This document shows, piece by piece, positions 1 through 64,000 of a DNA stretch of 64,000 nt. Source of the stretch: Flavobacteriales bacterium. GTDB lineage: Bacteria; Bacteroidota; Bacteroidia; Flavobacteriales; UBA7312. A model generated the notes under the pieces. It was given only the letters and a program-made list of their open reading frames with translations, was not told the origin of the DNA and did no database searches. Every line of letters begins with the position of its first letter. The stretch's first letter is position 1. The translations under genes and the position numbers were made by a program. The stretch covers positions 1 through 64,000 of the forward strand of contig JADHMO010000006.1 in NCBI GenBank assembly GCA_016779995.1, in the 5' to 3' direction.

Positions 1-2
1 TA

Positions 3-413
3 GCAGGTTCATTGACTTCAAAAACTAAGTTTGGTTTGACGGCAGGAGATTACTCTTGGAAAATACGTGGTGCTTGTGGTACCAACGGAACTTCTTGGGC
101 AACAATCTTCTCTCAGCCTGTTGAATACACATTGGGTGGTACAAGAATGGAGAACAGTTCTGTGGCTAACTTGGATGTATATCCTAACCCGTCAAGAGAC
201 ATCTTTAACATTACCTTTACTTCTGAAGAAGTCCAAAGCATAACTATTAAAGTTATCAATATGTTGGCGGTCGAAGTGTTTAGTCAACAGTACTCAAATG
301 TTTCCTCTCAATTTTTAGAGCAAATCGACTTAACCAACTATTCTAAAGGAATTTATTCTTTAGAGATTCATACTAATTCTGGAATTCTTTACAAAAAGAT
401 TGCACTACAATAA
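3..413 (+). CDS. C-terminal part of a T9SS-secreted protein (5' end outside window)
   Basis: The reading frame is open from the window edge to the stop at 413, so only about 136 C-terminal residues are visible. The last roughly 80 residues form a type A T9SS sorting domain: a YPNPS motif, an isoleucine-rich strand pair, a KVINMLA segment (position of the usual N-x-x-G turn), then NYSKGIYSLEIHTN and a basic end KKIALQ. Such domains direct export across the outer membrane and are removed on arrival. The piece just before it (GDYSWKIRGACGTNGTSWA) looks like the end of a beta-sandwich (fibronectin III-like) domain. The passenger function cannot be told from this fragment. Confidence 0.85.
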   Translation, partial: AGSLTSKTKFGLTAGDYSWKIRGACGTNGTSWATIFSQPVEYTLGGTRMENSSVANLDVYPNPSRDIFNITFTSEEVQSITIKVINMLAVEVFSQQYSNVSSQFLEQIDLTNYSKGIYSLEIHTNSGILYKKIALQ

Positions 414-447
414 AAAAACAGTGAGATAGTATTATACCTCACTGTTA
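412..447 (-). terminator. Rho-independent terminator downstream of the tRNA-like RNA
   Basis: Read on the minus strand, a 7-bp stem with arms CAGTGAG and CTCACTG (12-base loop) is followed directly by seven T. It begins three bases after the 3' end of the tRNA-like RNA, so it would end a minus-strand transcript carrying that RNA, possibly one that starts at or above amtB. It overlaps the stop region of the plus-strand T9SS gene, and the same hairpin could serve that gene weakly, but the T-run favours the minus strand. Confidence 0.7.
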
Positions 448-449
448 AG

Positions 450-565
450 CTGTACGGAAAGGATTCGAACCTCTAAGTAGTAGTTAGCAAAGCCTAAGCT
501 ATGTTTTTCCCATTATCTACACCCTCGAGACAGGAGGGCATGTTTGCCAATTTCATCACCGCACA
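450..565 (-). tRNA. tRNA-like RNA, class II shape, apparent GUC anticodon, very long variable region
   Basis: The minus strand folds by eye into a full cloverleaf: acceptor TGTGCGG pairing with CCGTACA (7 bp, one G-U), U8, a 3-bp D stem (ATG/CAT) with GG in a Leu-like D loop, an anticodon stem CCCTC/GAGGG with loop CTGTCTC, and a T arm AGAGG-TTCGAAT-CCTTT. The discriminator would be G; CCA is not encoded. The loop reads anticodon GUC (aspartate), yet the D arm resembles a class II (Leu) tRNA, and a variable region of 47 bases separates the anticodon and T arms, containing GTAG/CTAC and TAGC/GCTA pairings. A normal tRNA-Asp has a 4-5 base variable loop. It sits 11 bases after amtB and just before a terminator. 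It may be a divergent tRNA, a pseudogene or a tRNA-like regulatory RNA. Confidence 0.55.
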
Positions 566-576
566 ATAAAATTATA

Positions 577-1899
577 TTAAACGACTTCTTCTCCGTGTTG
601 AGATAGGTCTAATCCTCTTTCCTCTTGATCGTCACGAACACGTATTGGTAAGATAATATCCACTATTTTGTAGATTATGAGTGAACCAAAGAAAGCGAAA
701 ATAATGACTGCAATACTAGCAGCTATGTGTAAAATAAATGTATTGACTTCACCATAGATAAGACCTACGTCTTTAGCAAATACGGCCGTTAATATCATAC
801 CGCATATACCGCCAATTCCATGACTAGCAAATACGTCTAAAGTATCGTCAATTTTATTAGATTTTTTAATCTTGACCATGGCTAAGTTACATATCAGTGC
901 CGTTACAAAACCAATAACGATTGAGTGATTAATCGTTACAAAACCTGCAGCAGGGGTAATAGCCACTAAACCTACAATAGCGCCTATGCAAGCTCCAACA
1001 GCCGATATTTTTTTATTTAAAAACCTATCGAAAAGTACCCAAGTTATCATGGAGCTTGCTGAGGCGATATTGGTATTAGCAAATGCAATAACGGCATCAT
1101 AATTTGCGGCTAAAGCAGAACCTGCATTAAAGCCAAACCAACCGAACCATAATAAGCCAGTCCCTAATATGATGAATGGGATATTAGCAGGCTCGGTTTT
1201 TTCTTTTTTACGTTTGCCCAAGTATAGTGCTCCAGCTAAAGCCGCTAAACCAGCACTCATATGAACTACTGTACCACCAGCAAAATCCAATACGTGCAAA
1301 CCTTCATATCCTTTTATTCCAATGACATCTCCCAAGTTGGCAAATAATCCGTCACCTGCCCACGTCATATGAGCTAGGGGGGTATAAATTAAGATACAAA
1401 ACAAAATCATGAACAGCAGATAACTTCTGAATCGAATTCTTTCAGCAAAGCTACCTGTTATAATCGCTGGAGTAATTATGGCAAATTTCAATTGAAACAG
1501 GGCGAAAAGTAAATAGGGGATGTTACTGTTATTAGCGTCTAAATTATTGAGAAAAGCATATTGAAAAGGGTTTCCGATAATACCCCAGCCATTGACGGTA
1601 TCTCCAAAAGCCAAGCTAAAGCCAAAGAGTACCCAAAGTAAAGAAATAACACCCAAAGCAATAAAGCTTTGAAGCATAGTTGAGATGACATTTTTTTTAC
1701 TGACCATACCACCATAGAAGAAGGCAAGACCAGGTGTCATTAGTAGAACTAGCGCGCTAGCTACAATCATCCAAGCAGTGTCGGCATGATTTATGTCGAC
1801 AGACTGCATGGACATGGATTGTGGATTTGAAAAAAATAATACAGTGAATACGATTGCAGATAATACTATAAAGAATGTCTTTCTGTTGTGAAAAATCAT
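577..1899 (-). CDS. amtB: Ammonium transporter (Amt family)
   Basis: Inner-membrane channel that conducts ammonia/ammonium into the cell. The 440-residue product has an N-terminal hydrophobic leader (about residues 8-25) followed by eleven predicted membrane segments. Family landmarks are visible: FYGGMVSKKN in the early helices, FAGGTVVHMSAG carrying the first pore histidine, and FASHGIGGICGM carrying the second. Length is normal for bacterial Amt proteins. A small gene lies 5 bases upstream on the same strand and a tRNA-like RNA 11 bases downstream. No glnK (PII) gene is visible next to it, although amtB-glnK pairing is common. A divergent Lrp-type regulator and palindromic sites upstream suggest local transcriptional control, which is inference. 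Confidence 0.96.
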   Translation of the reverse strand: MIFHNRKTFFIVLSAIVFTVLFFSNPQSMSMQSVDINHADTAWMIVASALVLLMTPGLAFFYGGMVSKKNVISTMLQSFIALGVISLLWVLFGFSLAFGDTVNGWGIIGNPFQYAFLNNLDANNSNIPYLLFALFQLKFAIITPAIITGSFAERIRFRSYLLFMILFCILIYTPLAHMTWAGDGLFANLGDVIGIKGYEGLHVLDFAGGTVVHMSAGLAALAGALYLGKRKKEKTEPANIPFIILGTGLLWFGWFGFNAGSALAANYDAVIAFANTNIASASSMITWVLFDRFLNKKISAVGACIGAIVGLVAITPAAGFVTINHSIVIGFVTALICNLAMVKIKKSNKIDDTLDVFASHGIGGICGMILTAVFAKDVGLIYGEVNTFILHIAASIAVIIFAFFGSLIIYKIVDIILPIRVRDDQEERGLDLSQHGEEVV

Positions 1900-1904
1900 A
1901 ATGT

Positions 1905-2165
1905 TTAATTGTATCTGTATGAATAAATATTGTCTTTATTCTGTCGATATTCGTTAATTGTTCTCCTTTTGGATTCTGTAACTTCAAAGGTCAAATCATC
2001 ATTACTAAACAAATTAATTAATGAGTCATATACTGGGTTTTCCTCATTATAGATATAGTCCTTAGTCCTATTATCTGATAAATATTTGACCTCAGTAATT
2101 TGCTTTTTATCATCTAAAAAGTACTCTGAAACAGAATTGTATTGGTGAACAGTTATTTTTTTCAT
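1905..2165 (-). CDS. Small hypothetical protein upstream of amtB
   Basis: An 86-residue protein with no signal peptide or membrane segment. It is polar, rich in Asn, Lys, Tyr and Asp, and I recognise no domain. It is likely real because it is placed tightly: its stop is 5 bases before the amtB start on the same strand and nothing else occupies this stretch. A possible -7 element, TAAATTTG on the minus strand at 2195-2188, lies about 22 bases above its ATG, so it would be the first gene of an amtB transcript. A regulatory or accessory role for the transporter is only a guess from position. Confidence 0.6.
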   Translation of the reverse strand: MKKITVHQYNSVSEYFLDDKKQITEVKYLSDNRTKDYIYNEENPVYDSLINLFSNDDLTFEVTESKRRTINEYRQNKDNIYSYRYN

Positions 2166-2242
2166 ATCAAATTACTAACTAACTCAGCAAATTTACATAT
2201 ATTTACACCTTTAAATGAACACTATCAACCATTAAGTTTAAA

Positions 2243-2286
2243 AAAAAGTCAAAATGACTATTTTAATCCTTTAAAAAGTCATATTG
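2243..2286. promoter_or_regulatory. Candidate operator: palindrome AGTCA-AAA-TGACT plus phased second site
   Basis: Between the divergent amtB operon and the Lrp-type regulator lies a 13-base perfect palindrome, AGTCAAAATGACT (2247-2259). The sequence AAAAAGTCA occurs at 2243-2251 and again at 2273-2281, exactly 30 bases apart, close to three helical turns. Lrp/AsnC proteins bind such phased imperfect palindromes as multimers and often control a divergent neighbour as well as themselves. Binding is inferred from arrangement; no consensus for this particular regulator is known to me. Confidence 0.5.
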
Positions 2287-2346
2287 TTATTTTTTGACCG
2301 ATAATTCATTAAAAAAGAAAAAAATTTAAACCTTATTATTACTATA

Positions 2347-2823
2347 ATGGCTAAAACAACCTTAATAGATAAATTAGACTTAGAAATTTTAAAGCTGCTT
2401 TCTCTTGATTCTAAAATTTCATTTTCTGAAATTTCAAACCTCTTAAAAGTTTCTAATACAACCATACATGTTAGAATTAAAAGACTACAGAAATTAGAAA
2501 TTATTAAGAATTTTACGATTACGATTGATTACAATAAGTTAGGGTTTAACTACACTTGCTACATGGGTATTTATTTGGACAAAGCTTCTAAATACGATGT
2601 TGCACTAAAAGAGCTCAAGAAAATCAATAACATTACAGGTATGGATTTTACTACTGGTAAATCCAGTTTGTTTTGTAAAATCAGAGCCATAGACTCTAAC
2701 GATGCTCGACTTATTATCAGTAAAATACACAAAATCGAAGGGATTAATCGAACAGAAACCTTCTTTTCTTTGGAGCAATTATTGAACCAAAAAGAAAGTT
2801 TACTCTCAACTATTAATTTCTAA
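2347..2823 (+). CDS. Lrp/AsnC family transcriptional regulator
   Basis: A 158-residue protein with the standard two-domain plan. Residues about 6-60 form the helix-turn-helix (LDLEILKLLSLDSKISFSEI followed by a recognition helix containing NTTIHVRIKRL). Residues about 65-150 form the ligand-sensing RAM domain, a beta-alpha-beta fold that makes these proteins dimers and octamers and often binds amino acids. The length is typical. It is transcribed away from amtB across a 181-base gap holding the palindromic sites. Control of amtB and of itself is plausible but inferred. A glycosyltransferase gene follows 27 bases later on the same strand. Confidence 0.9.
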   Translation: MAKTTLIDKLDLEILKLLSLDSKISFSEISNLLKVSNTTIHVRIKRLQKLEIIKNFTITIDYNKLGFNYTCYMGIYLDKASKYDVALKELKKINNITGMDFTTGKSSLFCKIRAIDSNDARLIISKIHKIEGINRTETFFSLEQLLNQKESLLSTINF

Positions 2824-2850
2824 TTCTTATAGTTTACTATTTTTACCGCT

Positions 2851-3882
2851 ATGACAAGTAGGGTAAAATTATTTCTTGGGGCTTACGTAAATAGTACAAA
2901 CGCACAAAATCTTAACTGCCTTGCTCTTGCTAAATATTTAGACAAATCACAATTTGATATTACTATACTTGGTCTTTACTCTCAGCCACCTATAACTATT
3001 GAAGGAGTTAAGGTATTCAGATGTATTTGGCCTCATCGTATTATGGTGTACTGGGCTTATTTTTGGAATATCATTAAAGCCGATATAGTGTACTTGCCTA
3101 AGGCAGAATTGTTAGGCTTCAATTCATTCATTTGTCAACTTTTTGGTAAAAAAAGTTTTTCGACTATTGAAGGAATTTTAGATGATGCTAATTTTTTAAA
3201 AGCCAAAAACAAAAGTGGCTTTAATGTATTAAATTATTACGCTCGATTAAGTCAAGTGTTTTCAATTTCACAATACATAAAAGACTATAATTTTAAAAAA
3301 CATGGCTTAATCGCAGAAGATAAAATTTTAGAATTAGGAACGGAAAGTCAATTATTTTTAAATAAAACTTATCAAACTGCACCAATCAATAAAGTTATTT
3401 TGATAGCTAATAATTACTCTAAAAAAGGGGTCGATGATTTCCTAGCATTAGCAAATGAATATTCACAATTAGAATTTCATTTAGTGGGAGAGGGTAAGAA
3501 AATAGAAAATCATTTGCCTAACTTAATTTGCCATAGTAAGTTGTCACAATATGAATTGTCAGAATTATTAAAAGATATGCAATTGCATATTTTCCCTTCA
3601 CGTTCTGAAGGTTTTCCAAAAGTGATACTTGAAACAGCCTGTGCTGGTGTGCCCTCATTAGTATATGCAGATTATGGTGCTAATCAATGGATAGACCATA
3701 ATCAAAATGGTTTTGTAGTTAAAACTTTAGACGAAATGAATGTAGTCATAGAAGACCTATTAAACAATAAAGTGTCACTTAATCAGATTTCTAAAAATGC
3801 TATTCAATTAGGATTGTCATACGATTGGAAGTTAAAAATAAAAGTATGGGAAGATGTGATATTAGCTTTGTCTTCCAAATGA
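2851..3882 (+). CDS. Glycosyltransferase family 4-like
   Basis: A 343-residue GT-B fold enzyme that would move a sugar from an activated donor to a glycan or lipid acceptor at the cytoplasmic face of the membrane. The C-terminal donor-binding half carries the hallmark FPSRSEGFPKVILETACAG (residues about 250-268), with the E-x7-E motif, followed by GVPSLVYADYGANQWI. The N-terminal half is shorter than in many family members and lacks a clear GGxxR segment. It stands alone rather than in a polysaccharide cluster, so its acceptor cannot be inferred. The start follows the Lrp stop by 27 bases. Confidence 0.88.
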   Translation: MTSRVKLFLGAYVNSTNAQNLNCLALAKYLDKSQFDITILGLYSQPPITIEGVKVFRCIWPHRIMVYWAYFWNIIKADIVYLPKAELLGFNSFICQLFGKKSFSTIEGILDDANFLKAKNKSGFNVLNYYARLSQVFSISQYIKDYNFKKHGLIAEDKILELGTESQLFLNKTYQTAPINKVILIANNYSKKGVDDFLALANEYSQLEFHLVGEGKKIENHLPNLICHSKLSQYELSELLKDMQLHIFPSRSEGFPKVILETACAGVPSLVYADYGANQWIDHNQNGFVVKTLDEMNVVIEDLLNNKVSLNQISKNAIQLGLSYDWKLKIKVWEDVILALSSK

Positions 3883-3909
3883 AACCCTCCTTTTTATCTT
3901 AGATTTTTT

Positions 3910-3917
3910 TATCTTTG
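3910..3917 (+). promoter_or_regulatory. Bacteroidota -7 promoter element
   Basis: TATCTTTG matches the TAnnTTTG element used by the Bacteroidota primary sigma factor. I see no convincing TTG/TTTG at the right distance upstream, so this is a partial match. It lies about 60 bases above the ATG at 3978 of the following T9SS gene and overlaps the TTG at 3915, which argues against translation starting there. Confidence 0.45.
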
Positions 3918-3977
3918 TTAGATTACATTAAATCCTTGACTTTTTCAATCAAACACAATTATCAAATATTACACTTA

Positions 3978-5036
3978 ATGAAAAGAATCCTGTTTTTTTA
4001 TTTCCTCACCCTTCCTTTTCTTGTTTCCTCACAAGTTGCTATTACTTTTTATGACGAGTTTAATCTGCAAGAGCAATCAGAATATGATAATTGGCAATAC
4101 CAACAGAATACATTCTTTGTTCTGCCATTATCAATCAATGATTTTATAGCCATAGAAAACTATCAATTTAATATTACCTATGACCCACAAGTAGTTCAAT
4201 TAGACTATCAGATTATAGATGATATAAACCAACAAGGGTTTACAGACTCATACAATGTGTTGAGTGCTCTTTCTGGTCAACAAGGTAGTATTAGTGCTGA
4301 GATGTTTGAGATTTCATTCAATCAAGCTATGGCTACTGTCACTTACAGTCACACCAGCCCTACTTCGGAAGACCAATTCGACAATGGATATGCTGTACTA
4401 GTTTATCTCCCTTTTAAAAAGATAGATGCTTGTAGTAAAGAACCTTTGAGTGTAGCGTTTTCTGACGGTAATATTGATGGGCAGTATATTAACCCTAATC
4501 AAACTAATGCTTTTATAGTTAATCAATCACTAAGCTCTGAAGGAGGTAATATTACCACTCAAGATGCTTTTGTTAATTTTAATATTCTTTCGGCAGATGT
4601 TATCCAAAATGGTAACACTCTAGAGCCCACTATTACTGGAGGCACACCCCCATATACTTATGAGTGGACAGATAAAATGGATGAAGTATTGGCAACGGAT
4701 TCGCTATTTTCACCCAGCGAATCGGGGGACTTCTTATTTTATGTATATGACCAAAATAATTGTGTTAGTATCTTGTATGTCACCTATGACCAGACGGCAA
4801 CCATAGAGGACTTTCCTTCATTAAGTATCTACCCTTTACCCGCAAAGGACTATGTAATAGTAAATAATGCAAGTTTTAACAGCTACCAATTAATTGATTT
4901 AAAAGGACAAATTGTAGCTACAGACTCCTTTGTCAACACTACAGTTATTAGCAGAAATAAATTACCATCGGGGCTATATTTTTTAAAATTAAGTAATGGG
5001 ATGGATTATACCATTCAAAAGGTTATATTTAACTAG
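3978..5036 (+). CDS. T9SS-secreted protein with cohesin-like and SprB-like segments
   Basis: The start chosen is the ATG that opens a clear signal peptide (MKRILFFYFLTLPFLVSSQ); the longer frame back to 3915 begins inside a promoter-like element. After cleavage, residues about 20-190 resemble a cohesin-type beta sandwich (FNITYDPQVVQLDY, then LVYLPFKKID), about 215-260 contain TITGGTPPYTYEWTDKMDEV, which resembles a SprB-type repeat found in gliding and adhesion proteins, and the last about 75 residues form a T9SS sorting domain (LSIYPLPAKDY ... KLPSGLYFLKLSNG). The YPLP replaces the usual YPNP. It should be exported to the cell surface or medium. It precedes the CotH gene by 36 bases and may be cotranscribed with it. 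Its ligand is unknown. Confidence 0.75.
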   Translation: MKRILFFYFLTLPFLVSSQVAITFYDEFNLQEQSEYDNWQYQQNTFFVLPLSINDFIAIENYQFNITYDPQVVQLDYQIIDDINQQGFTDSYNVLSALSGQQGSISAEMFEISFNQAMATVTYSHTSPTSEDQFDNGYAVLVYLPFKKIDACSKEPLSVAFSDGNIDGQYINPNQTNAFIVNQSLSSEGGNITTQDAFVNFNILSADVIQNGNTLEPTITGGTPPYTYEWTDKMDEVLATDSLFSPSESGDFLFYVYDQNNCVSILYVTYDQTATIEDFPSLSIYPLPAKDYVIVNNASFNSYQLIDLKGQIVATDSFVNTTVISRNKLPSGLYFLKLSNGMDYTIQKVIFN

Positions 5037-5072
5037 TATTTATAGTTTAACTGGCTCAAAAGAAATTAACTT

Positions 5073-7316
5073 ATGAAAAGTATTTTAATCATTTTTACTA
5101 CAATTGTTTTAGCAACAACCCTCAACGCCCAAAGCCTTTTCGAAATGGATAATATAGCCACTATAGAAATCTATTTTCCCCAAGACAATTGGAATCAGTT
5201 GATGATTGATAATTATGATACAGAAGAATATCTAATAGCAGATTCAGTAATTTTTAATGGCTCTATGAAAGATAGTGTAGGGGTTAAGTATAAAGGTAAT
5301 AGTACCTTTTCAGAAAGTAACGATAAAAACCCACTAAACATTTCTATTGATTATATCAAGTCCAATCAAGACTATCAAGGTCATGAAACAATTAAACTTT
5401 CTAGCGGACAAAAAGACCCTTCATTTTTAAGAGAAGCCTTATCTTATGAAATAGCTAGAAAATACATGCAAGCACCACGTTCTAACTATTCTAAAGTGTA
5501 TATCAACGGTTCATATCATGGTTTGTATACCAATTCAGAATCTATAAATTCCGATTTTCAAAACAATTACCTTTATTCTGATAAAAATAATACCCGCATA
5601 AAATGTAACCCTCAAAATGTAAATAATGGAGGTTCATCTTTAGAGTATTTAGGTGCAGACTCTGCTTCTTATTACGACTTTTACGAAATGAAATCTGATG
5701 CAAGTTGGCAAGATCTTATTGACTTAACCAATGCCATTCAGAATTCAGTCAATACCATTGAAAATAGTTTTGATATAGATAGAGCTATTTGGATGTCGGC
5801 GTTTAACAATGTTCTTGTAAATCTTGATAGTTATAGCGGTCCTTTTCGTCAAAACTATTACCTCATAAAAGATGATAATAATAGAATGAATACTATAATT
5901 TGGGACTTAAACGAGTGTCTAGGTGGCTTTAAAATGGTCAATCAAGGACCGGGAGGGGGTGGCCAAACCGATCTTACTCAGCTTGATCCAATGCTAAGAG
6001 AAGGAGATGATAATTGGCCGTTATTGAATTTAATTTTTAGCAATTCAACCTATAGAAAAATGTATGTTGCTCACATGCGTACCATACTTAACGAAAACTT
6101 CGCCAACGGTTGGTATGCTGAAAGAGGCCTCGAATTGCAAAACCTAATAAAAGCAGATGTACAAGCCGACCCCAATACGTCTTATAATTACGATGATTTT
6201 ATTGCTAACCTCAACAATGACGTAGACGTAGGCGGTGGAGGCCCAGGTGGAGGAATTGTGAATGGTATAACTAATCTGATGAACTCTCGTTCAGAGTTTT
6301 TATCTACACATAATGAGCTAACCAAAACGCCGCCAACAATTAGTACCATAAGTACAACACCTAGCGTAGTACCCAGTTATTCTACAGCAAACTTAATTGT
6401 CAATGTAGAGGATGCCTCTTACGTATTTCTAGCTTATCGTTTCAGACCACAAGATAGATTTGTAAAAGTACAAATGTTAGATGATGGCAATCACAATGAT
6501 GGAGCAGCCAATGACGGCACATATGGTGTATCTGTTGATGTGGAAGCTTTAGATATGCAGTATTATATCTATGCTGAAAATAGCGAAGCAGGGATTTTCT
6601 CTCCAGAAAGGGCAGAGCACGAATACCACAACCTTCCAATTGTAGGAAGCCTTGTTATCAATGAGTTTATGGCATCTAATGTATCATCAGTTCAAGATAC
6701 ATCTTCGGGTTTCGTGCAATATGACGATTGGGTAGAACTTTATAACGGCGGTGATATAGCTATTAATTTAGGAGGCTATCATTTATCAGATAATGAAAAC
6801 GTTTTAGACAAATGGACTTTCCCAGATGTAGAAATACAAGCCGATGATTATTTAATTGTATGGCTAGACAAAGACGATGCCGCTAGTAGTGGCATACATA
6901 CCAGCTTTCAGTTAGCTGCCGATGGCGAAGAACTTTTTCTATCAACAGCCAACAATTTTATAATAGACGCTTTATTTTACAATTCTTTACCTTCAGATTT
7001 AGGGTATGCCAGAGTGCCCAATGGTAAAGGCCCTTTTGTTGTACAAACTCATACCTTTAACGCCAACAACGGTTTAGGAACATCAATAGTAGAAAACGTT
7101 AATAGTCAATTACACTTATATCCCAACCCCACCAGTGATAATCTAACTATTCAAATTCCATTTGCACAGCGTATAAAAGCCTACGACCTTTTAGGAAAAG
7201 AACATCTAAACCTTAGTAATATTCAAGGAAGTGCTAACGTTAATGTATCTTCTTGGCCAAAGGGCATTTATATATTTCTAATTGATAACGAAAGTCGAAA
7301 AATAACTATTCAATAA
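5073..7316 (+). CDS. CotH kinase family protein with lamin-tail domain and T9SS signal
   Basis: A 747-residue secreted protein. A signal peptide (about 1-19, ending LNAQ) precedes a CotH domain (about 25-420): GVKYKGNSTF, then SSGQKDPSFLREALSYEIAR, then VNLDSYSG and TIIWDLNECLGGF, which sit where the protein-kinase-like catalytic and metal-binding loops are in CotH. Glycine-rich loops (GPGGGGQ, VGGGGPGGG) interrupt it. Next come a beta-rich linker, a lamin-tail (LTD) domain (about 525-650, LVINEFMASN ... DDWVELYNGG) and a T9SS sorting domain with LYPNPTSDNLTIQI. CotH proteins phosphorylate secreted proteins in spore formers; substrates in Bacteroidota are unknown. One base separates it from the lipoprotein gene, and VTC and DUF4956 genes follow, a neighbourhood seen repeatedly with CotH. 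Confidence 0.9.
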   Translation: MKSILIIFTTIVLATTLNAQSLFEMDNIATIEIYFPQDNWNQLMIDNYDTEEYLIADSVIFNGSMKDSVGVKYKGNSTFSESNDKNPLNISIDYIKSNQDYQGHETIKLSSGQKDPSFLREALSYEIARKYMQAPRSNYSKVYINGSYHGLYTNSESINSDFQNNYLYSDKNNTRIKCNPQNVNNGGSSLEYLGADSASYYDFYEMKSDASWQDLIDLTNAIQNSVNTIENSFDIDRAIWMSAFNNVLVNLDSYSGPFRQNYYLIKDDNNRMNTIIWDLNECLGGFKMVNQGPGGGGQTDLTQLDPMLREGDDNWPLLNLIFSNSTYRKMYVAHMRTILNENFANGWYAERGLELQNLIKADVQADPNTSYNYDDFIANLNNDVDVGGGGPGGGIVNGITNLMNSRSEFLSTHNELTKTPPTISTISTTPSVVPSYSTANLIVNVEDASYVFLAYRFRPQDRFVKVQMLDDGNHNDGAANDGTYGVSVDVEALDMQYYIYAENSEAGIFSPERAEHEYHNLPIVGSLVINEFMASNVSSVQDTSSGFVQYDDWVELYNGGDIAINLGGYHLSDNENVLDKWTFPDVEIQADDYLIVWLDKDDAASSGIHTSFQLAADGEELFLSTANNFIIDALFYNSLPSDLGYARVPNGKGPFVVQTHTFNANNGLGTSIVENVNSQLHLYPNPTSDNLTIQIPFAQRIKAYDLLGKEHLNLSNIQGSANVNVSSWPKGIYIFLIDNESRKITIQ

Positions 7317-7317
7317 G

Positions 7318-7824
7318 ATGAAAAAACTTTTACTAATAACAGCTATTGCAAGTGTCTTTATAGCTTGTCAAAAAGAAGCCGGAAAAGGAGGGACATCTTC
7401 CATTACTGGCAAAGTCATTACCTACGAACTTAGTCATTTTGATGTTCCTGGAACCAATCAGCGTGTAGATACGCTAGGATATTATTATCACGCAGATGAA
7501 GAAGTATATATTATTTATGGTGATGAGGACAATTATTATGACGATAGTTACAAAACGTCATTTGATGGGTCTTTCCGATTTGAAAATTTAAGAAAAGGAA
7601 CATATACAGTATTTATTTATTCGGATTGTGAGTCCGATACGACAGGCTTGGCTGTTATCAATCAAAGCAATCCTATTTATGCTCAACAGTTAGCAAATAC
7701 CATTTGGAAAAGCGATTGTGTTGATGGAGAAGTTGCCGTAAAAATGGACATAGAAATAACTGAAAATAACGAACACTATAATTTAGGCGATTTAACGCGA
7801 TTTAAGATTGAAAGCAATCAATAA
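7318..7824 (+). CDS. Small lipoprotein with carboxypeptidase-regulatory-like fold
   Basis: A 168-residue product with a lipoprotein signal (MKKLLLITAIASVFIAC, lipidated Cys 17). The remainder looks like one transthyretin-like beta-sandwich: TSSITGKVITYEL at the start and SFDGSFRFENLRKGTYTVFIYS in the middle, the usual pattern of carboxypeptidase-regulatory-like or Cna-B-type domains. It probably sits in the outer or inner membrane facing the periplasm or surface. It starts one base after the CotH stop, and its 3' end overlaps the VTC gene by 17 bases, so it is embedded in this operon. Specific function unknown. Confidence 0.75.
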   Translation: MKKLLLITAIASVFIACQKEAGKGGTSSITGKVITYELSHFDVPGTNQRVDTLGYYYHADEEVYIIYGDEDNYYDDSYKTSFDGSFRFENLRKGTYTVFIYSDCESDTTGLAVINQSNPIYAQQLANTIWKSDCVDGEVAVKMDIEITENNEHYNLGDLTRFKIESNQ

Positions 7825-8557
7825 CATACTATCTTCTTTCGAGCCCATTTCACTCAACCAAATGGATGAGGTCAAGCTAATGAATCGAACGGATACTAAA
7901 TTTGTATTCGAATACAGTTTATTGGAAAAGGTCATGCAAGAAATTAAAGCCCATTACTATGTGCTTGATATAGATGGTGTTCGCCTAAATGCTTACCGTT
8001 CCTTATATTTTGATACTGAAGACTTCAAGTTTTATTTTGAACACCACAACGGTAAAAAAAACAGAAATAAAGTTCGTTATAGAGAATACATAGACTCTGG
8101 ACTATGTTTTTTAGAAGTAAAGAAAAAAAACAACAAGGGTAAGACAATTAAGAAACGTATCAAAGTCGCTAAAATACTAGATAGCTTGACAGAGGAAGGC
8201 AATCGTTTCGTTCATCAAATAATGGGTAGAGACGATGCATTAGTACCTAAGCATTGGAATAAATTCAGTCGCATAACCTTAGTCAACAAGCGTATCAAGG
8301 AAAGACTAACCATAGATGTAGACATTACTTTTGAGGCAGAGGAAAGACATAGCGAATTAGACAATATGGTTATTGCTGAGGTTAAGCAAGAAAAAGTAAA
8401 CTACGCTTCAACTTTTATGCGTGTTATTAAAAAGCACGGAGTAAGACCATTTAGAATTAGTAAATACTGTATGGCAACGGCCAGTCTTTTTCCTATTTTA
8501 AAAAATAATAACTTTAAACCCAAATTCTTAAAAATAAATAAACTTCAAGATGATTAA
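7808..8557 (+). CDS. VTC-domain protein (polyphosphate polymerase-like)
   Basis: A 249-residue triphosphate-tunnel fold related to the catalytic domain of the yeast VTC complex, which makes polyphosphate from ATP. Visible landmarks are the N-terminal LMNRTDTKFVF, the basic strand NRNKVRYREY, LCFLEVKKKNNKGKTIKKR and, late, VIAEVKQEK, all of which supply charged residues lining the tunnel. I use the TTG start at 7808 because the preceding SSFEPISLNQMDEVKLMNR segment is typical of the family N-terminus; an ATG at 7862 would cut it off. It overlaps the lipoprotein gene by 17 bases and DUF4956 by 8, so translation is likely coupled. Whether it makes polyphosphate or modifies something else is unknown. 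Confidence 0.88.
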   Translation: MKAINNILSSFEPISLNQMDEVKLMNRTDTKFVFEYSLLEKVMQEIKAHYYVLDIDGVRLNAYRSLYFDTEDFKFYFEHHNGKKNRNKVRYREYIDSGLCFLEVKKKNNKGKTIKKRIKVAKILDSLTEEGNRFVHQIMGRDDALVPKHWNKFSRITLVNKRIKERLTIDVDITFEAEERHSELDNMVIAEVKQEKVNYASTFMRVIKKHGVRPFRISKYCMATASLFPILKNNNFKPKFLKINKLQDD

Positions 8558-9194
8558 CGACTTACTATTTATACTGGCAGATGTTGAGATTTTCGGCTCT
8601 GATTTTTTTGATAAAAATGACTTTATTGAGTTATTGGTACGTTCAGTCTTTAACTTTTTAATCGTTGGATATATCGTTAGATACCTATACTATCCTGTTA
8701 CCAAAAACAAAGATTACCTTTTTACCTATCTACTTATCAGTGTAACGGTTTTCTTCCTTTGTTTTTTACTAGAAAACGTTAAGCTAGAGCTAGGATTTGC
8801 TCTTGGTCTTTTCGCCATTTTTGGTATTATTCGCTACCGTACCGATGCCATACCGATAAAAGAAATGACCTACTTATTCATTGTCATAGGCATTTCAGTT
8901 ATGAATGCTTTAGTAAACAAAAAAATTAGCCACGCTGAGGTACTTTTTACCAACGTGATGTTCATTACTATAACCTATGCTTTAGAGAAAGTATGGCTGT
9001 TAAAACATGAATCTAGAAAAAACATAACCTTTGAGAAGATTGAACTTATTCTACCTGAAAGAAAAGAAGAGTTAATGGCGGACTTGAAAGAAAGAACAGG
9101 GCTTAATATTACACGAGTAGAAATTCGTAATGTTGACTTTTTAAGAGATACGGCTAATCTAAGAATATTCTATTTTGAAGATGAACAAAAGTAA
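8550..9194 (+). CDS. DUF4956 membrane protein
   Basis: A 214-residue inner-membrane protein with about four hydrophobic segments (residues about 28-48, 55-75, 85-100, 108-125) and a cytoplasmic tail. The core GLFAIFGIIRYRTDAIPIKE followed by MTYLFIVIGISVMNAL is the hallmark of DUF4956. The C-terminal about 75 residues form a soluble alpha/beta segment (ERKEELMADLKERTGLNITR). DUF4956 genes are usually found beside VTC-domain genes, as here (8-base overlap), which suggests that the two proteins form a membrane-bound polymerase and channel pair. That pairing is inference from neighbourhood. It overlaps the DUF2490 gene by 14 bases. Confidence 0.9.
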   Translation: MINDLLFILADVEIFGSDFFDKNDFIELLVRSVFNFLIVGYIVRYLYYPVTKNKDYLFTYLLISVTVFFLCFLLENVKLELGFALGLFAIFGIIRYRTDAIPIKEMTYLFIVIGISVMNALVNKKISHAEVLFTNVMFITITYALEKVWLLKHESRKNITFEKIELILPERKEELMADLKERTGLNITRVEIRNVDFLRDTANLRIFYFEDEQK

Positions 9195-9798
9195 TTTCAT
9201 ACTGTTTTTGTTTTGCCCCTTTTTGCTTATTGCACAAGAACAAGACTTTCAGCTATGGTCTAAAATAGGTGCTTCTTATGACTTGAATAAGGATTTGAGT
9301 GTTTCTTTTGATCAAGGCTTTCGAGCTAGAGAAAACGCCTCTTTACCTGATGTCACCTTTAGCAATTTATCCTTAAAATATGACCTTGTTAAAAAATGGT
9401 CTATAGCCATTGGCTATCGTTATATTACTGATTTTGATTTGTCTCAAAACACCTCAACTAGCCACCGTATATATACCGATATCAATTACAGAAAAAAGAA
9501 AAAACGTTGGCTAATGAAAAACCGATTGCGTTATCAATACCAAGAAGAAAATTTCACATTAAGAGATAAAGTATCTTTGTCGTACAATATCAGAAAGACA
9601 CCCTTGGAGCCTTATACTGCTTTTGAGTTATTTTTCAAAGATTCGGAATTTAATAAGTGGCGATATTCCTTGGGGGCAACTTATCCTTTATCAAAAGATT
9701 TTGACATAGATGCCTATTACAGATTACAACAATCATTCAATACCAATAATCCCAAACAATTGCATATCTTAGGACTTGGAATGGAATATAAATTCTAA
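9181..9798 (+). CDS. DUF2490 outer-membrane beta-barrel protein
   Basis: A 205-residue protein with a signal peptide (MNKSNFILFLFCPFLLIAQ) and then alternating amphipathic strands ending in aromatic residues (KLYDL-type strands, LHILGLGMEYKF at the end), the pattern of a small outer-membrane barrel of the DUF2490 family. The ATG at 9181 places the signal peptide at the N-terminus; an alternative TTG lies six bases earlier. It overlaps the DUF4956 end by 14 bases and ends one base before the rhomboid start, so it belongs to the same operon. DUF2490 proteins are common in Bacteroidota; no ligand is known. Confidence 0.82.
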   Translation: MNKSNFILFLFCPFLLIAQEQDFQLWSKIGASYDLNKDLSVSFDQGFRARENASLPDVTFSNLSLKYDLVKKWSIAIGYRYITDFDLSQNTSTSHRIYTDINYRKKKKRWLMKNRLRYQYQEENFTLRDKVSLSYNIRKTPLEPYTAFELFFKDSEFNKWRYSLGATYPLSKDFDIDAYYRLQQSFNTNNPKQLHILGLGMEYKF

Positions 9799-9799
9799 G

Positions 9800-10444
9800 A
9801 TGTCAACACAAAGGAAGTACTCTATATTTATCTTACCAGCCTTATTTATCCTCGTTCTGTTTGTTGTCGAATGGATAGAGCACACATATAGTATGCGTTT
9901 TGCCAAATACGGTGTTTTACCTCGTACCTTAGAAGGTTTGAAAGGGGTACTTTTATCACCTTTTATTCATAGTGATTGGAAACACCTTACTAATAATGCT
10001 TTACCCTTATTTGTATTAACCGCTACGCTAGGGTTTTTCTATAAAGGGATTGCTAAAGAAGTCTTTTTTTGGTCGTGGCTCATGAGTGGATTATGGCTTT
10101 GGGCAATAGGCCGACCTAGTTTTCATATTGGCGCAAGTGGATTGCTCTATGCTCTAGCTTCCTTTTTATTTTTTAGTGGCTTTATCCGAAAGCACACCAA
10201 GTTAATGTCTATATCTATGTTTGTCGTTTTCCTTTATGGGGGTATGGTATGGGGCATTTTCCCTATGAAAAAACATATATCGTGGGAAGGTCATTTGGCA
10301 GGAGCTTTGGCGGGGCTTATACTAGCCTATTGGTTTAAAGACAATGGTCCTCCTAAGCAAGTTTATCAGTATGAAATAGATGAACTCTTGGAAGAACACG
10401 AACAAACATACACCTACGAATACAAAGAAAAAGAGAAGAACTAA
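9800..10444 (+). CDS. Rhomboid-family intramembrane serine protease
   Basis: A 214-residue membrane protein with six or so hydrophobic segments. The catalytic dyad is visible: GASG with Ser 113, and His 165 in EGHLAGALAG. HLTNNALPLFVL in the second segment supplies the usual HxxxN stabilising residues. Rhomboids cleave membrane-anchored substrates within or near the bilayer. The start is the ATG at 9800, one base after the DUF2490 stop. The soluble tail is rich in Glu, Tyr and Lys (ELLEEHEQTYTYEYKEKEK). Being the last gene of the CotH/VTC operon, it might process a product of that operon, which is inference. The gene converges on DUF805. Confidence 0.9.
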   Translation: MSTQRKYSIFILPALFILVLFVVEWIEHTYSMRFAKYGVLPRTLEGLKGVLLSPFIHSDWKHLTNNALPLFVLTATLGFFYKGIAKEVFFWSWLMSGLWLWAIGRPSFHIGASGLLYALASFLFFSGFIRKHTKLMSISMFVVFLYGGMVWGIFPMKKHISWEGHLAGALAGLILAYWFKDNGPPKQVYQYEIDELLEEHEQTYTYEYKEKEKN

Positions 10445-10465
10445 AAGTAAATTCTACTAATAGTT

Positions 10466-10843
10466 TTATACTCCCTTTGGATTAGGGCCATATTTGTTTT
10501 CTCCAGCTTCGCTATCTCTTAACAACAATATGAATAGCCAAATAGGTCCTATTAACGGTATAAATACAATCAAAAACATCCAACCGCTTTTACCAACATC
10601 ATGCAGTCGCCTGACGGCAACAGCAAGGCTAGGGATTAAGATTAAAAGGTTGTATAATAAATTAAAAACACCTGCTCCTGATACATTTCCTGTATAATTA
10701 AAGGAAAAACCTAAGGCATTATCGACTACAACGATAAGCATTGAAATAATAAAATTAACCAAGGCAAACATCCAATACTCTTTCCGTCTTGCTCTGCTGT
10801 TAAAGTCAGAATATTGATTTAAAACTTTTAGATACCAATTCAT
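10466..10843 (-). CDS. DUF805 membrane protein
   Basis: A 125-residue protein with three or four membrane segments. Family features are NWYLKVLNQYSDFNSRARRKEYWMF near the N-terminus (the basic RARRKEYW turn is diagnostic), VRRLHDVGKSGWM in the middle and GENKYGPNPKG at the end. I start at the ATG at 10843 because NWYL at the N-terminus is normal for the family; a longer frame reaching 10915 adds 24 unrelated residues and would run into the next gene. Function unknown; DUF805 proteins are widespread inner-membrane proteins. It follows the PAP2-like gene on the same strand. Confidence 0.88.
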   Translation of the reverse strand: MNWYLKVLNQYSDFNSRARRKEYWMFALVNFIISMLIVVVDNALGFSFNYTGNVSGAGVFNLLYNLLILIPSLAVAVRRLHDVGKSGWMFLIVFIPLIGPIWLFILLLRDSEAGENKYGPNPKGV

Positions 10844-10890
10844 AGGGGTTTTTTTATGATTTAAGGATTGAAGTGTAAAGATAACTTTTT

Positions 10891-11499
10891 TTAAAAATTC
10901 ATCACGCAAATCCATTCTATAGCTAAACCAAGAATAAATCCAGCATAGACTTGTCGGTAGTTATGAGAGTTGGTTTTTAATCTAGCGTATCCAATCAGTC
11001 CAGCAAAAATAATTAAGACCATTATTAGTATGCTATGGTCAAACTGAAAGCGTTGAGAAATACCTATTATAGCACCTATCACACCACCAATACCGAGCAT
11101 ATGAATACTAATTTTCCAACGACTTGTAATGACAAGAGCAATACCAATAGCACTAATTGCCCCAATCATCAGTAGTAAAAAACTTTGAGGCACATATATT
11201 TTTGTGAGTAATTGAAAGCCCATATAATACCAAATAAGAGTAAGTAGAAAAGGCCACCTTCTTTCTTCGGCAGTTTTCATAAAAAGACTATCAATAAGAC
11301 CAAATAATTTAAACACGACAGCAGTGAGTATAGGCAATATAATGGTAAAAACTACAAGTATGCCGAGTGTAAAATATTTACTGGACTCAGGCACCATCAT
11401 ATTGATATAAGGATTGGCATAAATGAGTAAGCCAAAAGCATATAAAGGCATAAACAGAGGATGTCCCAAAACAGAAATTACTTGAGCCAATCGCATCAT
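10891..11499 (-). CDS. Multi-spanning membrane protein, PAP2-like
   Basis: A 202-residue protein with about six membrane segments. ERRWPFLL after the third segment, SRWKISIHMLGIGGVIGAI and the late NSHNYRQVYAGFILG resemble the degenerate PAP2 (phosphatidic acid phosphatase-like) proteins annotated in Bacteroidota. The canonical KxxxxxxRP and PSGH motifs are not intact, so phosphatase activity is doubtful. The first of two adjacent ATGs overlaps the rpoN stop (ATGA), implying translational coupling to rpoN. It could equally be an uncharacterised membrane family. Confidence 0.6.
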   Translation of the reverse strand: MMRLAQVISVLGHPLFMPLYAFGLLIYANPYINMMVPESSKYFTLGILVVFTIILPILTAVVFKLFGLIDSLFMKTAEERRWPFLLTLIWYYMGFQLLTKIYVPQSFLLLMIGAISAIGIALVITSRWKISIHMLGIGGVIGAIIGISQRFQFDHSILIMVLIIFAGLIGYARLKTNSHNYRQVYAGFILGLAIEWICVMNF

Positions 11500-12857
11500 A
11501 ATTCCCTCCTTAATCTAGCCACTGCCACGCCCAATTGGTCGCGGTATTTTGCAACAGTACGTCTGGCAATATGAAAACCTAATTCATCTAGTTTTTCAGA
11601 AAGCTCTTCATCTGAATAGGGTTTTTTCTTGTTTTCATTTTCTAGAATGTCTTGCAGATGACTTTTTATCACTTTATTAGAAATAACAGTGCCATCATCT
11701 TTGCTATAAGCATCTGAGAAAAACTCTTTCAATAAAAAAGTCCCGTAAGGCGTTTCTATGTATTTGCTGTTAGTGACTCTAGAGATGGTAGAAATATCTA
11801 AATCTATCTTCTCAGAAATGTCCATTAGTTTCATGGGTTGGAGTAGTTTCTCGTCTCCTGTTTTAAAAAAGTCTTCTTGAATACTGACAATACAATTCAT
11901 GGTTTTTAGTAAGGTTTGCTCCCTTTGTATAAGAGCATTAGCAAACCACTCAGCACCTTCTATTTTTTCTTTTAGAAATTGGATAGCCTCTTTATCGCCT
12001 TTTTCTTGCTCCAAGTTTTCTAACATCTTTTTGTAGTACGAACTACTCCTTAATGACTTACTTCTACTGTTGTTGAGTATGACGTTTAGTTCGTCATTAT
12101 CGGCTTCTAAAAAGAAATCTGCCGTTATGTATGCATTGACTTCTTGAGTATTCGTAAAACTAGAACCGGGTTTAGGGTTCAATTGCTCAACTTCTTTGTA
12201 AACCTGTCTGATTTGATCTTCATCAACTTCAAATTCTTTAAGTAGCTTTTCATAGTTCTTATTGGCGAATGCTGTGTATTGGTGTTTCAGCACAGATTGA
12301 GCTAATATAATAGACTCTGTTTGTGTTTTGTTTTCTAATTGAAGGAGTAAACATTCTTTTAAATCTCTAGCCCCCACACCAAGGGGGTCTAGCTTTTGTA
12401 CGATTTTCAAAATGGGCATTAGGTCGGTTTCGCTGATGTTTAGATTCAACTTAAACAATAAGTCATCGGAGATAGATAGTAGCGAACGGCTTAAAAAACC
12501 ATTATCATCAAGGCAGCCAATTATGAATTGTGCTAGTACGGATTCATCATCATCGAGGCTTTGCATAGGCAACTGTTGCAAGAGAAATTCTTGTAAACTC
12601 AACTCTCTTTCTCGAGCTACTGTACTGTATTTTTCTTCTGTACTTTGGTTGTGGTTTCTAGTGCTTTCCCAGCTACTTTCAGTATCCTCGTTTTTCTCTT
12701 TATCCTTAGTTGTTTCTTCTAAAGCGGGGTTGCTTTCTAGCTCATCTTCTATGCGTTTTTCCAAAGACATAAGAGGTATCTGCAACAAATTCATAAACTG
12801 TATTTGCTGTGGACTAAGGTTAAGACCTATCTCTTGTTTTAATCTCTGTTTTTGCAT
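11496..12857 (-). CDS. rpoN: RNA polymerase sigma-54 factor
   Basis: The alternative sigma factor that directs polymerase to -24/-12 promoters opened by AAA+ activators. The 453-residue product has region I at the N-terminus (KQEIGLNLSPQQIQFMNLLQ, glutamine/leucine rich), an acidic linker (about 45-80), the core-binding domain (about 85-280) and the C-terminal DNA-binding domain ending with the RpoN box ARRTVAKYR followed by LGVAVARLRREL. I use the ATG at 12857; a TTG one codon upstream is possible. It begins three bases after the asnS stop and overlaps the PAP2-like gene. No sigma-54 activator is encoded in this window. Confidence 0.96.
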   Translation of the reverse strand: MQKQRLKQEIGLNLSPQQIQFMNLLQIPLMSLEKRIEDELESNPALEETTKDKEKNEDTESSWESTRNHNQSTEEKYSTVARERELSLQEFLLQQLPMQSLDDDESVLAQFIIGCLDDNGFLSRSLLSISDDLLFKLNLNISETDLMPILKIVQKLDPLGVGARDLKECLLLQLENKTQTESIILAQSVLKHQYTAFANKNYEKLLKEFEVDEDQIRQVYKEVEQLNPKPGSSFTNTQEVNAYITADFFLEADNDELNVILNNSRSKSLRSSSYYKKMLENLEQEKGDKEAIQFLKEKIEGAEWFANALIQREQTLLKTMNCIVSIQEDFFKTGDEKLLQPMKLMDISEKIDLDISTISRVTNSKYIETPYGTFLLKEFFSDAYSKDDGTVISNKVIKSHLQDILENENKKKPYSDEELSEKLDELGFHIARRTVAKYRDQLGVAVARLRREL

Positions 12858-12860
12858 CAA

Positions 12861-14303
12861 TTAAAATTCGGCATTTTGAGGGTAGCGAGGGAAAGGAATA
12901 ACATCTCTAACGTTTTTCATGCCTGTAACAAACATGATAAGTCTTTCAAAGCCCAGCCCAAAACCGCTGTGTGGACAGCTACCAAATTGTCGTGTTTCTA
13001 AATACCACCACAATTCTTCTTGGTCAATGTCCATTTCTTCCATTCTAGACTTAAGAATTTCCATCCTTTCTTCTCGTTGTGAACCCCCAACGATTTCCCC
13101 AATTCCCGGGAATAGTATATCCATGGCTCTGACCGTTTGTCCATCTTCATTCATACGCATATAAAATGCTTTTATACCTTTAGGGTAATCGGTAAGAATG
13201 ACGGGCTTTTTGAACTTTTTTTCCACCAAATAGCGTTCATGTTCGGATTGTAAGTCAGCACCAAAACCTTCGATGAGGTATTGGAATTTTTTCTTTTTGT
13301 TGGGCTTAGAGTTACGTAGAATATCAATGGCTTCTGTATAAGTCAAGCGTTCGAAATCGTTTTCAATCACAAATTGCAGGCGTTCAATCAGCCCCATTTC
13401 GGATTTTTGTTCTTTGGGTAGGTTTTTTTCTTCATCTGCCAAGCGGTTATCCAAAAAGGCAATGTCATCAGAACATTTATCCAAAACATACTGAATACAA
13501 TACTTCAAAAAGTCTTCTGCCAAGTCCATATTGTCGTTAAGGTCAGCGAAGGCTACTTCAGGTTCTATCATCCAAAACTCGGATAAATGTCTAGAGGTAT
13601 TGGAGTTTTCAGCTCTAAATGTAGGTCCAAATGTATATACTTGACCAAGAGCTAAAGCACCTAATTCCGCCTCTAGTTGTCCTGAAACGGTAAGGTTAGT
13701 TTTTTTACCGAAAAAATCTTGTGTTTCATCTACATTTCCCTTATCATCTTTGGGCAGATTATTCCAATCCAAACTACTAACTTGAAACATTTCACCTGCA
13801 CCCTCAGCATCGGCACCAGTAATGATGGGCGTATGCAAATTCACAAAACCTTTATCATTAAAAAACTGATGAATAGCAAAAGAAAGAGCATGACGGACTC
13901 TGAACACAGCACTAAACGTATTTGTTCTAAAACGTAAATGCGCTTTTTCTCTTAAAAATTCTAAACTGTGTTTTTTGGGCTGAAGCGGGTACAAATCAGC
14001 ATCTGCCTCTCCTAAAACTGCAATTTCTTGAGCTGCAATTTCTACTTTCTGACCGCTCCCTTGTGACTCTATCAAAGTGCCAATAATGGAAAGACAGGCC
14101 CCAGTCGTTATCTGCTTTAGAAGACTCTCATCAAAAGAATCGTTCTCCGCAACAGCTTGAATATTATTAATCGTCGAGCCATCATTGATAGCAATAAAGG
14201 ATACATTTTTACTTCCCCTTTTAGTTCTCACCCAGCCTTTTACACAAACGGTTTCATTAACGGCTTCACCTAACAATAAGGTTTTAACTTTTGTATGTTT
14301 CAT
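12861..14303 (-). CDS. asnS: Asparagine--tRNA ligase
   Basis: Charges tRNA-Asn with asparagine in the cytoplasm. The 480-residue protein has the anticodon-binding OB fold first (about 1-110, [19 protein letters not shown]) and then the class II catalytic core: motif 2 around [26 protein letters not shown], and motif 3 [15 protein letters not shown] near the C-terminus. The length and the short C-terminal PRYPQNAEF are typical of AsnRS rather than AspRS. A minus-strand -7 element (TATCTTTG at 14328-14321) lies about 20 bases upstream. The gene leads an asnS-rpoN-PAP2-like unit. Confidence 0.97.
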
Positions 14304-14320
14304 CTCAAAATTTATTGGAA

Positions 14321-14349
14321 CAAAGATATTAAATCTTAAAACTTTCTAA
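14321..14349 (-). promoter_or_regulatory. Promoter of asnS
   Basis: On the minus strand TATCTTTG (14328-14321) matches the TAnnTTTG -7 element, and a TTAG lies 17 bases upstream as a possible -33 element. Transcription would begin a few bases before the asnS ATG, giving a short leader. Confidence 0.5.
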
Positions 14350-14399
14350 GCTAATAAAGATGATAATTAAACTTAGGAAACAAAAAGCAACAAAAAATG

Positions 14400-14428
14400 T
14401 TTCTTTGGTTTATTAATATGTATATTTG
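14400..14428 (+). promoter_or_regulatory. Promoter of the TetR/RND efflux operon
   Basis: TATATTTG (14421-14428) is a perfect TAnnTTTG element. A weak TTTC-type -33 lies 17 bases upstream; a better TTTGG at 14404-14408 is at an unusually short distance of 13. The ATG at 14439 lies about 10 bases below, so the leader is very short. Upstream of it, the frame of the regulator remains open but would start inside the promoter. Confidence 0.6.
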
Positions 14429-14438
14429 CACCCCCATT

Positions 14439-15044
14439 ATGGAAGTTAAAGAACATATCATTCAACAATCGCTTTCTCTTTTTTTGAAAAAGGGTGTTAA
14501 GCAGGTGAACATGGACGAAGTGGCTACTAAATTAGGCATCTCTAAAAAGACTTTGTACGTTCATTTTGACAACAAACAAGACTTGGTTCACCATTGTTTT
14601 CAGAAGCACAACGATTTAGTCTCTGAAATGATAAATACTTCAGCAGCTCAATTTGATAATGCTATCGATGAGCTTTTTGCTATTGATGAGAGTTGTTCTG
14701 TGGTTATGAAACAAACCAACCCTTATTTGTTGGGTGAGTTAAAGCGATATTATCCTAATACATGGGCTTTAATTGAGCAGTTAAAACAAAAGGTTCTGTT
14801 CAATATTATGAAGAATAACCTCAATAAAGGTGTTAAACAAGGGATTTATAGAAAGGAAATAGATGTGGATATTATTGCCAAACTCATGATTAGTAGAATA
14901 GACGCTTTGGTCAATGACGAACTTTTTCCATTGACGCACTACGATTTTAGAAAATTACTGACAGAAATTAGAATTTATCACCTTCGAGGAATTGCAACTC
15001 TTAAAGGCATCAACTATTTAGAACAAAAAATCAATGAAGAATAA
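14439..15044 (+). CDS. TetR/AcrR family transcriptional regulator
   Basis: A 201-residue protein. The first about 50 residues form a TetR-type helix-turn-helix (IIQQSLSLFLKKGVKQVNMDEV followed by KLGISKKTLYVHFDNKQDL). The rest is an all-helical ligand-binding and dimerisation domain without recognisable specificity. I start at the ATG at 14439 because the promoter's -7 element lies just upstream, ruling out the 14397 start. The gene overlaps the TolC-like gene by 11 bases and heads an efflux operon, so it most likely represses its own operon until a toxic ligand binds. That role is inferred from family and position. Confidence 0.9.
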   Translation: MEVKEHIIQQSLSLFLKKGVKQVNMDEVATKLGISKKTLYVHFDNKQDLVHHCFQKHNDLVSEMINTSAAQFDNAIDELFAIDESCSVVMKQTNPYLLGELKRYYPNTWALIEQLKQKVLFNIMKNNLNKGVKQGIYRKEIDVDIIAKLMISRIDALVNDELFPLTHYDFRKLLTEIRIYHLRGIATLKGINYLEQKINEE

Positions 15045-16356
15045 TTTAATATTAATCGCAATTCTTATAGCGTTTACTTCTTCCGCTCAACAACGCTTAT
15101 CTGTTAAAGAAGCGCAAGAGTTAGGCTTACAAAATAATGTTAAGGTCAAAAATGCTAAGCTAGAAGTTTCCCTTGCCAAGAAAAAAGTAATGGAAACTAT
15201 TGGTATTGGTTTGCCCAAGATAAATGGCGAAGTGAATTGGCAACAGTTTTTAGAGATTCCAACCACGGTTGTCCCTGCTAATATGTTTGTGCCAACAGCT
15301 CCTGAGGGCGAATATGCCGAGTTGCAGTTTGGCACAGAGCATAATTCTACGGCATCTATTACGGCCTCACAACTTCTGTTTGATGGCAGTTATATCGTTG
15401 GGCTTAAAGCTTCTACCATCTACAAGAGCCTATCACAACAATCTTTGCAATTGACCGAGCAGCAAATACAAGACAGTATAGCTGCAGCATACTACAATGT
15501 GTTGGTGGCAGAAGAAAGAAAAGACTTCTTGAAGCTAATTGCCGAGATACATCAGGGTATTTTAGATGAGGTACAAGCTCGTTATGACTTAGGTATGGTC
15601 GAGGATTTGGATGTAGATAGAATGGCACTCACCCTTTCTAATATGGAAATTCAATCTGAAAATATGCAAAGAATGACGGAAGTGGCTTATTTATATTTGA
15701 AGTTAATATTAGGGATTCCACTTGAAGAAGAATTAGTACTTACGGACAGTTTACCTACTTTATTAAGTCAAAATCAAACCCTAAAAATACAAGAGCCCAA
15801 TATTGAAAATCGCTTAGAGTTTCAATTGGCTGATACACAAAGAAAATTATCTAAGTTAGATTTAAGGCGTTACCAATCTCAGTTTTTACCGAGTATTTCT
15901 GCATTTGGCACATACAGTCAAAATGCCTTTCGTAATGAGTTTAACTTCTTCGATGAGGATTTAAGCTGGTATCCTACACAGGTAGTAGGCGTTAAAGCCA
16001 CAATGAATTTGTTCGATGGTTTTTCAAGAATTGCCAAAGTACAACAAGCTAAAATTGAGCTAGAAAAAGCTAAGAATAATCAATTTCAAGTTTCAGAATC
16101 ATTGAGTCTGGCTCATAAGGTAGCGTTGTCTAACTACCTTACAGCTTATCATACTCAAAAGCAAAAATCTGAGAGCTTGGAGCTGAGTAAAAAAATCTAT
16201 TTAAAAACTATGGCTAAATATAGAGAGGGTTTAGTCAGTAGTATGGAGCTATCGCAGTCAGGGGCTGATTACAGTCAGGCTCAAGCGGATAACGCCCAAG
16301 CTATCTATAACCTACTTATTGCAAAAACTAATTATAATCGTTCAGTCGGAAACTAA
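15034..16356 (+). CDS. TolC-family outer-membrane efflux protein
   Basis: A 440-residue protein with a signal peptide (MKNNLILIAILIAFTSSAQ) and two repeated outer-membrane efflux (OEP) halves. Long coiled-coil segments are visible (about 20-60, 150-225, 260-290 and 330-430), interrupted by the two beta hairpins that build the trimeric barrel. It would form the exit duct of the tripartite pump whose adaptor and permease follow directly: it overlaps the regulator gene by 11 bases and the adaptor by one. Substrate unknown. Confidence 0.93.
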   Translation: MKNNLILIAILIAFTSSAQQRLSVKEAQELGLQNNVKVKNAKLEVSLAKKKVMETIGIGLPKINGEVNWQQFLEIPTTVVPANMFVPTAPEGEYAELQFGTEHNSTASITASQLLFDGSYIVGLKASTIYKSLSQQSLQLTEQQIQDSIAAAYYNVLVAEERKDFLKLIAEIHQGILDEVQARYDLGMVEDLDVDRMALTLSNMEIQSENMQRMTEVAYLYLKLILGIPLEEELVLTDSLPTLLSQNQTLKIQEPNIENRLEFQLADTQRKLSKLDLRRYQSQFLPSISAFGTYSQNAFRNEFNFFDEDLSWYPTQVVGVKATMNLFDGFSRIAKVQQAKIELEKAKNNQFQVSESLSLAHKVALSNYLTAYHTQKQKSESLELSKKIYLKTMAKYREGLVSSMELSQSGADYSQAQADNAQAIYNLLIAKTNYNRSVGN

Positions 16357-17471
16357 TGAAAACAGTAAAATTATTATCAGTATTAGCCCTTGCTATCCTT
16401 GTCGGTTGTGGCGAAGAGGTCAATGAATTAAGTCAAAAGAAAGAAACCCTAAAAGAGCTTAAGCAGCAAATGGGGGATTTGAAATCTCAAATTTCTTCAT
16501 TAGAAAAAGAAATTGCTCTTTCCGATACCCTAGTTGAAGGGGGAGTAGTCGTACATACACAAGTTGTTGAAGGCACTAACTTTACCCATTATATTAGTCA
16601 GCCGGGCATTGTCAGTTCTAAGGAGAATATATTGGTTAGTGTTGAGATGGGCGGTATGGTCGTTAATCGTTTGGTAGAAGAAGGAAGTTGGGTTAATAAA
16701 GGCGATGCCATCATACAGCTCGATGCCAGTATTTTATCCAATCAAGTGGAAGATTTAAGACAATCTACTGAATTAGCCAAGACCACTTACGAGCGTCAAG
16801 ATAATTTATGGAAACAAGGTATTGGCTCAGAGATGCAATATTTACAAGCTAAAAACCAGTACGTTTCATTACAAAAAAAGTTAGCCGCCATGGAGGCTCA
16901 GCTAGATAAGTTGGAGTTGGTAGCACCTATTAGCGGTCGATTGGACGAGATTTACATCAATGTGGGTGAGTTTGCTACTCCAACAATGCCAGCCTTTCGT
17001 ATTGTCAATTCAAAGAAGTTGCAAGTAGAAGTAGATGTAGCAGAACGCTATTCGGCAATTATTAAAAAAGGAGACATGGTCAATATTTCATTTGATGTTT
17101 TAGGGATAAACCGTCAAGAGAAAGTATCCTTTGTAGGGCAAGTTATAAACTCACAGAATAGAACATTCAAAGTAAAGATAAACCTCAACAACAGCTCAGG
17201 TGATATTAAGCCTAATGCGGTGGCTTCTGTAAAATTACAAGACTTTAGTCAAGAGGGGGCTGTGGTTTTGCCGTCGGCATGTATCAAAAAAGATATGCGT
17301 GGTTCTTTTGTCTTTGTAGCTGATAACAACAAAGCCATCAAAAAATATGTAGAAACAGGACTTTCTCAAGACGATATGACACACATTACCTCAGGCTTAG
17401 ACTTTGGTCAAGAAGTGATAGTGATAGGTTATGACGGTGTAGCCAATGGAAGTAAACTAGACATCAAATAA
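16356..17471 (+). CDS. RND efflux periplasmic adaptor (membrane fusion protein)
   Basis: A 371-residue lipoprotein: lipobox LVGC puts the lipidated Cys at residue 18. A short coiled coil precedes the lipoyl domain (about 75-115, VNKGDAIIQLDASI), then a helical hairpin (about 115-180, many Glu/Gln/Lys), the second lipoyl half (LVAPISGRLDEIYINVGEF), a beta-barrel domain and a membrane-proximal domain. This order is that of AcrA/HlyD-type adaptors, which link the inner-membrane pump to the outer-membrane duct. It starts on the last base of the TolC-like stop and ends 8 bases before the permease. Confidence 0.93.
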   Translation: MKTVKLLSVLALAILVGCGEEVNELSQKKETLKELKQQMGDLKSQISSLEKEIALSDTLVEGGVVVHTQVVEGTNFTHYISQPGIVSSKENILVSVEMGGMVVNRLVEEGSWVNKGDAIIQLDASILSNQVEDLRQSTELAKTTYERQDNLWKQGIGSEMQYLQAKNQYVSLQKKLAAMEAQLDKLELVAPISGRLDEIYINVGEFATPTMPAFRIVNSKKLQVEVDVAERYSAIIKKGDMVNISFDVLGINRQEKVSFVGQVINSQNRTFKVKINLNNSSGDIKPNAVASVKLQDFSQEGAVVLPSACIKKDMRGSFVFVADNNKAIKKYVETGLSQDDMTHITSGLDFGQEVIVIGYDGVANGSKLDIK

Positions 17472-17479
17472 TTAGGTCG

Positions 17480-20400
17480 ATGAGCAACAGATATTTTAAA
17501 ATTACTAACCTATCGCTGAGGAATAAAACCACCGTTTTTATTCTCACAGCACTTTTGACACTGTTTGGGATATTTTCTTACAAATCTATGCCCAAGTCCT
17601 TGTATCCAGATATCGTTATGCCAACGATAATGGTACAAACTGTTTATCCTGGTAATTCGCCTGCCGATATAGAAAACCTCATTACTCGACCATTAGAGAA
17701 AGAGATTAAGTCGGTCAAAGGCCTAAAAAAATTAACCTCTACCTCTGTACAAGACAATTCATCGGTTATTTTAGAATTTAACACCGACATAGAATTAAAA
17801 GTCGCTTTACAAGATGTTAAAGATGCGGTTGATAAAGCCAAAAGTGATTTGCCATCTGACTTAGATATGGACCCGATGGTTATGGACATTGACTTTTCGG
17901 AGTTCCCTATTTTGAACATCAACCTTTCAGGAGATTTTAGTTTAGATGAGTTAAAAATTCATGCTGAATATTTACAAGATGAGATAGAGGCCTTTTCTGA
18001 GATTTCTAAAGTTGATATTACGGGTTTATTAGATAAAGAAATAAAAGTTGAAGTGGACTTGCATCGTATGGAAATGAGTCAAGTTAGCTTTAGAGATATA
18101 GAAGATGCTATTTCTTTTGAAAATACCTCCATTGCAGGTGGTGATGTGCTTATTGGAGATACTAGAAGAATGGTACGAACTTCAGCCGAATTTACTTCAG
18201 CCGAAGAAATAGCCAATATCATAGTCAAACACGAGAAAGGTAATATTGTTTATTTGAAAGATATTGCTTTGGTAAGTGATGGCTACGAAGATAGAGAAAG
18301 TTATGCTAGACTAGATACACAGCCAGTAGTTTCCTTAAATGTGGTTAAAAAAAGTGGGGAGAATCTGCTAGAAGCTACGGACAAAATCATGTCCCTATTA
18401 GCGACTGCTAAACAATCTAAGATACTCCCTGAAAATTTAACTATTTCTATTACAAACGACCAGTCTGAGCAAACAAGAGACCAGCTTAGCAACTTAGAGA
18501 ACAGCATCATTTTTGGTGTGATTTTGGTAGTTTTAGTACTCCTCTTTTTCTTGGGTTTGCGTAACGCCTTATTTGTCGGTATGGCTATCCCACTATCTAT
18601 GTTTATCAGTTTTGTGGTGCTAGGTGGTATGGGCACAACTATGAATATGGTGGTTTTGTTCGCCCTTATTTTAGCTTTAGGTATGTTGGTAGATAACGCC
18701 ATTGTGGTTATTGAAAATATCGACCGACTGTACAGGCAAGAAGGACTTAGTAGAATGGAGGCCGCCAAACAAGGTGTTGGTGAAATAGCAATCGCTATTA
18801 TTTCTTCCACCTTAACAACTCTAGCGGCTTTTTTCCCACTCTTATTTTGGGAAGATTTGATGGGGGAGTTTATGGGCTATATCCCCATGACTTTAATAAT
18901 AGTTTTAGGGTCTTCTTTATTTGTGGCTTTAGTCATAAATCCGGTCTTTGCTTCTCAGTTTGTGAAAAAAGATGAGCGTTCTGCACCGAACAAGAAGAAA
19001 CTTAAAAAGACCTCTATTTACTCAGCCGTATTAGCGATAGTATTCTATCTTATAGGCTACAGAATGTTAGGTTCTTTAGCTTTAGCTTTTGCTTTATTGA
19101 ACTTAGTAAACGGCTTGTACCTAACGCCTTTATCACATACTTTCCAAGATAAATTTTTAGTGCGTTTAGAAAGACGATACTCTAGAGTTTTAAATTGGGC
19201 ACTTAAGGGCAGACAACCATTAAAGTTATTAGTAGGGACATTTGGATTGTTGATTTTTTCAATTGTATTCTTTGCTTTAATGAAGCCTAATGTAGAGTTT
19301 TTCCCTGTCAACGAGCCTAAGTATATCAATGTATTTCTAGAAATGCCTGAGGCGACAGATGTTGTAGCAACCGATTCTTTGGCTCGTGTTGTTGAGCAAA
19401 AAGTTATCACTATTTTAGAACCTTATAAGCATGCTGTTTCTTCTGTATTGACTAATGTAGGAGCAGGGACCTCTGATCCCAACGAAATGGGGGGAGCTAA
19501 TGGCATTACTCCTAACAAGGCCAGAATAACAATTAATTTTGTAGAATTCAAATACAGAGATGGTGTCATTACGGGAGATGTAATGAAAGAACTTTCAGCC
19601 TCTTTGGTAGGTATACCGGGGGTTGACATTAGCGTGGATAAAAATAGAGATGGACCTCCTATGGGGCGTCCTATTAATATGGAAATTACAGGTGATAATT
19701 TCGACCAATTGTTATTGATTTCTGAAGATATTCAACAGCTTATAGAACAAGAAAACATTGCTGGTATAGAAGGCTTAAAAGTAGATTTAGAAATGAATAA
19801 AGCTGAACTATTGGTAAATATTGACCGTGATATGGCTCGTCGTATGGGAATTTCTACGGCTCAAGTAGGCTCAACCATTCGTACCGCTTTATTTGGTAAA
19901 GAAGTGTCTAAATTTAAAGATGGAGAAGACGAGTACCCTATTACCATACGATTGGCAGACAAATACCGCTACGATGTATCTTCATTGATGAATCAACGCA
20001 TTACCTTTAGAAGTCAATCCAATGGTAGGATTATGCAAATTCCTGTTTCTTCAGTGGCCGACTATACCTACAATAACACTTACGGTTCGGTCAACAGAAA
20101 GGATATGAAGCGTCAAGTGACTATTTACTCTAATGTCATTGAGGGATACAACGAGAATGCTATCAACGAACAGTTGAAGAAACTATTAGCAGATTACCCT
20201 ATGCCTGAAAGTTACGACTTGCAGTTTACTGGCAAACAACAAGAACAGGAGCAAACTCAAGACTTTTTATCTAAAGCTTTAATGATTGCCGTTGCTTTGA
20301 TTACTTTGATATTGGTATCGCAATTTAATTCGGCTTTCAAGCCCATCATCATTATTATGACGGTACTATTCAGCACCATAGGGGTATTCTTAGGCTTAGC

Positions 20401-20866
20401 CATTTTCAACATGGATTTTGTCATTATTATGACTGGTATAGGTATTGTTTCTTTAGCAGGTATAGTGGTCAACAACGCCATTGTATTGATAGATTACATC
20501 GATTTGTTAAAGAGTCGCAAAAGGCAAGAATTAGGACTAGAAGAAAATGCTAAATTAGATGCTAAATCGGCAGTAGAGTGTATCAAAGAGGCGGGGCAAA
20601 AACGTTTAAGACCCGTATTATTGACTGCCATTACTACGGTACTTGGACTGTTACCTTTAGCTACGGGTATGAATATCAATTTTGCTACTTTATTGACGGA
20701 GTTTAACCCTCAAATATTCTTTGGTGGCGATAATGCCATATTCTGGGGGCCAATGGCATGGACAGTTATTTTTGGTTTGACTTTTGCAACCTTCTTAACC
20801 CTAGTCATTGTGCCAGTTCTTTACTTATTATTCGATAAGCTAAAGAATAAAATAGTTAGTAATTGA
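17480..20866 (+). CDS. RND efflux permease (AcrB/HAE-like)
   Basis: A 1128-residue inner-membrane proton antiporter that expels substrates through the tripartite pump. The usual RND plan is visible: first membrane helix at about 15-35, a large periplasmic loop, a block of six helices around 335-560 that includes ALGMLVDNAIVVIENIDR with the conserved Asp in the proton relay, then a second periplasmic loop and a final block of helices from about 925 (GIVSLAGIVVNNAIVLIDYI). It is longer than AcrB (about 1050) because of inserted sequence near 495-560. The substrate class cannot be told from sequence. It is the last gene of the operon. Confidence 0.95.
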   Translation: MSNRYFKITNLSLRNKTTVFILTALLTLFGIFSYKSMPKSLYPDIVMPTIMVQTVYPGNSPADIENLITRPLEKEIKSVKGLKKLTSTSVQDNSSVILEFNTDIELKVALQDVKDAVDKAKSDLPSDLDMDPMVMDIDFSEFPILNINLSGDFSLDELKIHAEYLQDEIEAFSEISKVDITGLLDKEIKVEVDLHRMEMSQVSFRDIEDAISFENTSIAGGDVLIGDTRRMVRTSAEFTSAEEIANIIVKHEKGNIVYLKDIALVSDGYEDRESYARLDTQPVVSLNVVKKSGENLLEATDKIMSLLATAKQSKILPENLTISITNDQSEQTRDQLSNLENSIIFGVILVVLVLLFFLGLRNALFVGMAIPLSMFISFVVLGGMGTTMNMVVLFALILALGMLVDNAIVVIENIDRLYRQEGLSRMEAAKQGVGEIAIAIISSTLTTLAAFFPLLFWEDLMGEFMGYIPMTLIIVLGSSLFVALVINPVFASQFVKKDERSAPNKKKLKKTSIYSAVLAIVFYLIGYRMLGSLALAFALLNLVNGLYLTPLSHTFQDKFLVRLERRYSRVLNWALKGRQPLKLLVGTFGLLIFSIVFFALMKPNVEFFPVNEPKYINVFLEMPEATDVVATDSLARVVEQKVITILEPYKHAVSSVLTNVGAGTSDPNEMGGANGITPNKARITINFVEFKYRDGVITGDVMKELSASLVGIPGVDISVDKNRDGPPMGRPINMEITGDNFDQLLLISEDIQQLIEQENIAGIEGLKVDLEMNKAELLVNIDRDMARRMGISTAQVGSTIRTALFGKEVSKFKDGEDEYPITIRLADKYRYDVSSLMNQRITFRSQSNGRIMQIPVSSVADYTYNNTYGSVNRKDMKRQVTIYSNVIEGYNENAINEQLKKLLADYPMPESYDLQFTGKQQEQEQTQDFLSKALMIAVALITLILVSQFNSAFKPIIIIMTVLFSTIGVFLGLAIFNMDFVIIMTGIGIVSLAGIVVNNAIVLIDYIDLLKSRKRQELGLEENAKLDAKSAVECIKEAGQKRLRPVLLTAITTVLGLLPLATGMNINFATLLTEFNPQIFFGGDNAIFWGPMAWTVIFGLTFATFLTLVIVPVLYLLFDKLKNKIVSN

Positions 20867-20901
20867 TAAAATTTCTTCAGTTGTATAGTACACTCTAGCA
20901 G

Positions 20902-20928
20902 TTGTCGATATTAAAATGTGTATATTTG
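20902..20928 (+). promoter_or_regulatory. Promoter of dxs
   Basis: TTG at 20902-20904 and TATATTTG at 20921-20928 are separated by 16 bases, a close match to the Bacteroidota -33/-7 pair. The TTG start of dxs at 20947 follows by 18 bases, implying a short leader. This also shows that the TTG at 20902 is part of a promoter and not a start codon. Confidence 0.65.
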
Positions 20929-20946
20929 TACCCTAAATCGATTACT

Positions 20947-22854
20947 TTGTCTTTACTAGAAAATATTAATATTCCACAAGACCTCAAACAACTTAAGTCT
21001 TCAGACTTGCCACAGGTCTGTGATGAACTTAGACAGTTCATTGTCGATGTTGTTTCTACTAAGGGAGGGCATTTTGGAGCTAGTTTAGGCGTAGTAGAAC
21101 TGACGGTTGCTTTACATTATATTTTCAACACGCCCTACGACCAATTGGTTTGGGACGTTGGGCATCAGGCCTATGGACATAAAATCCTAACAGGGAGAAA
21201 AGACCGTTTTCATACCAATAGAATTTACAAAGGGATTAGTGGTTTTCCTAAGCGTTCGGAAAGCGAATACGATACTTTTGGTGTTGGTCATTCATCGACC
21301 TCTATTTCTGGGGCTTTAGGTATGGCGGTAGCCTCTACCTACAAAGGTGAAAAAGATAAACAACACATAGCTGTTATTGGTGACGGCTCTATGACGGCAG
21401 GATTGGCCTTTGAAGGTCTTAACCATGCTGGTATAGAAAACTCAAACCTACTTGTTATTCTTAATGACAATTGCATGTCCATTGACCCTAATGTAGGGGC
21501 TTTGAAAGAATACCTTACCGATATTGCTACTTCACACACCTACAACAAAGTCAAAGATGATGTTTGGAACTTACTAGGTAAAATCAGTAAGTTTGGGCCT
21601 AATGCTCAGGCCATAGCCTCCAAGCTAGAAAATGCTATGAAGTCGGCATTACTCAAGCAAAGTAACTATTTCGAGTCGTTGAATTTCAGATATTTTGGTC
21701 CTGTAGATGGTCACGATGTAGTACACCTTTCTAAGGTGCTCAATGATTTAAAAGATATTCCTGGTCCTAAAATATTGCACTGTCTGACTAAGAAAGGCAA
21801 AGGCTACGAACCAGCAGAAAAAGGTAGCCCTACCAAGTGGCATGCGCCAGGGCTATTTGATAAAAATACAGGAGAAATTATTAAAAGCGTTTCTTCAAGT
21901 CCAGAGCCACCAAAATACCAAGATGTTTTTGGTAAGACCATAATAGAGTTGGCTAAGGAAAACGATAAAATAATGGGTGTTACACCCGCTATGCCTACAG
22001 GTTGTTCTTTAGGTATGATGATGGAAGAAATGCCCAAACGTGCTTTTGATGTAGGTATTGCCGAACAACATGCCGTTACCTTTTCAGCGGGATTAGCTAC
22101 ACAAGGTATGGTGCCTTTTTGTAATATTTATTCTTCTTTTATGCAGAGGGCTTATGACCAAGTGGTACACGATGTAGCCATTCAAAACCTTAATGTAGTC
22201 TTTTGTTTAGATAGAGGCGGATTAGTTGGGGCAGACGGACCAACACACCACGGGGTGTATGATATGGCGTACTTCAGATGCATTCCTAATATGGTGGTTT
22301 CAGCACCTATGAATGAGCAAGAACTACGCAACCTCATGTACACAGCACAATTACCTAACCAAGGGCCTTTCTCTATCCGTTATCCTCGAGGCAAAGGCGT
22401 TATGGTAGATTGGCAGACGCCATTTGAAGAAATCCCTGTAGGACAAGGGCGACAGCTAAGCGATGGCGATGAGGTGGCTATTCTAACTATTGGGCACGTG
22501 GGTAACTTTGCTACAAAGGCCATTGAAGAATTAGAAACCTATAGTATTGCCCATTACGATATGCGTTTTGTAAAACCCTTGGACGAAAAGCTATTGCACC
22601 AAATCTTTAAAAAGCATAGCAAAGTCATTACCGTAGAAGACGGATGTATTCAAGGCGGTTTTGGTAGTGCTGTTATAGAATTTATGGCAGACCACAACTA
22701 TCAAGCCCAAATCAAGCGTTTGGGTATTCCTGATAAGTATGTTGAGCACGGTACTCAAGCCGAGCTATGGCGTGAGTGCGATTACGATACACAAGCTATT
22801 GTAGAGACCATACAACAAATTGTTGGCGTCAAGAAAGTCGCTACTACAGCATAA
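20947..22854 (+). CDS. dxs: 1-deoxy-D-xylulose-5-phosphate synthase
   Basis: Condenses pyruvate and glyceraldehyde 3-phosphate with thiamine diphosphate to start the methylerythritol phosphate route to isoprenoids. The 635-residue product shows the thiamine-binding [18 protein letters not shown] with NDNCMSID, the early [17 protein letters not shown], and the second-domain transketolase motif [17 protein letters not shown] followed by [16 protein letters not shown] choose the TTG at 20947: [15 protein letters not shown] then matches the usual N-terminus, length is normal, and the promoter lies immediately above. A bidirectional terminator follows the gene. Confidence 0.95.
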
Positions 22855-22875
22855 CACACCCATAAAAACAGATAA

Positions 22876-22901
22876 AAAAAAGAGCCCTAAGGCTCTTTTT
22901 T
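22876..22901. terminator. Bidirectional Rho-independent terminator
   Basis: AAAAAAGAGCC and GGCTCTTTTTT form an 11-bp stem around a CTAA loop, with T-rich sequence beyond on the plus strand and an A-run (T-run on the minus strand) on the other side. It separates dxs from the convergent beta-barrel gene, whose last two codons lie inside the hairpin. The same GAGCC-CTAA-GGCTC core recurs at 25691-25704. Confidence 0.85.
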
Positions 22902-23666
22902 AGTTTTTTTAGATGGTAGATGAATACTTAGCATTAACGCCCAATAATTACCACTTAAAACATAACTTCCATCACTATCTGGAGTAACTAAAAGGTTTTT
23001 ATATTTATAATAGCCTTCTAATGAGTTTTGAAAGTTAAGTGTGTAGTAAATATCAGCCTTAATAAGGTATTTCCATCTTGCCCAACTAAGACCAGTTCCT
23101 ACTACAAAACTGCCTTGCCAATAATTTTTAGGGCTAATAGCACCCATATCGAAAACGTCTAAATCCTCAACGCCAATTCCAAATCCAATAGATCCTGAGG
23201 GTAAAAACTTGACCTTTAGTCCTAGATTAGAATGAATATATCCATTTTTAAAAGCTGGCAATTGGTAACGTAAAAATAATGGAGATGAAAAAGAATAAAT
23301 AGTATAGCCTTTATACCTTTCTTCTAATCCTTGAGTAAAAAAATATTCTCCATTGTGAATAATATCTTTTTCGTCAATTGTAATTTGAAAATGATAGCCA
23401 GCTTCTCTAATTGTCCACAAGCCAGTAACTAAAGACCATTTTTTATTGGCTTGAATGTTGTAGTTTAAGCCAAAGCCATGGCTTAAAATAGGCAGGTGTT
23501 TTGGTGTTGCGTGACCTAAGTTAATATGATTAATTCCCCTATCAAAGAGAGCAACATTTACCATCCATCCAATCTTTTTATAATCATCGAGTGTGGAGTA
23601 ATGGGTGTTTTGAGCAAAGAGAAACGCAGTATTCAACAAAAATAGTGAGAGAAGTCGTGTTTTCAT
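22887..23666 (-). CDS. Hypothetical outer-membrane beta-barrel protein
   Basis: A 259-residue protein with a signal peptide (MKTRLLSLFLLNTAFLFAQ) and many short alternating strands ending in aromatic residues (for example GFGLNYNI, FLRYQLPAF, GYIHSNLGLKVKF), as in outer-membrane barrels of the PorT/OmpW type. No family is recognised with confidence. It stands alone; the stop lies inside the terminator shared with dxs, and a 91-base gap separates it from the upstream lipoprotein gene. Confidence 0.65.
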   Translation of the reverse strand: MKTRLLSLFLLNTAFLFAQNTHYSTLDDYKKIGWMVNVALFDRGINHINLGHATPKHLPILSHGFGLNYNIQANKKWSLVTGLWTIREAGYHFQITIDEKDIIHNGEYFFTQGLEERYKGYTIYSFSSPLFLRYQLPAFKNGYIHSNLGLKVKFLPSGSIGFGIGVEDLDVFDMGAISPKNYWQGSFVVGTGLSWARWKYLIKADIYYTLNFQNSLEGYYKYKNLLVTPDSDGSYVLSGNYWALMLSIHLPSKKTKKEP

Positions 23667-23757
23667 AGCACATAAAATTAATGCTTTTTTATAGGTAAAA
23701 TCGATTGATTTAAAAATAAAGGTCTATTTTAATTCTATTAAGATTTTAAACGTATTT

Positions 23758-24786
23758 CTACCAATATAGCACCTCTTGAACATTATAGCTAGGATATATA
23801 TAAGTGCCAATTACAGATTCACCGTTTTTAGCTCGTTCTTTATTTCCTAAACCCCAACTAGTATTTCTACAACTTCTATATTTTCTTTTTTTTACAGATT
23901 TGATATCATAGGCACTAAATAATTTTTCATTACAATCGCTTTTATTCATAAAATAACTTTGGTTTTCTACTCCAATTTTAGTACGAAATCGCTTCCACTT
24001 GCTGCCATTTTTTTTATATGATCCAATTCGAGTTAATGAGGTCGATTTCCATGGATACTTATGAAAATGTCGATGTAAACGGACTTTTTTATCTGAATAA
24101 TATCTTGGGTTTGTTTTTGCTTTCCACCAGTGGCAATCTGAACTGCTTCTTTCTTGCATAGAAGTAAAATCTGCACTCACATTTTCAGTATTCAATAGGT
24201 CTAGTTTGCCGTCGTTGTAGGCAACTACGTTATCAACGGATGCGTCTGAAAACACCACAACTCCATTTGGCGTTATCTTAATGATTTCTCCTGCTATTTT
24301 TACTTCACCTTTTTCATTTAACAAAGCCATTTCAGCTTCTTCTACAACATATAAGTTAGAAGGGGCGGTTTTTTCATCCAAAACGTCATTGTTTAGCCAT
24401 CTCTCCTCAGCTTCTATAAAGGCAAAAAGCATAGAGTTGTTAAATTGCTTTGATTTTACAAAGTCAATCAGAGCTTGTCGGTCATTGTAACCGATCTTTT
24501 CTTCCATTGCATTCAAGTCCTCATCGTTTAAGTCTTTGTATTTTTCTACAAATGCATCTTCCAAGCGTTCTACTTTTTGTTCAAGCATTTCTATGGTCTT
24601 GTCGTATTCTTCATTACTTTCAAACTCAAGCATTGTAATGCTTTGATTATTCGCATTTCTAAGAGTAACTAAATTAATGCTACTGCTTTCGTTTTGAGGA
24701 AGAATGGTATTTTTCTCACAGCTTGAGAAAGTAATTGCGATGCCTACTAAGGCGAGGACTAATGTTCCGTACAGTAATTTTTTCAT
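23758..24786 (-). CDS. Hypothetical lipoprotein
   Basis: A 342-residue protein whose N-terminus MKKLLYGTLVLALVGIAITF ends in the lipobox FSSC, lipidating Cys 23. Residues about 45-120 are strongly helical and charged, possibly a coiled coil (YDKTIEMLEQKVERLEDAFVE). The C-terminal third is cationic and rich in aromatic residues and Cys (SSSDCHWWKAKTNPRYYSDKK, RSCRNTSWGLG). I recognise no family. It is monocistronic; its upstream gap holds two hairpins and a divergent small XRE regulator, which might control it. Confidence 0.65.
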   Translation of the reverse strand: MKKLLYGTLVLALVGIAITFSSCEKNTILPQNESSSINLVTLRNANNQSITMLEFESNEEYDKTIEMLEQKVERLEDAFVEKYKDLNDEDLNAMEEKIGYNDRQALIDFVKSKQFNNSMLFAFIEAEERWLNNDVLDEKTAPSNLYVVEEAEMALLNEKGEVKIAGEIIKITPNGVVVFSDASVDNVVAYNDGKLDLLNTENVSADFTSMQERSSSDCHWWKAKTNPRYYSDKKVRLHRHFHKYPWKSTSLTRIGSYKKNGSKWKRFRTKIGVENQSYFMNKSDCNEKLFSAYDIKSVKKRKYRSCRNTSWGLGNKERAKNGESVIGTYIYPSYNVQEVLYW

Positions 24787-24867
24787 GATTTAATAAGTTA
24801 AAATTTATTGAAATAAGCCCTTGTGGCTTATTGTTAATAACAAAGCACTTTACTTTTTCGAAGTTAT

Positions 24868-24889
24868 ACAACCTCATTTATGAGGTTGT
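24868..24889. promoter_or_regulatory. Perfect 22-base palindrome upstream of the XRE gene
   Basis: Arms ACAACCTCA and TGAGGTTGT (9 bp) enclose TTTA. It lies 44 bases before the XRE start and 81 bases before the divergent lipoprotein start. No T-run follows on either strand, so it is a poor terminator; an operator for the small regulator is more likely. A second hairpin, AATAAGCC/GGCTTATT with a five-base loop, lies at 24812-24832 in the lipoprotein leader. Confidence 0.5.
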
Positions 24890-24933
24890 CGTTTAGGCTT
24901 TAAATTCTTGTTTTAGGGTCTCGAATTTTAGCT

Positions 24934-25167
24934 ATGAGGAAACAGTTTACAGTAATCGGTCAGCAACTGAAAGCGCTTCGCCAACAGGCAGGTTACACCA
25001 GCTATGCCGGTTTCGCTTGGGATAATGATTTGCCAAAAACGCAGTACGGGCGCATGGAAAAAGGAACAAATTGTACGCTTAAATCTTTACAAAGAGTTTT
25101 GGATATTCATGGCTTGTCTTTTGGGGAGTTCTTTGAGTTAGTGGAAAGCAAGACTTCTTCGGTTTAG
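24934..25167 (+). CDS. Small XRE-family DNA-binding protein
   Basis: A 77-residue protein made almost only of a Cro/C1-type helix-turn-helix: VIGQQLKALRQQAGYTSYAGFA as the first helices, LPKTQYGRMEKGTN as turn and recognition helix, CTLKSLQRVLDIHGLSFGEFFEL as the closing helices. There is no partner domain and no visible toxin partner. Stand-alone regulators like this are common in Bacteroidota genomes. The perfect palindrome upstream may be its operator. The next gene, a GIY-YIG nuclease, follows after 77 bases. Confidence 0.82.
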   Translation: MRKQFTVIGQQLKALRQQAGYTSYAGFAWDNDLPKTQYGRMEKGTNCTLKSLQRVLDIHGLSFGEFFELVESKTSSV

Positions 25168-25244
25168 TGTATGGTTGAACACATAAAAAAAGAACTTTAG
25201 GGCTATAATTCATTTATTGCTAAGTTTGTGAAAAGCTAAAAACC

Positions 25245-25628
25245 ATGAAAGGCTGGGTGTATATCTTAGAATGTGCCGATGGTAGTTATTATACTGGCAG
25301 TACTAAACAACTTGAATACCGATTATTCCAACATCAAAGGGGTAAAGGAGCAAATCATACTAAAAAGAGGCTACCTGTAAAGCTCGTTTATGTCGATGAA
25401 TTCGACCGAATAGATAAGGCGTTCTACAGAGAAAAACAGATTCAAGGCTGGAGCAGAAAGAAAAAGGAAGCCTTGATACAAGGAATGCCTGAAAAACTCC
25501 ATGAATTAGCACGTTGTTTGAATGAGAGTAGTCATTTGAATCACGGTGGTTTCGACTCCGCTCAACCCCCGAAAGAGTTTGACTCCGCTCAACCACCAAC
25601 TTCTGACACTGACTTTGACGCTGACTGA
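25245..25628 (+). CDS. GIY-YIG nuclease domain protein with repeat-derived tail
   Basis: A 127-residue protein of the small GIY-YIG (UvrC N-terminal-like, YhbQ-type) group, a metal-dependent endonuclease fold. The core is visible in residues 1-85: WVYILEC...YYTGST in the place of GIY...YIG, Arg 26, and Glu 63 in FYREKQIQGW as the metal ligand. From about residue 100 onward the protein is unlike the family: it reads FDSAQPP twice (103-109 and 112-118) and then an acidic end, encoded entirely by palindrome-type repeats that continue beyond the stop. The natural end was probably near residue 95. Cellular role unknown; a link with the repeats is proposed in the findings. Confidence 0.85.
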   Translation: MKGWVYILECADGSYYTGSTKQLEYRLFQHQRGKGANHTKKRLPVKLVYVDEFDRIDKAFYREKQIQGWSRKKKEALIQGMPEKLHELARCLNESSHLNHGGFDSAQPPKEFDSAQPPTSDTDFDAD

Positions 25629-25680
25629 GCGGAGCCGAAGTCAGGAGCCGAAGTCAGGAGCCGAAGTCAGGAGTCAGAGA
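25548..25680. repeat. Degenerate cluster of palindrome-arm repeats
   Basis: The cluster contains TTCGACTCCGCTCAACC (25551-25567), a near copy TTTGACTCCGCTCAACC, an inverted arm CTGAGCGGAGCCGAAG, and three perfect 13-base tandem copies of GGAGCCGAAGTCA (25631-25669) with a partial fourth. The cores match the arms of the two long palindromes at 34918 and 41830. The left part is translated as the tail of the GIY-YIG protein. Confidence 0.8.
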
Positions 25681-25682
25681 GC

Positions 25683-25708
25683 AAAAAAAAGAGCCCTAAG
25701 GCTCTTTT
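25683..25708 (-). terminator. Terminator of the accC operon (works on both strands)
   Basis: A 9-bp stem, AAAAGAGCC with GGCTCTTTT, and loop CTAA lie between the GIY-YIG gene and the convergent end of accC. Eight A on the left give eight T on the minus strand after the hairpin, so it is strongest for the accC transcript. The core is identical to the hairpin after dxs. Confidence 0.85.
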
Positions 25709-25727
25709 CATCATATATCTATTTCTA

Positions 25728-27065
25728 CTACTTCAGCTCAAAAGTATCCATAAACTTAGTGGTATAGTTACCGTTTATGAAGTCAGGATTGCTCATGAGT
25801 TGTAGGTGGAAAGGTATGGTTGTCTTTACGCCTTCTATCACAAATTCTTCTAAGGCTCTTTTCATCTTAGCGATGGCTTCCTCTCGGGTTTGTGCCACTG
25901 TTATGAGCTTAGCTATCATAGAATCGTAATTGGGCGGTATAATGTAGTTGGCATAGACGTGAGTATCTATACGTATGCCGTGCCCTCCCGGAGCGTGAAA
26001 GTTGGTAATCTTACCCGGACTTGGTCTGAAGTCGTTGTAAGGATCTTCGGCATTGATACGACACTCTATAGCATGCAGTTGTGGGTAATAGTTTTTACCT
26101 GATATTTTTATCCCTGCCGCTACTTTGATTTGCTCACAGATGAGGTCGTAGTCCACTACTTCTTCTGTAATGGGGTGTTCTACCTGAATACGTGTATTCA
26201 TCTCCATGAAGTAGAAGTTACGGTGTTTGTCCACTAAAAACTCTACTGTTCCTGCCCCTTCGTATTTCACCGATTCGGCGGCTTTTACAGCGGCTTTTCC
26301 CATAGCCTCTCTCAGCTCATCGGTCATGAATGGCGATGGCGTTTCTTCGACTAGCTTTTGGTGTCTTCTCTGTACCGAACAGTCTCTTTCAGAAAGGTGA
26401 CAGGCTTTTCCGGTGCTATCGCCAATGATTTGTATTTCTATATGTCTTGGGTCTTCTATGAATTTCTCCATATACATACCATCGTTGCCGAAGGCTGCTG
26501 CCGACTCTTGTCTGGCGGAGTCCCAAGCGGCTTCTAGCTCAGTGGCTTTCCATACCAAGCGCATACCTCTACCGCCACCACCAGCGGTAGCTTTTAGCAT
26601 AACGGGATAGCCGATTTCTTCAGCTAGTTTTTTACAGTGTGGAAAGTCATTAATAAGACCATCAGAACCTGGTATGGTGGGCACTCCAGCCTTTTTCATG
26701 GTTTCTTTGGCGGCGGCTTTATCGCCCATACCTTCAATCATTTCTGGTGAGGCACCAATAAATTTGATACCATTTTCGCCACATATCTTTGAGAACTTGG
26801 CGTTTTCGGAAAGGAAACCATAACCTGGGTGTATAGCATCAGCATTGGTAATTTCGGCTGCGGCTATGATGTTAGGGATATTCAAATAAGATTCGCTAGA
26901 TGGACCTGGGCCTACGCAAACGGCTTCATCGGCAAATCTAACGTGTAAACTGTCGGCATCGGCAGTAGAATAAACAGCAACTGTTTTGATGCCCATTTCT
27001 TTACAAGTACGGATAACTCTTAGTGCTATCTCGCCTCTATTGGCTATTAATATTTTGCTAAACAT
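25728..27065 (-). CDS. accC: Acetyl-CoA carboxylase, biotin carboxylase subunit
   Basis: Carboxylates biotin on BCCP with bicarbonate and ATP, the first half of malonyl-CoA synthesis for fatty acids. The 445-residue protein begins [23 protein letters not shown], has the ATP-grasp glycine-rich loop [12 protein letters not shown] (about 160-170) and the active-site segment [17 protein letters not shown]. Length is normal. It ends the cluster DUF177-rpmF-plsX-fabH-accB-accC, nine bases after accB, and is followed by a strong terminator. The carboxyltransferase subunits accA and accD are not here; the beta-type carboxyltransferase at 47285 belongs to a different complex type. Confidence 0.97.
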
Positions 27066-27074
27066 AAGACTGTT

Positions 27075-27578
27075 TTAGGAAGGATCGACTATGAATAGAG
27101 GTTGGTCGTATTCTACAGGAGTAGAATCATCTACCAACACCTTAACTATTTTTCCACTCAACTCGGATTCTATTTCGTTGAAGAGTTTCATAGCTTCTAT
27201 CACACAAAGCACATCGCCTGATTTGATGGTATCGCCAACATTGACGAAGGTATCTTTATCTGGAGAAGGTTTTCTGTAGAAAGTTCCTATCATAGGCGAT
27301 TTTACAGTAATGTATTTGTCGTCATCGCTAGGCTCAGCCTTGGCCGGAGCATCGACCGCTGGAGTAGCTGGTGCTGCTGGAGCAGGAGCAGCAGTAGGCA
27401 TTACTGCCGCTGGGTTTTGTGCCACAGGGATTTGCTGTATGATAGTTGTCTCTGGAACAGCACCTTTCTTAGCCGGTGATTTAATGGATATTTTTACATT
27501 ATCAATTTCCAAATTGACTTCCGTTGCGCCAGACTTGGCAACAAACTTTATTAATTCTTGAATTTCTTTAATGTCCAT
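27075..27578 (-). CDS. accB: Biotin carboxyl carrier protein of acetyl-CoA carboxylase
   Basis: A 167-residue carrier that swings carboxybiotin between the two active sites. The N-terminal about 35 residues (MDIKEIQELIKFVAKSG) are the usual docking region, followed by an Ala/Pro-rich flexible linker (about 45-85, with repeated APAAP), and the biotinyl domain from about 88, with the lysine acceptor in CVIEAMKLFNEIES. It lies nine bases before accC and 24 bases after fabH. Confidence 0.97.
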   Translation of the reverse strand: MDIKEIQELIKFVAKSGATEVNLEIDNVKISIKSPAKKGAVPETTIIQQIPVAQNPAAVMPTAAPAPAAPATPAVDAPAKAEPSDDDKYITVKSPMIGTFYRKPSPDKDTFVNVGDTIKSGDVLCVIEAMKLFNEIESELSGKIVKVLVDDSTPVEYDQPLFIVDPS

Positions 27579-27602
27579 ATTATAATTTTTTCAAAGATAT
27601 GA

Positions 27603-28601
27603 TTATTTGCTATCGTATGCCCATTTTAAATAAATAGAGCCCCAGGTAAAGCCTCCGCCAAAGGCTGCTAAGATAAGATTATCTCCTTTATTCAGTTGAT
27701 TTTCCCACTCCCATAAGCATAACGGTATTGTTCCGTTGGTGGTGTTGCCATAACGCTGAATATTTAGCATGACTTTGTCTGTGCCAACGCCCATTCTATT
27801 GGCTGTAGCATCTATGATTCTTTTGTTAGCTTGATGAGGCACTAGCCAAGCGATATCCTCACCTTTGAGGTTATTTCTTTCCATAATTTCACCAGAAACA
27901 TCGGCCATACCTTTTACGGCAAATTTAAATACCGTTTGACCTTCTTGGTGTATGAAGTGCTCTTTATTTTTTATGGTTTCTTCGGAGGCAGGGTGGTACG
28001 AGCCGCCACCCGTCATGCGTAGGTAGTGGCGTCCTTCGCCATTACTTTTCATGATAGAATCTTGTACGCCTAAACCCTCTTCATTGGGCTCTAGTAAAAC
28101 AGCACCAGCGCCATCGCCAAAGATGATACACGTTTGTCGGTCGGTGTAGTCCACTATGGAAGACATCTTGTCTGCGCCGACTACAATAATTTTTTTGTAA
28201 GCTCCTGTTTCTATGTATTTGGCTGCTGTTGCTACCGAAAATAAAAAGCCTGAACAGGCCGCCATGAGGTCGTATGCAAAGGCGTTTTTAGCACCTATCT
28301 TATCGGCTATAATACAAGCTGTTGATGGAAATATCATATCAGGAGTTGCAGTAGCACAGATGATGCAGTCTATTTCTTCGGCTGCAACGCCTCTTTTTTG
28401 GAGTAATCCTTCAATAGCACCTACACCTAGGTCTGAGGAGGCTAAGCCTTCGCCTTTTAATATTCGTCTTTCTTTGATACCTGTTCGGGTGGTTATCCAC
28501 TCGTCATTGGTATCTACCATTGTTTCTAATTCTTGATTGGTTAATACGTATTCGGGTACGTATCCGTGAACGCCAGTTATGGCAGCTCTAAGCTTAGTCA
28601 T
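27603..28601 (-). CDS. fabH: 3-oxoacyl-ACP synthase III
   Basis: Starts fatty-acid synthesis by condensing an acyl-CoA with malonyl-ACP. The 332-residue thiolase-fold enzyme shows the catalytic Cys in [19 protein letters not shown], the His in [12 protein letters not shown] and the Asn in [11 protein letters not shown], completing the Cys-His-Asn triad. In Bacteroidota the enzyme often uses branched primers; specificity cannot be told here. It overlaps plsX by eight bases. Confidence 0.96.
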
Positions 28602-29547
28602 TATTGAAGTTGTTTAAAATTTTTGTTGTGAGATCGGCCTCTACCACATCTGCTGTTAGCACTATCATGTTTTTTATAGCAACAGCATTAGAGATTCCGT
28701 GACCTATTACAACGGTTTTATTAAGCCCTAAAATGGGTGTTCCGCCATAGTTTTCGTAATTGAACCTATCGAAATAGTCGTCTTCTATTTGGCGTTGTTT
28801 GATGAGAGAATATACCGATTCTGCTTGTTTGAGTATAACATTTCCGCTAAAACCGTCACATACTATGACGTCACATTCGTCATCGAAGAGGTGTCGGCTT
28901 TCGATATTACCACAGAAGTTAAAGTCTGTGCTGTCTTTCATCATTTCGTGAGCGGCGATAGTTAGCATATTGCCTTTGGTTTCTTCTTCGCCAATGTTTA
29001 ACAGTCCGACACGTGGTGTTTTTACACCGCAAACGTGCTCAGCAAATAGAGAGCCGAGGATACCAAATTGGTACAATACGTCGGCTTTGCAATCGGCATT
29101 TGCCCCTACATCAAGTATGACGTTTACGCCGCCATCTAATTTGGGTAAGACAGAAGATATACAAGGGCGTAAAATACCTGGAATTGGCTTGACAGACATG
29201 TATCCGCCGACAAACATAGCACCTGTATTTCCAGCACTAGCAAAGCCATCTATTTGGCCTTTTTTGAGCAGACCGAAGCCTACGGCAATACTAGAGTTGG
29301 GTTTTTGAACGAATGCTTTGGTGGGGTGTTCGCCCATTTCTATGATATCGGGGGCGTGAACGATACTAAATGCAGATGCATCGACTTGGTGTTTTTTAAG
29401 TTCGCTAGTTATCTGGTCTTGGTCGCCAATTAGAACTATTTCGATACCGTCGGCAAGGTGGTTTAAGGCTAATACGCTCCCCTCAATTGTCGCTGACGGG
29501 GCAAAATCCCCACCCATTACATCTATACCTATTCGAACTTTAGTCAT
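28594..29547 (-). CDS. plsX: Phosphate acyltransferase PlsX
   Basis: Converts acyl-ACP to acyl-phosphate, the donor for the first step of phospholipid synthesis. The 317-residue protein opens with [20 protein letters not shown] and carries [21 protein letters not shown] and [16 protein letters not shown], all typical. It overlaps fabH by eight bases; rpmF lies upstream after an 86-base gap. Confidence 0.96.
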
Positions 29548-29633
29548 AAAATAAAAGTAGACTTAAAAAGCTTTCAAAAAGTTTTTAAATCTACATGTAA
29601 TACACACGAGATTGTTAAATCTTGTGAGATAAA

Positions 29634-29813
29634 TTATTTTTCCATTACTACTTTACCTTTGTAGTAAAGTACACCATCTACCCAGTGAGTTCTGTGTGTT
29701 TGATGAGTCTCTCCAGTCGTTTGACATACGCTTAACTGTGGCGTTGTAGCTTTGTCGTGAGTACGTCTTTTATCTCTCCTTGTTTTAGAGATTTTACGTT
29801 TAGGATGTGCCAT
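29634..29813 (-). CDS. rpmF: 50S ribosomal protein L32
   Basis: A 59-residue basic protein, [20 protein letters not shown] at the start, then [18 protein letters not shown] and [11 protein letters not shown] at the end. This is the standard L32 pattern; only one Cys is seen, so it is the type without a zinc ribbon. The gene lies between DUF177 and plsX, its conserved place in many bacteria. Only nine bases separate it from the DUF177 stop. Confidence 0.95.
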
Positions 29814-29822
29814 AATCTAAAT

Positions 29823-30344
29823 TTATTTAGTCTTTAGTTGTTTTAAATTTTCCCATCGTGGGTCAATTGTTTCGTCAATATCTTCTGTCAATCCCATCTG
29901 TTCGATATGTTCCAACATTTCGGGGTTGCACTCGTCCAATGATTGGTGTGTACGTTTAGAGGGTAGCGATAAATGAGCAAATTCATAGATATACCGTGCT
30001 AAAGATAGGGTATGTTCGTTGCTCGAAAGAATGAGGATTTCATCACTTTCTACGCTTTCCACAATGTCAGAAAACTTAACAATCAATTCAAAGTGTTGAT
30101 TTATTTCTTGTTGATAGTCTTCGGTACATCGGTCACAAGCTAAAGTGATATGTCCAGTAATGGCAAAATCTAATTGTAGTAATGTTGCTTTTTTTACTAG
30201 AGTAATAGTTGTGCTAATATTAGCCTTTTCTATCTCAGAATAATCAAACAGTGTAAAGAACGAATCTTCAATGTCAAAGTTGAATTGGTGGCTGCCTAAT
30301 TTTAATGCCGAAAATTGAATTTCAAAATCTTTAGACTTAACCAT
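29823..30344 (-). CDS. DUF177 (YceD) family protein
   Basis: A 173-residue cytoplasmic protein of the YceD/DUF177 family, which is linked to 23S rRNA handling in other bacteria and almost always precedes rpmF, as here. The core signature is LACDRCTEDYQQEINQHFEL, with the paired cysteines, and the acidic middle VESVESDEILIL. The C-terminus DPRWENLKQLKTK is typical of Bacteroidota members. A minus-strand -7 element TACATTTG (30380-30373) lies about 29 bases above the start. Confidence 0.9.
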   Translation of the reverse strand: MVKSKDFEIQFSALKLGSHQFNFDIEDSFFTLFDYSEIEKANISTTITLVKKATLLQLDFAITGHITLACDRCTEDYQQEINQHFELIVKFSDIVESVESDEILILSSNEHTLSLARYIYEFAHLSLPSKRTHQSLDECNPEMLEHIEQMGLTEDIDETIDPRWENLKQLKTK

Positions 30345-30425
30345 ACATTCAGAACTTTTTCAAAGTAGCCTGCAAATGTAATAAAATTCCTTAAATCTAT
30401 CCTTTGCAATAGAAATGAATACGCA

Positions 30426-31481
30426 CTAACGTTCTCTAGCCTTTTCTTTTTTGGCTTGCGACGGTAAAATATTGCTGTTTAGCTCTTGCCATTCTTGGCG
30501 TTTTTTGTAGATGTCACATGCGGTATAAATGGCCTGTATGAAAGAGCTTTCAGAAGCTATGTTTTTACCAGCGATATCGAAGGCAGTACCGTGATCAGGC
30601 GAAGTTCTAACTACTGACAATCCAGAGGTAAAGTTCACGCCATTTCCAAAAGACAAGGTTTTGAAAGGCACTAAGCCTTGGTCGTGGTACATGGCTAATA
30701 CTCCGTCAAAGGCCATTAATTGATTTGAGCCAAAAAAGCCATCAGCAGGGTATGGTCCAAAGGCCAATAGCCCTTTGTCTTCGGCTTTTTGCAATGCTGG
30801 TATTATGGTCTTTTTTTCTTCTTGCCCAAGCAAACCATTATCTCCTGCGTGGGGGTTCAGTCCCAAAACAGCAATTTTTGGCTTACGAATACCAAAATCT
30901 TGTATTAAACTTTGGTTAAAGGACTCTAGCTTTTGCAGTATCAATTCTTGGGTAATGTGTTTGGATACTTGTTGTAGTGGCAGATGACCTGTCACTACGC
31001 CTATGCGCAGTTCTTTATTAAGCATTAACATCAAAGCCTGACCTTCAAATTGTTGTTCTAAAAATTCGGTATGACCAGAAAACTTAAAGCTATCGGACTG
31101 TATGTTTTCTTTATTGATGGGGGCTGTTACTAGAACATCAATACTTCCATTTTGTAGGGCTTGACAGGCTTTTTCAAGAGATTTCAAGGCATATTTACCG
31201 CCATTTTCCTTACTACCATAGTTGGGGCTAAGCGTTTCTTTCCAGCAGTTTATTACATTTACTTTTTTGTGCTTACTTTCCTTGAGGGACTGTATTTTAT
31301 GGAGGTTTATTTCTTCTAATCCTAATTGTTTTTTGGTGTTCACAGCTAAATGGTAATCGCCAAAAAGTATGGGCGTACAAAAGTCTAGCATGCGTTTATC
31401 ATGAAAACTTTTTAAGATGACTTCTAATCCTATGCCATTGGTGTCACCTATGGATATGCCTAATTTGATGGCTTTACTCAT
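30426..31481 (-). CDS. pdxA: 4-hydroxythreonine-4-phosphate dehydrogenase
   Basis: Oxidises 4-phosphohydroxy-threonine in the DXP-dependent route to pyridoxal phosphate. The 351-residue enzyme begins LGISIGDTNGIGLEVILKSF and has VTAPINKE, SGHTEFL, GLNPHAGDNGLLG (metal-binding His) and AMYHDQGLVPFK with the second metal ligands. The PLP route also uses the DXP made by dxs in this window. The start shares one base with the end of the aminopeptidase gene, so the two are cotranscribed. Confidence 0.95.
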   Translation of the reverse strand: MSKAIKLGISIGDTNGIGLEVILKSFHDKRMLDFCTPILFGDYHLAVNTKKQLGLEEINLHKIQSLKESKHKKVNVINCWKETLSPNYGSKENGGKYALKSLEKACQALQNGSIDVLVTAPINKENIQSDSFKFSGHTEFLEQQFEGQALMLMLNKELRIGVVTGHLPLQQVSKHITQELILQKLESFNQSLIQDFGIRKPKIAVLGLNPHAGDNGLLGQEEKKTIIPALQKAEDKGLLAFGPYPADGFFGSNQLMAFDGVLAMYHDQGLVPFKTLSFGNGVNFTSGLSVVRTSPDHGTAFDIAGKNIASESSFIQAIYTACDIYKKRQEWQELNSNILPSQAKKEKARER

Positions 31482-32887
31482 TAGACTTTAGTTTTTAGGA
31501 AATCGAACAATAAGCGTACGCCTACACCTGTACCACCTTGCCCTCTGTAGTTAAAAGGGCTTTGGGTAAATGCTGGCCCAGCAATGTCTAAGTGGGTATA
31601 TGGGTAGTCGGTAAAATGCTCTAAAAACTTACCAGCAGTGATGGCTCCAGCTTCGGCACCACCTAGGTTTTTGAGGTCGGCAATGGTCGATTTTAAATCC
31701 TCTTTATATTCTTCCCAAAAGGGAAATTCTGCCAACCTTTCGTGCACTCTGTGTCCACTTTCTTTCAGCTCAGACAGGGTCTTTTGGTCGTTGCCCATAG
31801 CTACAATACCTTGTTTGCCGATGGCTCGAGCGGCGGCACCTGTTAGGGTGGCTAGGTCAATCACAATTTCGGGCTTATATTTTTTAGCATAGCTGAGAGC
31901 ATCGGCAAGTATCAATCGTCCTTCAGCATCGGTGTTGAGCACTTCTACTGTAGAGCCGTCGTGCATAGTAATGACATCGCCGGGGGCATAAGCATTGCCA
32001 GACGGTCTGTTGTCAGTAGCAGGAACTAAACCGACTACGTGTACGTTTAATTTTGCTTTGGCTATGGCGTACATCGTACCGACCACGGCAGCCGAACCTC
32101 CCATATCGCACTTCATGATATCCATAGAGTTGGGCGTAGGCTTGAGACTCAAACCACCAGTATCATAAACGATGCCTTTACCAACCAATACGATGGGTTT
32201 GTTGTTAGTCGCCCCTTTGGGTTTCCACTCCATAATGTTAAATGTAGGGGGGTCAATACTTCCTTTATTGACGGCTAGAAGTCCTCCCATTTTCAGAGCT
32301 TCTATTTTACTTTTATGAAAGACTTCTACGCTAAAGCCCGATTCCTTTGCTAGTGCTTCGATATCCTTACTGTATTGGGGTGCGGTTAGGTATGAAAAGG
32401 GCTCATTGACTAAGTCTCTAGCCACATAAGTCCCTTGCACCACCGATTGTAAGTGCTGAATGTCTTGTTTAGAGCCATCGAAGTGTAGCCCTATGGACTT
32501 TAGGCTATGGGTTTTTTTATCCTTAAAATATTTTAGAAACTGATAATTGGTTAAGGCTAAACCTTCGACAAATGCCAAACTTTCGCTTGAATTCTTGCAG
32601 CAATCAACGACGGTGATGTCTTCTATTTTTTCTTTAATAATTAGAGGGTGCAAACTGTTGGCAGACAAACGTATTTTTTCCAAATCATCGGAGGTAATCA
32701 CCACAAAGATACAATGGCTATATCGGTTGATAAGCATACTTTTTTGCTCGTTCTTGAGGGCTTTTTCAAGGTATTTCTTTTCCTCCGTGCTTAAGTCAAA
32801 CTCAGCTAAGTGGTCTAAAGATTTGCATAGCAATATTAAGGATTGTTGTTTAGAAAAATCTTTTGATAGGGATAGGTGTAAGTCCAT
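31481..32887 (-). CDS. Leucyl aminopeptidase family protein (M17)
   Basis: A 468-residue cytosolic exopeptidase with two metal ions. The C-terminal catalytic half carries VGKGIVYDTGGLSLKP, KCDMGGSAAVVG and the family signature NTDAEGRLILADAL (metal-binding Asp and Glu). The N-terminal third is the poorly conserved hexamer-forming domain. I use the ATG at 32887, because the longer frame adds ten residues without family resemblance. It is divergent from mqnC with 45 bases between starts, and its last base overlaps the pdxA start. Confidence 0.93.
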   Translation of the reverse strand: MDLHLSLSKDFSKQQSLILLCKSLDHLAEFDLSTEEKKYLEKALKNEQKSMLINRYSHCIFVVITSDDLEKIRLSANSLHPLIIKEKIEDITVVDCCKNSSESLAFVEGLALTNYQFLKYFKDKKTHSLKSIGLHFDGSKQDIQHLQSVVQGTYVARDLVNEPFSYLTAPQYSKDIEALAKESGFSVEVFHKSKIEALKMGGLLAVNKGSIDPPTFNIMEWKPKGATNNKPIVLVGKGIVYDTGGLSLKPTPNSMDIMKCDMGGSAAVVGTMYAIAKAKLNVHVVGLVPATDNRPSGNAYAPGDVITMHDGSTVEVLNTDAEGRLILADALSYAKKYKPEIVIDLATLTGAAARAIGKQGIVAMGNDQKTLSELKESGHRVHERLAEFPFWEEYKEDLKSTIADLKNLGGAEAGAITAGKFLEHFTDYPYTHLDIAGPAFTQSPFNYRGQGGTGVGVRLLFDFLKTKV

Positions 32888-32900
32888 AATTATAATGTCG

Positions 32901-32908
32901 TATTTTTG
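32901..32908 (+). promoter_or_regulatory. -7 promoter element of mqnC
   Basis: TATTTTTG matches TAnnTTTG and lies 25 bases before the mqnC ATG at 32933. No clear -33 is seen at 17-23 bases upstream, a region that is also the start of the divergent aminopeptidase gene. Confidence 0.45.
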
Positions 32909-32932
32909 TACCTTCAAAATTAGACAATTTAG

Positions 32933-34057
32933 ATGAATATAGACGCTTTATTACAACGAGCTTTAGCTTTTGAATTTTTATCGGCAGAAGAAGGTCAATA
33001 TCTTTTTGAACATGCCCCTACTGCCGATTTAATGTATGTTGCCAATGAGCTGAGAAAAATACAAAAGCCTGATGGTTTGGTCACTTGGCAGATTGACAGA
33101 AATGTCAACACTACCAATGCTTGTATTGCCAATTGTAAGTTTTGCAACTTTTTTAGACCACCGGGTCATGAGGAAGTCTATGTTACATCTATAGAAGAGT
33201 ACAAGCCCAAAATAGAAGAAACTATTCGTTATGGCGGAGACCAATTGCTTTTGCAAGGCGGACATCACCCCGATTTAGGCTTAGATTTTTACACCAATCT
33301 GTTCAGTGAGCTCAAAGACCTTTATCCTGAAATTCGCTTACATGCTTTAGGGCCGCCAGAAGTAGCTCACATTTGTAAGCTAGAGGGCAAAAGTCACACC
33401 GAAGTTTTGACGGCATTGAAAGAAGCTGGTATGGACAGTTTACCTGGTGCTGGGGCAGAAATACTAAACGATAGAGTCAGACGACTTATATCTCGTGGAA
33501 AATGTACTGGTCAGGAGTGGCTAGATGTTATGCGTGCTTGTCATCAATTGCACATTACCACTTCAGCCACTATGATGTTCGGTCACATTGAAACTTTAGA
33601 AGAACGCTTTGAACATTTGGTATGGATTCGTCAGGTGCAGTCGGAAAAACCAGCCGATGCCGAGGGATTTTTAGCCTTTATTCCTTGGCCTTTTATGGAC
33701 GATGGCACTTTGCTCAATCGTATTCGAGGGATTAAAAATAACGTATCTGCTGATGAATATTTGCGTATGATTGCCATTAGTAGAATTATGTTGCCCAATA
33801 TTAAAAACATACAAGCCTCTTGGCTAACGGTTGGTAAGGAAACGGCTCAGTTGTGTTTGCACGGTGGAGCTAATGATTTTGGTTCTATTATGATTGAAGA
33901 AAATGTAGTTTCGGCAGCAGGAGCACCCCATCGTTTTACTTACAAAAGCATACAAGAATCGATTCGTAAAGCGGGTTTTGAGCCTCAGCTAAGAAGACAA
34001 GATTATACCTTTAGGGAAATTCCTGAAGGCATTGAAGAACAAATCATTAATTACTAA
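32933..34057 (+). CDS. mqnC: Cyclic dehypoxanthinyl futalosine synthase (radical SAM)
   Basis: Radical-SAM enzyme of the futalosine route to menaquinone. The 374-residue protein has the cluster motif ACIANCKFCNF (Cys-x3-Cys-x2-Cys), a SAM-binding QGGHHPDLGLDFY, and the MqnC-type stretch PGAGAEILNDRVRRLISRGK followed by TSATMMFGHIETLEERFEHL. These favour MqnC over the related MqnE, whose cluster region reads differently. It indicates that this organism makes menaquinone by the futalosine pathway. It overlaps ribE by one base; no other mqn gene is visible. Confidence 0.9.
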   Translation: MNIDALLQRALAFEFLSAEEGQYLFEHAPTADLMYVANELRKIQKPDGLVTWQIDRNVNTTNACIANCKFCNFFRPPGHEEVYVTSIEEYKPKIEETIRYGGDQLLLQGGHHPDLGLDFYTNLFSELKDLYPEIRLHALGPPEVAHICKLEGKSHTEVLTALKEAGMDSLPGAGAEILNDRVRRLISRGKCTGQEWLDVMRACHQLHITTSATMMFGHIETLEERFEHLVWIRQVQSEKPADAEGFLAFIPWPFMDDGTLLNRIRGIKNNVSADEYLRMIAISRIMLPNIKNIQASWLTVGKETAQLCLHGGANDFGSIMIEENVVSAAGAPHRFTYKSIQESIRKAGFEPQLRRQDYTFREIPEGIEEQIINY

Positions 34058-34635
34058 TGTTTACAGGTATCATAGAACATATCGGTGAAGTGGTATCCTT
34101 GGAGAGAGAGCAAGATAATTTGCATATTTCTATGCGTACACCCATAACTTCAGAATTGAAGATAGACCAAAGCGTGGCACACAATGGCGTATGTCTAACG
34201 GTTGTAGCCATACATGATGATATTTACACCGTAACGGCTATTAAAGAAACTTTAGACAAAAGCAATTTGGGACAGTTGGAAGTAGGGCATAAAGTCAATA
34301 TTGAGCGATGTATGAAGTTAGGCGATAGACTAGATGGTCATATTGTTCAAGGTCATGTGGACCAAACTGCTCAATGCACACATATTGGGCAAGAACAGGG
34401 TTGGCATACCTATACTTTTGAATATATGCCTTCTCAAAATATCACCGTAGAGAAAGGGTCTATATGTGTCAATGGGGTAAGTTTGACGGTGGTCAATTCT
34501 CAAAAAAACAGCTTTTCGGTGGCCATCATACCTTACACTTACGAGCATACCAATTTTCAGTATTTAGAAGTTGGTAGTACGGTCAATTTAGAGTTTGATA
34601 TTATTGGCAAGTACATTACAAAAATGAATGCATGA
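34057..34635 (+). CDS. ribE: Riboflavin synthase, alpha chain
   Basis: Dismutates two 6,7-dimethyl-8-ribityllumazine molecules into riboflavin. The 192-residue protein shows two lumazine-binding repeats: MFTGIIEHIGEV with VAHNGVCLTVV, and HIVQGHVDQTAQ with KGSICVNGVSLTVVN. The length is slightly short of the usual about 200. It starts on the last base of the mqnC stop and overlaps the DUF3817 gene by four bases. Confidence 0.95.
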   Translation: MFTGIIEHIGEVVSLEREQDNLHISMRTPITSELKIDQSVAHNGVCLTVVAIHDDIYTVTAIKETLDKSNLGQLEVGHKVNIERCMKLGDRLDGHIVQGHVDQTAQCTHIGQEQGWHTYTFEYMPSQNITVEKGSICVNGVSLTVVNSQKNSFSVAIIPYTYEHTNFQYLEVGSTVNLEFDIIGKYITKMNA

Positions 34636-34904
34636 AAACATTTTTTAGACTCATTACCCTATTAGAGGGGCTATCTTATATTCTTTTATTATTTATTGCA
34701 ACCCCCTTAAAGCATTGGGGTGGCGATGATGCTTTCGTCAAGCTATTGGGGATGCCTCATGGGGTATTGTTTATGCTATATCTTGTTTTAGCATTGCTTC
34801 TTAAAGAAGACTATCAGTGGAACAGACTAGATATGCTAATCGTTTGTTTAGCTTCTATTATTCCTTTTGGTACTTTTTATGTAGATAAGAAGTATTTGAG
34901 GTAA
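34632..34904 (+). CDS. DUF3817 membrane protein
   Basis: A 90-residue inner-membrane protein with three hydrophobic segments. RLITLLEGLSYILLLFIATPLKH and the middle LLGMPHGVLFMLYL are diagnostic of DUF3817, and FGTFYVDKKYLR ends it in the usual way. The family often sits beside transporters or synthases; here it overlaps ribE by four bases. Function unknown. A long palindromic element follows and may stop transcription. Confidence 0.9.
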   Translation: MKTFFRLITLLEGLSYILLLFIATPLKHWGGDDAFVKLLGMPHGVLFMLYLVLALLLKEDYQWNRLDMLIVCLASIIPFGTFYVDKKYLR

Positions 34905-34917
34905 TTGTTTTCGTATT

Positions 34918-35001
34918 GTTGTCTTCGGCTTCGCTCAGACAACAAGGATAGTACGTTGTCTGAGCGAAGCCGAAGACAACATTTACCTAGTCGAAGACAA
35001 C
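34918..35001. repeat. Long palindromic element, copy A (26-bp arms, 11-base loop)
   Basis: Two perfectly complementary 26-base arms (34918-34943 and 34955-34980) with core TTCGGCTTCGCTCAG / CTGAGCGAAGCCGAA enclose the loop AAGGATAGTAC. A partial third arm GTCGAAGACAAC follows at 34990-35001. The element fills the gap between the convergent DUF3817 and S74 genes and could act as a bidirectional terminator. It is nearly the same as copy B at 41830. Confidence 0.95.
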
Positions 35002-35011
35002 AATCAGATAA

Positions 35012-35821
35012 CTATTTCCTTTGCCTAGCCGCACGTATGTCGTGCAATTCTTTTTGTAGGTCTTGTATAGCGTTAACCATTAGCCAAATGATTTCTGAGG
35101 AGTCAAATTGGCGTTTGTCTTTCAGACCACTAGGACCCTTACTATCGTCAAAACGACTAACGGTATTGGGCAGTATCTTTTCTATTTCTTGGGCAATAAT
35201 TCCTGCAAAAGTGCTGGTTGTATCGCTGTATCCTGATTTACTGGTATAGTTGTATAAGATGGGGTTAATGCGCATCAATTCGTCTATGCCTTTACGGTAA
35301 TCTTTGATGTTCTTTTTTAGTCTTTGGTCCGAATACGTTAGCCAAGCTCCCCCTCCAGTTTTGGAAGCATTGCCATTCACAGAAAGTGTCTGGTCGGGAG
35401 TGTTGGTATTGATACCTACACGACCACTAGGGCCTGAATATTCGGAAAAGCCAGGCAAATGAATAGTGAGTAAATCGTTTTCGGTCCAACTATTACCATT
35501 ATAATAGAGAGAATTGGATACCTGTGTACCGTTTTCGATATTGATGACTGGTATTGTTACAGTATTACCATCGCTGATACTCAGTTGATCGCCATCAATG
35601 GATAAGGTTTGCCTTAGTTTAATCCAACTATTGGGACTTTTTTGATAGACCGAATTTTGAGTGGTATTATACACTACAGAACCTAATAGGGGGTTACTGA
35701 TGGCATTCATTTCTGCCGTACTAACATTGGATAGGCGCAATAAACTTTGAGCATGTGGAGCTTGTGCTACTACTTGTCCAAAATAAAAGGCAAATATAAA
35801 AAGGGCTATGTATGTTTTCAT
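35012..35821 (-). CDS. Secreted protein with S74 (endosialidase-chaperone) C-terminus
   Basis: A 269-residue protein with a signal peptide (MKTYIALFIFAFYFGQVVAQ); I use the ATG at 35821 for that reason. The N-terminal half has the module LRLSNVSTAEMNAISNPLLGSVVYNT followed by LSIDGDQLSISDGNTVTIP, found in Bacteroidota secreted proteins. The C-terminal about 100 residues form an S74 domain: YSDQRLKKNIKDYRKG with the autocleavage Ser, FAGIIAQEIEKILPNTV, and a terminal helix for trimer assembly. In phages this domain folds trimeric fibres and cuts itself off; in bacteria the role is less clear. It lies 10 bases after the 35832 gene. Confidence 0.82.
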   Translation of the reverse strand: MKTYIALFIFAFYFGQVVAQAPHAQSLLRLSNVSTAEMNAISNPLLGSVVYNTTQNSVYQKSPNSWIKLRQTLSIDGDQLSISDGNTVTIPVINIENGTQVSNSLYYNGNSWTENDLLTIHLPGFSEYSGPSGRVGINTNTPDQTLSVNGNASKTGGGAWLTYSDQRLKKNIKDYRKGIDELMRINPILYNYTSKSGYSDTTSTFAGIIAQEIEKILPNTVSRFDDSKGPSGLKDKRQFDSSEIIWLMVNAIQDLQKELHDIRAARQRK

Positions 35822-35831
35822 GGGGCTATTT

Positions 35832-37703
35832 TTAATGGTGGTATTTTTTTTCATCTTCTATTTGTTGTTTAAGTTCTTTAATAGCATTAAGCAGTATCCA
35901 CATTATTGAGGAGCTGTCTAATTGTTTGACGTCTTTTAGACCATTAAGGCTATTACGTTTTTGGCTTACGGTATGAGGCAGTATTTTTTGTATGTCTTGA
36001 GCCAATACTCCAACATAGGTCTTGGTGGTATCTTGGAAGCCCGATAGACTATTATATTGATACTCTACGGTATTTATTTGTGATATTTCCTTCAGCCCAT
36101 AGGTTAAGGGGTTAATATTCTTTTTGATACGTTTATCTGAATATCCAGTCCAATTGCCTCCATTCAATTTATTAGCTTGACCATTTACTTCAAGAATTTC
36201 TTCGGGATTAGTTTCTCCTATACCTACCGAACCTTCCTTTTCTAAAGGAATACTGTTCATGAAAAAATTGTCATGAAAATAACAACGACCGTCCCTAACT
36301 TTTATACCTCCCCACATAGCCAAGCCTGGTTGGCTTAAAAATTCATTAGAAATAATATCTACCTGAACAGGATTGCCTGGCACTGTAATATCATAAACAT
36401 ATAATAAACCAGAAGCTTTATCAGGAATGTACAATCTATTTGCAGCTTCATCGATGTCAAAGGTCATAGCATTGTGAGGCAATGTGGCAATTAAAATAGG
36501 ATTAGTAGGATTGCTAATGTTGTAAATGGCGAAATCGGTTTCTGACCCTCCCGATGTTAATTGAGTCCAGCTTACCATCATTATGTTAGCATTATTATGT
36601 AACATCATCTTTTTTTCTCCCCAATTTAGATAGGGAGCACATTGTATAGAATTCAAATTAATGTTTTGAGGTTGGGTGCTAGTAATCATCCAGTTAGGCA
36701 AGTCAAAATATCTGATTTCAGTGCCGTGGGATGAGAAAAATATCCTGTCGCCCTGGATTTCTATATCGAAAAAGTCCATATATGAACTAGAGTTAGGTTC
36801 AAATTGATAATCCATAACCAATTGTGGGTTTAAAGGGTTATTTAGATCATAAATGGTCATAAATAAACTATATAATCCACCACCATACCTAAAACAAATG
36901 AGCCAACGGTTATCCTTAATGGTCATTTTTACGATGTTGTTTTCGTTTTCATAAGGAGCTGTTGGCAAGTCTATTGTAAATAAGGGGTTACAACCACCTG
37001 TTTCAGGCATAGCATCCCAGTATATCCATTGTTGTTCAAATTGTTGCCAACCTGAATCTAAAACAGTTTCAGGCCAATCGTAAAAATCGTCTAAATCTAT
37101 GGCCGTTAATTTATCTCCGCCTAAATACAAAATGTTATTGTGCCAAGCCACATCTCTAACGTTTCTAAGACAAGCATCATCATTATTTTTGATGTATCCC
37201 ATTGGTTTTAATTCATCGGGGTCTTGTATATCAAAATAAGCCAACTTATTAGTACCATCTTCTTCTATTCCAGGAATAAAAACATAATTGTCTGTAAACA
37301 AAGGGGTAAAACATTCTGTTAAAAATCGAAAACTTTCGGTATATCCAAAAATACTGAGTAGCGAATCACTTTTCCATTTATTGCCGGTCCAGGAAAGGGT
37401 TTCCCCTTTTCTACGGGCGAGTACACTTGATAGTTCTACTCCATTGCCGTCTGATATATTGAGGTATTGGTTGCATACTTTTAGCTCTTGTCTAAGCCGC
37501 ATCCATTTGTTGCTATTGCTCCTCAAAAAGATAGAAGTGTCTTGTGTATTGTATAGAATAGAGCCGTCTAAGGGGTTGCCTATACTTTGCATCTCTAAAG
37601 AGTTGAGGTTTTTACTTCTTAGTATAGTATTATTCAAGGGTACTTGTGCTACTGCTGAGAATAGCTCTCCTATCAGTAAAAGTATAATTATAATTTTTTT
37701 CAT
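35832..37703 (-). CDS. Secreted beta-propeller (LVIVD-type) protein with S74 C-terminus
   Basis: A 623-residue protein with signal peptide MKKIIIILLLIGELFSAVAQ. Its N-terminal module LRSKNLNSLEMQSIGNPLDGSILYNT parallels the downstream gene. Residues about 130-480 contain LVIVD-like propeller blades (AYFDIQDPDELKPMGYI, ITVPGNPVQVDIIS, FAIYNISNPTNPILIATLP), each pairing a named event with its value. The last about 110 residues form an S74 domain (YSDKRIKKNINPLTYGLKEI ... YVGVLAQDIQKILPHTVS). A longer frame from 37730 overlaps the end of the previous gene and is less likely. It is the middle gene of a three-gene unit; the function may be surface display or cell-surface assembly. Confidence 0.8.
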   Translation of the reverse strand: MKKIIIILLLIGELFSAVAQVPLNNTILRSKNLNSLEMQSIGNPLDGSILYNTQDTSIFLRSNSNKWMRLRQELKVCNQYLNISDGNGVELSSVLARRKGETLSWTGNKWKSDSLLSIFGYTESFRFLTECFTPLFTDNYVFIPGIEEDGTNKLAYFDIQDPDELKPMGYIKNNDDACLRNVRDVAWHNNILYLGGDKLTAIDLDDFYDWPETVLDSGWQQFEQQWIYWDAMPETGGCNPLFTIDLPTAPYENENNIVKMTIKDNRWLICFRYGGGLYSLFMTIYDLNNPLNPQLVMDYQFEPNSSSYMDFFDIEIQGDRIFFSSHGTEIRYFDLPNWMITSTQPQNINLNSIQCAPYLNWGEKKMMLHNNANIMMVSWTQLTSGGSETDFAIYNISNPTNPILIATLPHNAMTFDIDEAANRLYIPDKASGLLYVYDITVPGNPVQVDIISNEFLSQPGLAMWGGIKVRDGRCYFHDNFFMNSIPLEKEGSVGIGETNPEEILEVNGQANKLNGGNWTGYSDKRIKKNINPLTYGLKEISQINTVEYQYNSLSGFQDTTKTYVGVLAQDIQKILPHTVSQKRNSLNGLKDVKQLDSSSIMWILLNAIKELKQQIEDEKKYHH

Positions 37704-37719
37704 GCTGTTGTCTCTTATT

Positions 37720-40700
37720 TTACCATCCATTGTCTAGCTCTAAATTTAGCGTTTCTGTATGAGGGCATCCATTGCTGTTAGTAGTGTTATAATAGTAAGT
37801 GCCACTGCAATAGTAGGTTTGTCCGTGCCAAGTGTAAGATTCTCCTGCACTGACATCGAAAATTTGGCTAGAACTGTAATTGAGAGTTAGTCCCAATATA
37901 GCAGTTGCATTACACCCTTGAACATTTACAGTTGCTGTTTTTATACCGCCGACATTGTAGGTTTGTCCGTTTGCTGACCAATTGTATTCGTCACATTCTG
38001 TTACATTTTGTATGGGCAATGCAGGGTTGTTGATGGTCAAATTTAGAATGGTTGTATATTCACACCCCGATTGGTCAGTATATGAAGAAGTATAAGAACC
38101 GCTACAATAGTACGTAACTCCATGCCAATTGTAAGAACCATTGGCCGTATGATAGATGGTTTGAGTTCCTCCGGCTGGGTTTATAGTAAGGTTTAATTGG
38201 TGTTGACTTTGGCAATTGGTAGAACCGGTAGTATGGTTGTAAGTGCCTGATTGGTAATAGGTTTGGTTATTAATAGGCCAAGTGTAACTAAGACAAGCAG
38301 CCATATTTGTTGTGGTATTATTGGCGGGTTCTATGGTGAGGTTGAGGGTTTCGGTATGTTCACAGCCATAACTGTTGGTAGTTTGATAACTATAAATACC
38401 ACTATTAGTGTAAGTGTTGCCGTTCCAAGTATAACTCTGACATGTTGTTACGTATTCGGAGTTGTTGGTAGGTTCGTGAATGGTAAGATTAAGTATATCG
38501 CTTACCAAACAGCCATCTAAATAATAACTCACACTGTAAGTACCACTTTGGTCATAGGTTTCTCCATTCCATTGGTAGGGTTCACAACTATTAACTGTTT
38601 CTGAAGTTCCCTGCGGGTTAGTAATGGTTAGGTGTACTGTTTTGGTGGTGCAATTGGTTACGGGTTCTATTTCATAATAGGTTCCACTAGTGGTACGAGC
38701 TATGCCCCCCACAAAATAGTGGTTACAAGCCGATACGTTTTCTTCCACATGTTCTTCTATGTTGAGGTGCAACCAATATTGTTGTGGACAAACTTGTGAA
38801 CCTGAAGGAGGTACTATATGTTCATAATACCCCGATTCGGAATAGGTCTCTCCGCTAATGCTCCAGGGATAGGGAGCGCAAGTGGTTACAAGATTATAGA
38901 TAGGTTCGTCAGGGTCTACTATGGTTAAGTTGAGATTGGTGGTTAGACAGCCTGACAAACTACTATAGGTGTAGTTGCCTGAGCTAGTATAAGTGACTGT
39001 TGGGTCTGTTTCGGTATTGGTATAACTACCACATGCTGTTACGCTTTCATTAATCGTTAAGGCTGCTGGGTGTACTGTAATTTGTTTGCTTTCGCTGTTG
39101 TTACCGTTAGCATTGGTAACGGTAAGAGTTACAGTATAACTACCCGCTGTGTTGTAAGTGTGAGTTGGATTTTGTTGGGTGGAGTTATTGCCATCTCCAA
39201 AATTCCATGCCCAAGAGGTAGGGCTAAATAGCGACTCATCGTTAAACTGTAAACTTTGACCCACACAAGTGGCATCGTTGGAAGAAAAATTGGCAATAGG
39301 TGCTAGTGTATTGCCCGAAATATCCAATTTCCAAACTCCTCGACCGTGAGTACCAGCGTATAAATAACCATTATTGAAATTGATTTCCAAATCATAGACT
39401 GGAGTAGTGGGTAAAGAATTGAGGTTGTGTTGTTGCCACATCTCATTAGCATTAGCTGTTATAGATTTTCGAAATACGCCTAAATCAGTGCCTATGTATA
39501 AAAAAGGGTAAATAAAATTACTTGGGTCATTTACAGTATCTAGGGTTATACAGTATACACCTGATTCTACGGTTGTAAAACCTGCCATTAATAGACCTGA
39601 AAAATTAGTCCAATTATCTCCCCCATCGGTTGAAGTATAAACTCTATTGTTTGCACTTCCTCCACTGAAAGTAATCCATATATGATTAGGGTCGCTTGGA
39701 TTGCTGTGTATGTCAGAAATGACACTCCAATTGTTTAAGCCATTAGAAATATTGGTCCAACTTGCACCGCTATTGTTGGTTCTGTAAATATTGTTGTGGT
39801 GTGAAAAGTAAAAAATATTATCGTTGGTGGTGAGTTCTATTTCATCAATATCAGAACCATTGACTAAGCCTGATGTTGCTGATAGTGGCGTCCAATCTTC
39901 TCCTCTGTTGTTGGTGAGATACAACTGACTAAAACCCGCTACTAAGCGTTGAGAGTTATTCGGAGACATTTCGTAGGGGGTTTCCCATGCCCCATTGGTT
40001 TCGGGCGATATGTTGTTCCAACTTATTCCAGCATCATCGCTTCGTACCATCATACCGTTTTGTATTTCAGCATAGAGTCTGTTGGAGTTAGTAGGGTCAA
40101 TGATGCATTGCATACCATCGCCACTGTAAATGGCAGCCCAATTATCGGAACTGCTATAATCCGAGCTGTGCCTTAGAGTACCGTTGTCTTGAGCTCCAGC
40201 AATAATATGTTCATCAATTACTTTTTCTACATTGATACTGTAAAATTGAGTGATTTCTAAATCCTCGGACATATCTTGCCAACTATTGCCATCTCGTTTG
40301 CCAATACCACCATCTGAACAGACGTATAAAGTGTTGTTGTGTGGGTTAAATTCCAAAGCATGTATATCGGCATGTATGTAGCTGTTTTGTCCTATAGCGC
40401 TCCATATTCCACGAGCATTCCAGTTGCTACCTCCATCGGTAGATTGCCAAATATTTACGCCTCCCACCCAGAGGTCATTTGCGTTACTAGGGTTAACGGC
40501 AATGGCTAAATCGTACCAACCTTGCCCTCCATAGTCCGTGCCGTCGTCGTTCCAGCCAAGTAAATTTGGTGTAGATGTAGATGGAGAGTTACAACGCAGA
40601 CGTTCGCTAAAGTTTTGACCTGAATCGGTGGAACGATAGACGCCATAAAGTGATCCTTCGGTATCACAAAAAACAACATATACATAATTACTATTAGCAG

Positions 40701-41769
40701 CACTAACAGCAATTTTTCCTCTTCTAGCACCATTTGAAGGTAGACCAGCCGTGATGTTTTGCCAACTGATTCCAGCATCGGTGGAACGCCAAAATTGCCC
40801 ACTTTGTCGGTGAGTAGCATACACCGTATTGTAGTTGTTAGGCTTATAAACGATATCAGCAAAAGAACCTGATTGTGCTTGAGTCCAAGTAGTACCACCA
40901 TTGCTTGACCTATATATTCCCTGAGAAGTAGCGGCTAACATTACATTAGTATTGTTGGGTTGTATCAGCAGTTTTGTAATGGAAGTAACATCTGGAAAGC
41001 CATCCATTTGAGTCCAAGTATTGCCTCCGTCAGTAGAACGAAAAAGACCATTGCATGCAGTAACAAAGGCATCAGCATCGCCTGTCGCCCAATAAATGGT
41101 ATTGGGGTTGGTCGGGTGATAAACAATATCGGAAACCCCTAGTGAAGGCATAAAGTCCGTATTGGTGAACCAATTTTGACCACCATCAGTAGAAGTCCAA
41201 ATTCCTCCAGCTGGTGAACCAACCATAATCGTATTGGAGTTGTTAGGATGAAAACTTACACAATTAAGACGTCCTATCCCTCTTAAATTATTTAATCTTC
41301 GAGGAACTATATCTGGTCCTACTGGTTTCCACGGGCCATTACTAGTGTTAGAAGGGGTATTTGAAACGTTAGGCTGTTGGTTACTTTCTACCAGTGTAGG
41401 GCTACCATTGTTTGTAGGGCTATTATATGGTGTTTGAATGGGGTTTTGAGAAGGGGTTCCATTATTATTAGGCGTAGAACGTCTTTGCAGTTGCAAATTT
41501 TTTTGGTTTTGCAAATAAGCTCTGTAAAGTCGGTGTCTATCAAGCGTTCCGTCTGGCTTGAGTCGTCCTCTCCAATAATTTTTCCATCGTCCTAAGGGCT
41601 TTTGACCATTACCTTTTTCGTAGGTCAGACGTTTAGCGAGATAGTTATCAATAGCCGTTTCTATTTCTTTAAAGGTAGCAGTCGTATCGTTCATGAGTTG
41701 GATAAACTCTTGAGAGTAGGATAAGGTACTAAAGGATATAAATATAGATAACAATAACAGTTTTTTCAT
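37720..41769 (-). CDS. Large secreted BNR/VPS10-type propeller protein with PKD and nine short repeats
   Basis: A 1349-residue protein with a signal peptide (ending SYSQ), a basic N-terminal segment and a low-complexity Asn/Pro/Ser linker (about 98-145). Residues about 150-810 hold many BNR/sortilin-type blades with SxDxGxxW (GIWTSTDGGQNW, LFRSTDGGNTW, VYRSTDSGQNF), forming one or two propellers. A PKD domain follows (about 820-905, WAWNFGDGNNSTQQNPTHTY). The rest is nine repeats of about 48 residues, each with a pattern such as CQSYTWNGNTYTNSG ... GCEHTETLNLTI. The chain stops in the ninth repeat with no T9SS sorting domain, which is odd for this architecture. It leads a unit with two S74 proteins starting 16 bases later. 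Confidence 0.85.
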   Translation of the reverse strand: MKKLLLLSIFISFSTLSYSQEFIQLMNDTTATFKEIETAIDNYLAKRLTYEKGNGQKPLGRWKNYWRGRLKPDGTLDRHRLYRAYLQNQKNLQLQRRSTPNNNGTPSQNPIQTPYNSPTNNGSPTLVESNQQPNVSNTPSNTSNGPWKPVGPDIVPRRLNNLRGIGRLNCVSFHPNNSNTIMVGSPAGGIWTSTDGGQNWFTNTDFMPSLGVSDIVYHPTNPNTIYWATGDADAFVTACNGLFRSTDGGNTWTQMDGFPDVTSITKLLIQPNNTNVMLAATSQGIYRSSNGGTTWTQAQSGSFADIVYKPNNYNTVYATHRQSGQFWRSTDAGISWQNITAGLPSNGARRGKIAVSAANSNYVYVVFCDTEGSLYGVYRSTDSGQNFSERLRCNSPSTSTPNLLGWNDDGTDYGGQGWYDLAIAVNPSNANDLWVGGVNIWQSTDGGSNWNARGIWSAIGQNSYIHADIHALEFNPHNNTLYVCSDGGIGKRDGNSWQDMSEDLEITQFYSINVEKVIDEHIIAGAQDNGTLRHSSDYSSSDNWAAIYSGDGMQCIIDPTNSNRLYAEIQNGMMVRSDDAGISWNNISPETNGAWETPYEMSPNNSQRLVAGFSQLYLTNNRGEDWTPLSATSGLVNGSDIDEIELTTNDNIFYFSHHNNIYRTNNSGASWTNISNGLNNWSVISDIHSNPSDPNHIWITFSGGSANNRVYTSTDGGDNWTNFSGLLMAGFTTVESGVYCITLDTVNDPSNFIYPFLYIGTDLGVFRKSITANANEMWQQHNLNSLPTTPVYDLEINFNNGYLYAGTHGRGVWKLDISGNTLAPIANFSSNDATCVGQSLQFNDESLFSPTSWAWNFGDGNNSTQQNPTHTYNTAGSYTVTLTVTNANGNNSESKQITVHPAALTINESVTACGSYTNTETDPTVTYTSSGNYTYSSLSGCLTTNLNLTIVDPDEPIYNLVTTCAPYPWSISGETYSESGYYEHIVPPSGSQVCPQQYWLHLNIEEHVEENVSACNHYFVGGIARTTSGTYYEIEPVTNCTTKTVHLTITNPQGTSETVNSCEPYQWNGETYDQSGTYSVSYYLDGCLVSDILNLTIHEPTNNSEYVTTCQSYTWNGNTYTNSGIYSYQTTNSYGCEHTETLNLTIEPANNTTTNMAACLSYTWPINNQTYYQSGTYNHTTGSTNCQSQHQLNLTINPAGGTQTIYHTANGSYNWHGVTYYCSGSYTSSYTDQSGCEYTTILNLTINNPALPIQNVTECDEYNWSANGQTYNVGGIKTATVNVQGCNATAILGLTLNYSSSQIFDVSAGESYTWHGQTYYCSGTYYYNTTNSNGCPHTETLNLELDNGW

Positions 41770-41829
41770 GCAAGTAAGTTGTAATTCAGGCTTTTTAAGA
41801 GTTGCTTATGCAAATATAGTGAAAAAAAC

Positions 41830-41892
41830 GTTGTCTTCGACTCCGCTCAGACAACAAGGATAGTACGTTGTCTGAGCGGAGTCGAAGACAAC
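41830..41892. repeat. Long palindromic element, copy B (26-bp arms, 11-base loop)
   Basis: Arms 41830-41855 and 41867-41892 are perfectly complementary, with core TTCGACTCCGCTCAG / CTGAGCGGAGTCGAA, and enclose the same AAGGATAGTAC loop as copy A. It lies between the CotH gene (stop at 41895) and the start of the 1349-residue gene, both minus strand, and could end transcription of the upstream CotH gene. Two positions per arm differ from copy A and both are compensated in the other arm. Confidence 0.95.
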
Positions 41893-41894
41893 AT

Positions 41895-44084
41895 CTAATG
41901 AACCATCAAGCGTTCTTTATACAGTCTTTCTTTGAAACGCACTTGCACTACATACACACCAGCAGTTAAATGACTAACATCAATGGATTTATTCCACGAG
42001 TCATCGTGAGAATAAACGCTTTGGCCCATAGCGTTGAGAATAGTTATGTTTTCCACTGGCATATCGGTATGCATTTCTAGCTGAAAGTAGTTGTTGCTAG
42101 GGTTAGGGTACAGACTAAAGGGCTTACCCAAATAATCTGTCAGTAGTTGGCGCATAACATGCGGTCGAATACTAGCAAAAGCATACAAACTTTCTACAGC
42201 TTCTAACCAAGCGTTGCTGTTGTCTGGCACATTCCATCGTAGCTGATGTTCTAGCACTTCAGCTTTGTATAGATTCTCCATCTCTTTAATGTGTTGTATA
42301 AGGTTGGGGGTAGAAAAAGTGCTGCTTAGTAGAATGTCAAAACGTCTTCTAAATTGCTCCCTAAAGCTATGGTTCCTCAACAGTTGGCGGATAATATAGA
42401 CTGACCATTCCTCAAAATCTTGAGACGTATTTTGTTCGTTGATTAAATCTGCCATGAGGTTGTAATATTCGTAGCTCATGCACTCGTCACAGTCAAAAAA
42501 TAGCCACCGCCATTTGCCGTCCTCTTGAGCTTTCCAATACTTCACATTATTGTGTGGCCAGTCGGTATTGGCCAAAAACAATTGGGCGCAATAGTAGTCT
42601 ATGATATTGTCAATATCGATATGTGAGCTAATGTAATCGTAATGCTCATCGAGACTCATATCATTCTCATTCATATAGTTTTTGATATTGAGAAAGTCTT
42701 GGTTGTCGCCTTCTTCTACCTGAGCATTATGAGTCAATAAATGGATATTGTCCACGTCAAAATAATCGCTGATGAAATATTCGTCTGTTCGTTCGTTGAG
42801 GTGGTGTATGCCCCAGTATTCTCCATTGATAAAAACAATAACTTCTTGTGTGCTGGGGTGTTCCAAATTCATGTCAATAAGGATGCGCTGAGCGACTTCA
42901 TTTTTGAACATAGTATTTTTCCAATCGTTGGAGCTAGCAGACCTTAGGATTATCCTTTTGAAAGAGTCCATTTCTTTGCCCTCGAAAAAGGGGTATTTTA
43001 TTCGTGATTTGCCATAAGAACCTCTAGCATATAGCAGTAAAGATTTTTGAGGAAAAGTTCGACTTATATTGCCGTTGGTACGTATGCCAACAGTCTGATT
43101 GACTTGTCGTTTGCCCTCTAAGTCGAAATACTCGAATTGTGCGATTCGCTCCCAAGCCCTACCTCTTTGGTAATAGTTGGTGTTTTGCCCTTTGACATAG
43201 ATTCCTTGCTCTGGGTCAAAAAGGTTGTTGGGGTCTGTAGATAGAGAAACGACAGGGAAGGTGTATCGCTTTTCTACTTGAGGGTTTATGAAAAAACTAT
43301 GGGTATAAACTGGGCTGATACGTTGCCCATTTTCAAAGGCTGCCGACTTAATGAGGTGTCCTTTAAAGACCTTTCCTTGTGGTCTTTGCCATTGGTCTGA
43401 TGTGGGTATTTCTGAAATTATATTGTCTTGGTCGGAGGCGTCTTTTAATGCCAAAGCAGTAGTATATAAAAGGTCATTGGTGGTGGGCTCGGCACCATTA
43501 AGAGTGTAGTATATTTGAGCTCCGCTATGGCTCGGCACTATAGATAGGTCAATGCTATTTTCATGCCAACCGCTAGTGTGTGAAAAGGATAAACTACTAT
43601 ACAATAAGTCTATGCTATCGTTGGGGCTGTTGGGAGTGGGGCTTTGGAGTTTTGCCAAAACATCGCTTCCGTCTGGAAAACGACCAAAAGATTGGTCTGC
43701 ATCCAGTGGCACAGCAGGCAAGGAATCCAACAATCCCAAATTCTTATGGCTGAGAAAAAGAGCTTCGCCCTGACTGCTTATTTTAAAATTACAATCCATC
43801 TCCATATCCAAACCGCTGGCATAAACGCTAAAAAATCCACCTCCTTGAATATAACGGTTAGGCAATTGCCATTGCTCCATTTCTTGCCTATCGTCAGAAA
43901 GGAAGTAGTCAGAAAGTAGTATGCTATCGCTACTGCTGTTGTATAATTCTATCCAATCGGGGTAGTTGTTTTGTTCTGTTGCCCAAGCCGTATTATTGAG
44001 TGACATCATCTCGTTGATGTGCAGTTGTGCATTTGTATTGATGCTACAACATACTATTCCTATAATTAAGATGATAAGCCGCAT
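41895..44084 (-). CDS. CotH kinase family protein with N-terminal lamin-tail domain and T9SS signal
   Basis: A 729-residue secreted protein with signal peptide MRLIILIIGIVCCSINTNAQ. Domains in order: lamin tail (about 20-135, LHINEMMSLNNTAWATEQNN then DWIELYNSSSDSI), a chitobiase-like beta-sandwich (about 170-230, IYYTLNGAEPTTNDLLY), CotH (about 265-640; GIRTNGNISRTFPQKSLLL, NTDWPHNNVKYW and WRWLFFDCDECMSY hold the kinase-like residues) and a T9SS sorting domain (SLYPNPSNNYFQLEM ... LTAGVYVVQVRF). Compared with the CotH at 5073 the lamin tail is at the other end. It starts one base after the stop of the barrel-like gene. Confidence 0.9.
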   Translation of the reverse strand: MRLIILIIGIVCCSINTNAQLHINEMMSLNNTAWATEQNNYPDWIELYNSSSDSILLSDYFLSDDRQEMEQWQLPNRYIQGGGFFSVYASGLDMEMDCNFKISSQGEALFLSHKNLGLLDSLPAVPLDADQSFGRFPDGSDVLAKLQSPTPNSPNDSIDLLYSSLSFSHTSGWHENSIDLSIVPSHSGAQIYYTLNGAEPTTNDLLYTTALALKDASDQDNIISEIPTSDQWQRPQGKVFKGHLIKSAAFENGQRISPVYTHSFFINPQVEKRYTFPVVSLSTDPNNLFDPEQGIYVKGQNTNYYQRGRAWERIAQFEYFDLEGKRQVNQTVGIRTNGNISRTFPQKSLLLYARGSYGKSRIKYPFFEGKEMDSFKRIILRSASSNDWKNTMFKNEVAQRILIDMNLEHPSTQEVIVFINGEYWGIHHLNERTDEYFISDYFDVDNIHLLTHNAQVEEGDNQDFLNIKNYMNENDMSLDEHYDYISSHIDIDNIIDYYCAQLFLANTDWPHNNVKYWKAQEDGKWRWLFFDCDECMSYEYYNLMADLINEQNTSQDFEEWSVYIIRQLLRNHSFREQFRRRFDILLSSTFSTPNLIQHIKEMENLYKAEVLEHQLRWNVPDNSNAWLEAVESLYAFASIRPHVMRQLLTDYLGKPFSLYPNPSNNYFQLEMHTDMPVENITILNAMGQSVYSHDDSWNKSIDVSHLTAGVYVVQVRFKERLYKERLMVH

Positions 44085-44642
44085 TTAGTACAGGATTAAG
44101 CCCACTTTAAAGGCCATTAAATCAATGGTCAGGGATTCGGTATGATACAATTGATTATCGCTATTGTAGTGCTCTAAATCCACCTTTTGTAGTATGTAAT
44201 TGAAACTAGCAGTAAGTCCTAATTTTTGGCTGATACGGTATTGGTAGCCCATGCCGGGGGAAAAATACATTTTACCAACATAGCGACTATTTATAGCATC
44301 TTCAAAAGTTTGATTAGTGGCTTGTGAATAGCCCACAGCCGTATTATAAAATAGCCCATTGTCATTTTTATTTCTACTAGCTCTACAATGAATAAATAGA
44401 GGTGTAAATGTTTCATCTTCCAATTGTATGTAGGCCACCCCTAGCCCCAAACTGACGTAATCGCCTAAGGTTTTGTTGACATTCAACTGTGCCATGCCCC
44501 CCGATTTGAGTATAGGAAAAGATTTACTGAGTTGTATGCCTCGCAAGCCCCCCAATTCTATTTGGCTGTTAAGTTTAGAATGTTGGCTGTAAACAAAAAG
44601 TGTACAGAATAGTAGCGTCAGCGTAGCAAAATAATGTTTCAT
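44085..44642 (-). CDS. Hypothetical outer-membrane beta-barrel protein
   Basis: A 185-residue protein with signal peptide MKHYFATLTLLFCTLFVYSQ and alternating strands typical of an 8-stranded barrel (YVSLGLGVAYIQLED, MGYQYRISQKLGLTASFNYILQ, LMAFKVGLILY at the end). No named family is recognised beyond OmpA/OmpW-like barrels. It is directly followed (no gap) by the CotH gene on the same strand, so they are likely cotranscribed. It is divergent from lepA. Confidence 0.7.
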   Translation of the reverse strand: MKHYFATLTLLFCTLFVYSQHSKLNSQIELGGLRGIQLSKSFPILKSGGMAQLNVNKTLGDYVSLGLGVAYIQLEDETFTPLFIHCRASRNKNDNGLFYNTAVGYSQATNQTFEDAINSRYVGKMYFSPGMGYQYRISQKLGLTASFNYILQKVDLEHYNSDNQLYHTESLTIDLMAFKVGLILY

Positions 44643-44710
44643 TATTCAAAGGTAAAAATTCTTAGCTAGTGACATCTCATACACTATGAATTTTCCTTAC
44701 TTTCGCTGTA

Positions 44711-46501
44711 ATGAAAAATATCAGAAATTTTTGCATCATTGCTCATATTGACCACGGTAAAAGTACTCTAGCAGACAGACTGCTAGGCGTTACTGGCACA
44801 GTGACGGAGAGGGAGGCCCAAAACCAATTGTTAGACGATATGGATTTGGAAAGAGAACGAGGGATTACGATAAAAAGTCACGCCATACAAATGGAATATA
44901 AGCTCAATGGCCAAGACTATATTTTGAACCTCATAGACACACCAGGGCATGTGGATTTTTCTTACGAAGTATCACGTTCCATAGCGGCCTGCGAAGGAGC
45001 TTTGCTTATTGTCGATGCCGCCCAAGGGATACAAGCTCAAACCATCTCTAACTTATACCTTGCCCTAGAAAACGATTTAGAAATTATTCCTGTTCTCAAC
45101 AAGATAGATTTACCGTCTGCTGACCCCGAAGTGGTTAAAGACCAAATCATTGACTTAATAGGCTGCAAGGACGAAGAAATTATTCCAGCGTCTGCAAAAA
45201 CAGGGGCTGGTATAGAGGCTATTTTAGAAGCTATTATAGATCGTATTCCTGCGCCTAAAGGAGACCCTGACGCTCCTTTACAAGCTATGATTTTTGATTC
45301 CGTTTATAACTCTTTTCGAGGCATTGAGGCCTATTTCAAAATTATAAACGGGACAATGAAGAAAGGCGATGAGGTGCAATTTATAGCTACTGGCAAAACC
45401 TACTATGCTGATGAGATAGGTGCTTTGAAGTTAAAGCAAAAGCCTATGAATACCTTGTCTGCTGGAGAGGTGGGCTATCTGATTTCAGGAATTAAAGATG
45501 CCCGTGAGGTGAAAGTTGGGGATACGATTACCCTCAAAGAAAAGCCTTCACAAGAGGCGGTTAAGGGTTTTGAAGATGTGAAGCCTATGGTATTTGCTGG
45601 TATTTATCCAGTCGATACCGAAGACTACGAAGAATTGAGAAATTCTATGGAAAAGCTACAACTTAATGATGCTTCTTTGACCTTTGAACCAGAATCTTCG
45701 GCGGCTTTGGGCTTTGGCTTTCGTTGTGGTTTCTTGGGTATGTTGCACATGGAAATTATACAAGAACGCTTGGAGCGTGAATTTGATATGACCGTCATAA
45801 CAACTGTTCCTAACGTATCTTATTTTGCCTACACCACTAAGGGAGAAAAGCTATCCATACATAACCCTTCGGATTTGCCAGACCCTTCTACTATGGACTA
45901 TGTAGAAGAACCTTTTATCCGTGCTCAAATCATTACCAAATCCGATTATGTAGGTGCTGTGATGTCTTTGTGTATAGAAAAACGTGGGGTACTGACCAAT
46001 CAAGTTTATCTAACAACCGACAGGGTGGAGCTGACTTTTGAAATGCCACTCGGAGAAATTGTCTTTGACTTTTACGATAAACTAAAAAGTATTTCTAGAG
46101 GGTATGCCTCTTTCGATTATTTCCCCCTAGAGTACCGTCAGTCCAACCTAGCCAAGTTGGATATACTACTCAATGGCGACCAAGTGGACGCCCTTTCGGC
46201 ACTGATTCACCGCGATAATGCCTATAATTTAGGTAAGAAAATATGCTTGAAGTTGAAAGAGTTAATACCTCGTCAACAATTCGATATAGCCATACAATCG
46301 GCCATCGGCTCAAAAATTATTTCTAGAGAAACCGTTAAAGCCGTTCGTAAAGATGTAACTGCCCGTTGCTATGGGGGTGACATTACCAGAAAGCGAAAAC
46401 TATTAGAGAAACAAAAGAAAGGAAAGAAGAAAATGAGACAGATTGGTAGCGTTGAAGTGCCTCAATCTGCTTTTATGGCCGTTTTAAAATTAGACGACTA
46501 A
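44711..46501 (+). CDS. lepA: Elongation factor 4 (LepA)
   Basis: Ribosome-associated GTPase that back-translocates or remodels stalled ribosomes. The 596-residue protein starts [20 protein letters not shown] with the P-loop, then [16 protein letters not shown] (switch I), [19 protein letters not shown] (switch II) and [11 protein letters not shown]. The C-terminus [20 protein letters not shown] is the LepA-specific basic domain. Length is normal. yebC follows after 37 bases. Confidence 0.97.
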
Positions 46502-46538
46502 TTTATATCTTGCCTTAAAATACTAAAATACAACAACT

Positions 46539-47285
46539 ATGGGAAGAGCATTTGAATTTAGAAAAGCACGTAAAATGAAGCGTTGGTCAGCTATGGCCAA
46601 AACATTCACCCGTATCGGTAAAGACATTTCTATTGCCGTTAAAGAAGGTGGACCTAACCCAGATACCAATGCTAGACTACGAGCTGTCATTCAAAATGCC
46701 AAGACGGCCAATATGCCCAAAGATAATGTAGAGCGTGCCATCAAAAAAGCCTCTGGGGCAGACTCTGCTAACTATGTGGAGATCAGCCTCGAGGGTTATG
46801 CCCCACACGGTGTTGCCGTCTTTGTAGAATGCACCACCGACAACAACAACCGTACAGTAGCCAATGTCCGTTCATACTTCAACAAATGTGAAGGCAACCT
46901 TGGGACTAACGGCTCTCTTGAATTTATTTTTGATAGAAAAGCCGTATTTACTTTTTCTCAAAGTCAAGTGGAAATGGACTTAGAAGAATTGGAAATGGAA
47001 CTGATAGATGCTGGTCTAGAGGAGCTAGAAAACGATGAAGGCACACTAACGGTTACGACTGATTTTAGTGACTTTAGCAATATGCAAAAGCAGTTGGAAA
47101 GCATGAACATAGAGTTAGAAAGCTCGGAGTTGCAACGTTTCCCTAACAACACCAAAACCCTAGTTGGCGAAGAAGCCAAATTGGTACTCAAGCTCATCGA
47201 TAAATTGGAAGAAGACGAAGACGTACAAAACGTTTTTCATAATATGGAAATGACGGAAGAAGTCATATCTCAAATGGATAGCTGA
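46539..47285 (+). CDS. YebC/PmpR family protein
   Basis: A 248-residue TACO1-like protein with the family start [20 protein letters not shown] and [36 protein letters not shown], and the acidic C-terminal domain. The family has been described as transcriptional regulators and, more recently, as ribosome-associated factors that ease translation of difficult stretches. Its stop overlaps the next start by one base. Confidence 0.93.
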
Positions 47286-48826
47286 TGAAAGACAAACTCA
47301 AGATATTAGAAGAAAAAAAGGCTCAAGCCTTAGTGGGTGGTGGTCAGCAACGTATCGATGCCCAACACGCTAAAGGTAAGCTAACCGCTAGAGAGCGTGT
47401 CCATTTTTTAATGGACGAAGGCTCTTTCCAAGAAGTGGGTATGTTGGTAATGCACCGGTCTACCAACTTCGGCTTAGACAAACAACAGTTTTTAGGTGAT
47501 GGCGTAGTGACTGGCTACGGTACTATAGACGGTCGTTTGGTGTACGTATATGCTCAAGACTTTACCGTTTTGGGGGGTTCTTTGGCAGAAGCCCATGCCG
47601 AGAAAATTTGTAAAATTATGGATATGGCCATGAAAAATGGCGCACCCATCATCGGATTAAACGATAGTGGTGGTGCACGTATCCAAGAAGGGGTGGTTTC
47701 CTTAGGAGGCTATGCCGATATTTTTTATCGCAACACGAGAGCCAGTGGGGTAGTGCCTCAACTTTCGGCTATCATGGGGCCTTGTGCTGGAGGGGCGGTG
47801 TATTCACCTGCTCTGACGGACTTTATTATGATGGTAGAAAACACCTCTTATATGTTTGTGACGGGACCCAATGTGGTCAAGACCGTTACCCACGAAGAAG
47901 TGACTGCCGAAGAATTAGGAGGCGCATCAACTCACGCTAGTAAATCAGGCGTAGCTCACTTTACCTATGCCAATGAAGTGGAGCTCATAAATAACCTTAA
48001 AAAGCTATTGAGTTATATACCTCAAAACTGCGAGGAAGAAGCACCTAGCCTTAGCTACAAAGCGACTGATGAAAGACGAGATGTGCTCAACGGTATTATT
48101 CCAGACAGTGCAAGTCAGCCTTACGATATTCATGAGGTTATTAATGGCATTATTGATGCCGATACTTTCCACGAAGTACACCAAAATTATGCTGAAAATA
48201 TCGTCTGTGGTTTTGCTCGATTGGGAGGGCGTTCTATCGGTATTGTTGCCAATCAACCGGCTTTTTTAGCAGGTGTACTGGACAACCACGCTTCCAATAA
48301 GGCGGCACGTTTTGTGCGTTTTTGTGACGCTTTCAATATTCCTTTGTTGGTCTTAGAAGATGTCCCTGGCTTTTTGCCCGGCACTGACCAAGAATGGAAC
48401 GGTATTATTAACAATGGGGCTAAGCTGTTGTACGCCTTTAGTGAAGCAACCGTACCACGTATAACGGTAATTACTAGAAAAGCCTATGGTGGAGCTTACG
48501 ATGTAATGAATTCTAAACACATCGGTGCTGACTTGAATTACGCTTGGCCTACGGCCGAAATAGCTGTAATGGGAGCTAAAGGTGCTGCTGAGATAATTTT
48601 TAGAAAAGACATTAAAGAGGCTAAAGACCCACAAGCTAAGTGGCAAGAAAAGGAGGCAGAATATGCCGAGCTTTTTGCTCACCCCTACAATGCAGCGGCA
48701 AGAGGTTATGTCGATGAGGTGATAGAACCAGCTAAGACAAGAGAAAAACTCATAAAAGCCTTTAAGATGCTCGAAAATAAGGTAGATAATCTACCTAAAA
48801 AGAAACACGGAAATATTCCATTATAA
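47285..48826 (+). CDS. Acyl-CoA carboxylase, carboxyltransferase (beta) subunit
   Basis: A 513-residue two-domain crotonase-fold carboxyltransferase of the PccB/AccD5 type, which moves CO2 from biotin to an acyl-CoA such as propionyl-CoA. The two oxyanion-hole Gly-Gly pairs are visible in [18 protein letters not shown] and [16 protein letters not shown] for the first half and [17 protein letters not shown] for the second. No biotin-carboxylase partner is adjacent; AccC/AccB at 25728-27578 could serve, but this is unproven. It shares one base with yebC and ends one base before purD. Confidence 0.92.
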
Positions 48827-48827
48827 A

Positions 48828-50114
48828 ATGAATGTATTAGTATTAGGTTCTGGAGGCAGAGAACACGCCTTAAGCTGGAAAATTGCCCAAAGTAGTTTGT
48901 GCGAAAAGCTATTTATTGCCCCTGGTAATGCAGGGACAGCACAACTTGGTGAAAATGTAAACATCAGTGCAACAGATTTTGAATCTTTGAAAACCTTTGT
49001 CATAGACAACGAAATCGAGATGCTAGTGGTCGGCCCAGAAGACCCTTTAGTAAAAGGGATTTATGACTTTTTCAAAAACGATGAGGTGCTTTCTGAGGTA
49101 TGCGTCATTGGCCCATCGCAAGAAGGGGCGCAATTGGAAGGTAGCAAAGAATATTCTAAGCAATTTATGCAACGCCACGATATTCCTACGGCAGCCTATG
49201 ATAGCTTTACTAAAGATAGCTTAAATGAGGGTTATGATTTTTTAGAAACCCTAAGCCCACCTTATGTCCTCAAAGCTGATGGACTAGCCGCAGGTAAAGG
49301 AGTACTCATCATCAACGATTTGGAAGAAGCCAAGCGTGAGCTTAAAGCCATGTTAGCAGATGCTAAGTTTGGAGATGCAAGTTCTAAAGTAGTTATTGAA
49401 GAATACCTTGACGGTATAGAGCTTTCGGTCTTTGTCTTAACAGACGGCAACAATTACAAAATATTACCATCGGCCAAAGATTATAAACGCATAGGCGAGG
49501 GCGATACAGGGCTTAATACAGGGGGTATGGGTGCTATTTCTCCCGTTCCTTTTGCCGATAAATTCTTTATCGAACGAGTAGAAGATAGAATCATTAAGCC
49601 TACCATTAAAGGTTTACAAGAAGAAGAAATAGAGTATAAGGGTTTTATCTTTATTGGCTTAATGAACGTCAATGGTGACCCTAAAGTTATTGAATACAAC
49701 GTGCGTATGGGTGATCCAGAAACGGAAGTGGTCATACCTCGTATAAAATCGGATTTGCTAAATCTATTTAGAGGCATATCTAACGGAACCTTCGGTGAGC
49801 AAGACTTTTATGTCGATGAAGATGTGGCGACTACGGTTATGCTAGTGTCAGGTGGTTATCCTGAGAGTTATGAAAAGGGTAAAGGTATTAGCGGCTTAGA
49901 AGAAGTAGAGAACAGTATTGTATTTCATGCTGGAACACGAAAGGAAGAGGATAAAGTATTAACGAATGGTGGTCGAGTGATGGCAATTACTTCTTTTGGA
50001 AGAACCATAGAAGAAGCTTTAAGCAAATCATTTGATAATGCAGAAAAAGTAAAATTCGACGGCAAATATTACCGCAAGGATATAGGCTTTGACTTAAAAC
50101 AAGAACAGGTTTAG
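48828..50114 (+). CDS. purD: Phosphoribosylamine--glycine ligase
   Basis: Joins phosphoribosylamine and glycine with ATP in purine synthesis. The 428-residue ATP-grasp enzyme begins MNVLVLGSGGREHALSWKIA and has KADGLAAGKGVLI (ATP loop), EEYLDGIELSVF, NTGGMGAISPVP and EYNVRMGDPETEVV with the metal ligands. Its stop codon overlaps, by two bases, the stop of the small gene on the opposite strand. Together with purQ nearby it marks a purine-synthesis neighbourhood. Confidence 0.97.
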   Translation: MNVLVLGSGGREHALSWKIAQSSLCEKLFIAPGNAGTAQLGENVNISATDFESLKTFVIDNEIEMLVVGPEDPLVKGIYDFFKNDEVLSEVCVIGPSQEGAQLEGSKEYSKQFMQRHDIPTAAYDSFTKDSLNEGYDFLETLSPPYVLKADGLAAGKGVLIINDLEEAKRELKAMLADAKFGDASSKVVIEEYLDGIELSVFVLTDGNNYKILPSAKDYKRIGEGDTGLNTGGMGAISPVPFADKFFIERVEDRIIKPTIKGLQEEEIEYKGFIFIGLMNVNGDPKVIEYNVRMGDPETEVVIPRIKSDLLNLFRGISNGTFGEQDFYVDEDVATTVMLVSGGYPESYEKGKGISGLEEVENSIVFHAGTRKEEDKVLTNGGRVMAITSFGRTIEEALSKSFDNAEKVKFDGKYYRKDIGFDLKQEQV

Positions 50115-50278
50115 GCCTCTCCGTTTTTCTTAAAAGCGACTAATTTTCCTGTCCAATAAAGAAATAGGACAGAGATAACAAGTATTGCTAATACATTAGG
50201 AATATTTCCAAGAGTTGGCATGATTGTCCAAATTGCTGAAAAAATTTCGCCGAGCCCGTTCCAAAAAGTTGACCACAT
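50111..50278 (-). CDS. Small membrane protein, DUF6341-like
   Basis: A 55-residue protein, MWSTFWNGLGEIFSAIWTIM at the start, one membrane helix (about 28-45, NVLAILVISVLFLYW) and a basic end (KLVAFKKNGEA). Small single-span proteins of this kind, beginning with an aromatic-rich amphipathic helix, lie between purD and a DUF6427 gene in many Flavobacteriia and are listed as DUF6341; the assignment rests on that context as much as on sequence. It converges on purD, with overlapping stops, and is divergent from DUF6427 with 46 bases between starts. Confidence 0.7.
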   Translation of the reverse strand: MWSTFWNGLGEIFSAIWTIMPTLGNIPNVLAILVISVLFLYWTGKLVAFKKNGEA

Positions 50279-50324
50279 AGTATGAGAAGTATTATTTTTG
50301 CAAAATTAGAACATTCTTAAAAAA

Positions 50325-51290
50325 ATGCTAGTAAAAACATTAAAAACAAATCGTCCGAGTGCATATATTGCTTTTTTCGTTTCAGCGACTTTGTTTTTCT
50401 TATTGGATATTATCCTTGACACAACACCTTCATTAGCCACTGACCACCCTATATTCTCTAGCTTAGCTTCTTTTTTTACTCATCACCAAATATGGTCGAA
50501 TGTATTGCTTTTCATTATCGGTCTATTGATGGCTATGGGCTGGAATAACGCTCTGAGTGAACGAGGCGTTTTTAAAAATACCACTATCATTCCTGCTTTC
50601 TTGTTCATCATCTTAAGTTCAGCATTCTCTTTGTCTTCCTTTTGGGTATGCACATTCATCTTTCTTTTTGTTATGAATAAACTCATGTTGTGTTTTCAAC
50701 AAGAAAGACCATACGGTTTATTATTTGATAGTGGTTTTCTCATTGGCTTGGCAACAGTTATCAACCCTATTTGTATCTTCTTTTTTATTCTTACATATGT
50801 GGCAGTCGTGGTTTATAGTACCATCAATTGGCGTAATTTTCTAATCCCTATCTTAGGCTTATTTACGCCTTTCTTATTTGCTTGGACGTATGGCTTTTAC
50901 TTCGATAGTTTGCCTGACTTAAGCAATTATTACTTTACCTATATTCAATGGTCACCACCCAGTGTAGAGTATTCATTGCCCTTTCTAATATGGTCAACTC
51001 TAGTATTACTACTTTTCTTCTTTGCTATTCGTGAATTAGCTCAGTGGCTGACTATGAAAAGTTTACGCTCTCGAAAAGCCTTTTATGTCTTTTTTGCTTA
51101 TTCTATCTGTGCTTTTGTAGGTTTCTTCTTTGTGCAAGACAGCTGGAATTACCTCTTAATTTTTGCCTTGCCTTTTACTGTGCTAACGGCTAACTACTTC
51201 CTTTTTATTCAAAAAAGGTGGTGGTATGAAAGCTTGTTTATACTTATCTTAATAAGTACTGTATATTTACAACTCGCACCACTATTTTAG
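50325..51290 (+). CDS. DUF6427 multi-spanning membrane protein
   Basis: A 321-residue protein with about ten membrane segments, opening with MLVKTLKTNRPSAYIAFFVS and including NKLMLCFQQERPYGLLFDSGF, typical of the DUF6427 family of Flavobacteriia. Its function is unknown; the family is nearly confined to Bacteroidota. It lies between the DUF6341-like gene (divergent) and purQ (47 bases downstream). The close link with purD/purQ is conserved but unexplained. Confidence 0.82.
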   Translation: MLVKTLKTNRPSAYIAFFVSATLFFLLDIILDTTPSLATDHPIFSSLASFFTHHQIWSNVLLFIIGLLMAMGWNNALSERGVFKNTTIIPAFLFIILSSAFSLSSFWVCTFIFLFVMNKLMLCFQQERPYGLLFDSGFLIGLATVINPICIFFFILTYVAVVVYSTINWRNFLIPILGLFTPFLFAWTYGFYFDSLPDLSNYYFTYIQWSPPSVEYSLPFLIWSTLVLLLFFFAIRELAQWLTMKSLRSRKAFYVFFAYSICAFVGFFFVQDSWNYLLIFALPFTVLTANYFLFIQKRWWYESLFILILISTVYLQLAPLF

Positions 51291-51337
51291 GGATAAATTT
51301 TTTTAAATTTGTTTGCTCAACATAAACCTATTAATAA

Positions 51338-52033
51338 ATGAAATTTGGCGTTGTAGTATTCCCTGGTTCTAATTGCGATAAAGACATGATTTATGTATTA
51401 GAAACACTTTACAAACAAGAAGTGGTTAGTCTTTGGCATAAAGATACCGACCTTCAGAATTGTGATTTTATCATTCTGCCAGGTGGCTTTTCTTATGGTG
51501 ATTACCTACGTTCTGGTGCTATTGCCCGTTTTTCTCCTATCATGCAAAAAGTGATTGAATTTGCTAATAATGGGGGCTATGTTATGGGCGTTTGTAATGG
51601 CTTTCAAATCCTTTGCGAATCGGGATTATTACCCGGTGCATTATTACACAATAACAGCCATAAATTCATTTGTAAAAACGTCTATTTATCGACACAAACC
51701 AATCGCAGTTGCATTACTGACAGAGTCAATCTTGATGAGCCTTTAAGTATTCCTATAGCTCACGGTGAGGGGCGTTATTTTGCCGATGCAGAAACCTTAA
51801 AGCAACTGAACGATAACGAACAAGTTATTTTTAGATATTGCGATAAAGATGGGAATGTTACTAATGAAAGCAATCCTAATGGTGCAGTAGAAAATATTGC
51901 TGGTATTTGTAATGCTGGTCGTAATGTATTTGGTATGATGCCACACCCTGAACGTGCTGCCGACCAAGAACTTAACAACATAGACGGAGGCTTTATTTTT
52001 GAAAGCATTATCTCTGTTCTAGAGCCGGTATAA
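51338..52033 (+). CDS. purQ: Phosphoribosylformylglycinamidine synthase, glutaminase subunit
   Basis: Supplies ammonia from glutamine to PurL in purine synthesis. The 231-residue class I glutamine amidotransferase starts MKFGVVVFPGSNCDKDMIYV, has the nucleophile in VMGVCNGFQILCESGLLPGA, and the His/Glu of the triad in MMPHPERAADQEL. The small PurQ/PurS-type form implies that a separate PurL exists elsewhere. It ends four bases before the convergent end of nadD. Confidence 0.96.
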   Translation: MKFGVVVFPGSNCDKDMIYVLETLYKQEVVSLWHKDTDLQNCDFIILPGGFSYGDYLRSGAIARFSPIMQKVIEFANNGGYVMGVCNGFQILCESGLLPGALLHNNSHKFICKNVYLSTQTNRSCITDRVNLDEPLSIPIAHGEGRYFADAETLKQLNDNEQVIFRYCDKDGNVTNESNPNGAVENIAGICNAGRNVFGMMPHPERAADQELNNIDGGFIFESIISVLEPV

Positions 52034-52037
52034 GAGA

Positions 52038-52619
52038 CTATTTATAAAAATTCATCTCGTCGATATACTCCATAATCTTGGGAGGTAAGAAATAGCTAAC
52101 GGCTTTATTTTCTTGAATACATTTTCTAATAAAATCAGCAGAAATATCCATCATAGGAGCTTGGGTGAGGTGTATCTTTGGGTGATTTTCTAATTCACAA
52201 TTTTTAGCCTTAGGTCTAGGATACACATAGACCTCGTGCCATTCTAGTATAGCCTCATAATTTTTCCATTTGTGAAAGTTGCTCAAGTTGTCTTGTCCCA
52301 TAATAAGTGCAAAATCTTCCTCAGGGTAACTTTCTCTAAGGTGTGCTAGGGTGTCAACGGTATAGGAGGGAATAGGCAAGGAAAATTCTATGTTTGATGC
52401 CGTTAGTTTAGGGTCGTCTTCGGTAGCTATTCGAACGAGAACTAAACGGTGTTGTTGGTCGAGTAGAGTACTTTTTGTTTTAAAGGGATTTTGAGGCGAT
52501 ACCACAAACCATATTTTATCTATGTCAGTATGTTCGAGCATATATTGAGCAATTGCCATATGCCCTACATGAATGGGATTAAATGAACCAAAAAATAAAC
52601 CTGTTTTCATCTTAGTCAA
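52038..52619 (-). CDS. nadD: Nicotinate-nucleotide adenylyltransferase
   Basis: Adenylates nicotinate mononucleotide in NAD synthesis. The 193-residue nucleotidyltransferase has GLFFGSFNPIHVGHMAIAQY with the HxGH-type motif, WFVVSPQNPFK, FALIMGQDNLSNFHKWKN and the late ISADFIRKCIQENK carrying the (S/T)xxxR-type motif. Overlaps gmk by eight bases and is the last gene of the yicC-gmk-nadD unit, a common Bacteroidota arrangement. Confidence 0.95.
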   Translation of the reverse strand: MTKMKTGLFFGSFNPIHVGHMAIAQYMLEHTDIDKIWFVVSPQNPFKTKSTLLDQQHRLVLVRIATEDDPKLTASNIEFSLPIPSYTVDTLAHLRESYPEEDFALIMGQDNLSNFHKWKNYEAILEWHEVYVYPRPKAKNCELENHPKIHLTQAPMMDISADFIRKCIQENKAVSYFLPPKIMEYIDEMNFYK

Positions 52620-53184
52620 CTAAAAAATCTTGTACCATTTCCAAAGCTTGTTGACAAGCTCGTTCTAAATTTTCATTGACTAACACCTTGTCAAAATCAC
52701 TCCTGTGTGTCATTTCTTGGGATGCTTTACCAATGCGTTTTTGAAGGTCTTCCTCGCTTTCAGTTCCTCTGTTGCGAAGCCTTTCTTCTAAAATACCTAA
52801 AGACGGGGGTGCTACAAAAACAGATAAAGCTTTTTCGCCAAAGTGTTGTTTGAGAGAAATACCACCCTTTACATCTACATCAAAAATAATGGCTTTGCCA
52901 TTGGACCATATGCGTTCAACTTCTTCTAGTAAAGTGCCGTAAAATAAATTGGGATAGACTTCTTCCCATTCCAAGAACAGCTTATTTTCTATGCCTTTTT
53001 TAAAGTCTTCAACCGACAAAAAATGGTAGTCTTTGCCATTGACTTCGTTTTGGCGTGGGGCTCTACTACATGCCGATATAGAAAACGACAATTGAGAGGT
53101 CAAGTTCTGGAGTAGGTGTTTGACAACAGTGGTTTTACCAGCACCCGATGGGGCGGAAAAAATGATGACTTTATTAGAGGACAT
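52612..53184 (-). CDS. gmk: Guanylate kinase
   Basis: Phosphorylates GMP to GDP with ATP. The 190-residue enzyme shows the P-loop FSAPSGAGKTTVVKHLL near the N-terminus, the GMP-binding region around SACSRAPRQNEVNGKDYHFL and IFDVDVKGGISLKQ. Overlaps yicC by 11 bases and nadD by eight, so the three are translationally linked. Confidence 0.96.
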   Translation of the reverse strand: MSSNKVIIFSAPSGAGKTTVVKHLLQNLTSQLSFSISACSRAPRQNEVNGKDYHFLSVEDFKKGIENKLFLEWEEVYPNLFYGTLLEEVERIWSNGKAIIFDVDVKGGISLKQHFGEKALSVFVAPPSLGILEERLRNRGTESEEDLQKRIGKASQEMTHRSDFDKVLVNENLERACQQALEMVQDFLVD

Positions 53185-54037
53185 TGAGGATTTGTTCTTT
53201 TATTTTTTCTAATTCGTCTTTCATTTGCACTACTTGTTGTTGCATCTCGGCATTGTTTGATTTGGAACCTATGGTATTGATTTCACGACCTATTTCTTGA
53301 CAGATAAAACCTAATTTTTTACCCTCAGAAATATCCGAATTCATAGTTTCTAAAAAGTAATTCAGGTGATTGGATAGACGGACAATTTCTTCTGTTACGT
53401 CTAGTTTTTCAAGGTAGTATATGAGTTCTTGTTCTAATCTATTTTCGTCAACATTAGATTTCAATTCACCGAGTTTTTCTACAATACGCTCTCTAATATT
53501 AGCTACCCTTTGATGTTCTTCCTTTTCTATGCTAAGCATTATGCCACGTATATTTTCTATTCGCAGTTTAAAGTCTTGAGCTAAGGATTGCCCTTCATCT
53601 TCTCGGAATTGAGTTAAGGCATTAGACGCTTGTTGTATAAGGCTTTCTATAGTTTCCCATTCTTGTGGGTCTATTTCTTCTTTTTCTACTTTCATGACTT
53701 CTGGCATACGCATAACAGTACTCATTAGTTCGTCATTACTTTCGAGTTCTTTAGTGATGTTTTGCAAGTCATGGTAATATTTTTTGACTACCTCAGCATT
53801 GATATTGGCAGTCTTTTCAGTACCAGTATATTCCACAAATAGAGAACAGTCAATTTTGCCTCTACTTAGAGCCGTACTCAATAGTTTGCGTATGTTCAAT
53901 TCTTTATCTCGGTAAGAGCTGGGCACACGAACGTTCATATCGATTTGCTTACTATTTAAGGATTTAATCTCTACAGTAAACTTTTTGTTATGAGCATTGG
54001 TTTCGGCTTTTCCATAGCCTGTCATCGATAGAATCAT
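53174..54037 (-). CDS. YicC/YloC family endoribonuclease
   Basis: A 287-residue protein with the N-terminal family signature MILSMTGYGKAETNAHNKKF followed by VEIKSLNSKQIDMNVRVPS, a central coiled coil, and the conserved C-terminal GKKLGFICQEIGREINTIGS followed by QMKDELEKIKEQILNVL. The family includes an RNase active on structured RNA. I use the ATG at 54037, which matches the family start better than the frame reaching 54058. Overlaps gmk by 11 bases. Confidence 0.92.
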   Translation of the reverse strand: MILSMTGYGKAETNAHNKKFTVEIKSLNSKQIDMNVRVPSSYRDKELNIRKLLSTALSRGKIDCSLFVEYTGTEKTANINAEVVKKYYHDLQNITKELESNDELMSTVMRMPEVMKVEKEEIDPQEWETIESLIQQASNALTQFREDEGQSLAQDFKLRIENIRGIMLSIEKEEHQRVANIRERIVEKLGELKSNVDENRLEQELIYYLEKLDVTEEIVRLSNHLNYFLETMNSDISEGKKLGFICQEIGREINTIGSKSNNAEMQQQVVQMKDELEKIKEQILNVL

Positions 54038-54071
54038 AGTGTATGAATTAATTAGCAAAGGTAATAAATTG

Positions 54072-54965
54072 CTAGTCTTGTACTGCTTTTGTTTTGTGAC
54101 TAACTAAATAAACCCCCAAAAAGATAAGAATGCTTGAGCCTATTTTGGTCAAATCGAGGCTATCGCTACTTGCTATTATAGCTACTATACTTGCCAAAAC
54201 GGGTTGTAAATAGATGTAGGTGCTTACTGTTGAGGGGTTTAGAGTCTTCAATCCGTAGATGTTAAAGAGGTAAGCAAAAAAAGTAGTGCCTATGACTACA
54301 AAAACTACTCGCCATAAAATACCACTGGGCATAGTCGCCCATTGTATGGCTTGGAAATCCGACCATCCAAAAGGAATAACAAATAGAATACCAAACAAAA
54401 ACACCCAACTAATTACTGTTATGGGTTTATATTTTTGCATGAGGGGTTTTACCAGTACTAGATATACAGCGTAGGAGGAGGCATTGATAAACACCATAAT
54501 ATTACCCCAAAAATGTTCATTGTTCAAACTAAGTTGCCCACCATTGGTAATAAGCAATATTGCACCTAAGGCACCTAAGGCCACACCGATTCCTTTCTTA
54601 AAGTTAAATTTCTCGGTAGCTAAAGCGATACCGAATAACAAAACTAAGATGGGATTGCTTACCATTATAACGGCAGCATTGATGGGTGTGGTGAGGTTCA
54701 GTCCTTCAAAAAATAGCATTTGATTGATGGCTACTCCAAACAATCCACAGATAGCCAGTTTCAGTAAATCTCCTTTTTTAACTTTTTCGTAATAAAAAAG
54801 AGCATAGCATAGCCAAAATAAAATAACAGCCCCTGTAACTCTAACCAAAATAAATCCTAAGGGCTCAATATATTCAGGCATCACCTCTTTAGCAACGGTG
54901 AAGTTGATACCATAAATGAGGTTGGCAGCAAAAAGGGCTAAGTGGGCAAGTAGTCGTTTATTCAT
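54072..54965 (-). CDS. EamA/DMT family transporter
   Basis: A 297-residue inner-membrane protein with ten membrane segments in two EamA repeats. Each half carries the usual start (AANLIYGINFTVAKEVMPEY and SYAVYLVLVKPLMQKYKP) and the second ends IGSSILIFLGVYLVSHK. The substrate of such drug/metabolite transporters cannot be predicted. It overlaps the ArsC-like gene by eight bases, so the two are cotranscribed. Confidence 0.92.
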   Translation of the reverse strand: MNKRLLAHLALFAANLIYGINFTVAKEVMPEYIEPLGFILVRVTGAVILFWLCYALFYYEKVKKGDLLKLAICGLFGVAINQMLFFEGLNLTTPINAAVIMVSNPILVLLFGIALATEKFNFKKGIGVALGALGAILLITNGGQLSLNNEHFWGNIMVFINASSYAVYLVLVKPLMQKYKPITVISWVFLFGILFVIPFGWSDFQAIQWATMPSGILWRVVFVVIGTTFFAYLFNIYGLKTLNPSTVSTYIYLQPVLASIVAIIASSDSLDLTKIGSSILIFLGVYLVSHKTKAVQD

Positions 54966-55305
54966 TCAGTGCAGAGCTAAGTGCTTCAATGGTTTTTTTA
55001 CTGTTGCCAACAAATATTTTATCGTTGACGATAAAAACTGGTCGCTTAAGGAAAGTATCTTCCTCTAAAATTAATTGCCGATAATCGCTTTCACTAAGAG
55101 CTTTGTCTTTCAGTCCCATACTTTTGTATTTCATGGCACGTCTGCTAAATAAGGACTCATAAGAGCCGCTCATTTTTGCCATATTATCCAATTGCTCGGC
55201 ACTAATTTTTTCTGTTCGTATCTCTTGCAATTGCCACTTCCAATTCACCTCATTTAAGATGCGTTGGCAGGTGCTGCATTGGGCTAGATAGTAGGCTTTT
55301 ATCAT
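54958..55305 (-). CDS. ArsC/Spx-type thioredoxin-fold protein
   Basis: A 115-residue protein with the motif AQCSTCQR near the N-terminus (Cys 10 and Cys 13), the conserved RTEKISAEQL, and the KRPVFIVNDKIFVGNSKKTI segment with the Arg used by arsenate reductases for oxyanion binding. It is shorter than the plasmid-type ArsC (about 140), and Spx-type regulators or thiol reductases are similar, so arsenate as substrate is uncertain. It overlaps the EamA transporter gene by eight bases. Confidence 0.85.
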   Translation of the reverse strand: MIKAYYLAQCSTCQRILNEVNWKWQLQEIRTEKISAEQLDNMAKMSGSYESLFSRRAMKYKSMGLKDKALSESDYRQLILEEDTFLKRPVFIVNDKIFVGNSKKTIEALSSALNE

Positions 55306-55553
55306 AATTCCTTTTAATTATAGAGGCAAATATACCAACAAAAACACTTTATAATCATTTCTCTTTCTTATTGGGAACGTATTTGATAAACTAACAACTT
55401 TACAAAGATTACTATTTGTCTAATTAAGAGAGTAAAAACAACTAGCTATTGAATAACTAATAAACGGATTGAGGATAATAAAAAAAGTATTGAAGACGTA
55501 AGGCTTGCTTAGTGTTTACGAATAAATAGATTTAAAACCTAAGTAATTAGTAT

Positions 55554-55561
55554 TATTTTTG
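55554..55561 (+). promoter_or_regulatory. -7 promoter element before the secreted thioredoxin-fold array
   Basis: TATTTTTG matches TAnnTTTG and lies 37 bases before the first ATG of the array. No clear TTG/TTTG is present 17-23 bases upstream. The 293-base gap from 55306 to 55598 is AT-rich and otherwise holds no gene, hairpin or RNA that I can support, so this is the only promoter candidate for the array. Confidence 0.4.
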
Positions 55562-55598
55562 ATAGACTACTAATCGATTTTAAAGTTATTAAATTGCT

Positions 55599-56918
55599 AT
55601 GAAAAATTACCTACTTACGCTCATTATTAGTATCTGTTCTGCGCAACTTTCAGCTCAAACGGCACCTAATATAAATTTCACCGATTTAGATGGTACGACC
55701 CATGATTTATATTCCTATTTAAATGATGGATATACTGTCGTGTTGGATTTCTCTTATGAATATTGCGGTCCTTGTAAAGATTGGTCAAATAATGTTGGTC
55801 ATGAAATATGGGCAGAGCATGGTCTTGATGGGGACAACACTATACGTATGTTTCATTTTGACGTCTATGATTTTTCGGATCAAGCTGTTGCAAGTTATAC
55901 TCAAGCTTGGGGCATCAATTATCCTGTTATTAATTTAACCTCTAGTACCGACGTTCCAGAATATCCGCAAGAAGGTTATCCGACAATATATATCATTTGT
56001 CCTGATAAGTCGTATTTTGAAACGGGAGGTTATGGCTTTCCATCATCTGAGATGGATGCTCAATACTATTTAGCAAGTTGTAGAGGAGCCGATTTATCTA
56101 ATAATAAAGCTGTGGTAGCAACAGGTTCACCAACTTCTTCTACCATTTGCGACAGTCCTCCATTGACTTTTTCTCCTAAAATACACGTGTACAACAGTGA
56201 GTCTGCCGTAAGTGACAGTGCTACTTTTTTCTTTATGGATGAGTACCCAGTAAAAGTTTTTATCAACGGAGAGTATTATTCAACTCAAACTATAGACCCT
56301 TGGGCTAATGGATCGGTAACCAATTTGGATGATGAAGCCTACCTCGAGCCTATTCCGGTAAGCCCTGGTGACGAAATCGCTTTAGTTATTGATTTTGAGG
56401 GAGATAATTATCCAGATGATGATACATCTAAAGTGACTATTCCCAACAATATCAACACGCTCAGTTCAAGCGATACGACTTTAATTATTTCTGCATCAGC
56501 TAGTAATGAAATCTATTATGATGTTTATAATGCAGCAGGAGTGCCTGTAAGTTATGGCGAAACACCAGGACAATTTACTCTTTCTAAAGATAGTTGCTAC
56601 AGTATTTCTTTTCTAAATGCTAATGTAACTGGCGGAAGTCTGAAAGATGTTTCGGGGAATATATTGGTGTCTTATGAAGTAGGAGATTTTATCGGTTATC
56701 AAACGCCTAGGTTATTTTTTCATGTAGGAATGAATACGGTTGATATTACAGAACAAGACTTTTCAGATGAGCAATTGGTAGATTTTTACTTTTTAGATTT
56801 ATTAGGCAAGCGTTGTAGTTCCATTCATTTGAATGATTTGCCTCAGGGCATTTATGTTCAAGTAAAGCACTATCAAAATGGACAAGTACGAACAGAAAAA
56901 ATAGTTAAGAATAATTAA
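55599..56918 (+). CDS. Secreted thioredoxin-fold T9SS protein, array copy 1 (CGPC)
   Basis: A 439-residue protein. Signal peptide 1-20 (ends QLSAQ). Residues about 24-165 form a redoxin/TlpA-like domain: NFTDLDGTTHDLYSYL, then FSYEYCGPCKDW with CxxC at 56-59, and GYPTIYIICPD with the likely cis-proline at 128. A beta-rich middle (about 185-290) has FSPKIHVYN, VFINGEYYSTQT and the acidic DFEGDNYPDDDT (265-276), possibly a calcium site. A second beta segment (about 300-385) precedes a short sorting-like end, YFLDLLGKR ... LPQGIYVQVKHYQNGQ. It should be exported to the cell surface or outside. Function unknown; disulfide or redox chemistry is possible since the CxxC is intact. Confidence 0.82.
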   Translation: MKNYLLTLIISICSAQLSAQTAPNINFTDLDGTTHDLYSYLNDGYTVVLDFSYEYCGPCKDWSNNVGHEIWAEHGLDGDNTIRMFHFDVYDFSDQAVASYTQAWGINYPVINLTSSTDVPEYPQEGYPTIYIICPDKSYFETGGYGFPSSEMDAQYYLASCRGADLSNNKAVVATGSPTSSTICDSPPLTFSPKIHVYNSESAVSDSATFFFMDEYPVKVFINGEYYSTQTIDPWANGSVTNLDDEAYLEPIPVSPGDEIALVIDFEGDNYPDDDTSKVTIPNNINTLSSSDTTLIISASASNEIYYDVYNAAGVPVSYGETPGQFTLSKDSCYSISFLNANVTGGSLKDVSGNILVSYEVGDFIGYQTPRLFFHVGMNTVDITEQDFSDEQLVDFYFLDLLGKRCSSIHLNDLPQGIYVQVKHYQNGQVRTEKIVKNN

Positions 56919-56940
56919 AAACACATAAAAAAATGAAGCT

Positions 56941-58287
56941 ATGAAAATGTTAAAATTATTAAAAATAACGCTATTAGCTACTGGTATTTTCTTTGTGCTA
57001 AACACAAAAGCTCAAGTTGCGCCTAACATTAGCTTTACCGACGTGACTGGCACAACACATGATATTTATTCTTATTTGAATGAGGGTTATACTGTTTTTT
57101 TGGATTTCTCTTATCAATTTTGTGGGCCGTGTAAAGATTGGTCAATTAATGTTGGTCATGATATGTGGGCAGAGCATGGTCCAGATGGAGACAATACTGT
57201 ACGTATGTTTTATTTTGATATTGACCCAGTAAGTGATGCCGATGTTTTAAGCTATACCCAACAGTGGGGCGTAAACTATCCAGTAATCAATTTATCGAAT
57301 GGTTCAGATATTCCTGAATATCCTCAAGAAGGTTATCCAACAATATATATTATTTGTCCCGACACTTCATTTTATAAAACGGTTGGATATGGGTACCCTT
57401 CTGCCGAAATGAATACATCTTATTATTATGCTTCTTGTAAGGGTGCTGATTTAAGTAATAATAAAGTTTTTGTTGAAGCGGCTGCTCCAACTTCATCTAT
57501 GCTTTGTAATGCTACGCCACTTCTCTTTTCTCCTAAAATACATATCTTTAATAGTGAAACGGGAGTTGGTATTAATCAAGATTTTTTCTTTAATGAAGAA
57601 TACGACGTTAAGGTATTTGTAAATGACGAATACCATTCTACTGTTGTTGTAGATCCTTATGCACCAGGCAATGGACCAATTTCAAATATGCAAAATGAAG
57701 CTTATCTCGAGCCTTTTAACGTCAATCCTGGTGATGAAGTTACTTTAGTTATTGATTTTGAAGGTGACAATTATCCCGATGATGATACAGCTAGAGTTAC
57801 TGTTCCTTCTACCATTAACACTAATATTTCTGTTGATTCCAATCTAGTAGTTTCGGCCAATACTAACGGATTGGCTGATGTTTTCTTTGAGATACACAAC
57901 TCTGAAGGTCAAAGTGTATATAACAATACTAATTCACAAGAGTTTAGCCTACCTCCAGATAGTTGTTACACTATATACTTTACTAATAGCCACCTTTATA
58001 GTGCAAGCTTGAAAGATACGCAAGGTAATACGCTAGTCTCCTATACTGCAGGACAGTTTGATGGTTATCAAACGCCTAGGTTATACTTTCATGTAGGAAT
58101 GAATACCGTTGATATAACAGAGCAAGATTTGTCAGATAAGCAATTGATAGAATATTACTTTTTAGATTTACTAGGCAAGCGTTACAGTTCCATTCATTTG
58201 AATGATTTGCCTCAAGGCATTTATGTTCAAGTAAAGCACTATCAAAATGGACAAGTACGAACAGAAAAAATAGTCACTAATCAATAA
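56941..58287 (+). CDS. Secreted thioredoxin-fold T9SS protein, array copy 2 (CGPC)
   Basis: A 448-residue paralogue of copy 1 with the same plan: signal peptide ending TKAQ, redoxin domain with FCGPCKDW (CxxC 61-64), GYPTIYIICPD, the VFVNDEYHSTVV and DFEGDNYPDDDT middle, and the same short C-terminus. Its last about 220 bases are almost identical to copy 1 (from GGTTATCAAACGCCTAGG to near the stop), while the middle is clearly diverged. It starts 22 bases after the copy 1 stop and ends 11 bases before copy 3, so an operon is likely. Confidence 0.82.
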   Translation: MKMLKLLKITLLATGIFFVLNTKAQVAPNISFTDVTGTTHDIYSYLNEGYTVFLDFSYQFCGPCKDWSINVGHDMWAEHGPDGDNTVRMFYFDIDPVSDADVLSYTQQWGVNYPVINLSNGSDIPEYPQEGYPTIYIICPDTSFYKTVGYGYPSAEMNTSYYYASCKGADLSNNKVFVEAAAPTSSMLCNATPLLFSPKIHIFNSETGVGINQDFFFNEEYDVKVFVNDEYHSTVVVDPYAPGNGPISNMQNEAYLEPFNVNPGDEVTLVIDFEGDNYPDDDTARVTVPSTINTNISVDSNLVVSANTNGLADVFFEIHNSEGQSVYNNTNSQEFSLPPDSCYTIYFTNSHLYSASLKDTQGNTLVSYTAGQFDGYQTPRLYFHVGMNTVDITEQDLSDKQLIEYYFLDLLGKRYSSIHLNDLPQGIYVQVKHYQNGQVRTEKIVTNQ

Positions 58288-58298
58288 ACATTTAAATT

Positions 58299-59666
58299 AT
58301 GCAGTTTCAAAACAAAAAAATACTAGTTGCACTTTTAGTCATTTTATTTTCTTTAAGTAGCGAGGCTCAAGTTGCGCCTGATGCAAGTTTTACAGACTTG
58401 GAGGGGAATTCACACAATATATATAGCTACCTAGATGATGGCTACAAGGTTATTTTAGTTTATGGAGGCTATGAAGGTGCTTGTTGGATTGGTGAATGGC
58501 AAACTGCTGTTGGTTCCGAAATTTGGGATGAATTTGGTCCTAGTGGAGATAATACTGTTCGTATGTTCTTTATTGATGAAACTGACTTGATGAATTCAAC
58601 AGATCAATCTGTAGCAAATTATACGGCTCAAATGGGCGTTGAATATCCCGTAGTAAATCTAGATAATGCCTTACCTGGTTATCCTGTTGATGGAACTCCG
58701 GCTTTTTACGCCATTTGTTTGGATAAGAGCTATCATTCTGGTGGTGGTTTTGGAGAGGAAAGTAGTTATGAACAAATGAAAGCATTTTTATTAGATTGTG
58801 ATGGTGAAGACCTTTCTAATGATATATATTTTAGTGGCTTAAAAGATAAACCTCGATTTTGTACTAAAGGCGATAATCATAGTTTTATTCCAATCTTACA
58901 TCTTATGTTTTCGGAGTTAAATGAAAACAATACAGATAGTGCAATCCTTACTGGAAATTATCTAAATCAAGCTTATAAAATTTATTATTATTTGAATGGT
59001 TCTATACAAGATACTTTTAACATGCCTCCACCTACTGGAGAGCATGGCATGCATGCCGATCAACCCACGCTACCTATTGTAACATTAAATTCAGGTGATG
59101 TGATACGTTATGTGTTAGATTATCCTAACGATTCTTATTCAGGAAATAACGAATATGAGTATACTATTCCTTCAAATCTAGAAGACTCTCCAATATCTAC
59201 TACGAACTTACACAAACTAGTTTTGGGAGATAATCAAGGGGGTGGTTACTTTTCAATAAAAGCTCCCCTTGAAGATGGGGGGACTTTACTTCATGATTTT
59301 GAACAAATTAATCAAATTACTTTAGATGATGGGAATTGTTATTCTGTAAAATTCGCAAATAACTTATTCTCGGTTGTTGCTTTGCAAGACGAGAATAGTA
59401 ACGGAGTTGTAACAGTAAACGAACTAGACTTTTATCCCATAAACCAAACACCTTGGCTATATTTTAATGTAGATTCTAATGCTGAACCAACAACCATTAG
59501 AGAAGATAATCTTGAAAACAAATCGATTACGGCTATAAAATACTATGACATCAACGGAAAAAGGATTTCTCTTGGAAACGGAAAACAACCTTTTATCTCT
59601 TACATACAAGTCATACACTTTGAAGACGGTAGTGTTACAACTAAAAAATTCTTAAGAAAATATTAG
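58299..59666 (+). CDS. Secreted thioredoxin-fold T9SS protein, array copy 3 (CxxC lost)
   Basis: A 455-residue paralogue, the most divergent complete copy. The signal peptide ends SSEAQ and is encoded by a 75-base stretch identical to that of copy 4. The usual CxxC is replaced by GACWIGEW (one Cys, at 62), so dithiol chemistry is lost. The cis-proline region reads GTPAFYAICLD. The acidic middle motif is reduced to LDYPNDSYSGNNEYEY, and the C-terminus IKYYDINGKRISLGNGKQPF is more like an ordinary sorting domain. Suggests a structural or binding function, or a decoy of the redox-active copies; this is inference. Confidence 0.78.
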   Translation: MQFQNKKILVALLVILFSLSSEAQVAPDASFTDLEGNSHNIYSYLDDGYKVILVYGGYEGACWIGEWQTAVGSEIWDEFGPSGDNTVRMFFIDETDLMNSTDQSVANYTAQMGVEYPVVNLDNALPGYPVDGTPAFYAICLDKSYHSGGGFGEESSYEQMKAFLLDCDGEDLSNDIYFSGLKDKPRFCTKGDNHSFIPILHLMFSELNENNTDSAILTGNYLNQAYKIYYYLNGSIQDTFNMPPPTGEHGMHADQPTLPIVTLNSGDVIRYVLDYPNDSYSGNNEYEYTIPSNLEDSPISTTNLHKLVLGDNQGGGYFSIKAPLEDGGTLLHDFEQINQITLDDGNCYSVKFANNLFSVVALQDENSNGVVTVNELDFYPINQTPWLYFNVDSNAEPTTIREDNLENKSITAIKYYDINGKRISLGNGKQPFISYIQVIHFEDGSVTTKKFLRKY

Positions 59667-59716
59667 AAAAAACATACGATAAAACTATACCATATTTAAT
59701 ATAAAACTTTGATTAC

Positions 59717-61039
59717 ATGGAATTTCAAAACAAAAAAATACTAGTTGCACTTTTAGTCATTTTATTTTCTTTAAGTAGCGAGGCTCAAGTTGCGCCTAAC
59801 TTGACATTTACTGATTTAGATGGGATGACTCATACCATTCATGATTATACAGAAGCCGGATATAAGGTATTATTGGATTTTTCTTACGAAACGTGCAATC
59901 CTTGTAAAGAATGGGCTATTAATGTGGGGCATGATTTATGGCAAAATCATGGTCCTGACGGCGACAATACCTTACGTATGTTCCATATAGACCCTAAGCC
60001 TGGAACTGATCAGGATGTTGCTAATTATACGCAAACATGGGGAGTTGAATATCCTGTAGTGAATATGCAATCTGTACCGTCAGAATACCCTTTAGATAGT
60101 TATCCACGTTTGTTTTTCATCTGTGCCGATAAAAGTTATTATGAGTCTGGAGGCTATGGCTATCCGTCCTCAATAATGAAGGCGCAATATTTTCTTGAGA
60201 TATGTAATGGTTCTAATTTAACGGGTAATAAAACTTTCATTAGTGCCACTCCTGCCACATCTTCTACTTTATGTAATTCATCACCATTTTCTTATACTCC
60301 ACAAATTCATGTGTTTAATAATGACGTTGTTGGAATAGGAAGTGGTGCACCACAATTTGAAGACCCTTATGACGTAAAAATATTTATCAATGGCAGTCAC
60401 CATTCTACCCAAACGGTAGACCCCTGGGCAGATATGTCGGTAAGCAACTTTGATGATATATCTTACTTACAGCCTATTCCTGTTAGTCAAAATGATTTAT
60501 TAGCTTTAGTGATAGATGTTGAAGGAGATAATTTCCCTGATGATGACACTATTTATGTCCAAATTCCATCCTCGGTTAGTACGCCAACATCAGCTAGCAC
60601 TTCACTCATTGTAGAAGCGGGCTCTATATATGATGTTTATGATTCTTCCAACGAAAAGGTACATGATGGTTATGGCAACGGCTCTTTTACTTTGCCTGAA
60701 GGCAGTTGTTATAGCATAGAGTTTTGGAATGCGCAATACTATTCAGGAGTGCTTAAAGATGGTGCTTCAGGCTCAACCTTAATTCAATTTCAGCCAGGAG
60801 ATTTTGAAGGTTCTGTTTCGCCACGCTTGTACTTTAATGTGGTGACTATTCCTACTCCTATAAGTGTACAAGAAGACCATTTAAACGCTAAAGTTATGGA
60901 TACCTATTTCCTTAATCTCTTAGGCAAACGCTTATCTACAAACAACATAGAAGACTTACCTAAGGGTGTTTATTTACAACTTACCAAATACGAAAACGGT
61001 GAAGTTCGAGCTAAAAAAGTAACTCAAAATCACAGGTAA
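59717..61039 (+). CDS. Secreted thioredoxin-fold T9SS protein, array copy 4 (CNPC)
   Basis: A 440-residue paralogue. The signal peptide equals that of copy 3; the redoxin active site is TCNPCKEW (Cys 60 and 63), changing the GP dipeptide to NP, which in thioredoxin-fold proteins shifts the redox potential. Further motifs: SYPRLFFICAD, VFNNDVVGIGSG, IFINGSHHSTQT, and DVEGDNFPDDDT. The C-terminus YFLNLLGKRLSTNNIEDLPK GVYLQLTKYENGE is nearly identical in DNA to copy 5. A 50-base gap from copy 3 is the largest in the array and has no clear terminator. Confidence 0.82.
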   Translation: MEFQNKKILVALLVILFSLSSEAQVAPNLTFTDLDGMTHTIHDYTEAGYKVLLDFSYETCNPCKEWAINVGHDLWQNHGPDGDNTLRMFHIDPKPGTDQDVANYTQTWGVEYPVVNMQSVPSEYPLDSYPRLFFICADKSYYESGGYGYPSSIMKAQYFLEICNGSNLTGNKTFISATPATSSTLCNSSPFSYTPQIHVFNNDVVGIGSGAPQFEDPYDVKIFINGSHHSTQTVDPWADMSVSNFDDISYLQPIPVSQNDLLALVIDVEGDNFPDDDTIYVQIPSSVSTPTSASTSLIVEAGSIYDVYDSSNEKVHDGYGNGSFTLPEGSCYSIEFWNAQYYSGVLKDGASGSTLIQFQPGDFEGSVSPRLYFNVVTIPTPISVQEDHLNAKVMDTYFLNLLGKRLSTNNIEDLPKGVYLQLTKYENGEVRAKKVTQNHR

Positions 61040-61059
61040 TTTTTAAAAAAATACTAGCT

Positions 61060-62391
61060 ATGAAAAATTCATTATACTCTTTTTTTATAATTCTGACTAT
61101 AATATTTATTTCGATACAAAGTAATGCTCAGTTATCACAAAATGCGCCTAACTTGACATTCACTGATTTAGAGGGTGTTACACATAATTTACATGATTAT
61201 TTAGATCAGGGGTTTAAGGTAATACTAGAATATTCATACAAAAGTTGTTATCCTTGTGAGCGTTGGGCGTTGGATGTTGGGCACCCTTTATGGCAAGAAC
61301 ATGGCCCCAATGGAGATAATACTATTCGTATGTTTTATGTAGATCCAAAGCCAGAAACGGACGAATATGTAGCTCAATATACTCAAGAGTGGGATATTCA
61401 ATACCCTGTTATTAATATAAACTCACCTTATTCGGAGTACCCAGCAATTTATTTTCCTCGCTTGTATTTCTTTTGTCCTGACAAATCGTATTTGGTAAAC
61501 ATTTCTAATTCTAAGAATGCTGTAAATTACTACCTTAGTCTATGTGATGGACACGACTATACCAATAATATTCAATTGTACTCTGCTGACATACCTAATT
61601 CTTCTACTGTTTGCGGAGCAAATACATTTAGCTATTCTCCAAGAATTGAATTAATAAAAACGGACTACATGTTATTTGACTCTAACTCTAGTCTTTTTGA
61701 CCAGCCTTACGATGTTCAAATATTTGTCAATGGGGTGTATCATTCTACACAAACTTTGGATCCAACTGCAGATGGTTCTTATAATAGTTCAGGTGATAGT
61801 GATTCTTTTTTAGATCCTATCACAGTTTCTTATAACGATGAGGTGACTTTTGTCATTGATTTTGAGGGAGACAACTACCCTCAAGATGATACGCTGACGG
61901 TCGTAATGCCAGCTTCGTCTGACACGCCTCCTACTGCAAGTCATAATAAATTCAAAATTGATGCTGGTGATGGCTTAGAGTATACCATAAGAAATTCTGA
62001 TTACGAAGTCGTTAAAGAAGGGATAGGCTCTTCTTCTGAATTTGAATTGCAAGCAGGAAGTTGTTACAGTATAGTCTTTAAATATGTACAACATTATGAG
62101 GGAGCACTAAAAAATAATGTAACAGGGGAGAATGTGATTGCTTTCCAACAAGGAGATTTTACACATGATTATTTTTCACCTGTACTTTTCTTTAATGTGA
62201 TTAGTACAGTAGATATTAAGGAAGATACTTTTAATAGTGCTGCAAAAGACAGCTATTTCCTTAACCTTTTGGGTAAACGCTTATCAGAGACAAAAATAGA
62301 AGACTTACCTAAGGGTGTTTATTTACAACTTACCGAATACGAAAACGGTGAAGTTCGAGCTAAAAAAGTAACTCAAAATCATAAATATTAA
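61060..62391 (+). CDS. Secreted thioredoxin-fold T9SS protein, array copy 5 (CYPC)
   Basis: A 443-residue paralogue with signal peptide ending SNAQ, active site SCYPCERW (Cys 63 and 66; dipeptide YP), YFPRLYFFCPD, a middle with IFVNGVYHSTQT and DFEGDNYPQDDT, and a short C-terminus sharing an 86-base near-identical block with copy 4 (one mismatch). The CPYC-type dipeptides of glutaredoxins are related but reversed here. Same strand, 20 bases after copy 4 and 16 before copy 6. Confidence 0.82.
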   Translation: MKNSLYSFFIILTIIFISIQSNAQLSQNAPNLTFTDLEGVTHNLHDYLDQGFKVILEYSYKSCYPCERWALDVGHPLWQEHGPNGDNTIRMFYVDPKPETDEYVAQYTQEWDIQYPVININSPYSEYPAIYFPRLYFFCPDKSYLVNISNSKNAVNYYLSLCDGHDYTNNIQLYSADIPNSSTVCGANTFSYSPRIELIKTDYMLFDSNSSLFDQPYDVQIFVNGVYHSTQTLDPTADGSYNSSGDSDSFLDPITVSYNDEVTFVIDFEGDNYPQDDTLTVVMPASSDTPPTASHNKFKIDAGDGLEYTIRNSDYEVVKEGIGSSSEFELQAGSCYSIVFKYVQHYEGALKNNVTGENVIAFQQGDFTHDYFSPVLFFNVISTVDIKEDTFNSAAKDSYFLNLLGKRLSETKIEDLPKGVYLQLTEYENGEVRAKKVTQNHKY

Positions 62392-62407
62392 TTTAATAAA
62401 CAGAACC

Positions 62408-63748
62408 ATGAAAAATTTTTTACGAATCCTTTTTATATTATTGTTCGTAACTCTTTACGGGACAACTAATATTCAAGCACAACAAGGTGACGCTACCGAT
62501 ATTACCTTTACAGATTTGGACGGCAACACCTACAATCTTTTCAACCTAACTTCTTCGGGTTATAGGGTAATTTTAAATTTTGCTTCAGTTTCGTGTGGCC
62601 CTTGTCAACATTGGGCTGAAAATGTAGGCGAAGCACTTTGGCAAGAGTATGGTCCCAATGGCGACAACAGTCTGCGTATATTTCACATAGATTATAAACC
62701 TAGAACTGACGAAACTGTCTCTGAATATATAGATGATTGGGAAATTACCTATCCTGTTGTGAATTTGCAATCAATACCTGATGGTTACAATCATACCGAC
62801 GATTTTTCTCCACGTTTCTACATTTGTACAGATAATAAGTATTTTTTCACTGGTGGTGGCGGTTATAGTGCGTCTTTTTCAATGTTATATTCATATTATT
62901 TCCTCGACATATTGTGTGAAGGCTATGACTTGAATAAAGATGTACAGATTCTAGAACTTGGACTCCCCACGCCAAAAACGTTATGTGAATCGACACCTCT
63001 TTACTATAGCCCTAGAATATATATCAATCGATTAGGAGATGCATTACTTAATGTTCAGCCTGATACTCCGTTTTATTATCCTTATGATATTGAGATATTT
63101 ATAAATGGAGAATACCATTCTACTCAAACGCATGACCCAGCTGCAGATGGTTCTTATAATTCTGGATTCGATGAAACCTTTTTAGATCCTATACCTGTCA
63201 ATTTTAATGATAAAGTGTTGGTGAAGATTGATTTTCCGGGAGATAATTTCCCTTATAATGATACAATGTCTGTTATCATACCATCTTATGTTAGCACCCC
63301 AACTTCTACTACTACTAAATTATCAGCACAGACATGTTCAGATTACTCATTTCAAGTTTATGATTCTAATGGCGCGCTAATACATTCTGCTATTGGTTAT
63401 TCGGAGTTTGAGTTAGAGGCAAATAGTTGTTATCAAATTAATTTCTCAAATATTCAACAGTGCGCTGGTGTTTTGAAAGATTTTGCTACAGGTGAGGAAT
63501 TGATATACATGGATGCAGGAGAATATGCTGGCTATACTTCACCCGGTTTCTATTTTAATGTCATTAGCACTTCAGATATAGAAGAAAGTTCTATTAATAG
63601 TGCTATTAAAGATAGCTACTTCCTCAATCTCTTGGGAAAACGTCTATCAGCGACAAATTTAGAGGATTTACCTAAGGGTGTTTATCTACACCTTACCGAA
63701 TATGAAAACGGTAAAGTACAAACTAAAAAAGTAACTCCAATTTGGTAA
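62408..63748 (+). CDS. Secreted thioredoxin-fold T9SS protein, array copy 6 (CGPC)
   Basis: A 446-residue paralogue: signal peptide ending NIQAQ, active site SCGPCQHW (Cys 63 and 66), DDFSPRFYICTD, middle with IFINGEYHSTQT and DFPGDNFPYNDT (the acidic motif is weaker), and C-terminus YFLNLLGKRLSATNLEDLPK GVYLHLTEYENGK. The GP dipeptide returns to that of copies 1 and 2 although the rest is closer to copies 4 and 5, which is consistent with exchange between copies. 34 bases precede copy 7. Confidence 0.82.
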   Translation: MKNFLRILFILLFVTLYGTTNIQAQQGDATDITFTDLDGNTYNLFNLTSSGYRVILNFASVSCGPCQHWAENVGEALWQEYGPNGDNSLRIFHIDYKPRTDETVSEYIDDWEITYPVVNLQSIPDGYNHTDDFSPRFYICTDNKYFFTGGGGYSASFSMLYSYYFLDILCEGYDLNKDVQILELGLPTPKTLCESTPLYYSPRIYINRLGDALLNVQPDTPFYYPYDIEIFINGEYHSTQTHDPAADGSYNSGFDETFLDPIPVNFNDKVLVKIDFPGDNFPYNDTMSVIIPSYVSTPTSTTTKLSAQTCSDYSFQVYDSNGALIHSAIGYSEFELEANSCYQINFSNIQQCAGVLKDFATGEELIYMDAGEYAGYTSPGFYFNVISTSDIEESSINSAIKDSYFLNLLGKRLSATNLEDLPKGVYLHLTEYENGKVQTKKVTPIW

Positions 63749-63782
63749 TAACTAAAAATAAGTAACATAAATCATAAATGAA

Positions 63783-64000
63783 ATGAAAAGTCTTAAAACA
63801 CTATTTAAAGCGGTATTCTTACTAGGCTTTATTTTCTCATCACGTCTCAGCGCTCAAGTAAATGAAGCTCAAGATAAAACCTTTACTGACCTGTCAGGAG
63901 TGACTCATAATTTGTTCACTTATCTTGATTCTGGTTATATAGTTATGATAGATTTTTCTTTCATAGGTTGTGGTTCATGTGAGTATTGGGCTAAAGAAAT
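63783..64000 (+). CDS. Secreted thioredoxin-fold protein, array copy 7 (CGSC), cut by window edge
   Basis: Only the first 72 codons are visible. They encode a signal peptide (MKSLKTLFKAVFLLGFIFSS, ending LSAQ), then KTFTDLSGVTHNLFTYLDSG and FSFIGCGSCEYWAKE, with the CxxC at 63-66 and dipeptide GS. The start is the second ATG of ATGAAATGA; the first meets a stop after one codon. The array continues beyond the window, so its full size is unknown. Confidence 0.85.
   Translation, partial: MKSLKTLFKAVFLLGFIFSSRLSAQVNEAQDKTFTDLSGVTHNLFTYLDSGYIVMIDFSFIGCGSCEYWAKE

Follow-up and report, generated by a model that had tools for sequence, protein, structure and literature searches.

Among the closest described systems, HBP35 of P. 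gingivalis is exported by the T9SS and depends on its two Cys for the reduction of insulin, both facts being experimental (PMC2907840, PMC3120885). The protein carries a signal peptide, an N-terminal thioredoxin-like motif and a C-terminal T9SS signal, and binds hemin through residues 135–344 and not through CxxC (PMC2907840). Etrx1 and Etrx2 of Streptococcus pneumoniae are ResA-like, surface-displayed and present in more than one copy; they are lipoproteins with CcdA and MsrAB2 as partners (PMC3914529). Prevotella intermedia has proven short T9SS sorting domains (short CTDs) and is described as the one species for which both the short and the long kind are reported (PMC11969387).

The locus analyzed here lies in the small genome of a Flavobacteriales-like bacterium, at the end of the stretch of DNA under study (64,000 nucleotides; the window). 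At positions 55599–64000 of the + strand, six full ORFs and a seventh that is cut at the window end are arranged head to tail. Their products share with HBP35 the signal peptide, the thioredoxin-like motif and the C-terminal signal; whereas HBP35 is reported as one gene and binds hemin, the array comprises seven tandem copies with one CxxC-less branch, and the comparison rests on the N-terminal and C-terminal parts of the proteins. Fold, CxxC and cis-Pro are as in ResA/TlpA (PRK03147, 4nmu, 1st9), with a sequence match that is weak but consistent, and the differences from ResA/TlpA consist of extra beta modules, a sorting tail and the lack of a link to cytochrome c maturation genes. In contrast to Etrx1/Etrx2, the proteins are of T9SS type, and no partner gene was found in the array locus. 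The original prediction had set the array apart from the usual single-copy proteins, which holds for the number of genes; T9SS-secreted thioredoxins as such are known from HBP35, and the same genome encodes two more outside the array. We consider it probable that the array represents a lineage-specific, T9SS-exported tandem expansion whose CxxC copies act as thiol-disulfide oxidoreductases outside or on the cell.

Organization of the array

The seven proteins retrieve one another in a search of their own genome with E values of 1e-70 to 1e-144, and their pairwise identity is 28–63%, which, together with the exact gene positions, agrees with the seven head-to-tail paralogues originally described. 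Each is composed of a signal peptide, a ResA/TlpA-like thioredoxin domain, beta-rich modules and a C-terminal tail (Table 1). Because the intergenic gaps measure 11–50 bp and a terminator-like hairpin is located 3' of copy 7 (L010:3192-3220), the array is likely expressed as one transcript; this hairpin was the only convincing element in sigma-70 and terminator scans, which scored barely above shuffled sequences. A search for RNA elements returned none. A phage origin was discarded, as the array has no match among phage records, and so was a functional link to the arsC/Spx-like, DMT and metB-like neighbours, which are in place in genomes that lack the array.

Table 1. Genes of the array and their landmarks (positions in the window)
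Gene	Position	Strand	Length	Active site	Other features
Copy 1	55599..56918	+	439 aa	CGPC 55764-55775	cis-Pro segment YPTIYIIC 55977-56000; short CTD motif B at 56787
Copy 2	56941..58287	+	448 aa	CGPC 57121-57132	
Copy 3	58299..59666	+	455 aa	CxxC-less, GACW 58476-58487	cis-Pro kept, TPAFYAIC 58695-58718
Copy 4	59717..61039	+	440 aa	CNPC 59894-59905	
Copy 5	61060..62391	+	443 aa	CYPC 61246-61257	
Copy 6	62408..63748	+	446 aa	CGPC 62594-62605	Asn instead of Asp six residues ahead of the first Cys
Copy 7	63783..64000 (gene ends at C6:65168)	+	461 aa, first 72 inside the window	CGSC 63969-63980	

More than half of every array protein consists of the beta part, which would probably provide contacts or display, binding partners or surfaces. 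The size of this part, and the precedent of hemin binding by residues 135–344 of HBP35, outside CxxC (PMC2907840), are what one would expect if capture of haem or another ligand were the main work of the proteins and the thioredoxin part were auxiliary. Such a division of labour is nonetheless the least probable of the readings considered: searches returned no PDB chain similar in sequence to the middle modules, and no haem or metal motif was seen.

Thioredoxin domain and active-site residues

The thioredoxin domain of copy 4 is predicted by AlphaFold, from an input of six sequences, with pLDDT values mostly above 90, in a model whose middle and tail parts are weak. Its best Foldseek match is ResA (4nmu), with a target-normalized TM of 0.83. 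The thioredoxin part of copy 3 matches ResA as well, with a TM of 0.68–0.78 (target-normalized 0.72), in a model that is poor overall (mean pLDDT 60); 4nmu and 1st9 are the ResA structures matched by copies 4 and 3. At the sequence level, ResA was found with an E value of 1.2e-5 in an alignment-based PDB sequence profile search, and the NCBIfam ResA model PRK03147 matches five copies at E 1e-5 to 1e-6, with 24–29 bits (best 28.8) against a curated cut-off of 170 bits. Pfam thioredoxin-type models reach 12–16 bits in a single-sequence scan, under their gathering scores, and the Pfam scans of the array proteins gave no match to Omp28. In terms of ResA/TlpA membership, the fold is present in copies 4 and 3 by Foldseek, the proline at the cis-Pro position is shared by every one of the seven copies, the CxxC-less one included, and the CxxC active site occurs in six of the seven, copy 3 being the exception.

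Across the eight CxxC sequences of the locus (three genomes, 26–63% identical), invariance is limited to 45 of 417 ungapped columns. Among these are the Trp three residues after the second Cys, the cis-Pro, three more Cys and both active-site Cys, the invariance of the latter two being partly selected, as the rows were picked for having CxxC. The residue six positions before the first Cys, Asp26 in thioredoxin, belongs to the extended active site (PMC3961690). This position is occupied by D, E or N in every CxxC row and by D in relatives of another family (f15), whereas the two CxxC-less rows have V or M there. The Asn of copy 6 is presumably also the residue of ResA. The joint loss of the −6 acid and of CxxC, seen in two related rows and so without statistical weight, is consistent with CxxC being catalytic in the other copies. 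Because fold, CxxC, cis-Pro and −6 acid are kept despite strong divergence, a redox function of the CxxC copies is likely. The six would most likely exchange disulfides at or beyond the cell surface, by analogy with HBP35. No extracellular route of re-reduction is evident in the genome, where a single DsbD-like protein could serve the periplasmic side only. Sequence and predicted structure bear out the original view of secreted thioredoxin-fold proteins of T9SS type, with catalytic residues conserved and the chemistry absent from one member; the check that it proposed, of fold and cis-proline, gave ResA as the best structural match and a proline invariant in the seven.

The original prediction also gave the dipeptides in array order exactly as found here (GP, GP, none (GACW), NP, YP, GP, GS), and proposed that they tune the redox potential copy by copy. 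The six CxxC copies do differ in this respect (GP, GP, NP, YP, GP, GS), but GP is common to three of them, the positions adjoining the motif vary as much as the dipeptide, and NP occurs both in copy 4 and in the single copy of a relative (G004), which looks like inheritance. Single-copy f15 relatives from other species carry IP, PP, TP and TS, showing that the dipeptide can drift in sequence without any array. In archaeal thioredoxins, potentials measured by voltammetry tracked folding stability and not a dipeptide 'rheostat', and the notion of a potential set by the dipeptide alone is disputed (PMC4395160). Tuning through the dipeptide therefore gains no positive support and appears very unlikely.

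C-terminal tails and export

The genome encodes T9SS machinery (PorU sortase, 1355 bits) and long-CTD cargos, with 69 TIGR04183 domains over the cut-off. On the array tails this model scores 17 bits at best against a cut-off of 23, and none of the seven proteins is in the genome list. The tails measure about 45–50 residues and have Gly-basic, GxY and terminal Lys motifs in common; in their alignment G15, Y31, G40 and K46 are invariant and K16, L26 and G29 nearly so. In an hhalign profile comparison, they match the genome's own long T9SS CTDs with an E value of 5e-5 and a probability of 67%. The sorting-like end of the original prediction is thus upheld by the profile match and falls under the cut-off of the standard model.

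The short CTDs of Prevotella intermedia are similar in length (about 45–50 residues), in their Gly and basic, GxY and terminal Lys motifs, and in an Ile-containing cleavage-like segment upstream (PMC11969387). Motifs B, D and E, by which the short tail is recognized in P. intermedia, are all found in the array, where the spacing from B to D is longer; furthermore, the array belongs to a different order of Bacteroidota and is known from sequence. We interpret the tail as a short sorting signal of T9SS type, through which the proteins, each with a Sec signal peptide, would be exported by the T9SS. A similar short tail, FFDLFGRKINQIENQPKGVYIRSGKKIFRQ, ends an unrelated 388-aa protein without a Pfam match (L073:1489-2655 (−); G000:C1:89488-90654), which is likely another short-CTD cargo. 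These tails suggest a class of short T9SS sorting signals in another order that the standard profile misses, so that secreted proteins would be under-annotated.

T9SS sorting domains are also present, together with lamin-tail domains, in two CotH-kinase proteins of the window (5073-7316, +; 41895-44084, −), which are possible secreted protein kinases.

Gain, loss and recombination at the locus

At an E value of 1e-18, copy 4 has matches in 14 of 398 genomes of the order and 2 of 396 of the phylum; several of these, for instance in G182, are long-CTD relatives outside the short-tail family. Counting paralogues in relatives, as the original prediction had proposed, revealed that the locus between the arsC/Spx-like and metB-like genes holds seven copies in the source genome (G000), two in G006, which belongs to another genus of the same family, and one in G004, whereas G002 and G005 have none. 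Only G000 and G006 were found to carry several copies at this locus, with counts elsewhere that may be too low, as four candidates per genome were scored. The G004 copy (L040:8251-9609) contains an internal in-frame TAA after residue 352, which would remove the tail; the frame past it, tail included, remains readable. G003 retains a scar from the 3' part of copy 7, between flanking proteins that are 90–98% identical; the array was therefore lost recently in this genome. Absence from a draft genome can be a misassembly, although G003 does have the scar. Since copies are lost by deletion or nonsense mutation, the family appears to be dispensable.

Copy 4 is closest to the G004 copy, likewise CNPC. 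The dN of this pair is 0.39, compared with 0.04–0.13 for the flanking genes, a contrast to be read as relative only, as dS is saturated to a similar degree in the array pair and in the flanks, and in a loose grouping in which the two copies may not be strictly orthologous. Pairwise dN/dS values are below 1 (about 0.2 for copies 1 and 2), and therefore point to constraint on average. In the signal-peptide region, 75 bp are identical between copy 3 (58305..58379) and copy 4 (59723..59797, + strand), whose DNA identity outside this block is about 30–60%. Exact blocks are also found at the 3' ends, in the tail, of copies 1 and 2 (59 bp; 56847 / 58216) and of copies 4 and 5 (46 bp). Because the exact blocks sit amid diverged sequence, they indicate recombination or gene conversion between copies. 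Copies would thus be born by tandem duplication, swap ends by recombination, diverge fast in mid-gene and be lost by deletion or nonsense mutation. The array has the appearance of a known kind of family whose copy number rises and falls rapidly, and not of a purpose-built redox series, and it suggests that T9SS-type thioredoxins can form a tandem family of fast turnover.

The same dynamics are compatible with a variable surface coat, or a family for recognition, that diversifies because phages, grazers or neighbours exert pressure on it, and in which CxxC would mainly be a structural disulfide. Divergence far faster than that of the flanking genes, copy numbers of 7, 2, 1 and 0 with a recent deletion of the whole array, exchange of ends between copies and the persistence of a CxxC-less branch all speak for this main rival, which may coexist with redox activity. 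It remains the less convincing account, and we regard it as possible but doubtful: CxxC, the −6 residue, cis-Pro and Trp are kept as a set, a structural disulfide would not need the −6 residue to be lost along with it, the pairwise dN/dS values lie below 1, and no hypervariable repeats or switch elements were seen.

The CxxC-less branch has a history of its own. One of the two copies of G006 is CGPC, and the other (g6b) shows ACW without CxxC. Copy 3 and this protein form a clade with support values of 97/95, or 89/88 once the signal peptide and the active-site region are left out, and share the conserved motif ACW together with one Cys in a shifted position. Because of this clade, the loss of CxxC is most likely older than the split of the genera, with a branch kept since that spans both, and a recent decay of copy 3 was rejected as its origin. 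G085 C14, a weak match of the CxxC-less query, is in fact a regular CGPC protein. Copy 3 and g6b would represent an old branch that has kept the fold, probably with a binding role and without catalysis. An unlikely extension is a surface repertoire that recombines and has diversified under biological conflict at the cell surface, with active redoxins and this old 'pseudo-redoxin' acting together; the active copies might then have their substrates or partners held by the inactive one.

The source genome has a further conserved locus of redox type at L011:2586-10957 (G000:C3:22.6-31.0 kb; also L046 and L048), which is kept in relatives with a small array or none. Its products are what we take to be two Omp28-like proteins, two long-CTD T9SS thioredoxins with WCGPCW, a TlpA-like protein and a DUF6029-like protein.

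Elsewhere in the window, a 632-aa protein (35832-37730, −) has a C-terminal Peptidase_S74 (endosialidase chaperone) domain, typical of phage tail fibres, and adjoins a 1349-aa Sortilin/PKD protein.
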